Shown in pieces: positions 1 through 64,000 of a DNA stretch of 64,000 nt. Position 1 is the first letter of the stretch. Each line of letters starts with the position of its first letter. This stretch comes from an alpha proteobacterium BAL199 (GTDB lineage: Bacteria; Pseudomonadota; Alphaproteobacteria; Thalassobaculales; Thalassobaculaceae), in NCBI GenBank assembly GCA_000171835.1, contig ABHC01000010.1, forward strand, positions 124,001-188,000. The letters run 5' to 3'. The notes beneath the pieces are model-generated. The model was not told the origin of the DNA. It saw nothing but the letters and a program-made list of their open reading frames with translations, and searched no databases. The translations under genes and the position numbers were made by a program.

Positions 1-1762
1 CATCACCGTGAAACGGGTCTCGGTCATGGCCGACGGGCTGTCCGGAGCCGAGGACGGCACCCGTCTGATGGCAGCCGTCCGCGAGGCCCTGGTCGATGTG
101 CCTGCACACCGGCTCGCCGGTGTCATCGCCGTCACTGACGGCCAAGTGCACGACGCAGCCGCAGCCCTGGCCGCCGGCCAACTTCCCGGACCGTTCCACG
201 TGCTGCTGAGCGGTGACCGCAACGAGCGCGACCGGCGCCTTCGGGTGGTCCGGGCACCGAGTTTCGGGATGGTCGACAAGACCGTGACCGTGACGATCGA
301 GGTGGTCGATCCCAACGAGCCGGCTGGTGCATCCACCACGGTGCTGCTGGGGATCGATGGTGGCGAGGCCACTCCGCTCGCGGTGCCGGCCAACCAGGAA
401 CATTCGATCGAGATCCCGATCGAACACGGCGGCCAGACCATCCTGGAATTCGCGGCCGAGCCGGGCCGCCAGGAACTGGTGCTGGACAACAACCGGGCGG
501 TGATCGCGGTCAACGGCGTGCGCGACCGGCTGCGGGTCCTGCTAGTGTCCGGTGAGCCACACGCCGGCGAGCGAACCTGGCGCGACATCCTGAAGTCCGA
601 CCCCTCGGTCGATCTCGTCCATTTCACGATTCTGCGGCCACCGGAGAAGCAGGACGGCACGCCGATCCGTGAGCTGTCGCTGATCGCCTTTCCGATCCGC
701 GAGCTGTTCGAGCTGAAGCTGGCCGACTTCAACCTGATCATCTTCGACCGCTACCGCCGGCGTGGCGTGCTGCCCCGCATGTACATGCAGAACATCGCCG
801 AATACGTCCGCAAGGGCGGCGCGCTGCTGGAAGCATCGGGCCCGACCTTTGCCAGCCGGCTCAGCCTGGCCCGCACCCCGATCGGCGATGTCCTGCCGGC
901 CCAGCCGACCGGCGGAGTCATCGAACAGGGCTTTCGGCCACGGGTGACCGGGATCGGGGAACGGCATCCGGTGACCGCCGGATTGGCCGGCGCCGGGCAC
1001 AACGGCAGCGAACCAACCTGGGGCCGCTGGTTCCGGCAGATCGAGGCGCGCGACGTGCGCGGCAACGTGGTGATGTCCGGCGACGTGGACCGCCCGCTGC
1101 TGATCCTCGACCGGGTCGGCGAAGGTCGGGTGGCCCACCTGCTGTCGGACCAGATGTGGCTGTGGAGCCGCGGCTACGAGGGTGGCGGCCCGCAGGCCGA
1201 GTTGCTGCGCCGGACCGCCCATTGGCTGATGCGCGAGCCGGATCTTGAGGAGGACGTTCTGCACGTCTTCTCTCGCGGCGACGCGCTGGAGATCGAGCGG
1301 CGGACCCTCGACGGAACGCTGGTGCCGGTGCGTGTCACCAGCCCGGACGGCACCACACAGACCGTCGAACTGGAGGAGGTCGGCCCAGGCAACGGTAAAG
1401 CATCCATTCAAGTGCGACGACCGGGATTGTATCGGCTGACTGACGGGGTTCGCACCGCGATGGTCGCGGTCGGAGCGCTCAACCCGATCGAACTGTCCGA
1501 TGTTGCCGCAACCGACCGTCGGCTCGCTCCGATTGTCGAGGCGACCGGCGGCGGGCTGCAGTGGCTGGTCGACGACGGGGTGCCGGCGCTGCGGCGAGTG
1601 TCGAAGGACCGGGCGGCGTCCGGGCGTGGCTGGTTCGGTCTTCGCACGAACGGCGACTATGTGGTCACCGGGGTCCTGACCGTGCCGGCGCTGCCGGCAG
1701 CCCTTGCCCTGCTCCTGCTGATCGGCAGCCTGATGGTCGCCTGGCGGCGCGAGGGCGACTGA
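1..1762 (+). CDS. membrane-anchored GATase1-like protein, 5'-truncated by window edge
   Basis: The reading frame is open to the window edge. The GTG at 8 gives 584 residues but is probably internal, because the frame continues upstream without a stop and no ribosome-binding site can be seen. Residues ~70-160 look like a beta-rich domain. Residues ~165-390 resemble a class-I glutamine-amidotransferase-like fold of the type found in large uncharacterised membrane proteins next to MoxR/DUF58 genes (family inference). A single hydrophobic helix near residues 555-578, followed by Arg-rich residues, suggests anchoring in the inner membrane with most of the chain outside. No catalytic Cys is obvious, so amidotransferase activity is doubtful. 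It ends three bases before the convergent LysR gene. The precise role is unknown. Confidence 0.7.
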   Translation, partial: ITVKRVSVMADGLSGAEDGTRLMAAVREALVDVPAHRLAGVIAVTDGQVHDAAAALAAGQLPGPFHVLLSGDRNERDRRLRVVRAPSFGMVDKTVTVTIEVVDPNEPAGASTTVLLGIDGGEATPLAVPANQEHSIEIPIEHGGQTILEFAAEPGRQELVLDNNRAVIAVNGVRDRLRVLLVSGEPHAGERTWRDILKSDPSVDLVHFTILRPPEKQDGTPIRELSLIAFPIRELFELKLADFNLIIFDRYRRRGVLPRMYMQNIAEYVRKGGALLEASGPTFASRLSLARTPIGDVLPAQPTGGVIEQGFRPRVTGIGERHPVTAGLAGAGHNGSEPTWGRWFRQIEARDVRGNVVMSGDVDRPLLILDRVGEGRVAHLLSDQMWLWSRGYEGGGPQAELLRRTAHWLMREPDLEEDVLHVFSRGDALEIERRTLDGTLVPVRVTSPDGTTQTVELEEVGPGNGKASIQVRRPGLYRLTDGVRTAMVAVGALNPIELSDVAATDRRLAPIVEATGGGLQWLVDDGVPALRRVSKDRAASGRGWFGLRTNGDYVVTGVLTVPALPAALALLLLIGSLMVAWRREGD

Positions 1763-1765
1763 CGC

Positions 1766-2683
1766 TCAAGGTATATCGTCCCAGTACGGTCGGTCGGTGA
1801 AGGTCGCAACCGCGAAATCGATGAACGCCCGCACCTTGGCGGCCAGCGGACGGCCCGGCGGGTAGACCGCGTACAGGCCGACCGGCGGCGGCTCGAAGTC
1901 TGCCAGCACCGGCACGAGGGTACCCTCCTTCAGGTAGCGACTGAGCATGAAGGTCGGCATCTGCACAATGCCGGAGCCGGCCGCCGCCATCGCCGCTAGC
2001 GCGTTGCCGTTGTTGGCCAGAACCCGCGGCCGGAACCGGTGACTATGGTGAGTGCCGTCGGTACCGACCAGCGTCCAGGTACAACCGCCCGCGCTGTAGC
2101 TGTAGCCGAGACAGCCGTGGTCCTGCAGGTCCTTCGGCAGGGCCGGGATGCCACGCCGGGCCAGATAGGACGGCGCCGCCGCCAAGATCCGCCGGACCGG
2201 TGCCAGACGGCGCGCGATCAGCGGCGAGTCGGGCATTTCCGCAATGCGCAGGGCGACGTCGTAGCCCTCCTCGACCAGATCGACGATGCGGTCGTTCAGC
2301 ACCAGTTCCAGCGACAGGCCCGGATGGCGTTCCAGGAGGGCCGGAACGTGGGCGGCCAGATGTTCCTGGCCGAACGACATTCCGGTGCTGACCCGCAGGA
2401 GGCCGGACGGTTCGGTCTGCATCGATCCCGCTTCGGCTTCCGCCGCCTCGGCCTCGGCGACGATCCGCTGGCAGCGGTCGTACAGGCGGGTCCCGGCCTC
2501 GGTCAGGGCCAGCCGCCGCGTGGTCCGGTTCAGCAACCGGGTGCCCAGTCGGTCCTCCAGCCGCGCGATCTGCTTGGAAACCGCCGACTTGGAGAGCCCG
2601 AGCCGGACAGCCGCCTTCGAGAAGCTGCCTTCCTCGACCACTCGCGCGAAGCTCGCCATCGCCGTCAGATTGTCCAGAATCAT
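1766..2683 (-). CDS. LysR-family transcriptional regulator
   Basis: 305 residues, the usual LysR length. The N-terminus has the winged helix-turn-helix (residues ~8-65, with FSKAAVRLGLSKSAVSKQI) followed by the two-lobed co-inducer-binding domain. It starts at an ATG and is divergent from the wrbA-pirin pair, with about 150 bases between the start codons. That arrangement usually means it controls the divergent genes, so a role in a quinone/oxidative-stress response is plausible but inferred. It belongs to the broad group that includes DsdC/AaeR-like regulators of small aromatic or electrophile responses. The ligand cannot be read from the sequence. Confidence 0.9.
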   Translation of the reverse strand: MILDNLTAMASFARVVEEGSFSKAAVRLGLSKSAVSKQIARLEDRLGTRLLNRTTRRLALTEAGTRLYDRCQRIVAEAEAAEAEAGSMQTEPSGLLRVSTGMSFGQEHLAAHVPALLERHPGLSLELVLNDRIVDLVEEGYDVALRIAEMPDSPLIARRLAPVRRILAAAPSYLARRGIPALPKDLQDHGCLGYSYSAGGCTWTLVGTDGTHHSHRFRPRVLANNGNALAAMAAAGSGIVQMPTFMLSRYLKEGTLVPVLADFEPPPVGLYAVYPPGRPLAAKVRAFIDFAVATFTDRPYWDDIP

Positions 2684-2833
2684 TGTTTCCTCAGAGAGAT
2701 TATTTGTCGAATTTAACGCTCTTCTGGTTCGTCAAGGCAACTATCAGATAGGTGTGGATCGGACGCCTCGATGAGCGGGCTCCGAACCAGAACCCGGCAC
2801 GGCCACGCCTGTGCGCAACCAAGCGAGATGATG
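2684..2833. promoter_or_regulatory. divergent promoter region lysR / wrbA
   Basis: This spacer is clearly richer in A+T than the flanking genes (around 2690-2750). It contains an 11-base perfect palindrome, CTATCAGATAG, at 2741-2751. LysR regulators commonly bind imperfect dyads in such divergent regions, so this is a candidate operator. No -35/-10 pair could be assigned with confidence. Confidence 0.4.
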
Positions 2834-3433
2834 ATGAGCAAGATCCTGGTGCTGTACTACTCGACCTGGGGCCATGTAGAGACCATGGCGCGGGCCGTTG
2901 CCAAGGGCGCGTCCAGCGTTCCAGAAACCGAGGTCACGGTGAAGCGCGTGCCGGAGCTGATGCCCGAGGACGTGGCCAAGCAGTTCGGCGCGAAGCTCGA
3001 TCAGGCGGCCCCGATCGCGAGTCCACAGGAACTCGCCGACTACGACGCCGTCATCTTCGGCACCCCGACCCGGTTCGGCAACATGTCGGCCCAGATGCGC
3101 AACTTCCTGGACCAGACCGGCGGCCTGTGGGCCAAGGGCGCATTGGTCGGCAAGGTCGGCAGCGTCTTCGTGTCGACCGGCACTGGCGGCGGCAACGAAA
3201 CCACCATCACCTCATTCCACCACACTCTCATGCACCACGGCATGGTCGTCGTCGGCCTGCCCTACGCGGCTCCCGAGCTTGCCGACATCAGCGAGGTCAA
3301 GGGCGGGTCACCCTACGGAGCGGCGACCATCGCCGGCGGCGACGGCAGCCGGCAACCAACCGACAAGGAACTGTCCCTGGCGGAATTCCAGGGGGCGCAT
3401 GTGGCGCGCATCGCCACGAAGCTGGCCGCCTGA
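2834..3433 (+). CDS. wrbA: NAD(P)H:quinone oxidoreductase WrbA
   Basis: 199 residues from the ATG at 2834 ([14 protein letters not shown]), matching the ~198-residue WrbA family. Three consecutive ATGs occur at 2828, 2831 and 2834. The last gives the canonical N-terminus and lies six bases after the purine-rich stretch AAGCGAG. The flavodoxin-like FMN-binding loop ([12 protein letters not shown]) is at the N-terminus. The [19 protein letters not shown] segment (phosphate/isoalloxazine contacts) and the [11 protein letters not shown] loop are present. WrbA performs two-electron reduction of quinones, avoiding semiquinone radicals. It is followed 34 bases later by a pirin gene, a frequent partner of quinone-reducing enzymes. 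Confidence 0.93.
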
Positions 3434-3467
3434 TACACCGGGGCGGCAAACCTCCGAGGAGGACATC

Positions 3468-4166
3468 ATGATCGACGTACGCCCATTCAACGGCCTCGGC
3501 CGTTTCGATATCGACTGGCTGGCCGCGCGCCATCATTTCAGCTTTGGCAGCTACATGGAGCCGAAGCGCATGGGGTTCGGCGACCTGCGGGTCTGGAACG
3601 ACGACACCATCCAGCCCGGCACCGGTTTCGATCCGCACCCGCACCGCGACATGGAGATCATCACCTATGTCCGCAAAGGGGCGATCACCCACCGTGACCG
3701 CCTCGGCAATGAGGGCCGAACCGAGGCCGGCGACGTACAGGTGATGTCGGCCGGTACCGGCATCGTGCACGCCGAGTACAACCTGGAGAGCGAGCCGACA
3801 CAGATCTTCCAGATCTGGATCGTGCCGTCGGCCACCGGGTTCGAGCCGCGCTGGGAAGCTCGTCAGTTCCCGCGCGACGGACGGGCCGGCGAACTGGTGG
3901 TCCTGGCGTCGGGACGCGAAGGCGACGACGGCGCGTTGCGGATCAACCAGGACGCCGCGGTGCTTGGCGCGACCATCAAGGCGGGGCAGAGCGTGACGCA
4001 TCAACTCGGCGCCGGCCGCAAGGTCTATCTGGTCGCGGCCAGCGGCTCGATTGAGATCAACGGCGTCCCGGCCAACGCCCGCGACGGTGTCGCGATCGCC
4101 GACGAACCGACGGTGGACATCAAAGCTATTGAGGAAGCCGAGATCGTTCTGGTCGACGTGGCCTGA
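3468..4166 (+). CDS. pirin-family bicupin protein
   Basis: 232 residues from the ATG at 3468, preceded by a strong GAGGAGG ribosome-binding site at about 3457-3463. The N-terminal cupin has the pirin metal motif: PHPHRDMEI (His57, His59), a further His near 75, and the GTGIVHAEYN segment supplying the acidic ligand. Bacterial pirins such as E. coli YhhW can cleave quercetin in vitro, but their cellular role is mostly unresolved. It sits 34 bases behind wrbA, so the two are probably co-transcribed and controlled by the divergent LysR regulator (inference). Confidence 0.9.
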   Translation: MIDVRPFNGLGRFDIDWLAARHHFSFGSYMEPKRMGFGDLRVWNDDTIQPGTGFDPHPHRDMEIITYVRKGAITHRDRLGNEGRTEAGDVQVMSAGTGIVHAEYNLESEPTQIFQIWIVPSATGFEPRWEARQFPRDGRAGELVVLASGREGDDGALRINQDAAVLGATIKAGQSVTHQLGAGRKVYLVAASGSIEINGVPANARDGVAIADEPTVDIKAIEEAEIVLVDVA

Positions 4167-4171
4167 AGCGT

Positions 4172-4197
4172 GGAGCCGTGGCCTTAGCCGCGGCTCC
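4172..4197. terminator. GC-rich hairpin between convergent pirin and PilZ genes
   Basis: A ten-base stem (4172-4181 with 4188-4197, one T-G wobble) encloses a six-base loop just after the pirin stop codon, overlapping the 3' end of the convergent PilZ gene. There is no U-tract, so a terminator role is only suggested by position. Confidence 0.35.
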
Positions 4198-4630
4198 GCT
4201 GGCCGCCCTCGCCACCGTCTGTCTCGCTTGCCATTCGGAGCCACGACGACACGACGATGCCGGCGTCCTCGGAGTCGAACTGCACCCGCGTGCTCTCATC
4301 GTCCTGGCCGACCACCCGACCTTGTAAGGCCAGCCCGGACGAGGAGTGCCGCACGGTCACCATCGCCCCCATGTGGACGGTCACGGCAGGCGTCAGGCGA
4401 ACGCCGCCAGCGGACACGTTGTCCAGGCGGCATTCCATGGTCGCCCCGTCCACGTCGATCTCCAGCGGTGCCGATGCCGGATAGCGCGGATACCGCCGCC
4501 GCTCCGCCACGCGCTCAAGTCCCGAGAAAATCCGCTTCAGCCAGTTCACTCCGAACTCCCGTCCTCGGCATGTCATTGACATTCTAAGCGCTTCCGAACC
4601 GCTAGGCGAGCCGTGGCGCTTCCCGCTCAT
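4184..4630 (-). CDS. PilZ-domain protein (putative c-di-GMP effector)
   Basis: Up to 148 residues. The conserved domain starts around residue 40 with the c-di-GMP-binding arginines in RRRYPRYP, followed by the second signature DNVSAGGVRL (D/N-x-S-x-x-G). Both PilZ motifs are therefore intact and ligand binding is likely. The N-terminal extension is Arg/Ser-rich. Internal ATGs at 4582 and 4576 are reasonable alternative starts, giving about 130 residues. It is a single-domain protein, so the target (motility, polysaccharide or transcription) cannot be deduced, and no cyclase or phosphodiesterase lies nearby. Confidence 0.85.
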   Translation of the reverse strand: MSGKRHGSPSGSEALRMSMTCRGREFGVNWLKRIFSGLERVAERRRYPRYPASAPLEIDVDGATMECRLDNVSAGGVRLTPAVTVHMGAMVTVRHSSSGLALQGRVVGQDDESTRVQFDSEDAGIVVSSWLRMASETDGGEGGQRSRG

Positions 4631-4702
4631 CCCCGGGTCTGATATTGAAGAACAATGATTAAAGAGCCGATACCGCGCGTTTACCGCTGGTAGGGAGTGT
4701 CC

Positions 4703-5737
4703 ATGTCGGCGGAAGCAATGGAGTCCGAGGTATACTCGGATGACGAAAAGGATTCACTCCACATCCTTCCGCTGGCGATCATCCCGCTCAAGACGCCGGG
4801 GATGCGCCGGCAGCGCTTGATCAAGAATGCCCAGTTCAACACCGTTCTGGAGTTGTTCAAGGACGCGCGTGCCGGCTCCGGGCAGATCGACATCGGCAGC
4901 CTCGCCGATTTCTTCGACTCGGCGGCCCCGACCTTCATGGACGACCGTATCATCATCGAGGCGCTGGCCGAGGCTCCCAGCTTCGATGTCTACTCACTGC
5001 GCCTGACCTTGCGCTCGCACAACATCAAGGTCGACGATGCCGAGCATCTGCGGCTGTCGCCGAAGATGCAGGAGAAGCTGACGGAGTACATGCGGGTGTT
5101 CACCCGACCGCTGGTGCAGAAGGTGTTCGGTGACGACACCAAGGACATCTCATCGGCCGGCCAGATCATCGGCATGTTCCGTGACGTCGACCGCGATGAG
5201 GCGCTGCGGCGGATTCGGGCGATCTCGGACGCGCTCGGCCTCGACGTCGAGCAGATCCCGGGATTCCTCGAAGACTATGGCGACATCTTCCTGTCGCTCA
5301 GCTACTTCAAACGCTATCTCGAACAGATCAGGCCCGATTTCGAAGCCATGAAGGCCTGGATGAAGGAAGGTATCGCCGGCTCGCATCTGCGCCACGACAA
5401 GGACGCCATCCGCGCCTGCGAAATCGTCATCGCCAACGTCGACGCCGCGATCAAGTTCATCGGTGCGCGGTTCCAAGCCTTCGACGAGGCCAGCCAGGAG
5501 TTCTGGAAGGATCTGTCCAAGGAGCGCTACGGCGTGCTGCGCAATTTGATTCGCAGTCACCATCACGTGGTCGGCGGCATCCTGTGCGGCCTGTCGGTCA
5601 AGATCGAGCGTTGGCACACCGACTTCCCGAACGGCGGCGGCAGCCCGAACAAGCGGGCTGACTGGCTGCTGTCCGAAATGGTGCCTGGTCTCGATCGGAT
5701 TCGGGCACTCGAGAAATCGGCGCCGCGGCTCGGCTGA
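4703..5737 (+). CDS. conserved hypothetical protein, mainly alpha-helical
   Basis: 344 residues from the ATG at 4703, chosen over the GTG at 4697 because TAGGGA (4691-4696) is then correctly spaced. I do not recognise the family. The protein is soluble, acidic at the N-terminus (ESEVYSDDEKDS) and appears all-helical, with no signal peptide or membrane segment. Several charged helices in the second half (KRYLEQIRPDFEAMKAWMKEG, a region ending near LIRSHHHVVGG) suggest a helical-bundle scaffold. The triple His is notable, but no metal site can be assigned. It stands alone between convergent PilZ and hutH genes. Codon use looks native, so this is a real gene of unknown function. Confidence 0.75.
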   Translation: MSAEAMESEVYSDDEKDSLHILPLAIIPLKTPGMRRQRLIKNAQFNTVLELFKDARAGSGQIDIGSLADFFDSAAPTFMDDRIIIEALAEAPSFDVYSLRLTLRSHNIKVDDAEHLRLSPKMQEKLTEYMRVFTRPLVQKVFGDDTKDISSAGQIIGMFRDVDRDEALRRIRAISDALGLDVEQIPGFLEDYGDIFLSLSYFKRYLEQIRPDFEAMKAWMKEGIAGSHLRHDKDAIRACEIVIANVDAAIKFIGARFQAFDEASQEFWKDLSKERYGVLRNLIRSHHHVVGGILCGLSVKIERWHTDFPNGGGSPNKRADWLLSEMVPGLDRIRALEKSAPRLG

Positions 5738-5759
5738 CCGCCAGGCGGCAGGCTCCGCC

Positions 5760-7285
5760 TTATCCGCCCTCTACTGACACACCCGCCAGCTTGTCGAACG
5801 CGCCGGCTCCGATGCGCGCCGCCACGGCTTCGATGTCCGGCGCCACCTGCCGGTCGTTCTCGAAGAACGGCGCAACGGCACGCACCTCCGCCAGCGCTTC
5901 GGCGAGCGCCGGAGATGTCGTCAGCGGACGGCGCAGGTCGATGCCCTGTGCCGCGCACAGCAGTTCAACCGCGACCACCCGCCGAAGGTTCGCCGCCATC
6001 GCCAGCAGACGCCGCGCACCGTGCGTCGCCATCGACACATGGTCTTCCTGGTTGGCGGAGGTCGGCAGGCTGTCGACGCTGGCCGGAGAAGTCAGCAGCT
6101 TGGTCTCCGCCTGCAGCGCCGCCGCAGTCACCTGGGCTATCATGAAACCGGAATTAATGCCTGCCTCGGCAACCAGGAACGGCGGCAGGGAGGAGATGTT
6201 GACGTCCATCAACATGGCGGTCCGCCGCTCCGACATCGCGCCGATCTCCGACGCGACAATGGCGATCTGGTCGGCAGCGAACGCCACCGGCTCGGCGTGG
6301 AAGTTGCCGCCCGACATGATCTCCCCGGTGTCGGAGAACACGAGCGGGTTGTCGGACACCGCGTTGGCTTCGGCGGCGAGGCGCCCGGCGGCGAACCGCA
6401 GATGATCGAGCACCGCACCCATGACCTGCGGCTGGCAGCGCAGCGAATACGGGTCCTGCACCCGGTCGCATTCCAGGTGGGAGGCGCGGATCGCCGAGCC
6501 GTGCAGCAGACGGCGATAGACCGCCGCGGTCTCCGACTGACCGGGATGGGCCCGCAGGGCATGGATGCGGGCGTCGAACGGGGTGTCCGAGCCCATCGAA
6601 GCGTCGACCGTCATCGCCCCGGCAACCAGGGCGGCGTTGAACACCCGCTCGATCTCGAACAACCCGGCAAGGCCGAGCGCCGTCGACACCTGAGTGCCGT
6701 TCAGCAGCGCCAGGCCCTCCTTCGGCGCCAAGGTGACCGAGTCCAGGCCGGCCGCCTGCATCGCCGCCTCGCCCCGCAACCGTTCGCCGTTCCGGTGCGC
6801 CTCGCCCTCGCCGATCAGCACGGCCGACAGGTGAGCCAGCGGGGCCAGGTCGCCGGATGCGCCGACCGATCCTTGTGACGGGATCACCGGCAGCACCCCG
6901 GCGTTCGCCAAGGTCAGCAAGGCGTCGATCACCTCGCCGCGGATGCCCGAATGGCCGCGGCCGAGACCATTGGCCTTCAGCGCCATGATCAGGAACACCA
7001 CGTTGTCGCCGAGCGGGTCGCCGACGCCGGCGCAGTGCGACCGCACCAGGGCCTTCTGCAGCTCCTCCAACCGATCGGTCGGAATGGTCTTCTGGGCGAG
7101 TTTGCCGAAGCCGGTGTTGATCCCGTAGACGACCTTGCCGGCGGCAATCACCCGCGCCACCGTCGCCGCCGAATCGGCGATCGCCCCGCGTGACGACGGA
7201 TCGAGGGTAAGCGACGGACGGCTGCGGTACAGCCGGCGCAGATCGGCCAGCGACAACGCGCCGGGGGTGATGGTCAGCGATGTCA

Positions 7286-7286
<1 letters not shown>
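5760..7286 (-). CDS. hutH: histidine ammonia-lyase
   Basis: 508 residues. It catalyses L-histidine to urocanate plus ammonia, the first step of histidine catabolism. The Ala-Ser-Gly triplet that cyclises to the MIO electrophile is at residues 143-145 inside [14 protein letters not shown]. The active-site YGINTGFG stretch is near residue 54. Length and motif position match characterised HutH proteins. The start ATG at 7286 overlaps the hutU stop in a TGATG junction, showing translational coupling. It is the last gene of an eight-gene minus-strand hut operon. hutI and hutF/hutG for the later steps are not in the window. Confidence 0.97.
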
Positions 7287-8970
<1,684 letters not shown>

Positions 8971-8974
<4 letters not shown>

Positions 8975-9705
8975 GGTCGGTTCTCCTTGAGAGGGTCGAC
9001 GTCGAAGGCGGCACCGAGGCGGTAGCGGGCGCCGGGATGCCAAAGCCAGGCTCGGGATACGATGCGGTCGGCCAGCGCGGTGCGCCGGTGCAGCAGCAGG
9101 CACGGCTCGCCCGGCCGCATGGCGAGCGCCCGCAGGATGCGCGCCGGCGGAATTGCCGCCTCGACCACGTGCTCGACATGCGGCGCCGGCGCCACCCGCA
9201 TCAGGTACTCATTCGGGGTGATCGCCGTGAAGTCCTGGTCGAGGTACTCCGGCGCTGCCGCCGGGTTCACGTACCGGTCCTCAAACTGCACGGCGCGAGC
9301 GTTCTCGAAATGCACAATCACCGAGTGGAACGCTGCCGCACCGGTAGGTACGCCAAGAGCGCTCGCCACAGTCGCGCTTGCCCGGGTTTCGGCTAGGGCG
9401 CGTATTTCGGCCCGGTGCTGATGGCCGCGACCGCGGATCTCGTCGGCGATGTTGCGCAGTTCCATCAGTTCGGACTGCGGCCGGGCATCGGCGACAAAGG
9501 TGCCGAGCCCCTGAACCCGCCGCAGCAACCCCTCGGCGGTGAGCTCACGCAGTGCCCGGTTGACGGTCATGCGGCTGACGCCGAGCGTTTCGACCAGCTC
9601 ATTCTCCGACGGCGTGCGGTCGTCGGGCCGCAGTTCGCCGGAACCGATCCGGTCGACCACCCAGTCCTTGACCTGCTGATAGCGTGGAACGGCGGTCTCG
9701 CTCAC
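8971..9705 (-). CDS. hutC: histidine-utilisation repressor, GntR/HutC family
   Basis: 244 residues from a GTG at 9705, selected because GAGGAGG lies seven bases upstream and it overlaps the livF stop as GTGA. The N-terminal GntR winged helix (residues ~8-70, with [30 protein letters not shown]) is followed by a UTRA/chorismate-lyase-fold effector domain. HutC proteins repress hut genes and are released by urocanate (known for the family). The gene lies inside the operon it should regulate, and a HutC-type palindrome occurs at 14196-14221 in front of the operon, so autoregulation is likely. Confidence 0.95.
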
Positions 9706-10421
9706 GACGGCGCCTCCTCGCGCAGGCCGAGATAGGCATCGATCAGCGTCTGGTTGCCCCGCGCCTCGGCGGCAGTGCCGCGCCACACCGGCCGGCCGGA
9801 TTCCAGCACGCACACCTCATCGGCGATCGCGAGCGCCCGCCTGGTGCTCTGCTCGACCAGCAGCACCGCGATGCCGTCGGCGCGCAAGCCGACGATCGCT
9901 GCGTAGATCTGGTCGATCACCTTCGGCATCAGGCCGAGAGACACCTCGTCGATCATCAGCAGCCGCGGTTCGGCCATCAGCGCCCGACCGATCGCCACCA
10001 TCTGCTGCTCGCCTCCGGACAGCGAGCCCGCCTGCTGGTCAAGCCGCTCGCCGAGGCGCGGGAACAGGGACAGTACCCGCTCGCGGCTCCGCGCCACTCG
10101 GGCCCGGGGATGGATGTAGCCGCCGATCTCCAGGTTCTCGGCAACAGTCAGATCCGGGAACAGCTTGCGTCCTTCGGGCGACAGGGCGATACCCCGGCGC
10201 AGCCGCTCGCGGGCCGGCAGACGGGTGATGTCCTCGCCGTCGAGCCGGATGGTACCTTCCAGCACCTGTACGTGGCCGGCGACCGCCATGATCGTTGAGC
10301 TTTTGCCGGCTCCGTTGGCGCCGACCAGGGCCACAACTCCGGCCGGTGGCACCACGAGGTCGAGGCCGTGCACCGCCACGAACGGGCCGTATCCGCACAC
10401 CAGGCCTTCCAGGGTCAGCAT
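9702..10421 (-). CDS. livF: branched-chain-type ABC transporter ATP-binding protein LivF
   Basis: 239 residues. The Walker A is GANGAGKSS, followed by the LSGGEQQMVAIGRAL signature, the Walker B region LLMIDEVSLGL and the H-region equivalent LLVEQST. The ATG at 10421 is one base downstream of the livG stop. The pairing with LivG and two LivH/LivM permeases is typical of HAAT importers. The position inside the hut operon suggests it powers uptake of histidine, urocanate or a related compound (inference from context). Confidence 0.93.
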   Translation of the reverse strand: MLTLEGLVCGYGPFVAVHGLDLVVPPAGVVALVGANGAGKSSTIMAVAGHVQVLEGTIRLDGEDITRLPARERLRRGIALSPEGRKLFPDLTVAENLEIGGYIHPRARVARSRERVLSLFPRLGERLDQQAGSLSGGEQQMVAIGRALMAEPRLLMIDEVSLGLMPKVIDQIYAAIVGLRADGIAVLLVEQSTRRALAIADEVCVLESGRPVWRGTAAEARGNQTLIDAYLGLREEAPS

Positions 10422-10422
10422 C

Positions 10423-11178
10423 TCAGGCGGCCTCCCCTTCGCCGATGTAGGCGGCGTGGACCACCGGATCACGGATCACCGCGCCGGGCTCGCCGTCGCC
10501 GATCTTGCGGCCGCTGTCCAGGACCACCAGCCGGTCGGTGATCCGCAGGACCTCGCCGAGGTTGTGCTCAATCAGCACGACGGTGCGGCCGTCGTCGGCG
10601 ATGCCGCGCACCACGTCGGCCAGCGCAGCCGCTTCGACATGGTTGAGCCCGGCCAGCGGTTCGTCGAGCAGCAGCAGAGCCGGGTCGAGGGCAAGTGCAC
10701 GGGCGACCTGCAGGCGCTTGCGGTAGCCGAGCGGCAGATGGTCCGGTCGTTGTTCAGCGGCGTCGGCGATGCCGACCCGCTCCAGCAGTTCCAGGGCGAT
10801 CCGACGCTCCACGCTGCGGTTGACCTGGAACAGCGCGGCCCACGGGCTCGCGGTGCGCTGGCGGCCGGCCGCCAGCATGACGTTCTCGATCGTGCTGACA
10901 TTGTCGAAGGTACGGACCAGTTGCTGCGCCAGCCCCAGCCCGCGCCGCATCCGGGCGTGCGTCGGCAGACCCGCTAGGTCTGCATTGGCGAGGCGGACCG
11001 TGCCGGCCTGCGGGACCACGATCCCGGTCACCACCTTCAGCATCGTGGTCTTGCCCGCACCGTTCGGGCCGATCAGCCCAAGCAGCTCGCCGGGATGGAC
11101 CACGAACGACACGTCGTCGAGCGCGGTCACACCGCCGAAGGTGACGGTCACGCCCGTGACTTCCAGGACGGCGGTCAT
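10423..11178 (-). CDS. livG: branched-chain-type ABC transporter ATP-binding protein LivG
   Basis: 251 residues from the ATG at 11178, which overlaps the livM stop as ATGA. The Walker A is GPNGAGKTT. The ABC signature region (LPLGYRKRLQVARAL) is the LivG-type variant without the canonical LSGGQ, and the Walker B is LLLLDEPLAGLN. The conserved LivG helix (GLGLAQQLVRTFDNVSTIENVML) is clear. It is the second ATPase of the importer encoded in the hut operon. Confidence 0.93.
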   Translation of the reverse strand: MTAVLEVTGVTVTFGGVTALDDVSFVVHPGELLGLIGPNGAGKTTMLKVVTGIVVPQAGTVRLANADLAGLPTHARMRRGLGLAQQLVRTFDNVSTIENVMLAAGRQRTASPWAALFQVNRSVERRIALELLERVGIADAAEQRPDHLPLGYRKRLQVARALALDPALLLLDEPLAGLNHVEAAALADVVRGIADDGRTVVLIEHNLGEVLRITDRLVVLDSGRKIGDGEPGAVIRDPVVHAAYIGEGEAA

Positions 11179-12023
11179 TGCCTGACTCCCCGGACCAGCC
11201 GGGCAACCAGACCGGCCAGTCCGCCAGGGCTGAGCCGCATCACCGTGAACAGCAGCACGCCGTACAGCAGCAGCTTGTAGTCGTCGACCGCCTGGAACCA
11301 CTGCGGCAGCACGGCCAGCGCCGCGGCGGCGACCGTGACCCACAGAACCGACCCGATCCCGCCGATCACCACCATCGCCAGCACTGTGACCGATTCCACG
11401 AAACCGAAGCTGTCCGGCGCGATGAAGCGGATATTGAAGGCGTACAGGCCGCCGGCCAGCCCGGCGATGCCGGTCCCCAGCGCGAACGCCGCCAGCTTGT
11501 AGCGCGACACGTCGATGGCGACGGTACGCGCGGTATCCTCGTCGGCGGCGATGGCGTCGAACGCGAAGCCCATCCAGGTGCGCTTCAGGTACACGCTAAA
11601 CGCGGCGGTAGCCGCCGCCACGCCGAGTGCGACCACCATCAGTCCGACCTTGCCGAACGGTGCCTCGGGTATCCCGGCGATGCCCATCTCGCCGCCCAGC
11701 CAGTCCTGCTGGCGGGTGAAGCCGACGAACAGGAAGCCGACGCCCATGGTGGTGATCGCCAGGAAGTCGTGCCGCACCCGCAGCGAGGCGAGGCCGACCA
11801 CGGCACCGACCGCCGCCGCGACCAATCCGCCGGCAATCAGTCCGACCGCGAACGGCGCGCCGGCCACCACCGACATCGCCGCCACATAGGCACCGGTGCC
11901 GAGGAAGGCCGCATGGCCTAAGCTGATCTGCCCGCAGAACCCGGTGACCAGATTGAGGCTGAGCGCGAAGGTGACGGCGATGCCGATGGTCGTCAGCAGG
12001 CTGATCTCGTAGGCGCCGATCAT
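11175..12023 (-). CDS. livM: branched-chain-type ABC transporter permease LivM
   Basis: 282 residues with about eight hydrophobic segments, so an inner-membrane permease. The LivM signature (FCGQISLGHAAFLGTGAYVAA) is near the N-terminus, and the cytoplasmic coupling loop (FDAIAADEDTARTVAIDVSRYKLAAFALG) contacts the ATPases. Its ATG overlaps the livH stop as ATGA. It forms the heterodimeric permease with LivH. Confidence 0.93.
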   Translation of the reverse strand: MIGAYEISLLTTIGIAVTFALSLNLVTGFCGQISLGHAAFLGTGAYVAAMSVVAGAPFAVGLIAGGLVAAAVGAVVGLASLRVRHDFLAITTMGVGFLFVGFTRQQDWLGGEMGIAGIPEAPFGKVGLMVVALGVAAATAAFSVYLKRTWMGFAFDAIAADEDTARTVAIDVSRYKLAAFALGTGIAGLAGGLYAFNIRFIAPDSFGFVESVTVLAMVVIGGIGSVLWVTVAAAALAVLPQWFQAVDDYKLLLYGVLLFTVMRLSPGGLAGLVARLVRGVRQ

Positions 12024-12883
12024 GCAGACCTCCCGAACAGGCCCTGGGGGCGCACCATCAGGATGACGATCAGCACCGCGAACGCGATGGCGTCACGGTC
12101 GAGGAAACCAGCGAGATAGATCGTGCCGTAGGCCTCGATCACCCCGAGTGTCAGGGCTGCGACCAGCGTGCCGCGCACGTTGCCGAGCCCGCCCAGCACG
12201 ATGATCGCCAGCGCCTTGTAGCTGGCGACGCTGCCCATGGTCGGCTCGACCAGGTTGTTCAGCACCGAGACCATCACCCCGGCAACGCCGGCCAGAGCCG
12301 AGCCGATGAAGAAGTTCAGGTAGCGCACCTTGACGATATCGATGCCGAACGACTCCGCCATCTCCGGGACCGACACCGTGGCCCGCCAGGCAAGCCCGAT
12401 CCGGGTGCGGCCGGCCAGCAACCCGAGCCCGCCGATCAAGACCGCCGCCAGCGCCATCGTCACCAGCTCGGCCGACCGCAGATACATGCCGCCGATCACC
12501 ACCGACCCCTGCAGCGGTACAATGTCGTAGGTCAGCCCGAACGGTCCGAACACGATGCGGAACAATTCTTCCATGGCAATGAACAGGCCGATCGACGCGA
12601 TCAGCGCCACATACGGCGGACGCCGAAGGATCGGCTCGTAACAGAACCGGTACACCGCCATGCCGACAGCGCCGACCGACAGTGCGGCGAACACCAGCGC
12701 CACGGCGACGCTGCCGGTGGCGTTTGTGACCAGCACGCCAGCGTAGCCGCCCAAGGTGAACAGGCCGGCATGGGCAACATGCAGGATCCGCAGCAGGCCG
12801 TAGACCAGGGTCAGGCCCACCGCGATCAGCGCGTAGACACTGCCCTGGATCAACCCCTGAACGAACAGCTCGACGAGGAACAT
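12020..12883 (-). CDS. livH: branched-chain-type ABC transporter permease LivH
   Basis: 287 residues, multi-pass membrane protein starting MFLVELFVQGLIQGS. The LivH signature (SVYALIAVGLTLVYGLLRILHVAHAGLFTLGGY) is at the N-terminus and the coupling-loop segment lies around residues 165-195. It is separated by 79 bases from the upstream substrate-binding-protein gene, and this gap holds a strong stem-loop (12913-12943). It is the first of six tightly overlapping downstream genes. Confidence 0.93.
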   Translation of the reverse strand: MFLVELFVQGLIQGSVYALIAVGLTLVYGLLRILHVAHAGLFTLGGYAGVLVTNATGSVAVALVFAALSVGAVGMAVYRFCYEPILRRPPYVALIASIGLFIAMEELFRIVFGPFGLTYDIVPLQGSVVIGGMYLRSAELVTMALAAVLIGGLGLLAGRTRIGLAWRATVSVPEMAESFGIDIVKVRYLNFFIGSALAGVAGVMVSVLNNLVEPTMGSVASYKALAIIVLGGLGNVRGTLVAALTLGVIEAYGTIYLAGFLDRDAIAFAVLIVILMVRPQGLFGRSA

Positions 12884-12912
12884 GGGCTCCGCCCGGTTGG
12901 TCGGGATGCGGT

Positions 12913-12943
12913 CGGCCGCCCGCCAATGTCAGGCGAGCGGCCG
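12913..12943 (-). other. intercistronic stem-loop between binding-protein and permease genes
   Basis: A 12-base GC stem with one mismatch (12913-12924 pairing with 12932-12943) and a seven-base loop lie between the substrate-binding-protein stop and the livH start. There is no U-tract. Such structures behind periplasmic binding-protein genes commonly act as partial terminators or 3'-exonuclease barriers that raise binding-protein levels relative to the permease (established for other importers, inferred here). Confidence 0.6.
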
Positions 12944-12962
12944 GTGTGCACGACGCGGCGGC

Positions 12963-14111
12963 TCAGTTCGTCGGTGCCGCCAGCAGCTTGCGGTCATCGA
13001 TCACCGCGAAGTGGTGCCAACGCCCGTCGCGGACGATCTGGACCTGCACGTCCTTCTCTACCTCGCCGAGACCGTTGAACGAGATCGTGCCGGTCGATGC
13101 CTTGACGTGGGATTTGGCGATGGCATCCCGGATTGCCTGCGGATCGGTCGAGCCGGCAGCGCCCAGCGCGGCGGCCAACACCTTGACCGCAGTGTGCCCC
13201 GAAGCCGCGACCATGTCCGCCGGATAACCGGCCTTCTTCTCGAACGCCGCGATGAAGTCACGGGCTTCCGGATCCTTGGAATCGCGGTCGAGCGAGGTGG
13301 TGATGATCACACCTTCGGACGCCGCCCCGGCGATCTCGATGAACTTCTGGCTGTCATAGCCTTCCTGGCCGATCACCGGCACGTCGATCCCGGCGGCGCG
13401 CAACTGGCTGACCAGCGGCCCCGCCGTGAAGAAGTACCCGGACGCGTAAATCACTTCCGGCGCGTCGGCCTTGACCCGCGTGACGATCGGCCCGAACTGC
13501 CGGTCCTTGATCGAGTACTCGTACTCGGCCACCACCTCGACGCCGAACGTGCCGGCTGCCTCCTTGAATCCGTCGGCAAGCGACTTCCCGAAGTCGTTCT
13601 GCAGGGTGATCATCACCACCCGCTTCTTTTTCAGGATGTCGCCGACCAGCTTGGCGCCGGCGCGGCCCTGGACCTCACCCATGAACGACGTGCGGAACAC
13701 GTAGTCGCCGGCGCGGGTGATATCCGGGTGGATGGCGTAGGCCGAGATGTAGGGCACCTTGGCGGACTGGAAGATGCTGGCCGCCGCTCGGGTCGGTGCC
13801 GAATAGCTGCCGGAGATCGCCGCCGTCACCTTGTCCTGTTCGATCAGCTTGTTGGCGATCGGCACCACTTCCTTGGGCGACGCCTGGTCGTCGTAACTGA
13901 CCAACTCCAGCATGCGGCCCCCGACCCCGCCGGCGGCATTGATCTGCTCGACCGCCAACTCGGCGCCGTTCTTGGCCGACGCGCCGTCGGCGGCGGCGAA
14001 CCCGGTCAAGGGCACGTTGAAACCGATGCGGATCGGCTCCGCGGCTGTCACCGGGCCTGCGGCCGCCATGGCGGCCGTAACGGCGAGTGCGATGAGTGCG
14101 TGGCTACGCAT
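12963..14111 (-). CDS. periplasmic substrate-binding protein of hut-linked ABC importer (LivK-like)
   Basis: 382 residues from the ATG at 14111, preceded by AGGGAGACAGGGAC. A Sec signal peptide (MRSHALIALAVTAAMAAA... cleaved near VTAA) is followed by the type-I periplasmic-binding fold of the LivJ/LivK/ANF-receptor family, with the usual start IRIGFNVPLTG and AVEQINAAGGVGG. It is the promoter-proximal gene of the hut operon. Family members bind branched-chain or other amino acids. The location next to hutCUH makes histidine or urocanate the most likely ligand, which is inference only. Confidence 0.9.
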   Translation of the reverse strand: MRSHALIALAVTAAMAAAGPVTAAEPIRIGFNVPLTGFAAADGASAKNGAELAVEQINAAGGVGGRMLELVSYDDQASPKEVVPIANKLIEQDKVTAAISGSYSAPTRAAASIFQSAKVPYISAYAIHPDITRAGDYVFRTSFMGEVQGRAGAKLVGDILKKKRVVMITLQNDFGKSLADGFKEAAGTFGVEVVAEYEYSIKDRQFGPIVTRVKADAPEVIYASGYFFTAGPLVSQLRAAGIDVPVIGQEGYDSQKFIEIAGAASEGVIITTSLDRDSKDPEARDFIAAFEKKAGYPADMVAASGHTAVKVLAAALGAAGSTDPQAIRDAIAKSHVKASTGTISFNGLGEVEKDVQVQIVRDGRWHHFAVIDDRKLLAAPTN

Positions 14112-14195
14112 GTCCCTGTCTCCCTGTGTCGCTCCGCCCTGCACCGGTTCGGCGTCGATGGCGGCCATGTCACCCTGTGCCGTGATGGTAACGAC

Positions 14196-14221
14196 ACTTT
14201 GCTTGTATATACAAGCAAAGT
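14196..14221. promoter_or_regulatory. HutC-type operator (26-bp perfect palindrome)
   Basis: A perfect 26-base palindrome with core CTTGTATATACAAG at 14202-14215 lies 85 bases upstream of the binding-protein start and 70 bases upstream of the divergent ABC ATPase gene. The core closely resembles the operators reported for HutC in enterobacteria and pseudomonads (TTGTAT-N-TACAA class). Because hutC is in the operon starting here, this is very probably its autoregulatory operator. The surrounding AT-rich stretch probably also holds the promoter. Confidence 0.85.
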
Positions 14222-14290
14222 TGTGCGGGTCCCGGCTTTCGCCGATCGGCCGGGGCTGGCATAAGCGGTGGCGTCGAACGAGGAGCCGGC

Positions 14291-15031
14291 ATGGCCACCA
14301 TCATATTGCGCGACGTCACCCGCCGGTTCGGCACCACGGCGGCGCTCGCCTCCATCGACCTGACCGTTGAGAGTGGCCGGTTTGCCGCGCTGGTCGGCCC
14401 GTCTGGATGCGGGAAGTCGACGCTGCTGCGGTTGATCGCCGGGCTCGACCGGCCAACTACGGGCACCGTGTCGGCCGACGGCCGCACGGTAGACGGACCG
14501 GGACCGGAGCGGGGTGTGGTGTTCCAGCAGCCGGCGCTGTTCCCCTGGCTCGACGTCGCCGCCAACATCCGCTTCGGCCTCGACGAGGCCGGCATGGTCC
14601 GCACCGAGGCCGACCGACGGGTAGCCGGCTGGATCGCGGCGGTCGGACTTGAGGGGTTCGAACGCTCACTGCCCGCCCAGTTGTCAGGCGGCATGGCGCA
14701 ACGCGCGGCACTGGCCCGTGCGCTGGCCCCGGCACCCGGCACCTTGCTGCTGGACGAGCCGTTCGGGGCGCTGGATCGGATCACCCGCAACGAGATGCAG
14801 GACTTGCTGGTGCAGGTCCGCGCCGCCACCCCGGCAACCGTTCTACTGGTCACCCACGACGTCGAGGAAGCGGTATACCTCGCCGACCGGGTGATCGTGC
14901 TGTCGCCGCGACCAGGCCGCATCGTCGCCGACCTGCCGGTAGACCTGCCGGCGCACCGGGTTCGGACTGATCCGGCGTTCATGGCCGTGCGGGTGCAGGT
15001 CGAACAAGCGCTGCAAACGGCAATGGTCTGA
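14291..15031 (+). CDS. orphan ABC transporter ATP-binding protein, nitrate/taurine (NitT/TauT) type
   Basis: 246 residues. The Walker A is GPSGCGKST, the signature LSGGMAQRAALARAL, the Walker B LLLDEPFGALD, and the H-loop THDVEEAV. The C-terminal LSPRPGRIVADL is typical of SsuB/TauB/NrtD-like ATPases. The expected permease and binding-protein genes are absent on either side; the next gene is a DMT exporter. It shares the intergenic region containing the HutC-type palindrome, so HutC control is possible. The start is the ATG at 14291 after GAGGAG. Confidence 0.88.
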   Translation: MATIILRDVTRRFGTTAALASIDLTVESGRFAALVGPSGCGKSTLLRLIAGLDRPTTGTVSADGRTVDGPGPERGVVFQQPALFPWLDVAANIRFGLDEAGMVRTEADRRVAGWIAAVGLEGFERSLPAQLSGGMAQRAALARALAPAPGTLLLDEPFGALDRITRNEMQDLLVQVRAATPATVLLVTHDVEEAVYLADRVIVLSPRPGRIVADLPVDLPAHRVRTDPAFMAVRVQVEQALQTAMV

Positions 15032-15125
15032 TCGACCAAAGCGGGTGCCGCCGGACCGATCGATCGGGTAGACAGGGCGGAACGATGGCGATGGCACCGA
15101 GCGGTCCTCGCCCCAAGGAGGTTCC

Positions 15126-16043
15126 GTGAGCGCATCATCAACGGGCTTTGTGGCCCGCGGCCTGTTCAGCAATGCCTATGTCCTGCTGACGCTGACCATG
15201 TTGAGTTGGGCCGGCAACGCGGTCGCCGGGCGAATCGCGGTCGGCGAGGTCTCGCCGCTGACGCTGACCACCCTGCGCTGGATCGGCGTTGCGATCCTGG
15301 TGCTGCTGTTCGCCCGCCGTCAGATTGCGAAGGATTGGCCGGTGCTGCGCCAGCATCTGCCGTTCATGGCGGCCCTCGGTGCGCTCGGATTCACCGTGTT
15401 CAACGCGCTGTTCTACATGGCTGCTCAGACCACGGTTGCGATCAACCTCGGCATCATCCAGGGCTCGATCCCGGTGTTCGTGATGATGGGAGCTTATCTG
15501 GTGTACCGCACCCCGGTCTCCCTGGTGCAGGCCGCCGGTGTTGCCATCACCATCATCGGTGTCGCTATTGTCGCGCTGCACGGTGACATCGCGCAGCTCG
15601 CGACATTGGAGTTCGCCGACGGCGACCTGCTCATGGTGGGCGCCTGCGCGTTGTACGCCGGCTACACCGTGGCGCTGCGCCGTCGACCAGCGGTGTCCGG
15701 TCTGGCGATGTTCTCGGTCCTGGCAATGGCCGCCATGGTCACCTCCCTGCCGCTGATGGCGATCGAGGCGGCGATGGGCACCTTGATCTGGCCGAGCGCG
15801 ACCGGCTGGGCCGTGCTGCTGTACGTCGTGTTGTTCCCATCGTTCCTGGCCCAGATCTTCTTTCTGCGCGCCGTCGACCTGGTGGGTCCGGGGCGAGCCG
15901 GGCTGTTCGTCAATCTGGTGCCGATCTTCGCGGCGACGCTAGGCGTGTTCGTGCTCGACGAGCAGTTCCAGGGCTTTCACGCCGTGGCACTGGCTTTCGT
16001 GCTCGGCGGGATCTGGTTGGCCGAGCGCCGCCGCAAAGTCTGA
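15126..16043 (+). CDS. EamA/DMT-family transporter
   Basis: 305 residues from a GTG at 15126, with an excellent AAGGAGG six bases upstream. About ten hydrophobic segments form two EamA repeats (roughly residues 15-145 and 160-300), as in RhaT/YdcZ-type exporters. Members export amino acids, metabolites or toxic compounds. The substrate cannot be deduced here. It ends two bases before the convergent AraC-type regulator gene. Confidence 0.88.
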   Translation: MSASSTGFVARGLFSNAYVLLTLTMLSWAGNAVAGRIAVGEVSPLTLTTLRWIGVAILVLLFARRQIAKDWPVLRQHLPFMAALGALGFTVFNALFYMAAQTTVAINLGIIQGSIPVFVMMGAYLVYRTPVSLVQAAGVAITIIGVAIVALHGDIAQLATLEFADGDLLMVGACALYAGYTVALRRRPAVSGLAMFSVLAMAAMVTSLPLMAIEAAMGTLIWPSATGWAVLLYVVLFPSFLAQIFFLRAVDLVGPGRAGLFVNLVPIFAATLGVFVLDEQFQGFHAVALAFVLGGIWLAERRRKV

Positions 16044-16045
16044 CG

Positions 16046-16951
16046 CTAGGGCCGTCGGATCGGCACGCGAATTTCGGTCAACAGGTCTTCCGGCCGAGTG
16101 TCTTCCACCTTGTTCAAGTAAACGTCGACGCAGGGTCGGTCGGCAGCCTCGTAGCCTGAGTTCGGCAACCAGCTACCCATCAGCCAGTCGTAACAATTGC
16201 GCAGCCCGTCATAGGGTCCCTTGTAGACCGTGACGGCGTAGAGACCTCCGGCAATCTCGCCCTTGATGAGTTCGCCAGTATCGACCGTCGGATCGGTCAG
16301 CGACACGCCAGCGTCCGAGCGCAGCCGCTGTTCGTCGGTCACGCTCGGGTCGTCGTACGCCACCATCATTACCTTGGTGTCTGGTCCGAACAGGCGCCGT
16401 TCGTCGGCGATGGCGGCAACCCGCCGGAACACCGGGCCGATGTCGTTGTAACGGCCGACGTGGCGCAGGAAGGCGAACGGGTAGGTCGGGAACTCCCGGG
16501 TCGAAACATCGAGGGTCATCGGATCGGCTCCTTGATAGGGGGTGAACCCGCGGAGCACGCCATCCTGATCGTAGTGCACGCCGGATGGCGACCGCGGCGG
16601 ACGGAACGATCCACGCAACACCCGGAACCGGCTCGGCGGATCACCGAATTGCGCCTTAAAGGTTCTGGAGAACGCCTCCGGTGTGTCGAACCCCGCGTCG
16701 AGCGCAATCTCGGTGACGGTTTGCCGGGTGTGCCGCAACTTGCCCGCCGCCCGTTCCAGCTTCAGGCGGCGGACGTGTTCGCCCACCGTCTCGCCGGTCA
16801 TCGCCCGAAAGATCCGGGCGAAATGAAACCGTGAGAACGCGGCGACATCCGCCAATTCGTCCAGGCTCATCGCCCGGTCAAGGTTGCGCTGAATGTGCAC
16901 CAGCACACGCAAAAGTCGGGATTCATAGGCGGATCGGGTGCAAGGCTTCAT
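16046..16951 (-). CDS. AraC-family regulator with GyrI-like effector domain
   Basis: 301 residues from the ATG at 16951. The N-terminal half carries two helix-turn-helix motifs (residues ~10-110, ALDAGFDTPEAFSRTFKAQFGDPPSRFR). The C-terminal half (from ~135) is a GyrI-like/SOUL-fold small-molecule-binding domain. This order, with the DNA-binding domain first, is that of the Rob/RamA-like and BmrR-ligand-domain group that senses hydrophobic compounds. Adjacent transporters (the DMT genes on both sides) may be targets, but no operator can be pointed to. Confidence 0.88.
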   Translation of the reverse strand: MKPCTRSAYESRLLRVLVHIQRNLDRAMSLDELADVAAFSRFHFARIFRAMTGETVGEHVRRLKLERAAGKLRHTRQTVTEIALDAGFDTPEAFSRTFKAQFGDPPSRFRVLRGSFRPPRSPSGVHYDQDGVLRGFTPYQGADPMTLDVSTREFPTYPFAFLRHVGRYNDIGPVFRRVAAIADERRLFGPDTKVMMVAYDDPSVTDEQRLRSDAGVSLTDPTVDTGELIKGEIAGGLYAVTVYKGPYDGLRNCYDWLMGSWLPNSGYEAADRPCVDVYLNKVEDTRPEDLLTEIRVPIRRP

Positions 16952-17030
16952 CGCAAGTCCGTTCGTCGTCCGGTCGGTACTCTGAACCGGGCCGCCGGCC
17001 GACGCCTGATCGATCTTGCGGAGTTTGCGC

Positions 17031-17104
17031 CTTGGCATTGCGACGCCCCAGCGCGCCGCGGATCTCGTCGTAGAAGGTCTCGCCCAACACGCAGCCGGTG
17101 ACCG
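17031..17104 (-). pseudogene. remnant copy of the 3' end of a DMT transporter gene
   Basis: These 74 bases are about 90% identical to 17659-17732, the 3' end of the DMT transporter gene at 17653-18636. The translated remnant reads VLGETFYDEIRGALGRRNAK against VLGEIFYDEIRGALGRRKAK in the intact gene. It lacks any start or upstream coding sequence, so it is a decayed fragment. It flanks the small gene at 17163-17573 on the side opposite the intact copy. Confidence 0.8.
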
Positions 17105-17162
17105 CTGTATCGGCTCGCGGCATCCGCACTACGCTACGGATCGGAGGCATCTCCGCTGAAGG

Positions 17163-17573
17163 CTACTCCCCGGCGATCCAACGCCGGGCATCTTCGATGT
17201 TTGAGAAGCTGCGGCGCTCCAGATCCTCAGCCTCCGTGGTTACGGCCTCCCAAAGCCGCAGGATCAAATGGTCGGAGGAACTCCCAAAAACGCCTGCGAT
17301 GCGAAACTTCCGGCCCGGCATCAGTCTCGCAGACGTGGCAGACACTCGGCTGACCTCCTCAGCATCGTAAGTCTGCAGACGGGTAATGTCCGTGAAGCTG
17401 TAGGCGGTGAGATCGGCGTCGCGCAGATCCCACAACAACCCGGCTTGGCTGGAACGAACTTCGTGCCATGAAATGTCTTCAAGAATGAAGACGATGGCTT
17501 CGCCGACCAACGATCCTGAGAATTGAATCTCAAGATGGTTTTGCTTCTTTTGGACAACGTAACTGTAGTCCAT
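17163..17573 (-). CDS. small hypothetical protein, STAS/SpoIIAA-like
   Basis: 136 residues, soluble, without signal peptide. The pattern of an N-terminal beta-strand pair, LLWDLRDADLTAYS, and a C-terminal alternating alpha/beta region ending SNIEDARRWIAGE resembles SpoIIAA-like STAS proteins of unknown role. This is fold-level inference, not firm homology. The gene is less GC-rich than its neighbours and is bracketed by the DMT 3'-end copy and remnant, suggesting it arrived by insertion or local recombination. Confidence 0.65.
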   Translation of the reverse strand: MDYSYVVQKKQNHLEIQFSGSLVGEAIVFILEDISWHEVRSSQAGLLWDLRDADLTAYSFTDITRLQTYDAEEVSRVSATSARLMPGRKFRIAGVFGSSSDHLILRLWEAVTTEAEDLERRSFSNIEDARRWIAGE

Positions 17574-17652
17574 TGCTGCCTTACCCCAGCGTGTGATCGC
17601 CCACCGGGTCGGTCAAGAGCACCCTGACCGCATCAGGTTCAGTCCACAGTAC

Positions 17653-18636
17653 CTACCTCTTGGCTTTGCGTCGCCCCAACGCGCCGCGGATCTCGTCGTA
17701 GAAGATCTCGCCCAGCACGAAGCCGGTGACGGCGACGATCGCCAGGATCTGGGTGACGGTGATGTGGCTGCCCAGGATGAAGTAGGCCAGCAGGGCCGCG
17801 ATCACCGGCTTCAGGAAGAACAGGTAGTTGCCGCGTGCCGGGTCCGGCACATGGCCGAGGCCCCAGAGCCACAGGATGAAACCGATACAGGTGTTCCACA
17901 GACCCAGGGTGATCAACGCACCAGCTTGCACCGGCGGGCGATCCAGCACCGTCAGCGGGTTGACCCAGATCCCCCAAGCCGCGCCGACCACTATCCACAG
18001 CACCGGTGCACCCAGCGCGAAGGTGTAGGTCGTCATGCGAATCGCGCCGTACTTGCGGATATAGGGCCGCACCAGCACCAGGTAGAACGCACCGATGAAC
18101 GCGCAACCCAGCGCCAGGAACACGCCAGGCAGGGAACTCACCCCGCCCTCGACCTTGTGCAGGACACCGTCGGTCAGCAGGAACAGGCAGCCCAGGAACG
18201 CCCCGATCCCGGACACGATCTTCGGGCCGGTCACCGGCGTGCCCTCGACGATGCGCACCACGAACACCACGAAGATCGGCATGGTGGTCACTAGGGTAGC
18301 GACCTGCACGACCGATGCGTAGTCGAGCGCCCAGTGGAACAGGAACTGGCCGAGCGTCATGCCGAAGATCGACAGCCCGATCACCGGTATTGGGTCGACG
18401 CGCAATGGCGTGATCAGATCGCGACTGCTCTTCTGGGTCAGCGCGACCAGAACCAGCGCGAGCCCGCCGAGCGTGAAGCGCCAGACCGACACCTCGGCTC
18501 CCATCAGACCAGTCAGCTTCACCACGAACTCACTCGAGGCGTGGCTGGCGACTCCGGCAAATGCTGCGAGATACGCCAGCCAGATGAATCCGCGGGTCGG
18601 ACCGATGCCCGCCGTTGTACCGGGGTTCGTGCTCAA
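17653..18636 (-). CDS. EamA/DMT-family transporter
   Basis: 327 residues with ten predicted membrane segments in two EamA repeats (roughly residues 15-150 and 165-315). The start is a TTG at 18636, supported by CAGGAG about seven to eight bases upstream. The C-terminus ends in a basic tail (RGALGRRKAKR). Its final 74 bases are duplicated at 17031-17104. The substrate is unknown. This is the second of three DMT exporters in the window. Confidence 0.88.
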   Translation of the reverse strand: MSTNPGTTAGIGPTRGFIWLAYLAAFAGVASHASSEFVVKLTGLMGAEVSVWRFTLGGLALVLVALTQKSSRDLITPLRVDPIPVIGLSIFGMTLGQFLFHWALDYASVVQVATLVTTMPIFVVFVVRIVEGTPVTGPKIVSGIGAFLGCLFLLTDGVLHKVEGGVSSLPGVFLALGCAFIGAFYLVLVRPYIRKYGAIRMTTYTFALGAPVLWIVVGAAWGIWVNPLTVLDRPPVQAGALITLGLWNTCIGFILWLWGLGHVPDPARGNYLFFLKPVIAALLAYFILGSHITVTQILAIVAVTGFVLGEIFYDEIRGALGRRKAKR

Positions 18637-18774
18637 GGCAATGCTCCTGAAGGGCCGTTGCCTAGCAGACTATCGAGCCGCTGCGGTTCCGCAAGGGCGG
18701 GACGTCACTTCGATGCGCGCGTTCACACGATCGTCGCTTACGCTCGGCTTTGAATTCTGTTTAAGATCAGCGTT

Positions 18775-20190
18775 ATGAGACGATACCGCTACACCAAGAT
18801 CGTGGCCACCCTCGGGCCGGCCAGTTCCTCCGAAGCGAGCATCCGCGCCCTGTTCGAGGCAGGCGTCGATGTCTTCCGCTTCAATTTCAGCCATGGCAGC
18901 CATGCCGACCACCAGGAGCGCTTCGACATCGTGCGCCGGCTGGAGGCGGAAGCCGGGCGGCCGATCTCGGTGATGGCGGACTTGCAAGGCCCCAAACTAC
19001 GGGTCGGCACCTTCCCCGACGGGCCGGTCAAGCTTGAAGCCGGCGGAACGTTCCGCCTGGAGTTGACCGACGCGCCAGGCACCGCGAAACGGGCGACCCT
19101 GCCGCACCCGGAGATCTTCAAGGCGATCGGTCCCGGCACCGATCTGCTTCTGGACGACGGCAAGATCCGGTTGCGTGTGGTGAAGTGCGGCAAGGGTTAT
19201 GCCGACACCGAGATCATCACCGGCGGGCCGTTGTCGGACCGCAAGGGCGTCAACGTGCCGAACGCGGTGCTGCCGCTGTCGGCCCTGACCGACAAGGACC
19301 GCAAGGACCTGCGCTTCGCTCTCGATATGGGCGCCGACTGGATCGCGCTCAGCTTCGTCCAGCGGCCCGAGGACGTCTCGGAGGCGCGGCGGCTGATTGC
19401 CGGACGAGCGGCAGTTCTGGTCAAGCTGGAGAAGCCGGCCGCGATCGATGAATTAGAAGCAATCGTCGAAATTGCCGACGCCGTCATGGTCGCGCGCGGC
19501 GACCTTGGCGTGGAACTTCCGCCGGAGCGGGTCCCGTCGCTGCAGAAACGGATCATCCGGACCTGCCGGGCGCTCGGCAAGCCGGTGATCGTGGCCACCC
19601 AGATGCTTGATTCGATGGTCCACTCGCCGGCACCGACCCGTGCCGAAGCCTCGGACGTCGCCACGGCCGTTTACGACTCCGCCGACGCCGTCATGCTGTC
19701 GGCGGAGACCGCCGCCGGCGACTACCCGGTCGAGGCGGTCACGATGATGAACAAGATCATCCAGAACGTCGAAGGTGATTCCTACTATCTGGCGCATGCC
19801 CACGCCGAGCATCCGACCCCGGAAGGCACGGTGTCCGACGCCATCACGTTGGCGGCCCGCGAGGTCGCCGAAGCGATCGATGCACGCTGCATCATCACCT
19901 ACACGACCTCGGGATCGACCACTCTGCGGGCGTCGCGCGAACGGCCGACGGTGCCGATCCTGTGCATCACCTCCAGTCTGTCCACCGCCCGCCGGTTGGC
20001 CATGGCCTGGGGTGTCCACGCGGTGCACATGGCCGAGGAGCAGCGTTTCTCGGCGGTGGTCCAGCGCGCGACGGAGATCGCCAAGCGCGAGGAATACGGC
20101 AACAGCGGCGATAAGGTGGTGATCACCGCCGGTGTGCCGATGGGCACTCCCGGCTCGACCAACGTGCTGCGGGTCGAACGGATTCCCTGA
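18775..20190 (+). CDS. pyk: pyruvate kinase
   Basis: 471 residues, the usual length. It converts phosphoenolpyruvate and ADP to pyruvate and ATP in lower glycolysis/Entner-Doudoroff metabolism. The (beta/alpha)8 domain begins TKIVATLGPAS. The active-site segment VLVKLEKPAAID contains the catalytic Lys region and is followed by MVARGDLGVELP (Mg-binding Glu/Asp). The B domain spans ~70-165 and the C-terminal allosteric domain ~345-471. It stands alone on the plus strand, divergent from the DMT gene. Confidence 0.96.
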   Translation: MRRYRYTKIVATLGPASSSEASIRALFEAGVDVFRFNFSHGSHADHQERFDIVRRLEAEAGRPISVMADLQGPKLRVGTFPDGPVKLEAGGTFRLELTDAPGTAKRATLPHPEIFKAIGPGTDLLLDDGKIRLRVVKCGKGYADTEIITGGPLSDRKGVNVPNAVLPLSALTDKDRKDLRFALDMGADWIALSFVQRPEDVSEARRLIAGRAAVLVKLEKPAAIDELEAIVEIADAVMVARGDLGVELPPERVPSLQKRIIRTCRALGKPVIVATQMLDSMVHSPAPTRAEASDVATAVYDSADAVMLSAETAAGDYPVEAVTMMNKIIQNVEGDSYYLAHAHAEHPTPEGTVSDAITLAAREVAEAIDARCIITYTTSGSTTLRASRERPTVPILCITSSLSTARRLAMAWGVHAVHMAEEQRFSAVVQRATEIAKREEYGNSGDKVVITAGVPMGTPGSTNVLRVERIP

Positions 20191-20301
20191 CCGCATCCAG
20201 GTCGTACTGGCTCCATTGTTTTCGTCGCGGGTGGCTCTACGGCACCCGGGGATCGCTCGTCATTCTGCGCGCGCCATTCATCGACGCCAGGAGAGGCCGT
20301 C

Positions 20302-21123
20302 ATGCGCCCGAGCATTGCCGACAAACGCGCTACCTTCCGCCGCCTGCACGAGAGCGGCTGCTTCGTCATTCCCAACCCGTGGGACGCGGGATCCGCGATC
20401 CTGCTGCAGAGCCTCGGGTTCAAGGCGGTGGCTTCCACCAGCGCCGGCATGGCCTGGACGCAGGGCCGCCCGGACAACGGCGTCACCCGCGATGACGTGC
20501 TGGCCCACCTGTCGATGCTCGTCGAGGCAGTCGACCTGCCGGTGAACGCCGATTACGAGAACGGCTTCGCCGACGATCCCGACGGTGTCGCCACCAGCGT
20601 GACTCTCGCGGTCGAAACCGGCATCGCCGGGCTGTCGATCGAGGATTCGACCGGCAAGAAGGATGCCCCGCTGTACGATTTCGACCTTGCAGTTCGTCGG
20701 ATCGCCGCTGCCCGTGCCGCCATCGACCGCAGCGGCCAGGATGTGATGCTGACCGCCCGCTCGGAAGGTTTCATCACCGGCCGTCCCGACCTGGAGGAGA
20801 CCGTGCGCCGACTGAAGGCGTTCTCCGATGCCGGTGCCGATTGCCTGTACGCACCGGGAATCCGCGAGGACGCGCAAATCACGGCGGTGGTTCAGGCGGT
20901 CGCCCCGAAGCCGGTGAACGTGCTGACGATGGGCATGTCGGTCGGTGCGTTGACCGGCCTGGGGGTTCGGCGGATCAGCGTCGGCGGGTCGCTGGCCCGT
21001 TCGGCCTATGGTGAATTCCTGCGCGCCGCCAAGGAGATCGCTGCCGATGGCAGCTTCGATGCGTTCAAGCGTGCCGCACCAAGCAGCGAACTCAACGGCG
21101 TGTTCGCCAAGCCGCGCCCGTAG
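20302..21123 (+). CDS. isocitrate lyase/PEP mutase-family enzyme
   Basis: 273 residues from the ATG at 20302 with CAGGAGAGG upstream. It is a (beta/alpha)8 protein of the PEP mutase/isocitrate lyase superfamily: PNPWDAGSA near residue 22, the metal-binding Asp region (NADYENGFADDPDGV), SIEDSTGKKDAPLYD, and the later TARSEGF strand. The KKCGH-type catalytic Cys loop of isocitrate lyases is replaced by KKDAPLYD, so it is not a classical isocitrate or methylisocitrate lyase. Oxaloacetate- or petal-death-protein-like C-C hydrolysis is more likely. The exact substrate is unknown. Confidence 0.85.
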   Translation: MRPSIADKRATFRRLHESGCFVIPNPWDAGSAILLQSLGFKAVASTSAGMAWTQGRPDNGVTRDDVLAHLSMLVEAVDLPVNADYENGFADDPDGVATSVTLAVETGIAGLSIEDSTGKKDAPLYDFDLAVRRIAAARAAIDRSGQDVMLTARSEGFITGRPDLEETVRRLKAFSDAGADCLYAPGIREDAQITAVVQAVAPKPVNVLTMGMSVGALTGLGVRRISVGGSLARSAYGEFLRAAKEIAADGSFDAFKRAAPSSELNGVFAKPRP

Positions 21124-21135
21124 CGAACGGCGTGC

Positions 21136-22065
21136 CTATCGTCCCCGGCCGCGATCCGATCGCGGCCGGGCCACGAAGAACTGATCGCCGCGGCGCAGTC
21201 CAAAGCGGATCTCGCGCTCCGGATCGGCCCGAAAGATCTCGACCACGAAGCCTGCCTGCCGCAGCCGGTCGTGAAAATCGCGTCCGTACAGGCGCTTGTG
21301 GTCTTCCTGACCGAAATGCGTCCGACGCATCTCGGGCGTAGCGATGTCCGGGTTCTCGTAGGTTTCATCCCAACCCTGAACGATCGGCACCGATAGGATC
21401 GCCGCGCCCTCAGGTTTCAGCACGCGGCGAACCTCGCGCATCGCGTCGAGGTCGTTGTCGACGTGCTCAAGCACATGATTGGCAATCACCGCGTCGAGCG
21501 AATTGTCCGGAAACGGGATCGATTCCATCGCGCACTGACAATCGACATCCCATCCGGACAGATCGGCCGTCACATACCGCGACATCCGGCCCAGGCGAGC
21601 CCTGACACAGGGCTCCGGCGCGAAATGCAGGACCCGCTTGTCCTTGATCGCGGAGTTGGCGTAGCGATCCACCAACAGATGGAACAGGCGGTGGCGCTCC
21701 AGGCTGAGACATCGCGGACACAGCGCCTCGCTGCGCGGCGGCGCCCCGAAAGTCCAGAACCGGCCTTGGAATCCGCACAACGGACACTCGCGTTGCAATG
21801 ACGGTCGGCGGAACTGCATAGGGTCGTCGAGAACTGAATCGACCTTGATCTGGGTCCGGGTCAACGCTTGGCGCAATCGGTTCACAAGGTGTTCCGGCAG
21901 CATCCGGCGCAAAGTGCGGCGAAGCCGGGTACGACGCGGCCTCGGCACCGGAACGCCCAAGATGACCGGACGGTAGTTTGGTCTGGATTCGCGTGCGGAG
22001 TTGCCGGCCGATGGGCAAAAGGCATTGATCGAGGAACTCAACCCTCGCTTCCGGTCTTCGAACAT
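21136..22065 (-). CDS. zinc-ribbon-containing class-I SAM methyltransferase
   Basis: 309 residues. The ATG at 22065 has AAAGG seven bases upstream. An Arg-rich N-terminus (~40-60) is followed by a Cys4 zinc-ribbon-like motif (CPLCGFQGRF...CPRCLSLERHR) near residues 93-125. A Methyltransf_11 domain follows, with motif I degenerate (VLHFAPEPCVRARL) and a clear acidic strand plus post-motif DNSLDAVIANHVLEHVDND. The target is unknown. Similar proteins sit in surface-polysaccharide loci. It is monocistronic and convergent with the PEP-mutase-like gene. Confidence 0.82.
   Translation of the reverse strand: MFEDRKRGLSSSINAFCPSAGNSARESRPNYRPVILGVPVPRPRRTRLRRTLRRMLPEHLVNRLRQALTRTQIKVDSVLDDPMQFRRPSLQRECPLCGFQGRFWTFGAPPRSEALCPRCLSLERHRLFHLLVDRYANSAIKDKRVLHFAPEPCVRARLGRMSRYVTADLSGWDVDCQCAMESIPFPDNSLDAVIANHVLEHVDNDLDAMREVRRVLKPEGAAILSVPIVQGWDETYENPDIATPEMRRTHFGQEDHKRLYGRDFHDRLRQAGFVVEIFRADPEREIRFGLRRGDQFFVARPRSDRGRGR
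21144..21170. terminator. perfect 12-bp hairpin between convergent genes
   Basis: A 12-base perfect GC-rich stem (21144-21155 with 21159-21170) with a three-base loop starts 20 bases after the PEP-mutase-like stop and overlaps the last codons of the convergent methyltransferase gene. It lacks a T-tract. Its position suggests termination or transcript stabilisation for the plus-strand gene. Confidence 0.5.
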
Positions 22066-22401
22066 CCGTCATCCTTTGGTCGCCGTAATCAGGTACCTGG
22101 CCCATGCGGCTGACCATCGACGTGCGAACAACCGCGTCCGACCAAAAGGACGCCCGTTCGAGCCGAATATTCGTCAGGCGCGACGCTTTCGCGCAGATCG
22201 GACAGTGACCGTTCTGCATTTCGAGCGGCCCGCGCTGCGGCCGTCGCGATTACCATCTCGGTCGAACCTCGGACGCGAACGGGCCGGTGTTGGTCGGGAA
22301 TGGTTCGCGCACACGATGTTGCCAGCCCGATCGAGTGCAGCCACGTTTAAGGTCGCAAGCCCGCCGCATCACGACGACACCGAACGCAGGAGACCGTGTT
22401 C
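22066..22401. other. gene-free spacer between divergent genes
   Basis: About 336 bases between the methyltransferase start and the nicotinamidase start. No convincing coding frame, repeat or RNA structure was seen beyond the pncA ribosome-binding site CAGGAGA at 22387-22393. It presumably contains both promoters. Confidence 0.6.
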
Positions 22402-23025
22402 ATGACCAGTCAAGACGCTGAGATACTGATCATCGTCGACGTCCAGAACGACTTCTGCCCCGGCGGCGCACTGGCGGTGCCGGAGGGCGATGCGGTGGTG
22501 CCGTTGATCAACCAGCTGTCGATGCGGTTCGACCACCGGGTTCTGACCCAGGACTGGCACCCGGCCGGGCATTCCTCCTTTGCCAGTTCGCATACCGGCA
22601 AAGCGCCGTTCGAGACTGCCGAGATGCCTTACGGCACCCAGGTGCTGTGGCCCGATCACTGCGTGCAGGGCAACCCCGGCGCCGCTTTCCACCCGGACCT
22701 CGTCGTCGATCGGTCGGAACTGGTCATCCGAAAGGGCTTCCGACTGTCGATCGACTCCTACTCGGCGTTCTTCGAGAACGACAGGACGACCCCGACCGGC
22801 TTGGCCGGATACCTCAAGGAACGTGGCTTCGACAGGGTGGTTCTGGCCGGCCTTGCGACCGATTTCTGCGTCGCCTACTCGGCGCTGGATGCCCGCCGGC
22901 TTGGCTTCGCGACTACCGTGATCACCGACGCTTGCCGGGCCATTGACCTGAATGGGTCGCTCGCCGCCGCGATGGCCGAGATGACCGCGGCCGGGGTCGC
23001 ATTTGTGACGGCCGACGCTGCGTAG
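22402..23025 (+). CDS. pncA: nicotinamidase
   Basis: 207 residues from the ATG at 22402, chosen over the GTG at 22396 because CAGGAGAC is then eight bases away. It hydrolyses nicotinamide to nicotinate in NAD salvage. The cysteine-hydrolase catalytic triad is visible: Asp13 in IIVDVQNDFCPGG, a Lys in the later RKGF region, and the nucleophile Cys in GLATDFCVAYSALDA. The metal-binding DWHPAGHSSF motif is intact. Monocistronic. Confidence 0.95.
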   Translation: MTSQDAEILIIVDVQNDFCPGGALAVPEGDAVVPLINQLSMRFDHRVLTQDWHPAGHSSFASSHTGKAPFETAEMPYGTQVLWPDHCVQGNPGAAFHPDLVVDRSELVIRKGFRLSIDSYSAFFENDRTTPTGLAGYLKERGFDRVVLAGLATDFCVAYSALDARRLGFATTVITDACRAIDLNGSLAAAMAEMTAAGVAFVTADAA

Positions 23026-23178
23026 ACGAAGACCGGCGCAACCACGGGTCCGAAATCGACAAATCGCTGCTGTCCCGCGGGAACGGAAACCGCGACTGGA
23101 TGTTGTCCGTCTGGCGCCGCTTATCGGCGCTGCGCGCACGGGGGCCTCCGTGACATTTTCCGGGACAGGAGACTTGCG

Positions 23179-23610
23179 ATGCCTTGCATAATCCTGCTGC
23201 TCCAAACTCAACATTCCCGCCTGTTTGAAGCCGCTCAGACATTGACACACGCCGCCGGTGCCGGGAGCGAGACTTGGCCCGGCGACCTCTACGCGTTCCG
23301 CCACTTGCTCATCCGCCATGACCGAATGGAGCGCGATGTGTTCCAGCGTCTTGACGTGTCGACAGACGACGGCCTGAGCCGAGTCTTTGATGACGTGCTA
23401 GCGTCGCAACCCGGACTGGACGCGAGCGCGGTCGCCGCAGCGGCACGACGAATGTCCCGGATCATCGAAGTCCATGCCGATGCCCAGGAAACCGATCTCT
23501 TCCCAGACCTGATCGAAAGCTACCGGGATTCGCTGCGCCACCAGTTGGGAGACCACTACGCGCGGATCCCGGCCGACCAGATCGAATTGGGCGAGCCTGC
23601 AGGAGCATAG
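23179..23610 (+). CDS. hemerythrin-like protein, tandem copy 1
   Basis: 143 residues forming a predicted four-helix bundle. Candidate metal ligands fit a hemerythrin/HHE spacing: His12, His47-x3-Glu51 (RHDRMERDVFQ), His99-x4-Glu104 followed by LFPDL, and His126. The LFP after the third pair is typical of HHE proteins. It may sense or bind O2, iron or NO. The downstream gene at 23745 is a clear paralog, and both are preceded by the same 14-base leader GACAGGAGACTTGC, here at 23164-23177, which includes the ribosome-binding site. Confidence 0.75.
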   Translation: MPCIILLLQTQHSRLFEAAQTLTHAAGAGSETWPGDLYAFRHLLIRHDRMERDVFQRLDVSTDDGLSRVFDDVLASQPGLDASAVAAAARRMSRIIEVHADAQETDLFPDLIESYRDSLRHQLGDHYARIPADQIELGEPAGA

Positions 23611-23744
23611 CCGACCGATGCGGTGACCAACGTTTACCGGTTGGTATATCTTGCACAGCCCCCATATGGACTATTCATGGCCGCGTCACCGCGCCGCGCT
23701 CGGCAGCGTCGGGGGTTGCATGCCCCCCGACAGGAGACTTGCTC

Positions 23745-24179
23745 ATGCCGTGCGTCATTCTGCTTTTGCAGACCCAGCACACCCATCTGCTCGAAACCGC
23801 GCAAACCCTGGTCTACACCGCCGCCTCCGAAGCGGATGGCCAAGGCTTGAAAGCCTTCCGCGACCTTCTGGTGAGGCACGACCGGATGGAGCGCAATGTC
23901 TTCCAACGTCTCGGCGCACCGGCAACCGCTCGTGGTCTGGCCTATGAATTCGATCGAGCGCTGGCGACGCAGGCAGGCTATGACGGCATCGCCGTGGCGG
24001 AAGCGGCCCGGCAGATCGGGCAAACCATCGAGGACCATGCCAACGCCCAGGAGGGTGAGTTGTTTCCCGATCTGATCGATCGTCACGATGAGTCGATCCG
24101 GCACAAGCTAGGCGATTACTACGCTCGTATCCCGGTCGATAGCGCCGGATTGGCGATGACAACACCTGCCGCAGCCTGA
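23745..24179 (+). CDS. hemerythrin-like protein, tandem copy 2
   Basis: 144 residues, strongly similar to the preceding gene (shared MPC-I/V-ILLLQTQH start and LGD-YARIP near the end). Candidate ligands are His12, His45-x3-Glu49, and His98-x4-Glu103 with LFPDL. His126 of copy 1 is replaced by Tyr, so one possible ligand differs between the copies. The ATG at 23745 follows CAGGAGA at 23731-23737, in a leader identical over 14 bases to that of copy 1. It is probably a recent tandem duplication that has begun to diverge. Confidence 0.75.
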   Translation: MPCVILLLQTQHTHLLETAQTLVYTAASEADGQGLKAFRDLLVRHDRMERNVFQRLGAPATARGLAYEFDRALATQAGYDGIAVAEAARQIGQTIEDHANAQEGELFPDLIDRHDESIRHKLGDYYARIPVDSAGLAMTTPAAA

Positions 24180-24196
24180 CTGGCGCGAGACAACTG

Positions 24197-24242
24197 GGTG
24201 ATCGAGGCGAAGCGGGAAACGGCCCACCTCGCCTCGATCACC
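24197..24242. terminator. bidirectional terminator hairpin
   Basis: A perfect 14-base stem (GGTGATCGAGGCGA at 24197-24210 pairing with 24229-24242) around an 18-base loop lies between the convergent hemerythrin-like and metY genes. A short T-run follows on the plus side at 24254-24257. The position strongly suggests a shared terminator. Confidence 0.7.
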
Positions 24243-24256
24243 AAGAGTAGACGATT

Positions 24257-25570
24257 TTACTCCGCCGCGACCTGTGCCACTCCGGCATCCAGCGCCTGGG
24301 ACAGGTCGGCCAGGATGTCGTCGATGTTCTCGATCCCGACCGACAGCCGGACATAGCCATCCGACACGCCCGTGGCGATCTGGTCCTCGGGCGACAACTG
24401 ACTGTGGGTGGTGGTCGCCGGATGGATCGCCAGCGACCGGGCGTCGCCAATGTTGGCGACGTGGTAGAACAGCTTCAGGCGGTCGATGAACGCCCGGCCG
24501 GCATCCTTACCGCCCTTGATCTCGAACCCGACCAGCCCGCCGTAGCCGCCTTTCAGGTAGGTGTCGGCGCGACGCCGTGCCTCGCCGTCCTGCAGCCCCG
24601 GGAAGATCACCCGTTCGACCGACGGATGGTCCTTCAGGAAGTCCGAGACCTTGGCCGCGTTCTCGCAATGCGCCCGCATCCGCAATGCCAGGGTCTCAAG
24701 CCCCTGGATGGTCTGGAAGGCGTTGAACGGGCTTTGCGCCGAACCCAAGTCACGCAGCAGCGTGGTGCGCGCCTTGATGATGTAGGCGATCGAGCCCAGC
24801 GGCTTGACCGCCTCGGTCCACACCGCCCCGTGGTAGCTCGGGTCCGGCGTGTTCAGGGCCGGCTGGCGCTCCTTGAACTGGTCCCACGGGAAATTGCCGC
24901 CATCGACGATCAGCCCACCGATCGAGGTGCCATGGCCGCCGATGTATTTGGTGGTTGAGTACACGATGACCGCCGCCCCATGATCGAACGGGCGGCACAG
25001 CAGCGGTGCCGCGGTGTTGTCGATAATCAGCGGAATGCCGAAGCCGCGGCCGAGATCCGCCACTTCCTTGATCGGAAACACCTGCAGCTTCGGATTCGGC
25101 AGGGTCTCGGCATAATACGCACGGGTGCGCTTGTCGGTGGCCCGCGCGAAGTTTTCCGGATCGGACGGATCGACGAACCGGACCTCGATTCCCTGGTCCT
25201 TCAGGGTGTTGGCGAACAGGTTCCAGGTCCCGCCGTACAGGTCGGTTGAACTGACGATGTTGTCGCCGATCTTGGCCAGGTTCTGCACCGCAAACGCGCT
25301 GGCCGCCTGGCCCGAGGCCACGGCAAGCGCCCCCACCCCGCCTTCGATCGCCGCGATGCGTTGCTCCAACACGTCGCAGGTCGGGTTCATGATGCGGGTG
25401 TAGATGTTGCCGAGTTCCTTCAGGGCGAACAGATTGGCGGCGTGCTCGGTATCGCGGAACTGGTAGGACGTGGTCTGGTAGATCGGCACGGCCACCGCCC
25501 CGGTGGCGGGATCAGCGCGGTAGCCGGCGTGCAGAGCCAGGGTCTCGGGATGCTTGGATTGGGTAGACAT
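24257..25570 (-). CDS. metY: O-acetylhomoserine aminocarboxypropyltransferase (sulfhydrylase)
   Basis: 437 residues from the ATG at 25570 ([21 protein letters not shown]). It is a PLP-dependent Cys/Met-metabolism enzyme making homocysteine from O-acetylhomoserine and sulfide. The Schiff-base Lys is in [25 protein letters not shown] near the N-terminus and the ~430-residue length distinguish MetY from the shorter cystathionine enzymes. Control is by a SAM-II riboswitch and hairpin upstream (25733-25790 and 25701-25722), consistent with methionine biosynthesis repressed by SAM. Confidence 0.94.
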
Positions 25571-25700
25571 CGGTCGCTCCGTTTTAGCGGCCGCTGCTCG
25601 TCCCGGGCACAGCCCGGACGGGCAGCGTGGTTGAAGGACCAAACGCAGCCGCCGCGCGGACGGACCGGACCCCTTGAGGCGGTGGGCGGGCAAACAAAAA

Positions 25701-25722
25701 CCCGCCACAAGCCTGCAGCGGG
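25701..25722 (-). terminator. rho-independent terminator in metY leader
   Basis: On the minus strand a CCCGC/GCGGG stem with a 12-base loop is followed directly by TTTTTG. It lies just downstream of the SAM-II aptamer and 130 bases upstream of the metY start. A terminator in this position is the likely expression platform of the riboswitch. Confidence 0.75.
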
Positions 25723-25732
25723 TCCGAACCGA

Positions 25733-25790
25733 CCGCCACTTTAGCTGCATTTGTAACGCGCCCGCAAGCTGGAGGCTCAAATCGGCGCTG
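25733..25790 (-). promoter_or_regulatory. SAM-II riboswitch upstream of metY
   Basis: Read on the minus strand, the leader has a P1 stem GCGCC (25788-25784) pairing with GGCGC (25762-25758). The conserved loop GATTTGAGCC and CTTGC, then the downstream segment ACAAATGC-GCTAAA, match the SAM-II (metA) aptamer consensus of alphaproteobacteria. A pseudoknot between loop GCC and the 3' GGC is possible. SAM-II elements switch off Met-biosynthesis genes when SAM is bound. The rest of the 356-base gap to the divergent gene (25791-25926) shows no gene and should hold the two promoters. Confidence 0.88.
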
Positions 25791-25926
25791 TCCGGCGAGA
25801 AAACACCGACGGCCGATTGCTGTCAAGAGACGCCTCGGAGGCAGCGAGTGTCGAATTCCGCGGGGACCGTCGACCCGAAGTTCCGTAAACATCGAGAACA
25901 TTCATCGTTTTGCTAGGCCCGCCCCT

Positions 25927-27084
25927 GTGCACAAGCCCGACACCACAAATGGCACGGCTCCACCGTTCGCCGCCGTCACGAGCGAGGACGACACAGTGCT
26001 TGTCCGTTGGGCCGACGGCGCCGAGAGCCTGTTCCACTGCATCTGGCTGCGCGATCATTGTCCCAGCGGTCTGCACCCTTCGACCCGTGAACGGCTGTGG
26101 GACTGGGGAACGATCGACCCCGGCATCCGGGCGAATTCAACGTGCCTGAATGCTTCAGATGAACTGGAGATCTCCTGGACCGACGGTCACGTCAGCCGGT
26201 TTGCATCCGATTACCTCCACCGACGTCGCTACGATGACGAGGCACGCCGCGACCGACTGCCGCCGTTGGACCTGTGGTCGTCCGACAGCATCCGCCGACG
26301 CCTGCCCGAAGCCGACTACCACGCGGTGATGTCGGACGATGCCAGCCTGCTCGACTACCACCTCACGGTCCGCAACACGGGCTTCGTCATCATGCGGAAT
26401 GTCCCGATCCGCGATTGGGTCTGTGAAGAGGTGGCGCGGCGCACCGCGTTCACGCGCGAGACCAATTTCGGCCGGAACTTCGAGGTCATATCGCGACCGA
26501 ACCCGAACAATCAGGCCTACACCCACGACGCCCTGCTGGCTCACACTGATCTCGCTAACCGGGAGATGCCACCCGGCGTGCAATTCCTGCATTGTCTGGA
26601 GTTCGGCGCGACAGGCGGCGAAAGCCTGCTGGTTGACGGCTTTCACGCCGCCGAGCAACTGCGCGCCGTCGATCCACAGGCCTGGGAGGTGCTGACCCGC
26701 GTCGGGCTGCCGTTCCGGTTCCACGACGCCGACTGCGACGTCCGTTGGAAGGGCACACCGATCGCGCTTGATGCCGACGGCCGCTACCATGAGGTTCGCT
26801 ACAATCCCGGCCTTGGAGCGGCACTTGACGTCCCGGCAACCCAAGTGAAGCAGGTCTATCGGGCCCTGCACGCCTTTGCCGCTCGGCTGAAGGATCCGGC
26901 CAATGTTCTCCAGTTCAAGCTGCAGGCCGGTGACATGATGGTGTTCAACAACCGCCGCGTCCTGCACGGACGAGCCGCCTTTGACCCGAATACGGGCCCC
27001 CGCAAGTTGCAGGGTTGCTATGTCGATCTGGATGAGTGGCTGTCGCGCATCCGCGTCCTGACCGGGCAGCACCATCAGGACTGA
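25927..27084 (+). CDS. gamma-butyrobetaine hydroxylase-like 2OG dioxygenase
   Basis: 385 residues. The N-terminal DUF971 domain (residues ~20-100, with the Zn-type motif WLRDHCPS and later Cys) precedes a TauD-like catalytic domain. The Fe(II) ligands are the His and Asp of HTDLAN near residue 210 and the distal His in NNRRVLHGR near 345, where the Arg would bind 2-oxoglutarate. This two-domain order is that of gamma-butyrobetaine/trimethyllysine hydroxylases, which make L-carnitine. It is followed 35 bases later by choline sulfatase, suggesting a shared quaternary-amine role. The start is annotated at the GTG at 25927. Confidence 0.88.
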   Translation: MHKPDTTNGTAPPFAAVTSEDDTVLVRWADGAESLFHCIWLRDHCPSGLHPSTRERLWDWGTIDPGIRANSTCLNASDELEISWTDGHVSRFASDYLHRRRYDDEARRDRLPPLDLWSSDSIRRRLPEADYHAVMSDDASLLDYHLTVRNTGFVIMRNVPIRDWVCEEVARRTAFTRETNFGRNFEVISRPNPNNQAYTHDALLAHTDLANREMPPGVQFLHCLEFGATGGESLLVDGFHAAEQLRAVDPQAWEVLTRVGLPFRFHDADCDVRWKGTPIALDADGRYHEVRYNPGLGAALDVPATQVKQVYRALHAFAARLKDPANVLQFKLQAGDMMVFNNRRVLHGRAAFDPNTGPRKLQGCYVDLDEWLSRIRVLTGQHHQD

Positions 27085-27119
27085 CGATCGAATCCACACA
27101 AGTAGAATGGACCGTGACC

Positions 27120-28634
27120 ATGAGCCGCCCGAACATCCTGATCCTGATGGTCGATCAGTTGAACGGCACGTTGTTCCCGGACGGACCGGCGGATTTCCTG
27201 CACGCGCCGAACTTGAGGGAGTTGGCGCGGCGCTCGACCCGGTTCGCCAATGCCTACACCGCGAGCCCGCTGTGCGCGCCGGGGCGCGCGTCGTTCATGA
27301 GCGGGCAGTTGCCGTCGCGCACCAGGGTCTATGACAACGCGGCCGAGTTCACGTCTGACGTTCCCACCTACGCCCACCATCTGCGCCGGGCCGGCTACCA
27401 GACCTGCCTGTCCGGCAAGATGCACTTCGTCGGCCCGGACCAACTGCACGGCTTCGAGGAACGGTTGACGACCGACATCTACCCGGCGGATTTCGGCTGG
27501 ACCCCGGACTACCGCAAGCCCGGCGAGCGGATCGACTGGTGGTACCATAACCTCGGCTCGGTCACCGGCGCCGGCACTGCTGAGATTTCCAACCAGATGG
27601 AGTACGATGACGAGGTCGCCTATCACGCCGAACGCAAGCTGTACGACCTGGCGCGCGGTAACGACGACCGGCCGTGGTGCCTGACCGTCAGCTTCACCCA
27701 TCCGCATGACCCCTATGTGGCTCGGCGTCGCTTCTGGGACCTGTACGAGAGCTGCGCGGAACTGGAACCGACCGTCGGCGCCACTCCATTCGACCGGCAG
27801 GACCCCCATTCGCAGCGCCTGCAACTCGCCAGTGACTATCAAGCCTACGACATCACCGCCGAAGATATCCGACGGTCGCGGCGCGCCTATTTCGCAAACA
27901 TCTCCTACCTGGACGAGAAGATTGGCAGCCTGCTGGATGTTGTGGAGCGCTGCGGGGTGCGCGACGACACCATCGTGGTGTTCGTATCCGACCACGGCGA
28001 CATGCTCGGCGAGCGTGGCCTGTGGTTCAAGATGAGCTTCTTCGAGGGCTCGGCACGGGTGCCGCTAATGATTGCCGCACCCACAATGCCGGCGGGACTG
28101 GTTGCCGCCCCGGTTTCGACGCTCGACGTGGCCCCGACCCTGGCCGGGCTGGCCGGCATCGATCTGGCGGAGGTGATGCCCTGGACCGACGGCAAGGACC
28201 TGGGTCCCCTGTCAAACGGTGGCCTGCGACCGGGGACGGTTCTGATGGAGTATGCGGCCGAGGGCTCCTATGCACCGCTGGTGTCGATCCGCGAGGGTCG
28301 CTGGAAGTTCATTCACTGTGAGCTCGACCCGCCGCAGTTGTTCAACCTGGACGACGACCCGCACGAGCTCAACAACCTCGCCGGCACATCAAGCCACGCC
28401 GCAACGACCGCGGCGTTCGTAGCCCAGCTCCGCCAGCATTGGGATCTTGCCCGGTTCGACGCCGACGTACGGCAGAGCCAGGCGCGGCGCCGGATAGTCT
28501 ATGAGGCCTTGCGCAACGGCGCCTACTTCCCCTGGGACCACCAACCGCTGCAGCGCGCATCGGAGCGCTATATGCGTAACCATATGGACCTGAACGTGCT
28601 TGAGGACAGGCAACGGTTTCCAAGAGGTCGTTGA
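27120..28634 (+). CDS. betC: choline sulfatase
   Basis: 504 residues from the ATG at 27120 (MSRPNILILMVDQLNG). It is a type-I sulfatase: Cys52-x-Pro-x-Arg56 in LCAPGRASFMSGQ is the formylglycine signature. The metal-binding Asp residues are in MVDQ and VSDHGDMLG. The extended C-terminal tail with WDHQPLQ...RYMRNHMDLNVLE is characteristic of BetC. It releases choline and sulfate from choline-O-sulfate. It lies immediately after the GBBH-like gene with no terminator between. A separate anaerobic or FGE-type maturase is not in the window. Confidence 0.93.
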   Translation: MSRPNILILMVDQLNGTLFPDGPADFLHAPNLRELARRSTRFANAYTASPLCAPGRASFMSGQLPSRTRVYDNAAEFTSDVPTYAHHLRRAGYQTCLSGKMHFVGPDQLHGFEERLTTDIYPADFGWTPDYRKPGERIDWWYHNLGSVTGAGTAEISNQMEYDDEVAYHAERKLYDLARGNDDRPWCLTVSFTHPHDPYVARRRFWDLYESCAELEPTVGATPFDRQDPHSQRLQLASDYQAYDITAEDIRRSRRAYFANISYLDEKIGSLLDVVERCGVRDDTIVVFVSDHGDMLGERGLWFKMSFFEGSARVPLMIAAPTMPAGLVAAPVSTLDVAPTLAGLAGIDLAEVMPWTDGKDLGPLSNGGLRPGTVLMEYAAEGSYAPLVSIREGRWKFIHCELDPPQLFNLDDDPHELNNLAGTSSHAATTAAFVAQLRQHWDLARFDADVRQSQARRRIVYEALRNGAYFPWDHQPLQRASERYMRNHMDLNVLEDRQRFPRGR

Positions 28635-28722
28635 GCGCCGCTTGCCAGTTACTGCAGGTTGACCATCCGGGTCCGGTATTGGCTAGATGCGGACCGCAGT
28701 CGACAAAGCGAGCAATTCCGCC

Positions 28723-29520
28723 ATGTTCTTTCGGGCCGACGCTGGTGTTTTCGACCCGCACGCGCTTCATGATCTGAAGGCCTGCGCCGACCACTTGTTG
28801 GCACGTACCTCAGGGAACCGAACGTCGATCGGCCACCATATGGCAGACGTCGGATCACGGCCTCTAATCAAGGCGGCCGTTACGCGCTTCTTCAGCAGCC
28901 CACTTCCGAAAATATTCGCTGAGCGGTTCGGTCAGCAGCCGGCCCTCAACCTTATCTTCACAACAATTCGACGTCAGGATCCCGAAATTCCAGAAGCACG
29001 AGTCGGCTGGCATATCGACTTGAACTTCATCGCCGATACGGTTCCCTTCCTCGTTGCCTGGACTCCACTCGAGGACGTCGGCGAAACTCGGATCGGATTG
29101 GATATATGTGTTCCTGCAAAGCTCCCGAGCTTGGCCTCGATCCTTGCTCCTTGGCAGTCCCGATCGGAGAAAGGGCAGGGTATGGTATTCCACGACTCGG
29201 AAGTTGACAGCATCTTCGGAACCGATGGTTATCAGGTCCGTCCGCTTCGCCTACCCGCAGGCGGGGCCGCTGTGTTTGATCAGTTTGTCTTCCATCGAAC
29301 CCAGAATCTAGCGCACGCCACCGACTCGCGGCGCTCGTTCGAGTTTCGGATGGTCGACCTCAACGCCCTGCCGGCCTCGTGGTCGAAACAGACCACTTTC
29401 TTCTGTCGACGCAGCTCGGACGCCGTCGACGGGATAGAGTTCCTGTTCAAGCGCGGAGAGGGAGCACCGCAGCCGATCGCCGATCGCCAACTCGACACGC
29501 TTCGCATCAAAGGCAACTGA
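28723..29520 (+). CDS. 2OG-Fe(II) dioxygenase-like protein, paralog A
   Basis: 265 residues from the ATG at 28723. An in-frame ATG at 28687 exists, but alignment with paralog B begins exactly at MFF. Double-stranded beta-helix features: His97-x-Asp99 in WHIDLNF, distal His191 in FDQFVFHRT, and Arg203/204 in RRSFEFRM for 2-oxoglutarate. It resembles the phytanoyl-CoA hydroxylase-like clan but matches no family I can name. Base composition is less GC-rich than its neighbours. It lies 88 bases behind betC on the same strand, with a gapless paralog next door. Confidence 0.8.
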   Translation: MFFRADAGVFDPHALHDLKACADHLLARTSGNRTSIGHHMADVGSRPLIKAAVTRFFSSPLPKIFAERFGQQPALNLIFTTIRRQDPEIPEARVGWHIDLNFIADTVPFLVAWTPLEDVGETRIGLDICVPAKLPSLASILAPWQSRSEKGQGMVFHDSEVDSIFGTDGYQVRPLRLPAGGAAVFDQFVFHRTQNLAHATDSRRSFEFRMVDLNALPASWSKQTTFFCRRSSDAVDGIEFLFKRGEGAPQPIADRQLDTLRIKGN

Positions 29521-29925
29521 TGATCGGGCTGAAGACCCTCCATTTGACTGAGTTCAGCGACCAAGGATGCCCACGATCTCTTCGAAATACGCCAGCGCAG
29601 ACAGTCGTTAACGGTGCCTGGACTTCACATTCGTCCTGAGCACCATTTCATTCCTGGTTGTCGATAGGCCCCTTGAGGGCATCGGATCGCGGGGGCCCAG
29701 GTGACGCCGAATGAACGCCCCAGCGATTCCGGATAAGGCAAATGTAACCACGGCAGCCCAAGAGGACTTAGGAGCAGGCGCCGGTTCTAAGGAGCCTTTA
29801 AGACCAAAGTGCCACTGATTCCCTGCGACGAATCATGCCCGAGTTCCGGCTTGTCGGTTGGATCGTCGTGTCGAAACCAGCAGAATTGGCGTTGCCTGCC
29901 CCGAACTGAATGATGGCCCACTCCA
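29521..29925. other. gene-free spacer between two dioxygenase paralogs
   Basis: About 405 bases without a convincing coding frame. The short frames present are inconsistent with coding composition. No repeat, hairpin or RNA gene could be recognised. It may contain the promoter of paralog B. Confidence 0.6.
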
Positions 29926-30726
29926 ATGTTCTTCAAAGCCCGCTCCAAAATCTTCGACGATGAAGCCCTGGCGGATCTGAGGGCCTGCGCCGACGACCTG
30001 CTTGATCGCGCGAACCGGGATCGCACGTCGCTTGGGCATTTCGTATCGAACGCCAGCGCCCGGGCAAGAATCGTGTCCGTAGCGCACCGATTCTACGAGT
30101 GCGAACTGCCGGCCCTGTTCGCCACCCAACACGGGGCGATGCCCGTGCTCAATCTCGGATACACGACCATCCGGTTTCAGGCACCGGAAGCTCCTGACAC
30201 ACAGGTCGGATGGCATCTCGACCTGAATTTCGTGGGCGACACGTCGCCGTTCATGGTTGCCTGGGTTCCGCTTGAAGACGTTGGAGCCAAGCGAATCGGC
30301 CTGGAAGTCTGTGTGCCGACCCGAACCTTGAACCTCGATCCGCTGCTCGACCTGTGGTCGAGGCGCGTTGCCGAACGTGGCCCGCAGGTATTCACCGATC
30401 AGAATCTAGCGGACATGTTCGGTGCCGATGCATATCAGGTCCGTGCGTTGCCGATGTCCGCCGGCAGCGGCGCCGTCTTCGACCAGTTCGTGCTGCACCG
30501 GACCCAGTTGTTGCCCAATGCAACCGAGAGCCGGCGGTCGTTCGAGTTCCGAATGGCGGACCTCGGCCGCCTACCGCAATCCTGGAACACGCGGGTCGGG
30601 CTGTTTTGCCAGCGTGACGATGCGGCCCCCAGCGGCATTGGATTCCTGATCAAGCGCGACGGCCAGCCTTGCCGGCCGATCAGTGACTCCGAGCTTGACG
30701 CTCTGGACATCAGCTACGGCGCCTAG
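29926..30726 (+). CDS. 2OG-Fe(II) dioxygenase-like protein, paralog B
   Basis: 266 residues, collinear without gaps with paralog A over the first 210 positions, with identical ligand positions: His97-x-Asp99 (WHLDLNF), His191 (FDQFVLHRT), Arg203/204 (RRSFEFRM). The ATG at 29926 starts MFFKAR. No strong ribosome-binding site is visible. All catalytic residues are kept, so it is likely an active non-haem Fe(II) hydroxylase of unknown substrate. It ends five bases before the next gene (30732). Confidence 0.8.
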   Translation: MFFKARSKIFDDEALADLRACADDLLDRANRDRTSLGHFVSNASARARIVSVAHRFYECELPALFATQHGAMPVLNLGYTTIRFQAPEAPDTQVGWHLDLNFVGDTSPFMVAWVPLEDVGAKRIGLEVCVPTRTLNLDPLLDLWSRRVAERGPQVFTDQNLADMFGADAYQVRALPMSAGSGAVFDQFVLHRTQLLPNATESRRSFEFRMADLGRLPQSWNTRVGLFCQRDDAAPSGIGFLIKRDGQPCRPISDSELDALDISYGA

Positions 30727-30731
30727 GACCG

Positions 30732-31319
30732 ATGAACGCCCTTACGGACCTTCTCACCCGGATCCGCGCCTGTCGGCACTGCGAAGCGCATCTGCCGTTG
30801 GGGCCGCGTCCGGTGCTGGTCGCGCATCCACAGGCTCGTTTGCTGATCATCGGACAAGCACCGGGAACCAAGGTGCACGAAAGCGGCATCCCCTGGAACG
30901 ACCGATCCGGCGACCGACTGCGCGACTGGCTCGGCGTGAAGCATGACACGTTCTACAACGACCCGCGGATCGCCATCGTGCCGATGGGCTTCTGCTATCC
31001 CGGTGTGCTGCCGAACGGCGGTGACGCTCCGCCCCGGCCGGAGTGCGCGCCGATGTGGCACGACGCGGTGCTGGCGCACCTTCCCGATGTCGAACTGGTC
31101 GTGCTGGCCGGCATGTACGCCCAGGCCCGCTATCTCGGGAAAACCCGCAAGCGCACCTTGACCGAGACCGTCGCCGCCTGGCGGGAGTACGGGCCGAAAT
31201 TCATACCGCTGCCCCATCCGTCCTGGCGATCCCAGAACATCGAGCGCAAGAATCCCTGGCTTCGATCCGAACTGGTTCCAGAGCTACAGTCACGGGTCGC
31301 GGCGTTGCTTCAGCGTTGA
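30732..31319 (+). CDS. uracil-DNA glycosylase superfamily protein
   Basis: 195 residues. An N-terminal Cys pair (RACRHCEAHLP) is followed by LIIGQAPGTKVHESGIPWNDRSGDRLRDWLG (active-site motif A equivalent) and the LPHPSWRS segment corresponding to the His-Pro-Ser motif. Family-4 enzymes carry four Fe-S Cys. Here only two are clustered, with others scattered (FCYPG, PECAP), so an Fe-S cluster is uncertain. It may be a DNA-repair glycosylase or a diverged family member. It is preceded by a dioxygenase gene only five bases away. Confidence 0.83.
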   Translation: MNALTDLLTRIRACRHCEAHLPLGPRPVLVAHPQARLLIIGQAPGTKVHESGIPWNDRSGDRLRDWLGVKHDTFYNDPRIAIVPMGFCYPGVLPNGGDAPPRPECAPMWHDAVLAHLPDVELVVLAGMYAQARYLGKTRKRTLTETVAAWREYGPKFIPLPHPSWRSQNIERKNPWLRSELVPELQSRVAALLQR

Positions 31320-31399
31320 CTCTCGTCCAAGGCATCCTGGGCCGGACTTGAAATACCGGTCCCGCCTCCGATCTGTGTGAGGAAACCTCACAGGTCGCC

Positions 31400-32284
31400 A
31401 TGAACACCTTACCGCCCCTCAACACCTTGCGTGCATTCGACGCTGCAGCACGCCACGGCTCGTTCAGCCGCGCCGCCGATGCATTGAATGTGACCCACGG
31501 TGCCGTGAGCAAGCAGATTGCCAGTCTGGAGGCGTTCCTCGGTGTCACCGTGTTCGAGCGCACCGCCCATGGTCTGGAGCCTACCGAGGCCGGCGCCGTT
31601 CTGGCACCGATCGTGGCCGAAGCGCTGGACGCGATGGCGGAAGGTGTGCGTCGGGTCCGCCGCAGCGCGACGCCATCGACGCTGACGATCAGCGTCCTGC
31701 CGTCGTTCGCCGCGCACTGGTTGATCCACCGGATGCCGCGCTTCCTCGACCGGCATCCCGAAATCGACGTGCGGTTCTTCACCACCCGCCGGGTGGTCGA
31801 TCTGACCAAAGAAGACGTCGATCTGGCGATCCGTTACGGCCTGGGCGACTGGCCAGGGGTTCACGCCGAGTGCTTCATGCGGGAGACGCTGACGCCGGTG
31901 TACGCGCCTGCCCTCGCGGCACTGCACCCTGAGCTGGAACCAACCGATCTACTACGGTTCACCATCCATTCCCATCACACCGACGCCTCTAACTGGAAGC
32001 TATGGCGGATCGGGATGGGGTTGCCGGACTCGGATCTGCCACCCGTTGCAGTCTACGACGACACCGCGCTGGCGATGCAGGCCGTACTGGGTGGCCAGGG
32101 CGTCATTCTGGGCCGAAGTCCGCTGATCACCGACGCATTGGCGGCGGGACGCCTGGTCCGACTGTCGGAGGTCGATATTCCCAGCGCGGAGTCCGACTAC
32201 CTCGTATGCCTCGAACGGCATCGGGCCCGACCGGCAATCAAGGCGTTCCGGGACTGGTTGATCGAGGAGGCCGGCCTCCACTGA
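31400..32284 (+). CDS. LysR-family regulator, GcvA type
   Basis: 294 residues. N-terminal winged helix (PPLNTLRAFDAAARHGSFSRAADALNVTHGAVSKQI, residues ~5-65) and LysR substrate-binding domain. The opening and the HWLIHRMPRFLDRHPEIDVRF block are typical of the GcvA subgroup. No divergent neighbour exists, so its targets are unclear. Genes of this type frequently control amino-acid or beta-lactamase functions, but nothing here decides that. Confidence 0.9.
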   Translation: MNTLPPLNTLRAFDAAARHGSFSRAADALNVTHGAVSKQIASLEAFLGVTVFERTAHGLEPTEAGAVLAPIVAEALDAMAEGVRRVRRSATPSTLTISVLPSFAAHWLIHRMPRFLDRHPEIDVRFFTTRRVVDLTKEDVDLAIRYGLGDWPGVHAECFMRETLTPVYAPALAALHPELEPTDLLRFTIHSHHTDASNWKLWRIGMGLPDSDLPPVAVYDDTALAMQAVLGGQGVILGRSPLITDALAAGRLVRLSEVDIPSAESDYLVCLERHRARPAIKAFRDWLIEEAGLH

Positions 32285-32299
32285 CCGGACCCCGGCCGT

Positions 32300-32734
32300 T
32301 CATCTGCCGAAAGCCGATGTCCGATGCCAGCCGCGTGCCGGGGTTCGATGCGCCACGGACGCCTGCCAGATCAACAACGTCGGCATCACGCCGAGTTCGA
32401 GAATCAGCCCGGCGACATGCGGGTTGGACGGCGTGCCCACCGCGAGCAACGAGCCGAGCCGGGCAAAGCCGCCGATCACGACCGGCAGTGCCGCCAAGCG
32501 AAACAAGGCCGTCTTGCGCTCGATCCCGGGAATGCTGGCGTAAAACATCAGACCGATCGCCAGGAAGATTCCCGAGAGGTAGCGAAAGTGGCTGTCGAGG
32601 TCGATCGGCCACGCCGAAGCGGCCATCATGAAGTCTGGTCCCGCGAGGACTCCCGCGGCACCGGCGGCGACCGGAACCAGTCCTAGCACGGCGACCACGG
32701 CTTGCAGCAGCCGCTTGCTGATCAGCGCCGACAT
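32300..32734 (-). CDS. DUF4345-family membrane protein
   Basis: 144 residues with four hydrophobic segments (roughly 10-30, 48-66, 76-96, 104-124), as in the DUF4345 family of small inner-membrane proteins. The FRYLSGIFLAIGLMF segment in the second helix is typical. The function is unknown. It is convergent with the LysR gene and divergent from the esterase lipoprotein gene at 32793. Confidence 0.78.
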   Translation of the reverse strand: MSALISKRLLQAVVAVLGLVPVAAGAAGVLAGPDFMMAASAWPIDLDSHFRYLSGIFLAIGLMFYASIPGIERKTALFRLAALPVVIGGFARLGSLLAVGTPSNPHVAGLILELGVMPTLLIWQASVAHRTPARGWHRTSAFGR

Positions 32735-32792
32735 TCAGCGTCCGCCATCCGGATCGCCCCGCCCCTCGTAGAACGGGCAACTAGGAGGCCGA

Positions 32793-33677
32793 ATGAAACG
32801 CTCCCTACATCTGCCGATGTTGGCACTGACATTCGCTTTGACGGCGTGCAGCGGCGCCGATCTGCTGAACAGTCTCGTTCCGGGCGACGGGTACCATGTC
32901 ATTCGCGACCTCCGATACGGCGATGGTCCGCGCCGTACGCTCGATCTCTACGTCCCCGAGGGTGCCGCACCGGCCGCACCGACCATCGTGTTCTTCTACG
33001 GAGGCGGGTGGGAGTCCGGATCAAAGGACGACTTTGTTTTCGTCGGCCAAGCCTTTGCCTCGCGCGGCTACGTCACCGCGATCCCGGATTACCGGGTCTA
33101 TCCCGAAGCCCGGTTTCCAATGTTCCTCGAGGACGCAGCCGCCGCGGTCGCGTGGGTACGAGCCAACACCGATCAAACTAGAGCTGCGGCGGGGCCGGTC
33201 TATCTCGTCGGCCATTCGGCAGGTGCCCACATCGCCGCCATGCTCACTTTGGACAATACGTGGCTGGCCGAGGTTGGAAACAAGGTGTGCGAGGCAATCG
33301 TCGCAACGGCCGGGCTGGCCGGGCCGTACGACTTCCTGCCGCTTCGAAGCGCCACCCTGAAGGACATTTTCGGATCCGAGTCGTCCCGCCCCCAGACCCA
33401 GCCGATCAACCATGTCGACGGCACCGCACCGCCGATGCTGCTGATCACCGGCACCGCCGACACCACGGTGCTGCCGCGCAACTCCGCCCGGCTGGCTGCG
33501 AGAATTCGAAACAGCGGCGGAATCGCCGAGGAACGGTCCTACGACGGCATCGGGCACATCGAACTGGTGGCATCGCTGGCCGTCCCGCTGCATAGCTTGG
33601 CGCCGGCTCTCGACGACATCGACCGGTTCTTTCGCCGACATCCGGTCGGCGGCAGCTCCTGCCGCGGAAGTGGATAG
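32793..33677 (+). CDS. lipoprotein alpha/beta-hydrolase (carboxylesterase-like)
   Basis: 294 residues. The lipobox LTAC (Cys19) predicts a lipid-anchored envelope protein. The alpha/beta-hydrolase fold of the BD-FAE/hormone-sensitive-lipase side follows: oxyanion motif FFYGGGWESG, nucleophile elbow GHSAG, then an acid in TADTTVLP and the His in YDGIGHIEL. It probably acts on short esters or an envelope polysaccharide. The ATG at 32793 follows ACTAGGAGG. Confidence 0.87.
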   Translation: MKRSLHLPMLALTFALTACSGADLLNSLVPGDGYHVIRDLRYGDGPRRTLDLYVPEGAAPAAPTIVFFYGGGWESGSKDDFVFVGQAFASRGYVTAIPDYRVYPEARFPMFLEDAAAAVAWVRANTDQTRAAAGPVYLVGHSAGAHIAAMLTLDNTWLAEVGNKVCEAIVATAGLAGPYDFLPLRSATLKDIFGSESSRPQTQPINHVDGTAPPMLLITGTADTTVLPRNSARLAARIRNSGGIAEERSYDGIGHIELVASLAVPLHSLAPALDDIDRFFRRHPVGGSSCRGSG

Positions 33678-33684
33678 CCTCCCT

Positions 33685-34602
33685 CTAAAGGCTCGTGCTC
33701 TTCAGCTTGGCGCGTTTTATCCCGCGCACGGTCTCGCGGTGGATGATGAACAGGCCTGACGCGCAGATCAGCCCGGCACCCGCCAGCACGCCCGGACCGG
33801 GGAAGGTGCCGAACACGAAGAAACCGAAGGTCAGCGCCCACAGCATGGCGGTGTAGTCGAACGGTGCGATCACCGATGGCGGCGCCAGCCGGAACGCTTC
33901 GGTCATGAAGATCTGTGCCACCCCTCCGACCAGCCCGATAGTCATCAGCAGGGCCAGATCCTCCAGCGGCGGCGTGACCCACTGGGTCGGCAAGAACGCC
34001 AGGCTCGACAGCGCCCCGGCGACCGTGAAGTAAAAAACCGTCGCTGCCGACTTGTCGGTGGAGCCGAGCTTGCGCATCGCGATCATCGCGACCCCGTATC
34101 CGAGCGCCGAGCCAACAGCGAAGAGGGCGATCGGGTCGGTGCTGCCGGTGATCGGGCCGACCGTCAGCAAAGCACCGGCAAAGCCGAGCCCGACGGCCCC
34201 CAGCCGCCACACGCCGACCCGTTCACCGAGGAACGGAATCGACAGCAGGGTCCCGAACAGCGGTGCGGTGAACGAGATCGCCACATAGTCGGCAAACGCC
34301 ATGCGCGCGATCGCGTAGAATCCGACATACATTGAGGCGATACCCGCGACCGAGCGGATGGCGTGCCAACCCGGTCGCCGCGTCTTCAACGCCGACCAGC
34401 CGCCTTGCATCGGCAGGTACAGCACCAGCGGGATCAGCGCCGGCGCACACCGGAACAGGATGATCTGCGAGGTCGGGTACTGCCCGTCCAACAGTTTGAT
34501 GACCATGCCCATGCAGGTGAACATCGCCACCGCCAGTACCTGCATGGCGATGCCGCGCCCGTATCCGGCGCTTGAGGAGGGTTCGGCGGCTACGGCAGTC
34601 AT
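33685..34602 (-). CDS. EamA/DMT-family transporter
   Basis: 305 residues from the ATG at 34602. Ten hydrophobic segments in two EamA repeats, with an RSVAGIASMYVGFYAIARM segment typical of the S-adenosylmethionine/carnitine-transporter-like subgroup. The basic tail (RGIKRAKLKST) is cytoplasmic. Substrate unknown. It is the third DMT member in this window. Confidence 0.87.
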   Translation of the reverse strand: MTAVAAEPSSSAGYGRGIAMQVLAVAMFTCMGMVIKLLDGQYPTSQIILFRCAPALIPLVLYLPMQGGWSALKTRRPGWHAIRSVAGIASMYVGFYAIARMAFADYVAISFTAPLFGTLLSIPFLGERVGVWRLGAVGLGFAGALLTVGPITGSTDPIALFAVGSALGYGVAMIAMRKLGSTDKSAATVFYFTVAGALSSLAFLPTQWVTPPLEDLALLMTIGLVGGVAQIFMTEAFRLAPPSVIAPFDYTAMLWALTFGFFVFGTFPGPGVLAGAGLICASGLFIIHRETVRGIKRAKLKSTSL

Positions 34603-34719
34603 GGCAAAATCCTGACGGGGCCGCGACCCGCCGCCGCAACCTGCAAACGCAGAATGCATGATCCCCGTGACAATGCCTGTGCAAATGACGCGGGGGAGCC
34701 ATGCCGTGGCACCCGAGCG

Positions 34720-35109
34720 TCAGTTGGGCGCGTTCGATCCATGCTTGGCCACCAATGCCTCGACCGCCTGTCGGACCGTTGCCGATCGGAACGGCTTTTC
34801 CAGGATGATGTCGGCGCCGAACTCCTGCGCGATCCTCAACAGGTCGCGCGAATCCATGCTGCCACCGCCCGACATGGCGATGATCGCCAGTTGTGGCTTT
34901 AGTGCCTTGGCCTCGCGAATGGTTTCCAACCCTTCCTTGGTCGGCATCAGGATGTCCGTGATCATCACCTGGGGAGCGTGCTGTTGCAGCAGCTTCAGCC
35001 CCTGACGGCCATCTTGAGCATCAAGGACCTGATGTCCGACTGCCTCAAGGGTCCGCCTGATGACGGCACGCAGATCCTCGTTGTCGTCAATGACCAGGAT
35101 CAGGGACAT
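34720..35109 (-). CDS. single-domain response regulator (CheY-like)
   Basis: 129 residues, receiver domain only. Acidic pocket IDDNED, phospho-acceptor Asp52 (ITDILMP), the switch residue region AMSGGGS, and Lys105 in ILEKPF are all intact. With no output domain it must act through protein contacts or in a phosphorelay. It is divergent from the hybrid kinase at 35347 across a 237-base gap, so that kinase is its most likely partner (inference). Confidence 0.9.
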   Translation of the reverse strand: MSLILVIDDNEDLRAVIRRTLEAVGHQVLDAQDGRQGLKLLQQHAPQVMITDILMPTKEGLETIREAKALKPQLAIIAMSGGGSMDSRDLLRIAQEFGADIILEKPFRSATVRQAVEALVAKHGSNAPN

Positions 35110-35346
35110 GCTTGCTCTTCTGCGCGCATTTGGCGTGGTTTGGATTCCACGACGCCAGAGAATGCCGAATATCGATCAGATAGGAAACCCTGCATCGACT
35201 CTGGGGTTTCCATTGCGCATTGAACGGCTAAGCTAGCAGGCTCAATGCTAATCGATGTTGGAACCCTGCTTACCCGACGTCCGAGAATACGTGCGCCGGT
35301 TGAACGGCATCAATCGAACATGCCGCGCGGATATTAAGGTATCGAT

Positions 35347-36900
35347 ATGGTCCATGAGGACGATGATCGCGCCCGAACAGAGCAACGCACGGACCGGGAC
35401 GTCGAAAATGAGATCAACCGTCGGATCTTTGAGACCTCACTCGATCTGATCCTGGTGGTTGGGCGACAAGGCGACTTCATTCGTGTGAGTCCCAGCGTAC
35501 GGCAAATACTCGGCTACACACCCGAGGAGTTGGTCGGGTGCAACGGCGTGGATTTCGTGCATCCGACGGACATTGAAAACACCCGCACCGAAATGCGGCT
35601 CGGCCGCCGTGGGCGGGAGATGCGGAATTTCGACTGCCGGTACGTGCACAAAAACGGGTCCGCCGTACCGCTCAGTTGGACCGGTGTCTGGTCGGAAGCC
35701 GAACAGCAGCACTTCTACATCGGTCGGGACATGACCGAGCGTGAAGCCGCCGAGGCTCGAATACGGCACGCGCAACGTCTGGAGGCGGTCGGCCAGTTAA
35801 CCGGGGGGATCGCGCACGACTTCAACAACCTGCTGGGCGTGATCATCGGCAGCCTCGATTTGCTGACGGAGACCGACGGTCTCGCTCGAAGTCACCAGGA
35901 ACTTGTCGATGTCGCGCTCAATGCAGCACTTCGCGGATCCAAGTTGACGAAGCAACTTCTGGCGTTTGCCCGACGTCAGTCGCTGGACCCGGAAGAATTC
36001 GATGTGAATGAGCGCGTTGCACAGACCCTCGATCTTTTGCGCCGGACCCTGGGCGAGCGCGTCGTGGTCTCAACAGTGCTCTCGCCCGAACTGGCTCCGG
36101 CCTTCGCGGACGCATCGCAGTTCGACTCGGCGCTGGTGAACCTGGCGATCAACGCCCGCGATGCGATGCCCAGCGGCGGCCGACTCGTCATCGAGACGGC
36201 CAACCAGCAACTCGACGACGGGTATGCATCCAGCAATGTCGACGTTACCCCCGGACGCTACGTCATGCTCGCCGTGACCGACACCGGCACCGGGATGCCG
36301 CCCGAGGTTGCCGCCCGAGCTTTCGAGCCGTTCTTCACGACCAAGGAAGCCGGCGGCGGCTCCGGCCTCGGCCTCAGCATGATCTACGGCTACGCCAAGC
36401 AGTCGCGCGGCCACATCAAGATCTACAGCGAGCCCGGACGCGGCACCACGGTCCGCCTGTACCTCCCGGCGGCCGGGGGAGACAGCGCACGGCATCAGCA
36501 GGATGAACCGGCACGGCTGTCATCGACGATGGGCGGAGAGCGCATTCTCCTCGTCGAGGATGACGAAGGAATGCGGACGATCGCGCTCAGGCAGTTGCAC
36601 AGCCTCGGCTATCAGGTCGTGGAGGCGGAGAACGCCGAAGCCGCGCTCCGGATCCTGCGCGGCGACCAGAAGATCGACCTGCTGTTCTCCGATGTCGTGA
36701 TGCCCGGAGACATGACGGGCGACGAGTTATCACGCGTCGCCGTCGCCCTTCGCCCCGACTTGAAGACCTTGCTCACCTCAGGCTTCGCCAGCGGGGCTGC
36801 GCAGAATGGCACGCAAAGCGAGGATTTCCGTACCCTCTTGAGCAAACCGTACCGCCTGGTCGATCTGGCGAGGCGGCTGCGCGAGATCCTGGAAGGATAG
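35347..36900 (+). CDS. PAS-containing hybrid histidine kinase/receiver protein
   Basis: 517 residues with no membrane segment, so a cytosolic sensor. PAS domain (~25-137), dimerisation/phospho-acceptor helix with His157 (GGIAHDFNNLLG), HATPase domain (N box NLAINARDAM, G boxes DTGTGMP and GSGLGLSMIYG), and a C-terminal receiver (~397-517) with phospho-acceptor Asp449 (LFSDVVMPG) and Lys in LLSKPYRL. It is the FixL-like HWE/HisKA PAS-kinase class, but no haem-binding His can be assigned in the PAS domain. It pairs with the divergent receiver protein. Confidence 0.9.
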   Translation: MVHEDDDRARTEQRTDRDVENEINRRIFETSLDLILVVGRQGDFIRVSPSVRQILGYTPEELVGCNGVDFVHPTDIENTRTEMRLGRRGREMRNFDCRYVHKNGSAVPLSWTGVWSEAEQQHFYIGRDMTEREAAEARIRHAQRLEAVGQLTGGIAHDFNNLLGVIIGSLDLLTETDGLARSHQELVDVALNAALRGSKLTKQLLAFARRQSLDPEEFDVNERVAQTLDLLRRTLGERVVVSTVLSPELAPAFADASQFDSALVNLAINARDAMPSGGRLVIETANQQLDDGYASSNVDVTPGRYVMLAVTDTGTGMPPEVAARAFEPFFTTKEAGGGSGLGLSMIYGYAKQSRGHIKIYSEPGRGTTVRLYLPAAGGDSARHQQDEPARLSSTMGGERILLVEDDEGMRTIALRQLHSLGYQVVEAENAEAALRILRGDQKIDLLFSDVVMPGDMTGDELSRVAVALRPDLKTLLTSGFASGAAQNGTQSEDFRTLLSKPYRLVDLARRLREILEG

Positions 36901-36932
36901 CGCCATCCAGACTGAACGCACGTTCTGAACGG

Positions 36933-37934
36933 TTACAGATCGATCCCGACACTGGCCAGGAAATCCCCGGACTGAACCAGGCCAGGGAAGTGCCGGCCAA
37001 TCAGCACGCCGTTGCGGCGGGCGACATACACCGCCGGATCGCGCGACGGTTCGTCCAGGAAGTGGATGCGGGCGACCGGCTGGCCCTCCGACACATCGTC
37101 GCCGAGATCGACCAGCGGCTCGTGTATGCCGGTGTGCTCGGCGGCCACGAAGCAGCGTTCATCCGGCATGTCCAGCAGCCGGGTCGGCGTGACGATTTCC
37201 GGCTCACCCGCCAGGATGCCCATGTGCTTCAGCACGTTGCGGACTCCCACCGCGGCGACCTGGTTGGAACGTCGGGTCGAGCTGCCGCCGCCGGCCAGTT
37301 CGGTGGTCACGAACAGCTTGCCCAGGCTCTCGACCCAAGTGTCGAGCATGCCCTCGGCGTCCAGTTCCAACATCACGACGCTGATCGGGGCGGCAAACGC
37401 CTCAACCGCGGCGATGGCGCGCGCCTCCTGTGCCTTGTCGGGCAGCCGGTGGGTGGCGGCGAACGGAACGAAATCCAGGGTTTTGCCGCCGGAGTGCAGG
37501 TCGAGCACCAAATCGGCGCGCGGTACCAGGACGGTGGCCACATAGTGCGCGATCATCGAGGTGACCGCACCGTCGGCACTGCCGGGGAACGACCGGTTCA
37601 TGTTGCCGCCGTCGATCGGCGAGCAGCGGGTGGCGGCCCGCACCGCCGGGAAGTTCAGGCCGGGCAGGATGATCACCGTCCCGGTCACGTCAATCGGATC
37701 GAGGGCGCGGGCGAGGTCGCGCAGCGCAATCTGGCCCTCGTACTCATCACCGTGGTTTCCGGCGATCAGCAGCGCGGTCGGCCCGTCGCCGTTGCGAATC
37801 ACGACAATCGGAATGCGAACCGACCCCCAGGCGCTGTCGTTGCGGGAATAGGGAACGACCAGCGCGCCGAACCGCTTACCGTCGGCATCCAGGTCGATGG
37901 CGGTCAGGATCTTGGTGGGTCGGTCGATACTCAT
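36933..37934 (-). CDS. doeB: N-alpha-acetyl-L-2,4-diaminobutyrate deacetylase
   Basis: 333 residues of the succinylglutamate desuccinylase/aspartoacylase zinc family. DSAWGSVRIPIVV, GPTALLIAGNHGDEYEGQ (Zn-binding His and Glu) and DLHSGGKTLDF (second Zn His) match the DoeB blocks of ectoine catabolism closely. It would remove acetate from N-alpha-acetyl-diaminobutyrate after hydrolysis of ectoine. The partner genes doeA, doeC, doeD and doeX are not beside it, so it may serve a related N-acyl substrate or belong to a split pathway. Confidence 0.8.
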   Translation of the reverse strand: MSIDRPTKILTAIDLDADGKRFGALVVPYSRNDSAWGSVRIPIVVIRNGDGPTALLIAGNHGDEYEGQIALRDLARALDPIDVTGTVIILPGLNFPAVRAATRCSPIDGGNMNRSFPGSADGAVTSMIAHYVATVLVPRADLVLDLHSGGKTLDFVPFAATHRLPDKAQEARAIAAVEAFAAPISVVMLELDAEGMLDTWVESLGKLFVTTELAGGGSSTRRSNQVAAVGVRNVLKHMGILAGEPEIVTPTRLLDMPDERCFVAAEHTGIHEPLVDLGDDVSEGQPVARIHFLDEPSRDPAVYVARRNGVLIGRHFPGLVQSGDFLASVGIDL

Positions 37935-37991
37935 TTGTGAATGCTGTCGAAACCGGTTGGCTCGGTCAATCTTTGACCGGCACGGTGCGCG

Positions 37992-38948
37992 TCAGGTTTG
38001 AGCGTTGGAGGCTCGGGCCGCCGCCCGCTCGGCCTTCTTGTGCGCATAGCGATTCTGCACCTCGATGAACACCCGGCGGACCTGTGGGTATTTGGCGACG
38101 ATCCGGCGCTCAAGACCGCTGATCGCCTCCTCGACCTTCTCCGACACCAGCCCGTCGGCAAAGTCGATGCTGATGGCCAGCAGCACGTCCTGTGGCCCGA
38201 GATGCATGGTCAGGACCTCGTTGACGGCGATGATCCGAGGATCGGACCCGATCAGCCGCCGGATTCCGTCCAGGACCTCCGGATCGACGCTTTCTCCGAT
38301 CAATAGCCCCTTGCTCTCCCGTGCCAGCAGGATCGCAACGGCAGCCAGCACGCCACCGATCGCCAGCGACGCAACGCCGTCCAGCTTCGGTTCGTCGAAA
38401 TACTGCGCGGCAGCGATCCCGACAAATGCGATCAGCAGGCCGAGGATCGCCGCGGTGTCCTCGAACAGCACGGTAAAAACCGTGGGATCCTTGCTGCGCT
38501 GAACCGCAGCCAACCACCCGTGGGCGCCGCGTTGTTTCTCGAATGCCTTGAAGGCGATGAACCAGGCGCCCGCCTCGAACACCAGGCTGAGCGAGAGAAC
38601 GACATAGCTCCACATCGGGTCAGTCATCGGCACCGGGTGCCGGATGTGCTGGATGCCCTCATAGATCGACAGCCCGGCGCCGACGGCGAAGATCAGGATG
38701 GCGACGACGAAAGTCCAGAAATACAGCTCCATCCCGTAGCCGAACGGATGGCGGACGTCCGGCTTGCGTCGGGCCTGCCGCAGGCCGTACAGCATCAGGC
38801 CCTGGTTTCCGGTATCCACCACCGAGTGGATGCCCTCGCTCAGCATCGCGGCACTGCCGGTGAACGCTGCCGCGGCGAATTTCATGACCGCGATGGCGGC
38901 GTTGCCGGCCAGCGCTGCGTAGATCACCGTCTTCGAGCCGTGCGCCAT
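37992..38948 (-). CDS. cation diffusion facilitator transporter
   Basis: 318 residues from the ATG at 38948. Five to six membrane segments and a C-terminal ZT-dimer domain. The metal-site pattern SEGIHSVVDTGNQ (His, Asp) is in the second helix and FEDTAAILG in the fifth. CDF proteins export Zn, Fe, Mn or Co using the proton gradient. It is of the FieF/YiiP-related type with a long loop between helices 4 and 5 (KDPTVFTVL) as in Slc30A9-like members. Monocistronic. Confidence 0.9.
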   Translation of the reverse strand: MAHGSKTVIYAALAGNAAIAVMKFAAAAFTGSAAMLSEGIHSVVDTGNQGLMLYGLRQARRKPDVRHPFGYGMELYFWTFVVAILIFAVGAGLSIYEGIQHIRHPVPMTDPMWSYVVLSLSLVFEAGAWFIAFKAFEKQRGAHGWLAAVQRSKDPTVFTVLFEDTAAILGLLIAFVGIAAAQYFDEPKLDGVASLAIGGVLAAVAILLARESKGLLIGESVDPEVLDGIRRLIGSDPRIIAVNEVLTMHLGPQDVLLAISIDFADGLVSEKVEEAISGLERRIVAKYPQVRRVFIEVQNRYAHKKAERAAARASNAQT

Positions 38949-39005
38949 GATCACCCTCGCCTGAGACAGCTGCGACCTTAGCACCGATCACCGGTCGAGC
39001 GCCGC

Positions 39006-40529
39006 CTACCGCCGCGCCACCTTCACCATCAGGATCACGGGAATGACGGCAAATGATGTGATCGCGAACAGGTGAAACGCGTTCAGGTAGCCGATCATCA
39101 GCGCCTGCCGGTTGATCTCACGCGCCAGACCGGCCAGGGCCGTGACGCTGTCGATCGACCAGACCCCGAACAGGCTGTCCTGCATGGTCAGCGCCTCATT
39201 CGTGGGCGCGGCGTTGATACTGAGTTCGGCGTAGTTCTGCCGTGCCGACCGCAAGGCCAGCGTGATCGACAGCGATATGTAGATCGAACTGCCGACGTTG
39301 CGGACCAGATGGAAGATCGCCGTCGCCTCGGCGGTGTTGCGTTTGTCGAGGGTCGCGAAAGTCACCAAGGTCAGCGGCACCCAGATGACGCCAACGCCGA
39401 AGCCCTGCAGCGCGCTGGTCCACAGCACGCCCCAGGTCGTCATGTCGACACTGAACTGGGCCATCGCCCAGCCGGCGATGCCCTGGCACGCGAACCCGGA
39501 CACCAGGAGAACCCTGGGGTCGAATTTGTTGGACCAGAACATCAGGAAGAATCCGGCCAGCGTGCCGACGCCGCGCGCACCCAGCACCAGGCCGATGACC
39601 GAGTCCGGATAACCGCGCACCCCTTGCATCAATGGCGGCAGCAGGGTGGTCGGCGTGAAGTTCAGCATTCCGAAGATGAACACGATCAGCAGGCCGAGCG
39701 TGTAGTTGCGGTCGAGCAGCAGCTTGGGGTTCAGGAACGGCCGATCGGCGGTCGCCGAATGCACCACGAACACATAGAGCGCCAGGCCCGCCAATGCGGC
39801 GCACAGCAGAATGGTGCCGGAATCCAGCCAATCCAGCCGTTCGCCCTGATCGAGCATGAACTGGAAGCTGGCGATGAACACCGAGAGGGCGAGGAATCCG
39901 GTCCAGTCCAGATGCGACGATCCGGCCCGGCTGCGATCCTGGATGTAGACGAACACGCCGCCCAGGGCCACCAGGCCGAACGGCACGATCATGAAGAACA
40001 CCCAGCGCCAGTTGTATAGCTCCGACAGGTACCCGCCGACGGTCGGCGCCAGCACCGGTCCGACCACCACGCCCATGCCGAAGATCGCCATCGCCGAGGC
40101 CTGCTTCTCGCGCGGATAGCTGTCCATCACGATCGCCTGGCTGAGCGGTACCAACGGCGCGCCGAACGCGCCCTGCATGACCCGAAACAGCACCAACCCT
40201 TCCAGCGACGTGGCAAGGCCGCAGGCCAAGGACGCGCAGGTGAAGCCAATCACCCCCCAGATCAGGATCGCCCGGCGAGAGAAGCGGGCCGCCAACCACC
40301 CTGTCATCGGCGTCGCCACCGCGGTCGCGATGATGTTGAAGGTCACCACCAGCGCGATCTGATCGGTGGTCGCCGACAGCGAACCCTGCATCTGCGGCAA
40401 CGACACGTTGGCGATGGTCACGGTCATCGCGTACAGCATCGTGACCATGGTCAGCGTCGTCAGGATCATCGCCCGCGTGAACGCGGTCGGCCCGGCTTCA
40501 ACCTCTCCGATGGCAGGGATCGTTGTCAT
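39006..40529 (-). CDS. DHA2-family MFS multidrug exporter (EmrB-like)
   Basis: 507 residues from the ATG at 40529, with about 14 membrane segments. The MFS motif A equivalent (GWLAARFSRRAILIWG) and motif C (GMGVVVGPVLAPTVGGYL) identify a drug:H+ antiporter of the 14-helix family. No periplasmic adaptor (EmrA) or outer-membrane factor is encoded beside it, so it works alone or with a distant partner. It is divergent from the aminotransferase gene. Confidence 0.9.
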   Translation of the reverse strand: MTTIPAIGEVEAGPTAFTRAMILTTLTMVTMLYAMTVTIANVSLPQMQGSLSATTDQIALVVTFNIIATAVATPMTGWLAARFSRRAILIWGVIGFTCASLACGLATSLEGLVLFRVMQGAFGAPLVPLSQAIVMDSYPREKQASAMAIFGMGVVVGPVLAPTVGGYLSELYNWRWVFFMIVPFGLVALGGVFVYIQDRSRAGSSHLDWTGFLALSVFIASFQFMLDQGERLDWLDSGTILLCAALAGLALYVFVVHSATADRPFLNPKLLLDRNYTLGLLIVFIFGMLNFTPTTLLPPLMQGVRGYPDSVIGLVLGARGVGTLAGFFLMFWSNKFDPRVLLVSGFACQGIAGWAMAQFSVDMTTWGVLWTSALQGFGVGVIWVPLTLVTFATLDKRNTAEATAIFHLVRNVGSSIYISLSITLALRSARQNYAELSINAAPTNEALTMQDSLFGVWSIDSVTALAGLAREINRQALMIGYLNAFHLFAITSFAVIPVILMVKVARR

Positions 40530-40704
40530 GGCAACGACAATACCGTTCTCCCATCGACCGCGCACGGAAAAGCGTGGCTAACCTTGGAACGGTTTGAACT
40601 CGGTTGCATCCTGGCGAGTCTGCCGCAGGCACCGCTTTCCCCCCTTACCGCCCATCGATTTCCCCATTAGTCTGCCGCCGGTATTCAACCCAGGAGACTG
40701 GCGT

Positions 40705-41823
40705 ATGGCCGACACGAGTCCGTCGCGGACCTTCCCGAAAGCCCCGATCCAGGCCCTGCCGGCTCCGGGCTGGCCGCCGACCCAGCGCGATTCCAAATCG
40801 GGCATCGACCCCACCAAGATCCGCCGGATGAACCTGAACGAGTCACCGTTCCCGCCCTCTCCCAAGGCGGTGGCGGCGATGCAGGAGGCTGTGACTCGGG
40901 TGAACTACTACCCGGATCCGCAATGGCGCGACTTGACCGCCGCGTTGTCGGCACGGACCGGCATTGCGGCGAACCGGATCATCGTCGGCCACGGCTCCGA
41001 CGAGTTGATCGTGCAGATCGGCCGGCTCGCCCTGTCGGAAGGCGACGAAGTAGTGGTGCCGACTCCGTCGTTCCCCGGCTACTCCAAGTGCGCGGCGGTC
41101 AACGGCGCCAAGCTGGTCCCGGTGCCGGTGCGCCAGGACGGCTCGCCGGACATCGACGGCATGCTGGAGGCGGTCACCCCGCGGACCCGTCTGGTGTTCC
41201 TGGCCACACCGAACAACCCGACCGGCGGCATGCTGACCACCGAGGAAGTGGTCCGGTTCGCCCGCGGCCTGCCGACCACCACGATGCTGGTGATCGACGA
41301 AGCCTATTACGAGCACGGCCGGCACGCCGGCGGGGAAGAGCATCTGGCCGCGCTGGCCGGCGTGGCGGTGCCGTGGGCGGCGTTCCGCACCTTCTCCAAG
41401 GCCTACGGGATGGCCGGCATGCGGATCGGCTACGCGCTGTGCGGCTCCGATGCGGTCGCCGAGGCGTTCCAGAAGATCCGCAGCGTGTTCAACGTCAGCA
41501 CGGTCGCCCAGGCCGGCGCGCTGGCGGCGTTGCAGGACGAGGACCACACCCGCTCGATCCTGGAACGCACCCGGATCGAGCGAGAGCGCATCATCGCCGG
41601 GATCACCCGGCTGGGCTGCGAGCCGTTCCCCAGCGTCGGCAACTTCATCGCCGCCAAGACCCCCAAGCCGCCCGCCACGGTGTGCGCCGAGTTGGAGGAC
41701 AGGGGGATCATGATCAGCCGACTGATGGCGCCGGGCTTCGACGGTTACATCCGGATCACCACCGGCACTGCCGACGACACCGATGCCCTGCTCGCCGCGT
41801 TGGCGGAGGTCCTGGCGGCTTAG
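40705..41823 (+). CDS. HisC-like class-I/II aminotransferase
   Basis: 372 residues from the ATG at 40705 with CAGGAGA upstream. It is a PLP enzyme of the histidinol-phosphate aminotransferase group. NLNESPFPPSPKAV near the N-terminus, GHGSDELI, DEAYYEHG, and the PLP Lys in RTFSKAYGMAGMRIGYALC are all present. The genome's true HisC role cannot be confirmed without his genes around it, so a related aromatic or cobalamin-pathway transaminase is possible. It is followed by a terminator shared with the convergent glycosyltransferase. Confidence 0.9.
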   Translation: MADTSPSRTFPKAPIQALPAPGWPPTQRDSKSGIDPTKIRRMNLNESPFPPSPKAVAAMQEAVTRVNYYPDPQWRDLTAALSARTGIAANRIIVGHGSDELIVQIGRLALSEGDEVVVPTPSFPGYSKCAAVNGAKLVPVPVRQDGSPDIDGMLEAVTPRTRLVFLATPNNPTGGMLTTEEVVRFARGLPTTTMLVIDEAYYEHGRHAGGEEHLAALAGVAVPWAAFRTFSKAYGMAGMRIGYALCGSDAVAEAFQKIRSVFNVSTVAQAGALAALQDEDHTRSILERTRIERERIIAGITRLGCEPFPSVGNFIAAKTPKPPATVCAELEDRGIMISRLMAPGFDGYIRITTGTADDTDALLAALAEVLAA

Positions 41824-41847
41824 AGAACTGCCAAACCCGCCCGCACA

Positions 41848-41899
41848 CACCGTCATCCCGGCCCTCGGCGGAAAAGCCGATGCGGCCGGGATGACGGTG
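41848..41899. terminator. bidirectional terminator with perfect 16-bp stem
   Basis: CACCGTCATCCCGGCC (41848-41863) pairs perfectly with 41884-41899, and the loop contains its own small CGGC/GCCG hairpin. It sits between convergent genes ending at 41823 and 41920. It also has the look of a genome-wide intergenic palindromic repeat of alphaproteobacteria. Confidence 0.75.
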
Positions 41900-41919
41900 A
41901 AACGATGAGGCGCGTGCGC

Positions 41920-43062
41920 TCAGGCGTGGCCGCAGACTTCCGGCGTGTCATCACCGCCCCAGAGCCGACCCGGCGCACCGTCCGGGTCCAGGATCCATCC
42001 GGCCCGCTCACGGATTCCGGCGTCCAGTCCCGGCTTGTCGGCCAGCAGTTCGCGATACCACGCCAGACGCGCGTCGACACCATCCTCCAGGCGTCGGTGC
42101 CGGGCCACCCAGGCGTGCGCGGCACCCGCCAGGGCAAGCCGCAGGCCGGCGTCCGCCAGCAACCGGCCCAACTGCGCCTCGAACTCCGCGGGGGTCCGGT
42201 ACAGCAGGCCGGTCACGCCATCCTCGATGCAGTCGCCGTAGACCGTGGAACTCGCCAGGACCACGGCTCCCCGTGACGCGCACTCGACATACTTCAAGTC
42301 GGACTTCGCCCGGTTGAACGGGCTGTCCGCGAGCGGCAACAGCGCGACGTCGCACTCCCCGATCGTGTGCAGGTACTGGTGATACGGCTGGAACTCGAAC
42401 AGCCGCTTGTTGGCAGTCGCCAGCGCTCCGTGGAACTCCGCATCGTGCAGGGTGGCGACCATCACATCGGGCCGCCGCTGCAGCACCCGGTTTAGCGGTT
42501 CCAGGATCGGCCGCCAATCCGCGCTACGGTTCAACGCCGCAAAGATCAGGCGCGGCGGCCGCTTTGGCCTTGAACGCAAGGCGGGCACCTCCGCGATCCC
42601 CGCCGGAAAGACCCGTGCGTTGGGATTGAACTGCCGGACTTCCTCGAGCAGCGCCGGTGTCGACACCTGAACGGCGTGGACGCCGCGCAGCGCCACGTAG
42701 TCACTGTCGCGGTAGCCGCGCAGCCTCTGCGCCCGGTCGGCATCACCGCCGATGCCGCTGTCCCGCCACATCAGATCGTCGACATCGGAGACCAACAGGT
42801 AGCCCGCCTGAAGGACCGTCCGATGCAGCGGCCACGATATCGGAAGCCCCTTCGGCCGATAGCGCACGAACACCTTGTCCGCGCCGTCGACCGAAGGGCT
42901 GAGCTGCGTGGAATCGACGTGGAGATGCACCTCAACGCCCGGCCGGGTCGCCGCAATACGCAGCGGATCGATCAACCGCGCGCCGGCGATCGGGACGAGG
43001 CCGGAAGTAACGAACCCCTCCAGACGGAGCGGCCTCTGGGCGTCGGCAGAGGATGACGTCAT
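41920..43062 (-). CDS. glycosyltransferase, GT4-like
   Basis: 380 residues from the ATG at 43062. This start avoids overlap with the upstream gene. The GT-B-type C-terminal block (residues ~240-340, VALLPLADSPFNRAKSDLKYVECASRGAVVLAS...VTGLLYRTPAEFEAQL) contains the Glu of the donor-binding E-x7-E pattern in relaxed form. The N-terminal acceptor domain is divergent. Cytoplasmic, single gene. The sugar substrate is unknown and no polysaccharide cluster surrounds it. Confidence 0.8.
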   Translation of the reverse strand: MTSSSADAQRPLRLEGFVTSGLVPIAGARLIDPLRIAATRPGVEVHLHVDSTQLSPSVDGADKVFVRYRPKGLPISWPLHRTVLQAGYLLVSDVDDLMWRDSGIGGDADRAQRLRGYRDSDYVALRGVHAVQVSTPALLEEVRQFNPNARVFPAGIAEVPALRSRPKRPPRLIFAALNRSADWRPILEPLNRVLQRRPDVMVATLHDAEFHGALATANKRLFEFQPYHQYLHTIGECDVALLPLADSPFNRAKSDLKYVECASRGAVVLASSTVYGDCIEDGVTGLLYRTPAEFEAQLGRLLADAGLRLALAGAAHAWVARHRRLEDGVDARLAWYRELLADKPGLDAGIRERAGWILDPDGAPGRLWGGDDTPEVCGHA

Positions 43063-43141
43063 CGGTCCGGTCAACCATCCCGTCGTGGACAAGCCTGAGG
43101 ATGCGCTGGTGCCTACACCAGTTGCAGAAGCCGGGTCGGCA

Positions 43142-43747
43142 TCAGGCGTGGTTCCAGTTGTCCGGATCGTCGTTCTCGCCCGGTGACAACCCAAGAACGT
43201 CGCCGTCGGTGTTGACACCGAGGCCAAGCACGGTGCGGTTGGCATAGGCGAAGTAGGCGACGACCTGATTGATCTCCAGGATCTCGCCATCATCCCATCC
43301 CGTGGCCCGCATCGCCTCGACGGTGTCCGGCGTCATGCCGGACGGCTCGCGGGTCAACCGCTCGGCGTAGCGCACGGCGGCCTGATGCTTGTCGTCGAAC
43401 GCCGCCGCCGGATCGCCCGCCTCGAAAGCGGCACGGATGGCGTTGGAGCGGTCGTCGTCGGCCAGCAGGCGACGCAGGCCTTGAAAGTGGTGCTCCACGC
43501 AGTACGAGCAGCCGTTCAGATGGCTGACCAGCACGCCGAGCGCCTCCAGAAAGTGCTTGGGCACCCGGTTTCCGGAATGATGCAGCACGTATTTGTAGAG
43601 GGTCATGTGACCCTCCATCGAATGCGGCCGCAGCGAATGCGCCATCATGATGTTGTCGACGTTGCCGTTCGGCCCGACGACCCGGTCGTAGAGGGTCTTA
43701 AGGCGCCCGGTCGCTTCCTCGAACGGAACGGTCTTGATCCAGGTCAT
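43142..43747 (-). CDS. peroxidase-related enzyme, AhpD/carboxymuconolactone decarboxylase fold
   Basis: 201 residues from the ATG at 43747. The redox pair Cys-Ser-Tyr-Cys followed by VEHH (HLNGCSYCVEHHFQGLRR) matches the AhpD-like CxxC-x3-H proton-relay motif of uncharacterised peroxidase-related proteins. It is all alpha-helical and probably cytoplasmic. It may reduce peroxides using an unknown donor. It lies upstream of the glycosyltransferase with an 79-base spacer and may be co-transcribed. Confidence 0.88.
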   Translation of the reverse strand: MTWIKTVPFEEATGRLKTLYDRVVGPNGNVDNIMMAHSLRPHSMEGHMTLYKYVLHHSGNRVPKHFLEALGVLVSHLNGCSYCVEHHFQGLRRLLADDDRSNAIRAAFEAGDPAAAFDDKHQAAVRYAERLTREPSGMTPDTVEAMRATGWDDGEILEINQVVAYFAYANRTVLGLGVNTDGDVLGLSPGENDDPDNWNHA

Positions 43748-44081
43748 GCAGGGTCTCCGGTTCAGGCTCAAGGCAGTCTAAGCGGCCTCCATCTGGACAC
43801 CAAGTGTATGCTCGAACGTGAGTTGTGCGTACACACAGGCATTTCCATGCTGAACGACTCCAATCAGCCGGTTTGTCTGCCTCATCCTGGTCGGACGAAG
43901 CGTCAACCGGGTCGCTCATCCTCCGTTTGGACGACTCTTGAGATCAGGACACCCCAAGGGTACCGTCCGACGTCAACGTGACGCATTGTGCAAGTGCAGG
44001 GTCACCCGACTCAACGTCAGCGATTGGGATAGGCGACCGCTCTGTTGTCGGTGACGCCACGCCAAAGGACCAAGTTGAACA
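43748..44081. other. gene-free spacer between divergent genes
   Basis: About 334 bases, less GC-rich than the surroundings, between the peroxidase-like gene and dioxygenase paralog C. No coding frame, repeat or RNA structure was recognised. Confidence 0.55.
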
Positions 44082-44849
44082 ATGCCCGCTTCAGAAAGCA
44101 CGGCACCTGCCAGGAAATCCCCAATGGCCGGGTTTCGAGCCGCCATTCCGACTGAATCGATCGCCACACTCAGCGCGCTCTTGGACAAGGCCCTGGCGGA
44201 GGCTCCCCGCCTGAAGTCAAGCGTAGCCGCGCTGTATCGGGACCCTACCACAGCAATAATCGCCGAGGGTCTGGTCGACTGGTTCTGGCAGTCGCCAATC
44301 CCGAGTCTGTATCGTGAAAACACAGGCGACGAACCCGGACTGCTTGTCGAATTCACCACCATCCAACGTCACACCCCTGGACGTTCGGAGACTCGCGTCT
44401 CCTGGCATGTGGACGCGAATTTCATTGGCGCCAGCGGAACGCAACGCGTGGTGTGGGTGCCGGTCGACACCGTCGGACGCGACGCACCTGGGCTGGAATT
44501 TGCCATCCCCCAGAAGCCCGTCCTGAAGCAGACCATCAGCGAACAGTTCACGATCGCTCGACCAAACGGCGGTGTTCTAACAGACCAGAATCTCCAGGAA
44601 ATTTTCGGCGATTCCTATCGGAGCTGGCGCCCCGTTCTCGAGCCGGGCGATTGCGTGATGTTCGATCAGTGGGCCGTCCACCGCACCGACCCACAACTGG
44701 ACGCCGCGCCACGAACGGCCATCGAGTTTCGAATGTACTCGTTGACCGATCCGCCAAAACGTGCGCTCGAAGAGAGCAACGTCCTGGTTTCATCCGCACC
44801 GGGCTATGTCGGGCCGCATCCGATTCATTCCGCGACCGCGTCAGCCTGA
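44082..44849 (+). CDS. 2OG-Fe(II) dioxygenase-like protein, paralog C
   Basis: 255 residues, more distantly related to paralogs A and B at 28723 and 29926. Conserved ligands: His109-x-Asp111 in WHVDANF, distal His200 in FDQWAVHRT, and Arg211 near IEFRM. The intervening VWVPVDTVG and LTDQNLQEIFG blocks align with the other two (AWVPLEDVG, FTDQNLADMFG). An alternative start is Met15 (44124). The substrate is unknown. The region is less GC-rich than neighbouring genes, as for the other two copies. Confidence 0.78.
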   Translation: MPASESTAPARKSPMAGFRAAIPTESIATLSALLDKALAEAPRLKSSVAALYRDPTTAIIAEGLVDWFWQSPIPSLYRENTGDEPGLLVEFTTIQRHTPGRSETRVSWHVDANFIGASGTQRVVWVPVDTVGRDAPGLEFAIPQKPVLKQTISEQFTIARPNGGVLTDQNLQEIFGDSYRSWRPVLEPGDCVMFDQWAVHRTDPQLDAAPRTAIEFRMYSLTDPPKRALEESNVLVSSAPGYVGPHPIHSATASA

Positions 44850-44929
44850 GCGACGTAACCCCCAAGTCAGCCTCCACCAAAGAGCCCTTCAGCTTGGGCC
44901 GAGGTTTTTCCGGGCTCCTCGCCTTCGCC

Positions 44930-46723
44930 CTACCCCCTTCCGTACAGCCCGTCGAGCTTCTCCCAGTAAGTCTCGCGGATCTTGTGGCGGCGGATCTTCA
45001 GGGTTGGCGTCATCATGCCGTTGTCGGTGGTGAACGGTTCGCGAGCCACGATAAAGCGCCGAACCTTCTCGATCTGGGCCAACTGGCCATTGACCCGTTC
45101 GACGACCTGTCCCAGCGCCTTGCGGAACGCCTCATCGTCGCACAGCGTCTCCAGGTTGGCCGAGCGGCCGTTCTGCGACGCCCATTCCTCGACGAACGAC
45201 GCCTCCGGAACCAGCACCGCCACCAGGTAGGGGCGCTTGTCGCCGTACACCATTGCCTGGAGGATCTCTGACTCCAGGGTCAGCTTGCTCTCCAACCGGG
45301 CCGGCGAAATGTTGTCGCCGCCGGAGTTGACGATGATGTCCTTCTTGCGGTCGGTGATCTGCAGGTAGCCGTCCGGGTGGATCACCCCGATGTCCCCGGT
45401 GTGCAGCCAGCCGTCGATGATGGTCGTTGCCGTGGTCTCCGGGTCGCGCCAATAGCCCTTCATCAGCAGATCGCCGCGCACCAGGATCTCGCCGTCCTCG
45501 GCGATCTTCACCTCGACGCCGCGCAGCGGCGGGCCGACGGTGTGGATCTGGATCGCGCCCGGCGGGTTGGCCGAGACCACCGGCGAGGCCTCGGTCTGGC
45601 CGTAGCCCTGCAGCAGGCTGACCTTGAGCGCCAGGAAGAACCGCCCGATGTCCGGGTTCAACGCCGCGCCGCCCGATACGAAGGCCTTCAGCCGGCCGCC
45701 GAACCGGGTCCCCACCTTGCGCCGCACCAGCACCGACAGCAGGCCGTCGTACAGCCGCTCGCCCAGGGTCAGGCTCGACGGGTCGTCGTAGCGCTTGCAG
45801 CCCAGCCGCACCGCGTCGTGGAACAGCTTGGCCTTGCGCCCGCCCTGGCGGTCCACGCCGCGCAGGATGCGGTCGTGCAGCACCTCGTACAGCCGGGGTA
45901 CCGCCGTCATGATGGTCGGTCGCACCTCCTGGAGATTGGCCGCCAACTGGTCGGGTCCCTCGGCGTAGTAGATCTGCGCGCCGATCGAGATCGGGAAGAA
46001 CAGGCCGGCGGTGTGCTCATAGGAATGCGACAGTGGCAGCAGCGACAGGAACACCTCGTCGCCCAGGCCGATGGTCTCCAGCAGGGCATGGGCGCCGTCG
46101 CAGTTCGCCAGGATCGAACGGTGCGACAGCATCACGCCCTTCGGCCGGCCGCCGGTGCCGGAGGTGTAAATGAAACAGGCGGTATCGTCCCGCCCGATGC
46201 CGCGGGCCAACGCCTCGACGTCGTGCTCGGTTCGGTCGCCCATCTCCAGCACGGCGTCCCAGCCGTAGAGGTCGAGCTCGGCGGCGTGTGGGTCGCTCGG
46301 CGGTTCCATGGTGATGACGGTGTTGCAGACTTCCGAGCTGCGGGCTGCCGGGATCACCTGCCGGGCCAGCTTGCCGGACGACACGATCGCCGCGACCGCG
46401 CCGGAGTGATCGAGAATGTACAGATGGTCGTCGACCGTGTTGGTCACATAGGCTGGCACGGTCACCGCCCCGATCGCCATCGCCGCCAGATCGGCGATCA
46501 CCCATTCCGGCCGGTTTTCGGAGACAATCACCACCCGGTCGCCGGGCTTGATGCCGAGTTCGATCAGCCCCTTGGCCAGCCGGCGCACGATGCCGTCGAC
46601 TTCGGCGTAGGTCTGGGGCCGGTAGACCTTGTCGCGCTTGGCCCACAGAAACGGCCGGCTGGCGAGCCGTCTCGCCTGATCGAAGAACATCGTCGGCAGA
46701 TTGGGAACCGCCGCATAGTCCAT
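44930..46723 (-). CDS. long-chain acyl-CoA synthetase (AMP-forming)
   Basis: 597 residues of the ANL superfamily. The AMP-binding P-loop is IYTSGTGGRPKGVMLSHRS. LQGYGQTEASPVVSAN carries motif A5, HTGDIGVIHPDGYLQITDRKKDIIV motif A8, and the C-terminal flexible domain follows. The length and the N-terminal FFDQARRLASRPF are typical of bacterial FadD15-like enzymes. It activates fatty acids to acyl-CoA in the cytosol or at the membrane. It is divergent from the oligopeptidase gene. Confidence 0.92.
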   Translation of the reverse strand: MDYAAVPNLPTMFFDQARRLASRPFLWAKRDKVYRPQTYAEVDGIVRRLAKGLIELGIKPGDRVVIVSENRPEWVIADLAAMAIGAVTVPAYVTNTVDDHLYILDHSGAVAAIVSSGKLARQVIPAARSSEVCNTVITMEPPSDPHAAELDLYGWDAVLEMGDRTEHDVEALARGIGRDDTACFIYTSGTGGRPKGVMLSHRSILANCDGAHALLETIGLGDEVFLSLLPLSHSYEHTAGLFFPISIGAQIYYAEGPDQLAANLQEVRPTIMTAVPRLYEVLHDRILRGVDRQGGRKAKLFHDAVRLGCKRYDDPSSLTLGERLYDGLLSVLVRRKVGTRFGGRLKAFVSGGAALNPDIGRFFLALKVSLLQGYGQTEASPVVSANPPGAIQIHTVGPPLRGVEVKIAEDGEILVRGDLLMKGYWRDPETTATTIIDGWLHTGDIGVIHPDGYLQITDRKKDIIVNSGGDNISPARLESKLTLESEILQAMVYGDKRPYLVAVLVPEASFVEEWASQNGRSANLETLCDDEAFRKALGQVVERVNGQLAQIEKVRRFIVAREPFTTDNGMMTPTLKIRRHKIRETYWEKLDGLYGRG

Positions 46724-46871
46724 GGAGCCTCCCTGGCGCGCCCGACCAGGGGACGCTTAATTGTAGGCCGAGCGCTTGGCGCGCCGGTGTGCCATGGTTA
46801 TATCGCTGCCTTGGGCGCGGTTTCCACACCAACCCGACGCCGCGCGCCGATCACCGACCAGGATGCACCGC

Positions 46872-48659
46872 ATGGCCGACACCGCCGCCGACCTTGGATC
46901 GCTGCCGCAATGGGACCTCGCCGACCTGTATCCGGGCCCGGACTCCCCTGAACTGGCGCGTGACCTGGAGCGTTGCGAAGCCGATGCGAAGGCGTTTCGC
47001 GACAAACACGCCGGTGCCGTGGCGTCACTGTCCGGCACCGATCTGGGCCGGGCGACCGCCGCCTACGAGGCGATGGACGAGATCCTTGGCCGGGTGATGT
47101 CGTTCGCGAATCTGATGTACGCCGGCAACATGTCGGACCCGCAGGTCGGCCGCTTCTATCAGTCGATGCAGGAGCGGGTGAACGCGATCTCGACCGAACT
47201 GCTGTTCTTCGGGCTGGAGATCAACCGGATCGAGGAAGCCGACCTGACGACCAAGCTGAAGGCGCCGGAGCTGGCGCATTTCCAGCCCTGGCTGCGCGAT
47301 ACCCGGGCGTACCGCGAGCATCAGCTGTCGGACGAACTCGAGAAGCTGCTGCACGAGAAGTACGTGGCCGGCCGCGCCGCCTGGACCCGGCTGTTCGACG
47401 AGACCATGGCGCGGTTGCGCTTCACGCTCGACGGCGAGGAACTGACGACCGCCCAGGTGCTGGATCGGTTGAGCCACCGCGACGCGGCGATGCGGCGCAA
47501 GGCGGCGCACAGTTTGGCCGAGGTTCTGGGCAAGAATGTCGGGCTGTTCGCCCTGGTGACCAACACGCTCGCCAAGGACAAGCAGATCGAGGACAAGTGG
47601 CGGCGCTACGCCAAACCGATCTCCAGCCGCAACATCGCCAACCAGGTCGAGGATGACGTGGTCGAGGCGTTGGTCACGGCCGTGCGCGGCAAATACAGCC
47701 GGCTGTCGCACCGCTATTACGCACTGAAAGCCAAGTGGTTCGGCGTCGATCAGCTCGACTACTGGGACCGCAACGCCCCGCTGCCGGAAGACGACGACGC
47801 CCAGATCCCGTGGACCGAGGCACGCGACACAGTCCTGAAGGCCTATGCCGGGTTCTCACCGAAGCTGGCCGAGGTCGGGCAGAAATTCTTCGACAACGCC
47901 TGGATCGACGCGCCGACCCGGCCCGGCAAGGCATCTGGCGCCTTCGCCCACCCGACGGTGCCGAGCGCCCACCCCTATCTGCTGCTGAACTATCAGGGCA
48001 AGACCCGCGACGTGATGACCCTGGCCCACGAACTCGGCCACGGCGTGCATCAGGTGCTGGCCAGCCGCCACGGCCAGTTGATGTGCGACACCCCGCTGAC
48101 CCTGGCGGAGACCGCCAGCGTGTTCGGCGAGATGCTGACCTTCCAGGCCCTGCTGCAAAGCCGGAGCGATCCGGTCGGGCGACGGGTGATGCTGGCCTCC
48201 AAGGTCGAGGACATGCTGAACACCGTGGTCCGGCAGATCGCGTTCCACACCTTCGAGGCGCGGATTCATGACGAACGCCGCTCCGGCGAACTCACTCCCG
48301 ACCGGCTCGGCGAGATCTGGATGGACGTACAGGCCGAGAGCCTGGGACCGGCGATCCGCTTCGACGACGGCTACAAGTCGTTTTGGTCGTACATCCCGCA
48401 CTTCGTGCATTCGCCGTTCTACGTCTACGCCTACGCCTTCGGCGACTGCCTGGTGAACTCGCTGTACGCGGTGTTCCAGGACGCCGAGGCCGGGTTCGCC
48501 GACAAATACCTGGAGATGCTGGCGGCCGGCGGCACCAAGCGGCACAAGGAACTGCTGGCGCCGTTCGGTCTCGACGCCTCGGACCCGGCGTTCTGGGACA
48601 AAGGCCTGGAACTGGTTGAGACGATGATTGATCAGTTGGAAGCCGCGACGGCAGCGTGA
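46872..48659 (+). CDS. pepF: M3-family oligoendopeptidase, PepF type
   Basis: 595 residues from the ATG at 46872; an upstream in-frame ATG at 46863 is possible. The zinc motif His386-Glu-Leu-Gly-His390 (LAHELGHGVHQ) with the downstream Glu region (LAETASVFGEM) is that of thimet-like metallopeptidases. The size and the N-terminal LPQWDLADLYPGPDS fit the alphaproteobacterial PepF clade. It is a cytosolic enzyme that cleaves short peptides. Confidence 0.93.
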   Translation: MADTAADLGSLPQWDLADLYPGPDSPELARDLERCEADAKAFRDKHAGAVASLSGTDLGRATAAYEAMDEILGRVMSFANLMYAGNMSDPQVGRFYQSMQERVNAISTELLFFGLEINRIEEADLTTKLKAPELAHFQPWLRDTRAYREHQLSDELEKLLHEKYVAGRAAWTRLFDETMARLRFTLDGEELTTAQVLDRLSHRDAAMRRKAAHSLAEVLGKNVGLFALVTNTLAKDKQIEDKWRRYAKPISSRNIANQVEDDVVEALVTAVRGKYSRLSHRYYALKAKWFGVDQLDYWDRNAPLPEDDDAQIPWTEARDTVLKAYAGFSPKLAEVGQKFFDNAWIDAPTRPGKASGAFAHPTVPSAHPYLLLNYQGKTRDVMTLAHELGHGVHQVLASRHGQLMCDTPLTLAETASVFGEMLTFQALLQSRSDPVGRRVMLASKVEDMLNTVVRQIAFHTFEARIHDERRSGELTPDRLGEIWMDVQAESLGPAIRFDDGYKSFWSYIPHFVHSPFYVYAYAFGDCLVNSLYAVFQDAEAGFADKYLEMLAAGGTKRHKELLAPFGLDASDPAFWDKGLELVETMIDQLEAATAA

Positions 48660-48663
48660 GGCG

Positions 48664-49098
48664 TCAGAGTCCGGCGCTGCGGAATGCTTTTTCCAGCGCC
48701 CGAAAGGCAAGCTGCATGGAGCCGTGCCGGTTGGTGAACGACCGCGCCGGCTCCAGCGCCGCCAGATCAGTGAACGCGCCGCCAGGCGGTGGACCGCCCT
48801 TGGTCAGCATCGCCTCCATCTCGGCCGCCGCGCGGCGCACCTCGGCCACGGTCAACCCCACCACGGCGGTGCCGACCACCGACGCCGCAGCACTGCCCAG
48901 CGCACAGGCGTCGACCTGCTGGCCGTAGTCGGTGATCCGGCTGCCATCCAGCACCACCTGGACCTTGATGCGCGACCCGCAGGCCCGGCTGTAGGCCGAT
49001 CCCGACGCCGTCGGCTCCGGGATCACATGACCGTCGCGGACAATGGTCGCCGCCAGATCGAGCAGGCGGTCCTGGTACACGGCGTCGAGGGTTGTCAC
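48664..49098 (-). CDS. NifU/IscU-like scaffold-fold protein lacking the third cysteine
   Basis: 144 residues with the IscU/SufU fold signature. Cys40 (SRACGSRIK) and Cys65 (DACALGSAAASV) occupy the first two cluster-ligand positions. The third IscU Cys is replaced: the corresponding stretch near residue 125 reads NRHGSMQLAF. Loss of one ligand argues against a normal scaffold role. It lies 14 bases downstream of sufE and is probably co-transcribed, suggesting sulfur-transfer or Fe-S work. The sufBCDS genes are not in the window. Confidence 0.82.
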   Translation of the reverse strand: MTTLDAVYQDRLLDLAATIVRDGHVIPEPTASGSAYSRACGSRIKVQVVLDGSRITDYGQQVDACALGSAAASVVGTAVVGLTVAEVRRAAAEMEAMLTKGGPPPGGAFTDLAALEPARSFTNRHGSMQLAFRALEKAFRSAGL

Positions 49099-49112
49099 CG
49101 CCGCCGCACTCC

Positions 49113-49565
49113 TCAGGCTGCCGCGTCGAGCTCGGCCTGGGCACGGCCCTTGATCGCCGTCAGCATGGCACCCAGGCCGTTCTTACGGGTCGGCGACAGG
49201 TGGGCGTCCAGCCCGATTTCGGCGATGAAATCCGGTTCGGTGGCCACGATCTCGCCCGGCGTCCGGTTCGAATAGACCCGCAGCAGCACCGCGATGATGC
49301 CCGACACGATGGCAGCATCGCTGATCGCGTGGAACACCAGCCGGCCGTCACGCTTCTCGCCAACCAGCCAGACCTGCGACTGGCAGCCCTTCAGCTTGAA
49401 CTCGTCGCGCCGGTACTCCTCGGGAAACTCGGGAAGCTTGCGGCCAAGGTCGATCAGGTACTGGTAGCGTTCCATCCAATCGTCAAAGAACGCGAACTCC
49501 CCGATCAGGTCCTCCTGCTCCTCGGCGATCGACGATGCGGCAGCGGTCATGGTCCCAGCGTTCAT
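49113..49565 (-). CDS. sufE: cysteine desulfuration protein SufE
   Basis: 150 residues from the ATG at 49565, which has AGGAGG upstream; 49550 is a less well supported start. The persulfide-accepting Cys61 lies in KLKGCQSQVWL, the SufE signature. SufE takes sulfur from the SufS cysteine desulfurase and hands it to the SufBCD scaffold. It is paired with the scaffold-fold protein downstream. Confidence 0.94.
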   Translation of the reverse strand: MNAGTMTAAASSIAEEQEDLIGEFAFFDDWMERYQYLIDLGRKLPEFPEEYRRDEFKLKGCQSQVWLVGEKRDGRLVFHAISDAAIVSGIIAVLLRVYSNRTPGEIVATEPDFIAEIGLDAHLSPTRKNGLGAMLTAIKGRAQAELDAAA

Positions 49566-49640
49566 ACGGCAGCAATCCTCCTGCCCCTCAGGTGGCGCGG
49601 ATCGCAGCGCCTGTCAACGCATCGCCGAGGTCAACGGCCG

Positions 49641-50363
49641 TCACTTTATGCAGAGAAAGCCTTCGAAGCACACGTATTTGAAGACGGTCTGAATATCCTG
49701 AAACCCAGCGCGACGGAGCAAGTCTAGATTTCCTTCGGTGGAGAACGGTTCCAGTATGCCCTTAAGAGATTCTGATTTATTCAAAATTTCTTCGCCGGTG
49801 AATCCATTGCCGCGCTTGAACGCGGTGTAGAGTTGGTTATTGATGTCCTGGAAGCGCGCGTCCGGGCCGCGGACTTTTTCGAATAGAATCAAAGCGCCCC
49901 CCCACTCCAGGGCTTCGTACAGCTTGTTCAAGACCGCCTGTCGGAACTTCGGGGCGATAAACTGCATCGTGTAGTACGCGACGATGAGATCACACGGATC
50001 AAGCTCCTTGAACACGATGTCCGTCAGTTCGAAGCTAACCGGATCGCCCGGACGTTGCCGCCCTGTCGCTGCTTCGATCATCGCCGGTTCATTGTCGAGT
50101 CCGACAAACTGGATACCGGTCTTGTGCCGGTTGTGATCGACCAGCCGAGCCATCAACTCGCCGGTCGACGTCCCAATCTCATAACAAAGACTGTCAGACC
50201 GCAGAAAGAAGTCGCTCAGTTGACACACCAACGCGTGCCCTTCGTCATACATCGGAACCGACCGTCGGATATGCTCGACAAAGCGCTTGGGGACCTCGCC
50301 ACCGAATGACCAGTGCGCTCGGTTGGCGAGGATCGAATCGCCCGCATCAGCACTCGTGTGTGT
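49641..50363 (-). pseudogene. CmoA-like carboxy-SAM synthase homolog, 3' fragment, split by ISL3 element
   Basis: The reading frame continues upstream of the internal Met at 50252 as far as the target duplication of the insertion sequence. The 240 codons include RRSVPMYDEG, YEIGTSTGELMARL (motif I), LDNEPAMIEA, YTMQFIAP, GGALILFEK and FKRGNGF, which parallel E. coli CmoA block by block. The missing first 9 codons sit at 51867-51893 on the other side of the element. The residue aligned with the Cx-SAM-binding Arg199 of E. coli CmoA is Ser (EILNKSES), so even the intact ancestor may have had a different activity. A truncated product from 50252 is possible but would lack the N-terminal helix. 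Confidence 0.88.
50356..50363. repeat. 8-bp target-site duplication (left) of the ISL3 element
   Basis: GTGTGTGT lies directly outside the left inverted repeat and is identical to the copy at 51859-51866. Eight-base duplications are characteristic of ISL3 elements. The identical copies indicate a simple, relatively recent insertion. Confidence 0.9.
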
Positions 50364-50386
50364 GGCTCTTTTGAATTTCGAGTGGG

Positions 50387-51613
50387 CTATGCGGCCTGCG
50401 GGTTGATCCGGGTGAAGTCGAGTTTTCCGGCGATGAGGAAGAGTACGGTGCGCATGGTGGCGAACCGGGTGTAGCCGCGGGCCTTGCGTTTGGCGGCCTG
50501 AAACAGGCCATTGAGCGCCTCGATGAAGCCGTTGGTCTGGCGGGTCTGGGTCCAGGCGACGATGCCGTCGAAGTGCCTACGGATCATCCTGGCGACGTCT
50601 TTCATCGGCTCGACCTTGGAACGCAGGACGTTGGTGCACCACTGCTTGAGCATGGCGGAGACGACGTTGATCTGCTTGCGCTCGAGGATGTCGCGCAAAT
50701 TCTCACGGTAGAGCCAGGCGCGCGGCGTGCGTTTGGTGGCGACCTGAGCGATCAACGCGTCAAGGTCGGCCCGGCCCTCGTCAGTCAGCCGGTCGCGGTC
50801 TTTGAGCAGCTTCCAGCGCAGCCCCTTGAGGCTCGGATCGGTTCGCTGCTCGATGCGCCTGGTCTGATCGACGGCGGCGGACGCATGGGCGACGACGTGG
50901 AATTTGTCGAAGGTGATGCGCGCGTTGGGCAACTGCCTGGCCACGCCCTTGATGAAGGCCGGCGACATGTCGATGCTCACCGAGCGGACCTGCTCGGGCA
51001 TGGCTTTGTGCTCGGCCAGGTATTCGGCGAAGTGGGTGATGGTTTTGGCGTCCTTGCCTTCGGTGACGAACACCACCTTGCGCTCATCCATATCGGCGGC
51101 GATGGTCAGGTAGTTGTGGCCGCGCCGGCAGGAGGTCTCGTCGATCGCCACCGCCGTCACCGTCGACAGATCGGCCTCGGCCAGGGCGAGATCGACATAG
51201 CGCGAACAGATCGCATGGACGCGATGCCAGGACAGGCCGACCAGCTTGGCCACGGCGGCAAAGGTCATCTGCCGGGCCATGGCCAGCACCAGCGCCTCGA
51301 ACAGCAGGGTGAAGCCGGCGAGCTTGCCGAACCACTCGGGCTCGACCTGCACGACCCGCCCGTCGGGCAGCTTCACGCGAGGCGTTCTGACCTCCAGGAA
51401 GCATTCGTGCTGGAAGAAGTTCAGATGCCGCAGGCGCTTGATCTGGGTGTCGTGGACCGGATGCACGCCTGCCACGCCGGCCGCCGGAAACCGTGTCCCG
51501 GCGACGAAATCGACACCGATCGTCAGGGTCTTCTCGGCCGCGTCGAAGTCGACGCCGTTGACGTACCACGGCTCGGCAATGCCCAAGGCCACCTCGAAGA
51601 GTTGGTTCTGCAT
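50387..51613 (-). CDS. ISL3-family transposase
   Basis: 408 residues from the Met at 51613; an upstream in-frame start at 51640 exists. The N-terminus carries a Cys-poor zinc-finger-like region, then the helix-turn-helix and the DDE catalytic core. DETSCRRGHNYLTI near the first Asp, SVSIDMSPAFIKGV near the second and the final QTNGFIEALNGLFQAAKRKARGY block with the Glu are typical of ISL3. The frame is intact, and the stop codon overlaps the left inverted repeat. Confidence 0.93.
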   Translation of the reverse strand: MQNQLFEVALGIAEPWYVNGVDFDAAEKTLTIGVDFVAGTRFPAAGVAGVHPVHDTQIKRLRHLNFFQHECFLEVRTPRVKLPDGRVVQVEPEWFGKLAGFTLLFEALVLAMARQMTFAAVAKLVGLSWHRVHAICSRYVDLALAEADLSTVTAVAIDETSCRRGHNYLTIAADMDERKVVFVTEGKDAKTITHFAEYLAEHKAMPEQVRSVSIDMSPAFIKGVARQLPNARITFDKFHVVAHASAAVDQTRRIEQRTDPSLKGLRWKLLKDRDRLTDEGRADLDALIAQVATKRTPRAWLYRENLRDILERKQINVVSAMLKQWCTNVLRSKVEPMKDVARMIRRHFDGIVAWTQTRQTNGFIEALNGLFQAAKRKARGYTRFATMRTVLFLIAGKLDFTRINPQAA

Positions 51614-51638
51614 GCCCCGCACTCGCCTCCAGAGCCCC

Positions 51639-51755
51639 ACCTGCCTTCTGCGTGGCCAGGCGGGGATCGGCCATCAAGGACGCTTCGCGCCGCTGCGCGG
51701 TGGCCTCCGGCCATCCTTGACCGCCGATCCCCGCCTGGCCCCGCAGAAGGCAGGT
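51639..51755. repeat. long imperfect inverted repeat inside the ISL3 element
   Basis: Two 43-base arms (51639-51681 and 51713-51755) form a nearly perfect hairpin with a 31-base loop. It spans the upstream part of the transposase leader, ahead of the Met at 51613. In a transcript entering from outside it would be very stable, so it may block read-through translation or be the footprint of a smaller palindromic element. Confidence 0.75.
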
Positions 51756-51858
51756 CGGGACGAAGGGATGGTCTCGCCGGTCGAACAAAGGGATCGATGC
51801 AGGCCCGTCGTCAGGCCCCAGCTCGACAGCCGCTACCCACTCGGATTTCAAAAGAGGC

Positions 51859-51866
51859 GTGTGTGT
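51859..51866. repeat. 8-bp target-site duplication (right) of the ISL3 element
   Basis: GTGTGTGT directly outside the right inverted repeat, identical to 50356-50363. Confidence 0.9.
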
Positions 51867-51893
51867 CTTAGTGTCTTTCTCGGCAGGTGGCAT
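51867..51893 (-). pseudogene. CmoA-like gene, 5' fragment (codons 1-9)
   Basis: ATG at 51893 with GAGGA about five bases upstream. Codons MPPAEKDTK join through the target duplication to THTSADAG... at 50363. Removing the element and one duplicate gives one uninterrupted 750-base frame (249 residues), the size of CmoA. This is the strongest evidence that both fragments were one gene. Confidence 0.9.
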
Positions 51894-51980
51894 ATCGTCC
51901 TCGAACCCGAATGTTTTAAAGAGAATGGGGCTGGTTCGTCAAATCGCATCCTGTATACGATCAGCATACAGCTCAAGCAG

Positions 51981-52006
51981 TCATCGAACGAATGTATGCC
52001 GACGAC
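51981..52006 (-). pseudogene. displaced 3' end of the CmoB-like methyltransferase gene
   Basis: These bases encode the ancestral last residues (RRHTFVR and stop at 51981-51983) of the gene at 53078-54190, continuing in frame from the target duplication. They are now separated from it by the IS1595 element. They show that the original gene ended 87 bases before the CmoA-like start, so the two were adjacent on one strand. Confidence 0.85.
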
Positions 52007-52014
52007 AAACAATC
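52007..52014. repeat. 8-bp target-site duplication (left) of the IS1595 element
   Basis: AAACAATC immediately outside the left inverted repeat, identical to 53095-53102. IS1595 elements generate 8-base duplications. Confidence 0.9.
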
Positions 52015-53094
52015 CTTGCCTATCCGGTTGTTACCCACACCCACTAAATGTAGGGTGAGTCCATTCTCCCGAGTAGAGCCCGTCGAAGGTCGGCGCTGCG
52101 GCCCCGCCGGCGATTCCGAGCAGTGAGCGGAACGAGTTGAACGGATAGAAGCGCCGATTGAAGCGGAACGTGAACTCGTTGAGGTAGGCTTGCAGATGCT
52201 TGGCACTGACGCCGTGATGGATGCCATTGATCCAGGTCTTCAGATTGGCGAAGACCAAGTGGATGATCGGCAGGAATTCCTCTGCGATCTCCGGGTCTCC
52301 GCATTCGGCGATCGCGTGGTGGTCGAATCCGCGCTTGCGAAGCCCGGCATAGCCGCTCCAGTCGTCGGTGACGATCAGCGATCCGGGAGCAACGGCGTTT
52401 TCGACGAAACTGCCGAGCGAATTGGCGCTGCGGTCGGGGACGACGGCGAGACGAACGCGTCCCGCGTAGCGACCGTCTTTCCGATTGTCGAGTTTGGTTC
52501 CCGGCTTGCGGCGACGCACCTCCACGGCGCAGGAGACGAGAACCTTGTGATGGACTCCCCGGCCCTCGCCTCGGGTGCGCCCTCCAACCCACGTTTCATC
52601 CACTTCGACATGCTCTTGCGGCTTGCCGCCAATCTTGTCGCGCTCTGGGCGCACCATCGCGGCGCGGAGCTTGTGAAGGATGCCGAATGCAGTCTCATAG
52701 CGCGACAGGCCGAGTTGCCGTTGAAATTGAACGGCCGACATTCCGGGCGTCTGGCTGGCCATCAGGTAAGCCGCCCAGAACCAGGTCGACAACGGCGTGT
52801 GACTGCGCTCCATGACAGTCCCAGCCATCAGGCTTACGTCTTTGCGACAGGCGCGGCAGCGCAGAACGCCCGGACGCGCCTCGAAACGGAACGGTTCGCC
52901 GACAACGCCGCATCTCGGGCAGACGAACCCACCATTCCAGCGGGCCTTTTCGAGATATGCAGCACAGGCCGCGTCGTCGGGAAAAAAGCACTGAAATTCC
53001 GGCAGCGACTGCGGAAACGGCAGATCTTCTCGGGCCAGGACATCCATGCCAAACGCTAGATCTAGTGGGCATGGGAGTCAACCGGATAGGCAAG
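52015..53094 (-). mobile_element. IS1595-family (ISXO2-like) insertion sequence (1,080 bp)
   Basis: Terminal inverted repeats share a perfect 16-base end (CTTGCCTATCCGGTTG, 52015-52030 and 53079-53094), extending imperfectly to about 30 bases. One full-length transposase gene fills the element. Identical target duplications AAACAATC flank it. It inserted near the 3' end of a methyltransferase gene, changing its last residues. Confidence 0.93.
52031..53047 (-). CDS. IS1595-family transposase
   Basis: 338 residues. N-terminal zinc ribbon (CPRCG...CRACRKD, residues ~44-70) and DDE-type catalytic core of the ISXO2-like class: Asp in VEVDETWVGG, Asp in LIVTDDWSGY, and the Asn/His-rich IHLVFANLKTWINGIHHGVSAKHLQAYLNEF block that replaces the Glu. 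Intact, with the stop just inside the left inverted repeat. Confidence 0.95.
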   Translation of the reverse strand: MDVLAREDLPFPQSLPEFQCFFPDDAACAAYLEKARWNGGFVCPRCGVVGEPFRFEARPGVLRCRACRKDVSLMAGTVMERSHTPLSTWFWAAYLMASQTPGMSAVQFQRQLGLSRYETAFGILHKLRAAMVRPERDKIGGKPQEHVEVDETWVGGRTRGEGRGVHHKVLVSCAVEVRRRKPGTKLDNRKDGRYAGRVRLAVVPDRSANSLGSFVENAVAPGSLIVTDDWSGYAGLRKRGFDHHAIAECGDPEIAEEFLPIIHLVFANLKTWINGIHHGVSAKHLQAYLNEFTFRFNRRFYPFNSFRSLLGIAGGAAAPTFDGLYSGEWTHPTFSGCG

Positions 53095-54190
53095 AAACAA
53101 TCATCTTGCGTGCCGGTGCGGTGGGGCGTTCGCTGGTCATCCGCTGTTCCCATTCCGGCAGTTCGTGAACGGTCCACCCACGCTGCCCTAAGTACCGAAG
53201 CAACCAAACATCCGGTATCGGACTACCGGCCAGCCACCCTGATTCAGCTTCTTCCGGCGAATGCAGATCGCGGCTCTCAAAATCATACTCCAAAACCAAA
53301 TTACCTCTGGTCTGGAGAAGTAAATCAAGCGAACTACGCAGCGGCCATAGATAATAAAGGAGTCCGAGCGCTATGCATACATCCGCTTTATTCAAAATAG
53401 CGGCGTGTCGCTCCACTAGATAATTGTTAACAAGATGAATTTTATCCTCGACCCCGTAGTATCGTGCAAAGAACTTCGTGCGCAAACAGAACAGAGGATC
53501 CGGTTCAACCATGTATACTTGGGCGCCTTCGCGCGCCGCCGTCAGGCCGAAATATCCGTCTGCCGGTCCAATGTCAAAAACCGTCCGGTTGTCGAATGCC
53601 GGCAACCACGGTCGGAGAAGCTCCATCTGAAAAATGTTATGATCGGATGCGGTGACGGGTGAGTTGCGCTTGATGTGACCCGTGTCAAACGTCCCCCGGC
53701 CATCCAGGAGCGGCATGTTGTGTCGCCAGCCACCAGGGCCGCAGAACTTGACCAAGAGCCGTTCGAACTCATCGCCCTCTTTTGGTATCGATCCTTTGAG
53801 GGCCTCGTGCAGGGTATTCAAACGGTGCAGCTGGGCCCGTAGTTCACGCATCCGGGAGTCAACCGCTGGATCCTTGGCCTGCCTATCAAGCTTGTGGCTG
53901 AGTCGGTCGCGTTCCGCTGCAAGAAGCCCAAAGTCGCGGCCTCGAAACGCGGTCTTCTGGAGGAAGCCGCCATCGACCGGAGCATAGTCGGAGGCAGCAA
54001 GCGACCAACGAGCCATCTGATGCGCCCGTACATCATGATTGCCGATATATAGCATCGCCGCGGTCTCACGCAGTGTCGCAAGAGCGCCTGGGTGTTCGAG
54101 CAAGCTGTGCACTTTGGTCCTCACTGTCGGGCATCGACACGCCGTCTGTATGACGAACAGAATCACACCGCCACAATCGTTATGTCGCAA
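53078..54190 (-). CDS. CmoB-like SAM methyltransferase, C-terminus altered by IS1595
   Basis: 370 residues as now encoded. Residues ~95-140 form a likely coiled coil (LLAAERDRLSHKLDRQAK...LRAQLHRL). The catalytic part starts WRHNMPLLDGRGTFDTG, then VFDIGPADGYFGLTAAREGAQVYMVEPDPLF (motif I and acidic strand) and LGLLYYLWPLRSSLDLL, a layout like the tRNA-(mo5U34)-methyltransferase/CmoB group. The IS1595 right end supplies the final residues SCLSG and the stop. Without the element the frame runs to a stop at 51981 (373 residues). Probably still functional, since only the extreme tail is changed. It lies upstream of the CmoA-like gene. Confidence 0.7.
   Translation of the reverse strand: MRHNDCGGVILFVIQTACRCPTVRTKVHSLLEHPGALATLRETAAMLYIGNHDVRAHQMARWSLAASDYAPVDGGFLQKTAFRGRDFGLLAAERDRLSHKLDRQAKDPAVDSRMRELRAQLHRLNTLHEALKGSIPKEGDEFERLLVKFCGPGGWRHNMPLLDGRGTFDTGHIKRNSPVTASDHNIFQMELLRPWLPAFDNRTVFDIGPADGYFGLTAAREGAQVYMVEPDPLFCLRTKFFARYYGVEDKIHLVNNYLVERHAAILNKADVCIALGLLYYLWPLRSSLDLLLQTRGNLVLEYDFESRDLHSPEEAESGWLAGSPIPDVWLLRYLGQRGWTVHELPEWEQRMTSERPTAPARKMIVSCLSG
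53095..53102. repeat. 8-bp target-site duplication (right) of the IS1595 element
   Basis: AAACAATC, identical to 52007-52014. It lies inside the coding region of the CmoB-like gene. Confidence 0.9.
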
Positions 54191-54318
54191 CCCTGTCGGA
54201 CACGCTTGTAATTGCTCACCACCAAGCAGCGTCGTTGCTGATCTCGACCACGCGCTTCGCCGTCAGTAGCGGTGGATACTGTTCGTTCAAATTCGAACTA
54301 ATTCGTATTGGCCCATCG

Positions 54319-55455
54319 TCACGTCCCCGCCCCGCGCGCCGCGACCGGCCAGAGGCATTCCACGACCCCATTCTCCAATCCGCCACGTACCCCGACGTAC
54401 CAGTCGTGCAGGTTCACCGTCGGATCGACGTGCCCCGGAACCAGCCACACCCGGTCGCCAAGGCCGAGCTTGGCCGCACCTGCGCCGAGCGACAGCTTGC
54501 CGTGCTCGTCCGCGGCACCGGCATAGCTGACGTCCGGACGCTTCCACAGCGTCGGAAGCCCCGAATCGATGGCCGACGCCTTGTGACCGGCATCAACTAC
54601 GGCCCGGCCCGGGGCGCTGGCGCTCATGACCGTCGAAGCGACAAACAGCGCGTGTTCGAACTCGGTGCGCTCCACGCCGGAATCGTCGAGATTGCGGGCG
54701 TAGTCAGCGTCCAGGAAGCAGTACGACCCCGGCTGCAACTCGTTCCACAGGCCGGTCTCGGTCTCGAACCGGAAGCTGCCGGTACCGGCCCCGCCGATGG
54801 TCCGACAGTCGAACCCGGCGGCTCCCAGCTTTTCCGAGGTGGTCTGCACCGCCTGGGCGGCCGTGACGATCGCCGCCCGACGCTCGCGGTGGCCGCGGAT
54901 GTGCTGAGCCGAGCCGTGATAGGCCTGCAGTCCCTCGAACACCAGGCCCGGCGTGTCGGCGATGTACTTCGCGAGCTCGACCGCCGGGGCTCCGGGCATC
55001 ACCCCGCAGCGCGCAGCCCCTACATCGATCTCGACCAGCACGTGAAGCTCGACCTGGGCTCGGCGCGCCGCCTCCCCATAGGCCTTCACCTGGATCGGAT
55101 CGTCGGCGCACACCCCGATCCAGGCACGACGGGCCAGCGCCGCCAGCCGCGCCACCTTGTTGGCTCCGACGATCTGGTTGGAGACCAGCACGTTGTTGAT
55201 CCCACCGTGCACCAGCACCTCGGCCTCGCCGACCTTCTGGCAGCACTGGCCGACCGCCCCGCGCTGCATCTGCTGGCGGGCGACCGCCGGCGACTTGTGG
55301 GTCTTGGCGTGTGGCCGGACCCGGATCCCGGTGTCGTGTGAGAACGCCGCCATCCGGTCGAGATTGCGCTCGAACGCGTCGAGGTCGATGACCAGGGCCG
55401 GCGTGTCGATCGCATCGGTCGGATCGCCGACACGGGCGGGAGGGGGTGTGGTCAT
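54319..55455 (-). CDS. D-threonine aldolase/DSD1-family PLP enzyme
   Basis: 378 residues from the ATG at 55455 with AAGGAG eight bases upstream. Alanine-racemase-like barrel with the PLP Lys51 in RPHAKTHKSP. The C-terminal metal site His-x-Asp (PGHVDPTVNLHDW) is that of metal-dependent D-threonine aldolases and D-threo-3-hydroxyaspartate dehydratases. It probably cleaves or dehydrates beta-hydroxy-D-amino acids. It is downstream of the meaB/mutase block on the same strand, separated by about 120 bases. Confidence 0.88.
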   Translation of the reverse strand: MTTPPPARVGDPTDAIDTPALVIDLDAFERNLDRMAAFSHDTGIRVRPHAKTHKSPAVARQQMQRGAVGQCCQKVGEAEVLVHGGINNVLVSNQIVGANKVARLAALARRAWIGVCADDPIQVKAYGEAARRAQVELHVLVEIDVGAARCGVMPGAPAVELAKYIADTPGLVFEGLQAYHGSAQHIRGHRERRAAIVTAAQAVQTTSEKLGAAGFDCRTIGGAGTGSFRFETETGLWNELQPGSYCFLDADYARNLDDSGVERTEFEHALFVASTVMSASAPGRAVVDAGHKASAIDSGLPTLWKRPDVSYAGAADEHGKLSLGAGAAKLGLGDRVWLVPGHVDPTVNLHDWYVGVRGGLENGVVECLWPVAARGAGT

Positions 55456-55578
55456 GACAGAGGCTCCTTGGGACACGCAGAACTGGCGGGGCGAGCATAG
55501 CGCCCAACACAGAGTGCTGGACAGGGTCGTTCCACCCACTCCTGCAGAACAATCACCCGGGCGGCGCGGACGCGCGGG

Positions 55579-56616
55579 TCACCCGGCCTCAAACGCCTCC
55601 AGCAACCGTTCGGCCGCCAGCGCCGGCGTGGTCTCGCCGGTCGCGACCGCGGCTTCCAAGGCGCTCGCACGAGCCTTCACGCTGGGCGACTCCTCCAGCG
55701 CCGTCATCAGCCGGTCGCGCACCATCGCCCACATCCAGCGCACCTGCTGGCCGCCGCGCTTCGCGTGGAAGGCATCCATACCGCCGACCGTGGCCTGCGA
55801 CAGCGCCTGGCGGTGCTCCTCCACGGTCTTCCAGACATCGTCGATGCCCTCCTGTGCCAGAGCCGAGCAGGTCAGGACCCTGGGCGTCCAGTTGGGGTCC
55901 GGCGGCTGCAGGATGTGCAGCGCCGTCTTGTACTCGCGCATCGCCTTCATCGCGCGGGGCCTGTTGTCGCCGTCGGCCTTGTTGACCACCAGCAGGTCGG
56001 CGATCTCCAGGATGCCCTTCTTGATGCCCTGCAACTCGTCGCCCGCACCCGGCAGCATCAGCACCAGGAACAGGTCCACCATCTCGGCGACCGTCACCTC
56101 GGACTGGCCGACCCCGACGGTTTCCACCAGCACCACGTCGTAGCCGGCGGCCTCGACCACCACCATGCTCTCGCGGGTGGCACGCGCCACCCCGCCCAGG
56201 GTGCCGGCCGACGGCGAGGGGCGGATGAAGGCATTGGCATCCTGGCCGAGCGCGGTCATCCGGGTCTTGTCGCCGAGGATCGAGCCGCCGGATCGTCCGC
56301 TGGTCGGGTCGACCGCCAGCACCGCCACCTTTCGGCCCTGGCCGGTTAGGTAGGTGCCCAACGCTTCGATGAAGGTCGACTTGCCGACCCCCGGCACCCC
56401 GGTGATGCCGACGCGATGAGCGGCCCCGGCGTGCGGCAACAGGCGGACCAGCATGTCCTGGGCCTGCGCGCGGTGCTCGGCCTTGCGGCTTTCCACCAGG
56501 GTGATGGCTCGCGCCACGGTGGCGCGGTCGCCGGCGCGTACGCCCGCCACGTAGTCGTCGACCGACAAGGCCCGCCGTCCGGAGGACGGCGACGGTGTGA
56601 ATTCCGGTCCGGGCAT
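55579..56616 (-). CDS. meaB: methylmalonyl-CoA mutase-associated GTPase MeaB
   Basis: 345 residues. P-loop GITGVPGVGKSTFIEALG (residues ~67-85), switch region GVGQSEVTVAEMVD, and base-specificity motif VVNKADGD. MeaB is a G3E-family GTPase that gates adenosylcobalamin loading and protects methylmalonyl-CoA mutase. It starts five bases downstream of the mutase large-subunit stop, so it is translated in the same operon. Confidence 0.96.
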   Translation of the reverse strand: MPGPEFTPSPSSGRRALSVDDYVAGVRAGDRATVARAITLVESRKAEHRAQAQDMLVRLLPHAGAAHRVGITGVPGVGKSTFIEALGTYLTGQGRKVAVLAVDPTSGRSGGSILGDKTRMTALGQDANAFIRPSPSAGTLGGVARATRESMVVVEAAGYDVVLVETVGVGQSEVTVAEMVDLFLVLMLPGAGDELQGIKKGILEIADLLVVNKADGDNRPRAMKAMREYKTALHILQPPDPNWTPRVLTCSALAQEGIDDVWKTVEEHRQALSQATVGGMDAFHAKRGGQQVRWMWAMVRDRLMTALEESPSVKARASALEAAVATGETTPALAAERLLEAFEAG

Positions 56617-56621
56617 CGCCG

Positions 56622-58781
56622 TCAGGCGGCCTTGCTCTCGTGGCCGAGCGCCTTGATCAACCGGCGGAGCAGGTCGACGGCGGCCTCGGCGATCACCGTG
56701 CCCGGCGGGAAGATCGCCGCCGCACCGGCCTCCCTCACCGCCTCGTAGTCCTGCGGCGGGATCACGCCGCCGGCGACGATCATGATGTCGGGCCGGCCGA
56801 GTTCGGCGAGTGCGTCGCGCAGCGCCGGCACCAGGGTCAGGTGTCCGGCGGCCAACGACGAGGCGCCAACGACGTGGACGTCATTCTCGACCGCCTGGCG
56901 AGCGGCCTCGTCCGGGGTCTGGAACAGCGGGCCGATGTCGACGTCGAAGCCGAGATCGGCAAACGCGGTGGCGATCACCTTCTGGCCGCGGTCGTGGCCG
57001 TCCTGGCCCATCTTGGCGATCAGAATGCGCGGGCGCCGGCCCTCGAGTTCCTCGAACTCGCGGACCAGCTTCTTCACATCGTCGACCATGCTGCTGGCTC
57101 CGACCTCGCTGGAATACACCCCGGAAATCGTGCGGACTTCGGCAACGTGCCGGCCCCAGACCTTCTCCAGCGCCGTCGAGATCTCGCCGACACTGGCCCG
57201 GGCACGGGCCGCGTCAACCGCCAACGCCAGCAAATTGCCCTCGCCGGTCCGCGCACTGCGGGTTAGCGCCTCCAGCTTAGCCTCGACGTCCTTGGCATCG
57301 CGCTCGGCCCGCAGCCGCTGCAACTTCTCGATCTGGCCCTTGCGGACCCTGGCGTTGTCGACTTTCAGGATCTCGATGTTGTCGGGGTCGTCGACCCGGT
57401 ACTTGTTAATGCCGACGATGGTCTGGCGGCCGCTATCGATGCGGGCCTGGGTGCGGGCCGCAGCTTCCTCGATCCGCATCTTCGGGATGCCGGCCTCAAT
57501 CGCCTTGGCCATGCCGCCGTAGCTCTCGACCTCCTGCAGGTGTGCCCAGGCCTTCTCGGCGAGATCGCGGGTCAGCCGCTCGACGTAGTAGCTGCCGCCC
57601 CACGGATCGATCACCCGCCGGGTGCCGCTTTCCTGCTGGATCAGCAGTTGGGTGTTGCGGGCAATCCGCGCCGAGAAGTCGGTCGGCAGGGCCAGCGCCT
57701 CGTCCAGCGCGTTGGTGTGCAGCGACTGGGTGTGGCCGTGGGTGGCGGCCAGCGCCTCCACACAGGTGCGGGTCACGTTGTTGAACACGTCCTGGGCGGT
57801 CAGCGACCAGCCCGAGGTCTGGCAATGGGTGCGCAGCGACAGCGACTTGTCGTTGGTCGGTCCGAACTGCTGGACCAGCTTGGCCCACAGCAGGCGGGCG
57901 GCGCGCATCTTGGCGACTTCCATGAAGAAGTTCATGCCGATCGCCCAGAAGAACGACAACCGCGGCGCGAACCGGTCGACATCCAGCCCGGCCTCGATGC
58001 CGGCGCGCAGGTACTGCACCCCGTCGGCCAGTGTGTAGGCCAATTCCAGGTCGGCGGTCGCACCGGCCTCCTGCATGTGATAGCCGGAAATCGAGATCGA
58101 GTTGAACTTCGGCATCCGTTCCGAAGAGTAGGCGAAGATGTCGGAGATGATCCGCATCGAGGGGGTCGGCGGGTAGATGTAGGTGTTGCGGACCATGAAC
58201 TCCTTGAGGATGTCGTTCTGGATGGTCCCGCTCAGCGCCTCCGGCGCCACTCCCTGCTCCTCGGCCGCCAGGATGTAGAGCGCCAGCACCGGCAACACGG
58301 CGCCGTTCATGGTCATCGACACGCTCATCTTGTCGAGCGGGATTTCCGAGAACAGGGTGCGCATGTCGAGGATCGAGTCGATCGCCACCCCTGCCATGCC
58401 GACGTCGCCGGCGACCCGCGGATGGTCGCTGTCGTAGCCGCGATGGGTGGCGAGGTCGAAGGCCACCGACAGGCCCTTCTGCCCGGCCGCCAGGTTGCGG
58501 CGGTAGAACGCGTTGCTGTCCTCGGCGGTCGAGAATCCGGCGTATTGCCGGATGGTCCAGGGCTGGTTCACGTACATGGTCGGGTACGGGCCGCGCAGGA
58601 ACGGCGGCAGGCCCGGCCAGGTGCCGAGATGGTCCAGCCCCTCAAGATCGGCCGGCGTGTACAACGGCTTGACGTCGATGCCTTCCGGCGTGGTCCAGAG
58701 CCGTTCCGCATCCTCGATGGCGGTGGCCGGCGCCGTGTCGGTGCGGCGGTCTACCGTTGCGAAATTCGGGATCCGGCTCAT
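56622..58781 (-). CDS. methylmalonyl-CoA mutase, large (catalytic) subunit
   Basis: 719 residues from the ATG at 58781, which overlaps the small-subunit stop as ATGA. The N-terminal (beta/alpha)8 substrate domain contains [28 protein letters not shown], with the Tyr used in catalysis in YPTMY. The C-terminal cobalamin domain contains the Asp-x-His-x-x-Gly signature ([13 protein letters not shown]) that binds B12 base-off. It converts methylmalonyl-CoA to succinyl-CoA. This is the alpha/beta two-subunit type. Confidence 0.97.
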
Positions 58782-60838
58782 TGCGCACCTCCTTGCGGCG
58801 TCCACACGCCCAGGTCCGTCAGCAGCCCGCGCAGGGTGGCGAGCGTGTCGTCGCCGGCGAACAGGTAGCCGTCGATCCCGGCCACCCGCCAATCGGCGTC
58901 ATGCTCGCCGGGCCGGCCGGCCAGCCAAACCCGCGGCGCGCCGGCCACCTTCAGCGCCGAGGCGAACTCGGCGGCCTTTTCCGCGTAAATCGTATCACTG
59001 GAGCACAGCACCACCAAATCGGCGGCGGCGGCGTCCGCCAGAACGTCAGCAGCACCGGCCACAGCGTCCAGTTCGCGGTCGACCGCCCCGATCCCACCGG
59101 AGCCCAGATGGTTGCGCGCGAAGCTGGCGCGGGCGGTGTAGGCGGTCGCCCCGCCGATGCCGAGCAGCAGCGCGCGCGGGCGCCGAGCGGCAGCGTCGCA
59201 GGCGTCGCGCAGGGCTTCGAACCCTTCGCCCAGGCGATGGGCGGGCAGCGGTGCGATCTGCGGCTCGACCGGTCCGTTCGGCATCAAAGCCGTCACGTCG
59301 ACCCCGGCCTCGGCGGCGCGGGCGCGGTCCTCGACACTGGCGGCCGAGGGCAGCGGATCGGAGGGTTTGGCCAACCGCTTGCGGGCAGCCGTCACCAGCG
59401 CCGCGCGGTCCACCACCAGCAAGTCCACCGGTGCCTCGTCGACCTTCGGATAGGCGTTGACGCCGGTCAGTTCCTCGCGGCGGCGGGCAATCTGCCGCTC
59501 GCGCGCGCTCCACGCCGCCGCACAGGTCTTGGCAACCGTGCCGTCCAGCAGGACTGCCGCCATGCCGCCCGCAGCTTCGATCGCCTGGAACTGCCCCCAC
59601 GCCTTGTCGGCCAACTGGTCGGTCAGGGTCTCGACGTACCAACTGCCGCCGGCCGGATCGATCACCCGGGCCAGGTGGGATTCCTCCTTCAGAACCAGCT
59701 GGGTGTTGCGGGCGATGCGCCGGGCAAAACCGTCAGGCAGGCCAAGCGCATGGGTGTAGGGCAGCACCGTCAGGCTGTCGGCCCCGCCGACGGCGGCGGC
59801 GAAGGTGGCGACCGTGGCGCGCAGCATGTTGACCCACGGGTCGCGCCCGGCCCAGGCGCGCTCGGCCGTGGTGACGTGCAGGACCAGGCCGCGGCCGTCC
59901 TCGGCGACGCCGCATGCCTCCAGCACCCGCGCCCACAGCGCGCGGGCGGCGCGCAGCTTGGCGATGCCCAGGAACACGTCGACCCCGACCGGCAGCGTCA
60001 TGACGATCTGTCGGGCGGCGTCCGCCGGGGCCAGCCCGGCCGCCTCCATGGCGCGCAGATAGGCGACCCCGGTGGCCAGCGCATAACCCAGATCCATCGC
60101 CTCGTCGGCGCCGGCGGCGTGGTAGGCGCCGGTGTCGATCGACACGGATGTCGCGTTCGGAAAGCGGTCGTGCAGGGTCAGGGCTACCGCCGCCATGCGC
60201 GCCAGCGCCGCGTCGACCGGCTCGCCGGCGGTACCGAGGCGGGCCAGCGCGCCCAGCGGGTCGGCGCCAAGATGGCCGAGCGCGGCGCCACCGGCAATGC
60301 CACGCCGCTCCCACAGCCCGGTCATCAGGGCGGCGGCCGGCAGGAAGGCGGCACCCGGCTCCAGCGCCACCACGGCCGCGTCGAGATAGACGTCCCTGAG
60401 CGCCCGATCGAGGGCGGCGATGCCGTCGATCATCACCCCGCCGACCCCGGCGGTCTCGGAACCGTCACGGGCGGTGCGGCCAAGCCGGCCGGCGGAGTCG
60501 AAACGCAGCGCCACCGAGTTCGCCCCGGCGGCAAGGTCGGTCAGGATGGCGGCGTTGGCGGCGGCCGGGTCCGGGTGGGTGTGCAGGGTGCGGACGTCCC
60601 AGCCGTCGGTCGCCCGCTCGACTGCGCCGGCATGACGGGCGTCGGCACCGGCGGGGGCCGGCGCGTCGTCACGGCTGTAGATCGGCTCGGTTCGGATGCC
60701 CTCTGCGAGTTCGGTGACCAGCACCTTCTCGTATGGCGCGCCCTTCAGCGCCTTCTCAACCAGCGCCCGCCACGCATCGCGGTCCGCCGCCGGAAACCCA
60801 GCGGCCAGGGTGAGGACTTCGGTCTTGGCATCCGTCAT
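58778..60838 (-). CDS. methylmalonyl-CoA mutase, small (beta) subunit
   Basis: 686 residues. It repeats the barrel and cobalamin-like domains of the large subunit in degenerate form. The C-terminal half lacks the Asp-x-His-x-x-Gly motif ([19 protein letters not shown] instead), as known for non-catalytic small subunits. First gene of the mutA-mutB-meaB cluster, which handles propionate, odd-chain and branched-chain breakdown. The length is normal. Confidence 0.94.
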
Positions 60839-60901
60839 CGCGTCTCTCCCGAGTCGATCAGGAGATACGACGCAGGACGAGGGTTGGCAACGGGTCGGGC
60901 C

Positions 60902-62077
60902 TTACCGATACCGCTCATACAGCGCCTGCTGCACCGCGCTTGCACCGTCGTCGGCCGCCTTGCCGCCGATGTTGGTCAGCACCACCACGGCCAGGTCGCG
61001 CTCGGTGTCGACCAGGATCTTGGCGAGGTTCATGCCGTTCGAGCCGTTGTGGGCGAGCAGCGGACGGTCGCTCCACGGGAACGCAACGACGCCCCAGCCG
61101 AGGCCGTAGCCGCCGGCATCCGGGGTACCCGGCGGGGCGTTCGGGCGCGGCGGAGTGCGGGTGTGGACCGCGTGCAAGGTGCGAAACGACTCAGGCTTCA
61201 GCAGGGCCGGGCCACGGCGGCCCTCACCGGCGTTCCAGCCGGCCCAGCGGGCGAAATCCAGGACCGACATGTGGGCGCCGCCGGTCGGGCCGAGCATCGG
61301 CGGAGCGTCCGCGGCGATGCCCCAGGCCCGCACGGTCACGCTGCCGTCGGGCCCGCGCATATGAGCTGCCGCCGCATCGAGCCGGCCCAGCGTGACCGTC
61401 GACCCGAGTCCGGCGGTCGCTAGGCCGAGCGGATCGAACAGCCGGTCTCGGATCAGCCGCTCCCACGGGTGTCCGGACGCGGCCTCGATCATCGTCCCGG
61501 CGATCAGATAGCCCAGATTGGAATACTGGAACGGCGACCCCGCAGGCTTGACCGGCACCTTGGTCTTCCAGGCGTCGATCACCCGCAGCCGGCGCGCCGA
61601 CGGCCCGTGGTCGAAGGCGTCGACGTTGAAGTACAGGTTCATCATCTCGGCGGTGTCGCCAGGGATGCCGCTGGAATGCGACAGCAGCTGCTCGAGGGTC
61701 ACCGCCGCCAACTCGGGCACCATCCCCGGAAACGCCGCGCCGATCGTCTCGCCGACCGTGGAACTCCAACGCAACCGCCCTTCCTCCACCAGCATGGCGG
61801 CCAGGGTCGCGGTCATCGCCTTGGTGTCGGAGCCGAGGTGGAACCGGTCGTCGATCGTCACCGCTATCCCGGAACCCAGAGCGCGTTCGCCGACCGCACC
61901 GGCCGCCACGATTTCCCCACCCTTGACCACCGCCGCCGCCAGCGCCGGCAATTGGTGCTCGGCCCGCACCGGCTCCAGGGTCGCATCCAGGGCATCGGGC
62001 GCGGCGGCCACCGGCGCCGACAACAGGGCGAGCAGCGCGGATACGGCGAGACGTAGGCTGGTGAGGCGCACGCTCAA
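60902..62077 (-). CDS. exported serine hydrolase, beta-lactamase/class-C-like fold
   Basis: 391 residues with a Sec signal peptide (MSVRLTSLRLAVSALLALLSAPVAAA). Catalytic Ser83-x-x-Lys86 (LGSDTKAM), Tyr185-x-Asn187 (QYSNLGY), and a HNG triplet (LLAHNGSNG) in place of KTG. This set fits the DD-peptidase/esterase EstB-like group rather than a resistance beta-lactamase. Periplasmic. It lies 63 bases downstream of the mutase small-subunit gene, read in the same direction from its own start. Confidence 0.88.
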   Translation of the reverse strand: MSVRLTSLRLAVSALLALLSAPVAAAPDALDATLEPVRAEHQLPALAAAVVKGGEIVAAGAVGERALGSGIAVTIDDRFHLGSDTKAMTATLAAMLVEEGRLRWSSTVGETIGAAFPGMVPELAAVTLEQLLSHSSGIPGDTAEMMNLYFNVDAFDHGPSARRLRVIDAWKTKVPVKPAGSPFQYSNLGYLIAGTMIEAASGHPWERLIRDRLFDPLGLATAGLGSTVTLGRLDAAAAHMRGPDGSVTVRAWGIAADAPPMLGPTGGAHMSVLDFARWAGWNAGEGRRGPALLKPESFRTLHAVHTRTPPRPNAPPGTPDAGGYGLGWGVVAFPWSDRPLLAHNGSNGMNLAKILVDTERDLAVVVLTNIGGKAADDGASAVQQALYERYR

Positions 62078-62144
62078 ATCCTCCAGGTGAAGTCTTGGAG
62101 GCTGATCGTCCGCCTGGGCGATGCCCTGTCAACCCCGGCCGGTG

Positions 62145-62858
62145 CTATCGCGAACGACGCGTCGCTTCGAACACCCGATCCACGACCCGATCCACCATCG
62201 CGCCGCAGCGCTGGCCGCCGAACGGGAACAGCTCGGAGAATTGCGGAGCCAAAGTGCGCTCGATCGCCCGTCGCAGCAGCCGGCGGGCGCGGTGCAGCCG
62301 GGTCTTCGCGGTTCCCGGCTGGATCGACAGCCGCTCGGCCGTCTCCTCGGTGCTCAAACCCTCGACATCGCGCAGGACGAAGACCATCCGGTAGGCGTCG
62401 GGCAGTTCATCGACCGCCCGTTCCAGCACGCGCCGGACGTGCCCGCGGTCGGCCTCGCTTTCGGGACCGGCGGTGCTCGTCGACATCGGGAACATGATGA
62501 CGCGCTCCTGGCTGGCACCGTTGTAGTTCTCGATCTCCGACAGGTCAGCCGTGGGACGACGCCGTCGCTGGCGGCCCAGCGCCTCGTTCAGCGCGATCCG
62601 GGTCAGCCAGGTGGCGAACGATGCCTCGCCCCGGAAGCCGGCGAGCGCGGTGAAGGCCCGTACATAGGCTTCCTGCACCACGTCCTCGGCCTCGGCGTTG
62701 TCGCGCATCACCCCGCGCGCCACGCGGAACAGCTGCCGGTTGTGGCGTTGCACCAGCACCCGCACCGCCGGCTCGCTGCCGTCGAGGGCCAGGGCGACGA
62801 GTTCGGCATCGCTGGCGGTCTCGTCGACCGCTACGGCACGGTTGATCGCTAAGCCCAT
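62145..62858 (-). CDS. ECF-type RNA polymerase sigma factor
   Basis: 237 residues. Region 2 (LFRVARGVMRDNAEAEDVVQEAYVRAF, residues ~40-75) and region 4 (RDVEGLSTEETAERLSIQPGTAKTRLHRARRLL, residues ~170-205) are intact. There is a 30-residue insertion with ENYNGASQE between them and a C-terminal extension. No anti-sigma factor gene is adjacent. Downstream relative to transcription is the serine hydrolase. Upstream are a cupredoxin and an exported protein read in the same direction, suggesting a metal/envelope-stress module. Confidence 0.92.
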   Translation of the reverse strand: MGLAINRAVAVDETASDAELVALALDGSEPAVRVLVQRHNRQLFRVARGVMRDNAEAEDVVQEAYVRAFTALAGFRGEASFATWLTRIALNEALGRQRRRRPTADLSEIENYNGASQERVIMFPMSTSTAGPESEADRGHVRRVLERAVDELPDAYRMVFVLRDVEGLSTEETAERLSIQPGTAKTRLHRARRLLRRAIERTLAPQFSELFPFGGQRCGAMVDRVVDRVFEATRRSR

Positions 62859-62879
62859 GACCCGTCTCCTTCCACCCGC

Positions 62880-63398
62880 TCAACGCCCGGCCGCCGACCG
62901 GATCACGCCATTCGCCATGATGTCGGTGACGGCCGGAAACCCGCGCAGCGCCACTTCCGGCAGATCACCCTCGCCGTACCCGGCGCTGCCCGGCTGCCCG
63001 ACGATGATCCGTCCGACCATACCGGCGTGCTCGTGCGGGACGCAGTAGTAGTCGTAGACACCCGGTGCCTGCAGCGTGACCGAGAACGCTTCGCCCGGCA
63101 GCAGGTATTCGGTGTCCCACGATGTTGCCGATGCCGGGATCCGCCGTGTACGGCTGAAATTCGCTGGGTGATAGGCGGTCGCGGTGTGGGCGTTGCCGAC
63201 ATCGTGGTTGGTCCAGCGCACGGTCTGGCCGGAATGGATGCGGATGCCGACCGGATCGAACCACACCCGCGCACCGCCGTCGACGCCGCGCATCTCGATG
63301 TCGACCACCTCGGCCGGCAAGGCCGCACGGCACGGGAACGCGAGGGCGGCAACGATGCCGCCCCCCGTCCACAGCATATGTCGACGCGACAGACTCAT
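62880..63398 (-). CDS. exported blue-copper protein (plastocyanin/azurin-like)
   Basis: 172 residues. The twin-Arg-like start MSLSRRHMLWTGGG suggests Tat export. A cupredoxin domain has the type-1 copper ligands His71 (GNAHTATA), Cys119, His122 and Met127 (YYCVPHEHAGM), the exact Cys-x2-His-x4-Met spacing of plastocyanin. Probably a periplasmic electron carrier. Its start overlaps the stop of the upstream exported protein (ATGA) and it is 21 bases from the sigma factor gene, so one operon is likely. Confidence 0.92.
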   Translation of the reverse strand: MSLSRRHMLWTGGGIVAALAFPCRAALPAEVVDIEMRGVDGGARVWFDPVGIRIHSGQTVRWTNHDVGNAHTATAYHPANFSRTRRIPASATSWDTEYLLPGEAFSVTLQAPGVYDYYCVPHEHAGMVGRIIVGQPGSAGYGEGDLPEVALRGFPAVTDIMANGVIRSAAGR

Positions 63399-63820
63399 TT
63401 CGCGACCCGGGCTTCCCCGCTCACCGGCACGTGCCAGAGCACGATATGGGCGTGCGGCACCGCCACGCCGGGGTGGCCGGCGTTGTAGTAGACGTCGACA
63501 TGATCGACGAGCTTGCCCGGCACCGCGAGATTGTCGAAGGTCTTGTCCGGATTCAGGTGGGCGATCGGGATCATGTAGATCGTGCTGACCAGCTTGCCGT
63601 CACGGTCATAGGCAACGAACGGCCCGGCCGGCAGGGTGGCCGGGTCAACGAACAACTGGCCGAGGCCGGGAATGAAATCCGGCAGCTTCACCAGCTTGCT
63701 GACCTGCTGGTACGGCGCCTTCGGCGGCGAGGTCGCAACCGACCCGTCGGGGCCATGGGCCAGGGCGACGGTTGCACCGCCGAACAGCAGGGCGGCAGCA
63801 AGTGCCAGGGCGTTTCTCAT
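63395..63820 (-). CDS. exported hypothetical protein, His-rich
   Basis: 141 residues from the ATG at 63820, with CGGAGA upstream. A Sec signal peptide (MRNALALAAALLFGGATVALA) is followed by a mature domain with several His (AHGPDG, AHLNP, AHIVLWH), a pattern possibly suited to metal binding. I do not recognise the family. It overlaps the cupredoxin start and precedes the sigma factor, so it probably acts with the copper protein in the periplasm. Confidence 0.8.
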   Translation of the reverse strand: MRNALALAAALLFGGATVALAHGPDGSVATSPPKAPYQQVSKLVKLPDFIPGLGQLFVDPATLPAGPFVAYDRDGKLVSTIYMIPIAHLNPDKTFDNLAVPGKLVDHVDVYYNAGHPGVAVPHAHIVLWHVPVSGEARVAK

Positions 63821-63932
63821 CTCGGCATCTCCGTTGTGGATTGGAGCCGCTCGATGTGGCGGCATCAATCGGTTGGATGCACTCGACGCGGAAAGGTTCC
63901 CGGACGGGCCGTTCGCCGTGTACAAACCCGCC

Positions 63933-64000
63933 ATGCCATCGTCGCTACCCTTCCCCGCACTGAAGCAATGGGCGGTCTCGATCGCCGTCACGGTCGTGCT
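63933..64000 (+). CDS. partial plus-strand gene at window edge
   Basis: An open frame from the ATG at 63933 (MPSSLPFPALKQWAVSIAVTV, then continuing) runs off the window. The opening hydrophobic stretch looks like the start of a membrane protein such as an AbrB-type family member. Too short to classify. The 112 bases before it hold no other signal I can name. Confidence 0.4.
   Translation, partial: MPSSLPFPALKQWAVSIAVTVV

Follow-up and report, generated by a model that had tools for sequence, protein, structure and literature searches.

A SAM-II leader before metY with a terminator-like hairpin and a distal strand complementary to the aptamer: a candidate for two expression platforms in series

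Upstream of metY in a Thalassobaculum-like genome, a single SAM-II aptamer may serve two expression platforms in series: a terminator and, beyond it, a distal switch at the ribosome-binding site. We give this reading a probability of about one half. It starts from a strand located between the terminator and the start codon (the anti strand) which, judged by its letters, runs antisense to the 3' strand of the aptamer and which an earlier sequence-only reading of this DNA had overlooked. The window, that is, the whole stretch analysed, comprises 64,000 nucleotides of contig ABHC01000010.1; the leader elements and metY all lie on its minus strand, which the earlier reading had left unstated. What the sequence itself shows is the aptamer match, the hairpin with its T-run, the anti strand, its complementarity to both partners (the aptamer 3' strand and the Shine-Dalgarno (SD) strand), its conservation and its restriction to metY leaders among the SAM-II sites tested.

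Locus, aptamer and terminator

The metY gene (24257..25570, with its ATG at 25570) encodes O-acetylhomoserine aminocarboxypropyltransferase (TIGR01326, 613 bits with a cut-off of 495; PF01053, 406.9 bits). Its product is 94% identical to the MetY of Thalassobaculum fulvum. Two divergent neighbours lie on the plus strand at 25927-28634: one gene is gamma-butyrobetaine-dioxygenase-like, its 328 bits falling short of the cut-off of 414.75, and the other, a choline-sulfatase gene, passes its cut-off with 886 bits. Two similar small ORFs adjoin at 23179-24179, the second being weakly hemerythrin-like (20.8 bits, cut-off 25.3).

A cmscan analysis of the whole window gave a single match at gathering level, RF00521 (SAM_alpha), at 25798-25720 (39.9 bits, E 1.6e-5; gathering cut-off 36 bits). 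This covariance-model scan, which the sequence-only reading had suggested, bears out its claim of a SAM-II aptamer before metY and, by sequence, places the element in the SAM-II riboswitch class, so that it would be expected to bind SAM. The motif GATTTGA lies at 25783-25777 and the aptamer 3' strand, CAAATGCAGCTAAAG, at 25753-25739. The P1 hairpin is present in the cmscan alignment and, by inspection, the P2 pseudoknot can form between CCAGCTTGC (25772-25764) and GCTAAAGTGG, with eight pairs and bulges, using a pairing scheme that we take to be the appropriate one for this aptamer. There are three SAM-II places in the source genome, one of them under the cut-off. RF00521 matches occur in all three genomes of the genus and in 30 of 36 genomes of the family at E <=0.001 (21 of the same 36 at E <=1e-5).

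For comparison, 104 loci with a MetY match of at least 60% were collected, and a pattern search identified a SAM-II motif in the leader of 37. Removal of four duplicates left 33 leaders: 24 from the family (nine genera), two more with the same pattern (L009 and L047), and seven outside leaders, which lack it. The first two groups together are referred to below as the 26 leaders. About ten of the 24 family leaders score under the Rfam cut-off and are therefore SAM-II by weaker evidence and by position. In the leader statistics, kinship is lessened only by the use of sets containing one leader per genus. A TTGACA (25821..25826) just upstream of the window aptamer is a likely -35 box, and this would put the transcription start close to the aptamer. 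TTGAC is found 31-36 bases 5' of the extracted leader start in 24 of the 26 leaders, the exceptions being L047 and L096, which begins at a contig end.

The aptamer is followed by a terminator-like hairpin and T-run (25692..25725). A pattern scan of 901 bases found this one site, which is not significant on its own because shuffled sequences give 0.7 such sites on average. The hairpin fold itself is stable (-17.8 kcal/mol, z -3.4, with none of 200 shuffles equally good), while the stability of the whole 116-base stretch is not unusual (z 0.36). L004 and L006, the two remaining genomes of the genus, have a hairpin and T-run in the corresponding position. From the last listed base of the window hairpin (25698) to the ATG there are 127 bases, in agreement with the earlier estimate of about 130. 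Since a SAM-II aptamer and then an intrinsic-terminator-like hairpin precede metY, a transcriptional platform is likely, and this part of the sequence-only reading stands. Its suggestion that the terminator makes the leader a useful variant does not: in the available text of published surveys, the platform of SAM-II elements in alpha- and beta-Proteobacteria is usually a terminator. Putative terminators are described there for many SAM-II representatives (Corbino 2005, PMC1273637) and, for Sinorhizobium meliloti metZ, SAM-induced termination is predicted and an RNA of about 100 nt was seen (Scheuer 2022, PMC9373788). The aptamer and terminator part of the leader is thus ordinary; what the earlier reading missed is the element closer to the ribosome-binding site.

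The aptamer tail GTGGCGG (25733..25739) is repeated, all seven letters, in the terminator 3' arm (25708-25702), and might act as an antiterminator by pairing with the 5' arm. The local fold of the tail in this role is weak (z -0.68), and antiterminator matching across 17 leaders was not specific (14,768 of 20,000 permutations). A loose terminator scanner, run with no shuffled control, flagged 20 of the 26 leaders, and 15 of these were judged convincing; for L104 it flagged a different hairpin, the terminator being visible in a separate fold. The six unflagged leaders (L097, L100, L102, L103, L106 and L127) come from four genera.

The anti strand and its two partners

The anti strand occupies 25640..25665, with a conserved core, GGCTGCGTTTG, at 25650-25640. 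Against the aptamer 3' strand the core forms 10 standard pairs, or pairs at all 11 positions if G-U wobbles are counted. An anti strand was found in all 24 family leaders compared, the core being broken in one (L106). When the region past the terminator was searched for the segment pairing best with the aptamer 3' strand, that segment overlapped a single conserved core in 25 of the 26 leaders, L106 again excepted. The core starts 41-97 bases before the start codon. If G-U wobble is allowed, its form GGCTGC(A/G)TTTG is exactly antisense to the aptamer CAAATGCAGC. Five genera and L009 have core forms, among them GGCGGCAT and AGCGGCAT, whose pairing is less complete or of another kind, and one position of the core has an A x G mismatch in nine leaders. 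An interpretation of the core as SAM-V-like was dropped when it proved to be antisense to the aptamer.

In 16 of the 26 leaders, no more than 10 of 200 shuffles paired as well with the aptamer strand; for all seven outside leaders the figure was at least 80 of 200. L006, from the same genus as the window, fails this test (117 of 200). With a fixed window of the same size, 16 of 24 family metY leaders gave <=10 of 100 shuffles, compared with none of the 26 other SAM-II sites of the family that could be parsed (from 27), where the lowest value was 16. Among the SAM-II sites tested, the anti strand is restricted to metY leaders.

Alignment of the core helix (16 distinct rows) gives standard pairs in 81.3% of cells, as against 31-48% when the two strands are slid relative to each other. 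Three pairs change on both sides, which 66 of 500 shuffles equal; the covariation score is matched by 6 of 500. One core position has A-U, U-A and G-C variants and is unpaired in six of the 16 rows.

We also compared own with swapped pairs of aptamer and anti strands, with row and column effects removed and 20,000 permutations. Own pairs exceeded swapped pairs, with 0 of 20,000 permutations for the 26 leaders and 9 for the 16 distinct strands, while the seven outside leaders had no own-pair excess (16,806 of 20,000). When L009, L047 and hand placement were left out, the 24 family leaders gave 1 of 20,000. With one leader per genus, three choices of leader (the third being the least favourable) gave 11, 16 and 206 of 20,000 if the anti region was marked, and 175, 390 and 1,115 if it was not. 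The aptamer strand ranks first for its own downstream region in just three of the 26 leaders. Taken from sequence, the complementarity of the anti strand is well supported; that it regulates metY is what we would infer from this.

The second partner is the SD strand, GCTAAAACGGAG (25577..25588), which resembles the aptamer strand GCTAAAG. In all 26 leaders the anti strand can also pair with the SD strand (5-18 pairs), and 3-14 bases are common to the two pairings. In 12 of the 26 leaders GCTAAA stands no more than 30 bases from the start; it does so in none of 67 metY leaders that lack SAM-II, for which the starts had to be inferred. Matching of SD with anti strands in the same one-per-genus sets gave 0, 207 and 162 of 20,000. 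A hairpin between the anti strand and the ribosome site (25599..25620), read by eye, is absent in L004 and L006, and in L091 and L093 its position is taken by other hairpins.

Folding, proposed mechanism and alternatives

When the aptamer was withheld in equilibrium folds, SD exposure was nearly unchanged (mean +0.03 over the 26 leaders, above +0.1 in four; -0.07 for the window and +0.04 for the outside leaders). Because exposure of the ribosome site did not depend on the aptamer in this test, the leader is not filed as a translational riboswitch, and any second step would have to depend on kinetics; the second platform stands as a kinetic proposal. In full-length folds the aptamer:anti pairing exceeds one half in 10 of the 26 leaders, and in the window it reaches 0.87 with anti:SD at 0.00. 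In transcripts ending just after the anti strand it exceeds one half in 24 of 26 and, in those ending just before the ATG, in 22. In transcripts of the first kind the aptamer strand is paired downstream at 0.64, compared with 0.25 for shuffled sequence. The six leaders unflagged for a terminator keep the anti strand (with the broken core in L106), which fits a separate translational role.

The two-platform reading predicts the following sequence of events, in which SAM binding, termination, the antiterminator, the order of strand exchange and any effect on translation are all putative. At the first platform, with no SAM, the free aptamer tail would pair with the terminator 5' arm; with SAM, the tail would be held in the P2 pseudoknot, the terminator would form and transcription would stop. 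In RNA that is read through, the anti strand would be made before the SD strand. At the second platform, with no SAM, it would pair with the free aptamer 3' strand, leaving the ribosome site open and the aptamer locked out; with SAM bound, it would pair with the SD strand instead and close the ribosome site. In a tentative general form, this would be a relay by strand imitation: the aptamer 3' strand and tail would be imitated twice, once by the terminator 3' arm and once by the SD strand, each imitation competing with the aptamer for one complementary strand. A single binding event could then set both transcription and translation of metY, and the translational layer could persist in genera with a weak or lost terminator.

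The simplest alternative is a plain transcriptional SAM-II riboswitch, in which the response to SAM is confined to the terminator, and an unregulated structure around the ribosome-binding site sets a constant rate of translation. Terminators are, in the surveys' available text, the usual platform of this class, and the unchanged SD exposure in equilibrium folds is what this explanation would give. It leaves unexplained, however, the conserved anti-aptamer strand, its match to its own leader and its absence at the other SAM-II sites of the family, and we consider it unlikely. If the anti strand acts on the aptamer only and plays no part at the ribosome site, capture after read-through would block later SAM binding or alter RNA stability. 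The prevalence of the aptamer:anti pairing before the SD strand is made (in 24 of 26 leaders once the anti strand is complete) and the one-sided full-length fold of the window both favour such a capture. Matching of SD with anti strands is, however, as specific as that of aptamer with anti strands, and the SD strand is often a copy of the aptamer strand, so that this explanation seems to us quite improbable. We give very little credence to a second SAM aptamer near the ribosome-binding site (of SAM-V type or a decayed SAM-II), even though tandem leaders of this kind are known: the leader has neither a second RF00521 match nor an RF01826 match up to E 10, RF01826 was likewise without a match up to E 10 in the source genome, where 104 of 148 candidates were scored, and the core is antisense to the aptamer instead.

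If the two-platform reading is correct, a compact pseudoknot aptamer would serve two platforms by strand copying, with no second aptamer, and the stretch past a riboswitch terminator would merit a routine look. Some leaders of the family have a clear terminator and others do not, which makes each layer separately measurable. Should the model fail, a strongly conserved anti-aptamer strand in metY leaders would still need explaining.

Spread and comparison with known systems

SAM-II was found at E <=3e-8 in 49 of 134 genomes of the class. Thirty class loci were read, 28 were parsed and six had a testable downstream region; none of these gave <=5 of 100 shuffles (lowest 9), a survey that says little about spread because the start-codon picker often chose a spurious early start. 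The loose scanner, again with no shuffled control, flagged a terminator-like hairpin in 17 of the 28.

Several of the leaders inspected have other arrangements. Five (L115-L119) carry paired SAM-II matches, 115-143 bases apart from start to start, with a hairpin and T-run after the first and the second near the start codon; the gene in L117-L119 shares about 32% identity with MetY. Tandem SAM-II leaders have been published (PMC9481103, from the text available). By eye, L120, L123, L124 and L125 have a sub-threshold aptamer-like stretch after the first SAM-II and hairpin. In L003, L005, L007, L133 and L134, SAM-II precedes other genes and a common hairpin, CCACGGG...CCCGTGG or CCGTGG and then GCCC or GCTC, directly follows GCTAAAGCG with no clear T-run; it is possibly another type of platform. 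In the 36 family genomes just one SAM-V match exceeds the cut-off (L135:1501-1570, 42.3 bits), and it is at a different place from the metY leader.

In the open-access literature (subscription journals lie outside the search), as far as its available text goes, we found no SAM-II leader combining an anti-aptamer strand with an SD copy. The comparisons that follow are likewise drawn from the available parts of the sources. The c-di-GMP-I riboswitch Bc1 (PMC11218506) also has one aptamer, a long platform and a reported dual regulation of transcription and translation; it differs in class and ligand and in having two terminators, and its regulation is reported as incoherent, with no response to c-di-GMP in vitro. 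The tandem SAM-II/SAM-V and SAM-II/SAM-II leaders (PMC9481103) likewise place a terminator and then ribosome-site control on one mRNA, whereas the window has one detectable aptamer only. The 'translation at a distance' SAM-II of S. meliloti metA (PMC9373788) similarly has an aptamer, a downstream terminator and a distant translational role, but its SD is inside the riboswitch and its terminator is not predicted to respond to SAM, while the SD of the window is a separate downstream strand. Closest in layout is SAM-II with an intrinsic terminator (RF00521; PMC1273637; S. meliloti metZ, PMC9373788), which has the same aptamer, a terminator before a methionine gene and a promoter box just upstream; to this the window adds a strand before the start codon that is antisense to the aptamer and also able to pair with the SD.
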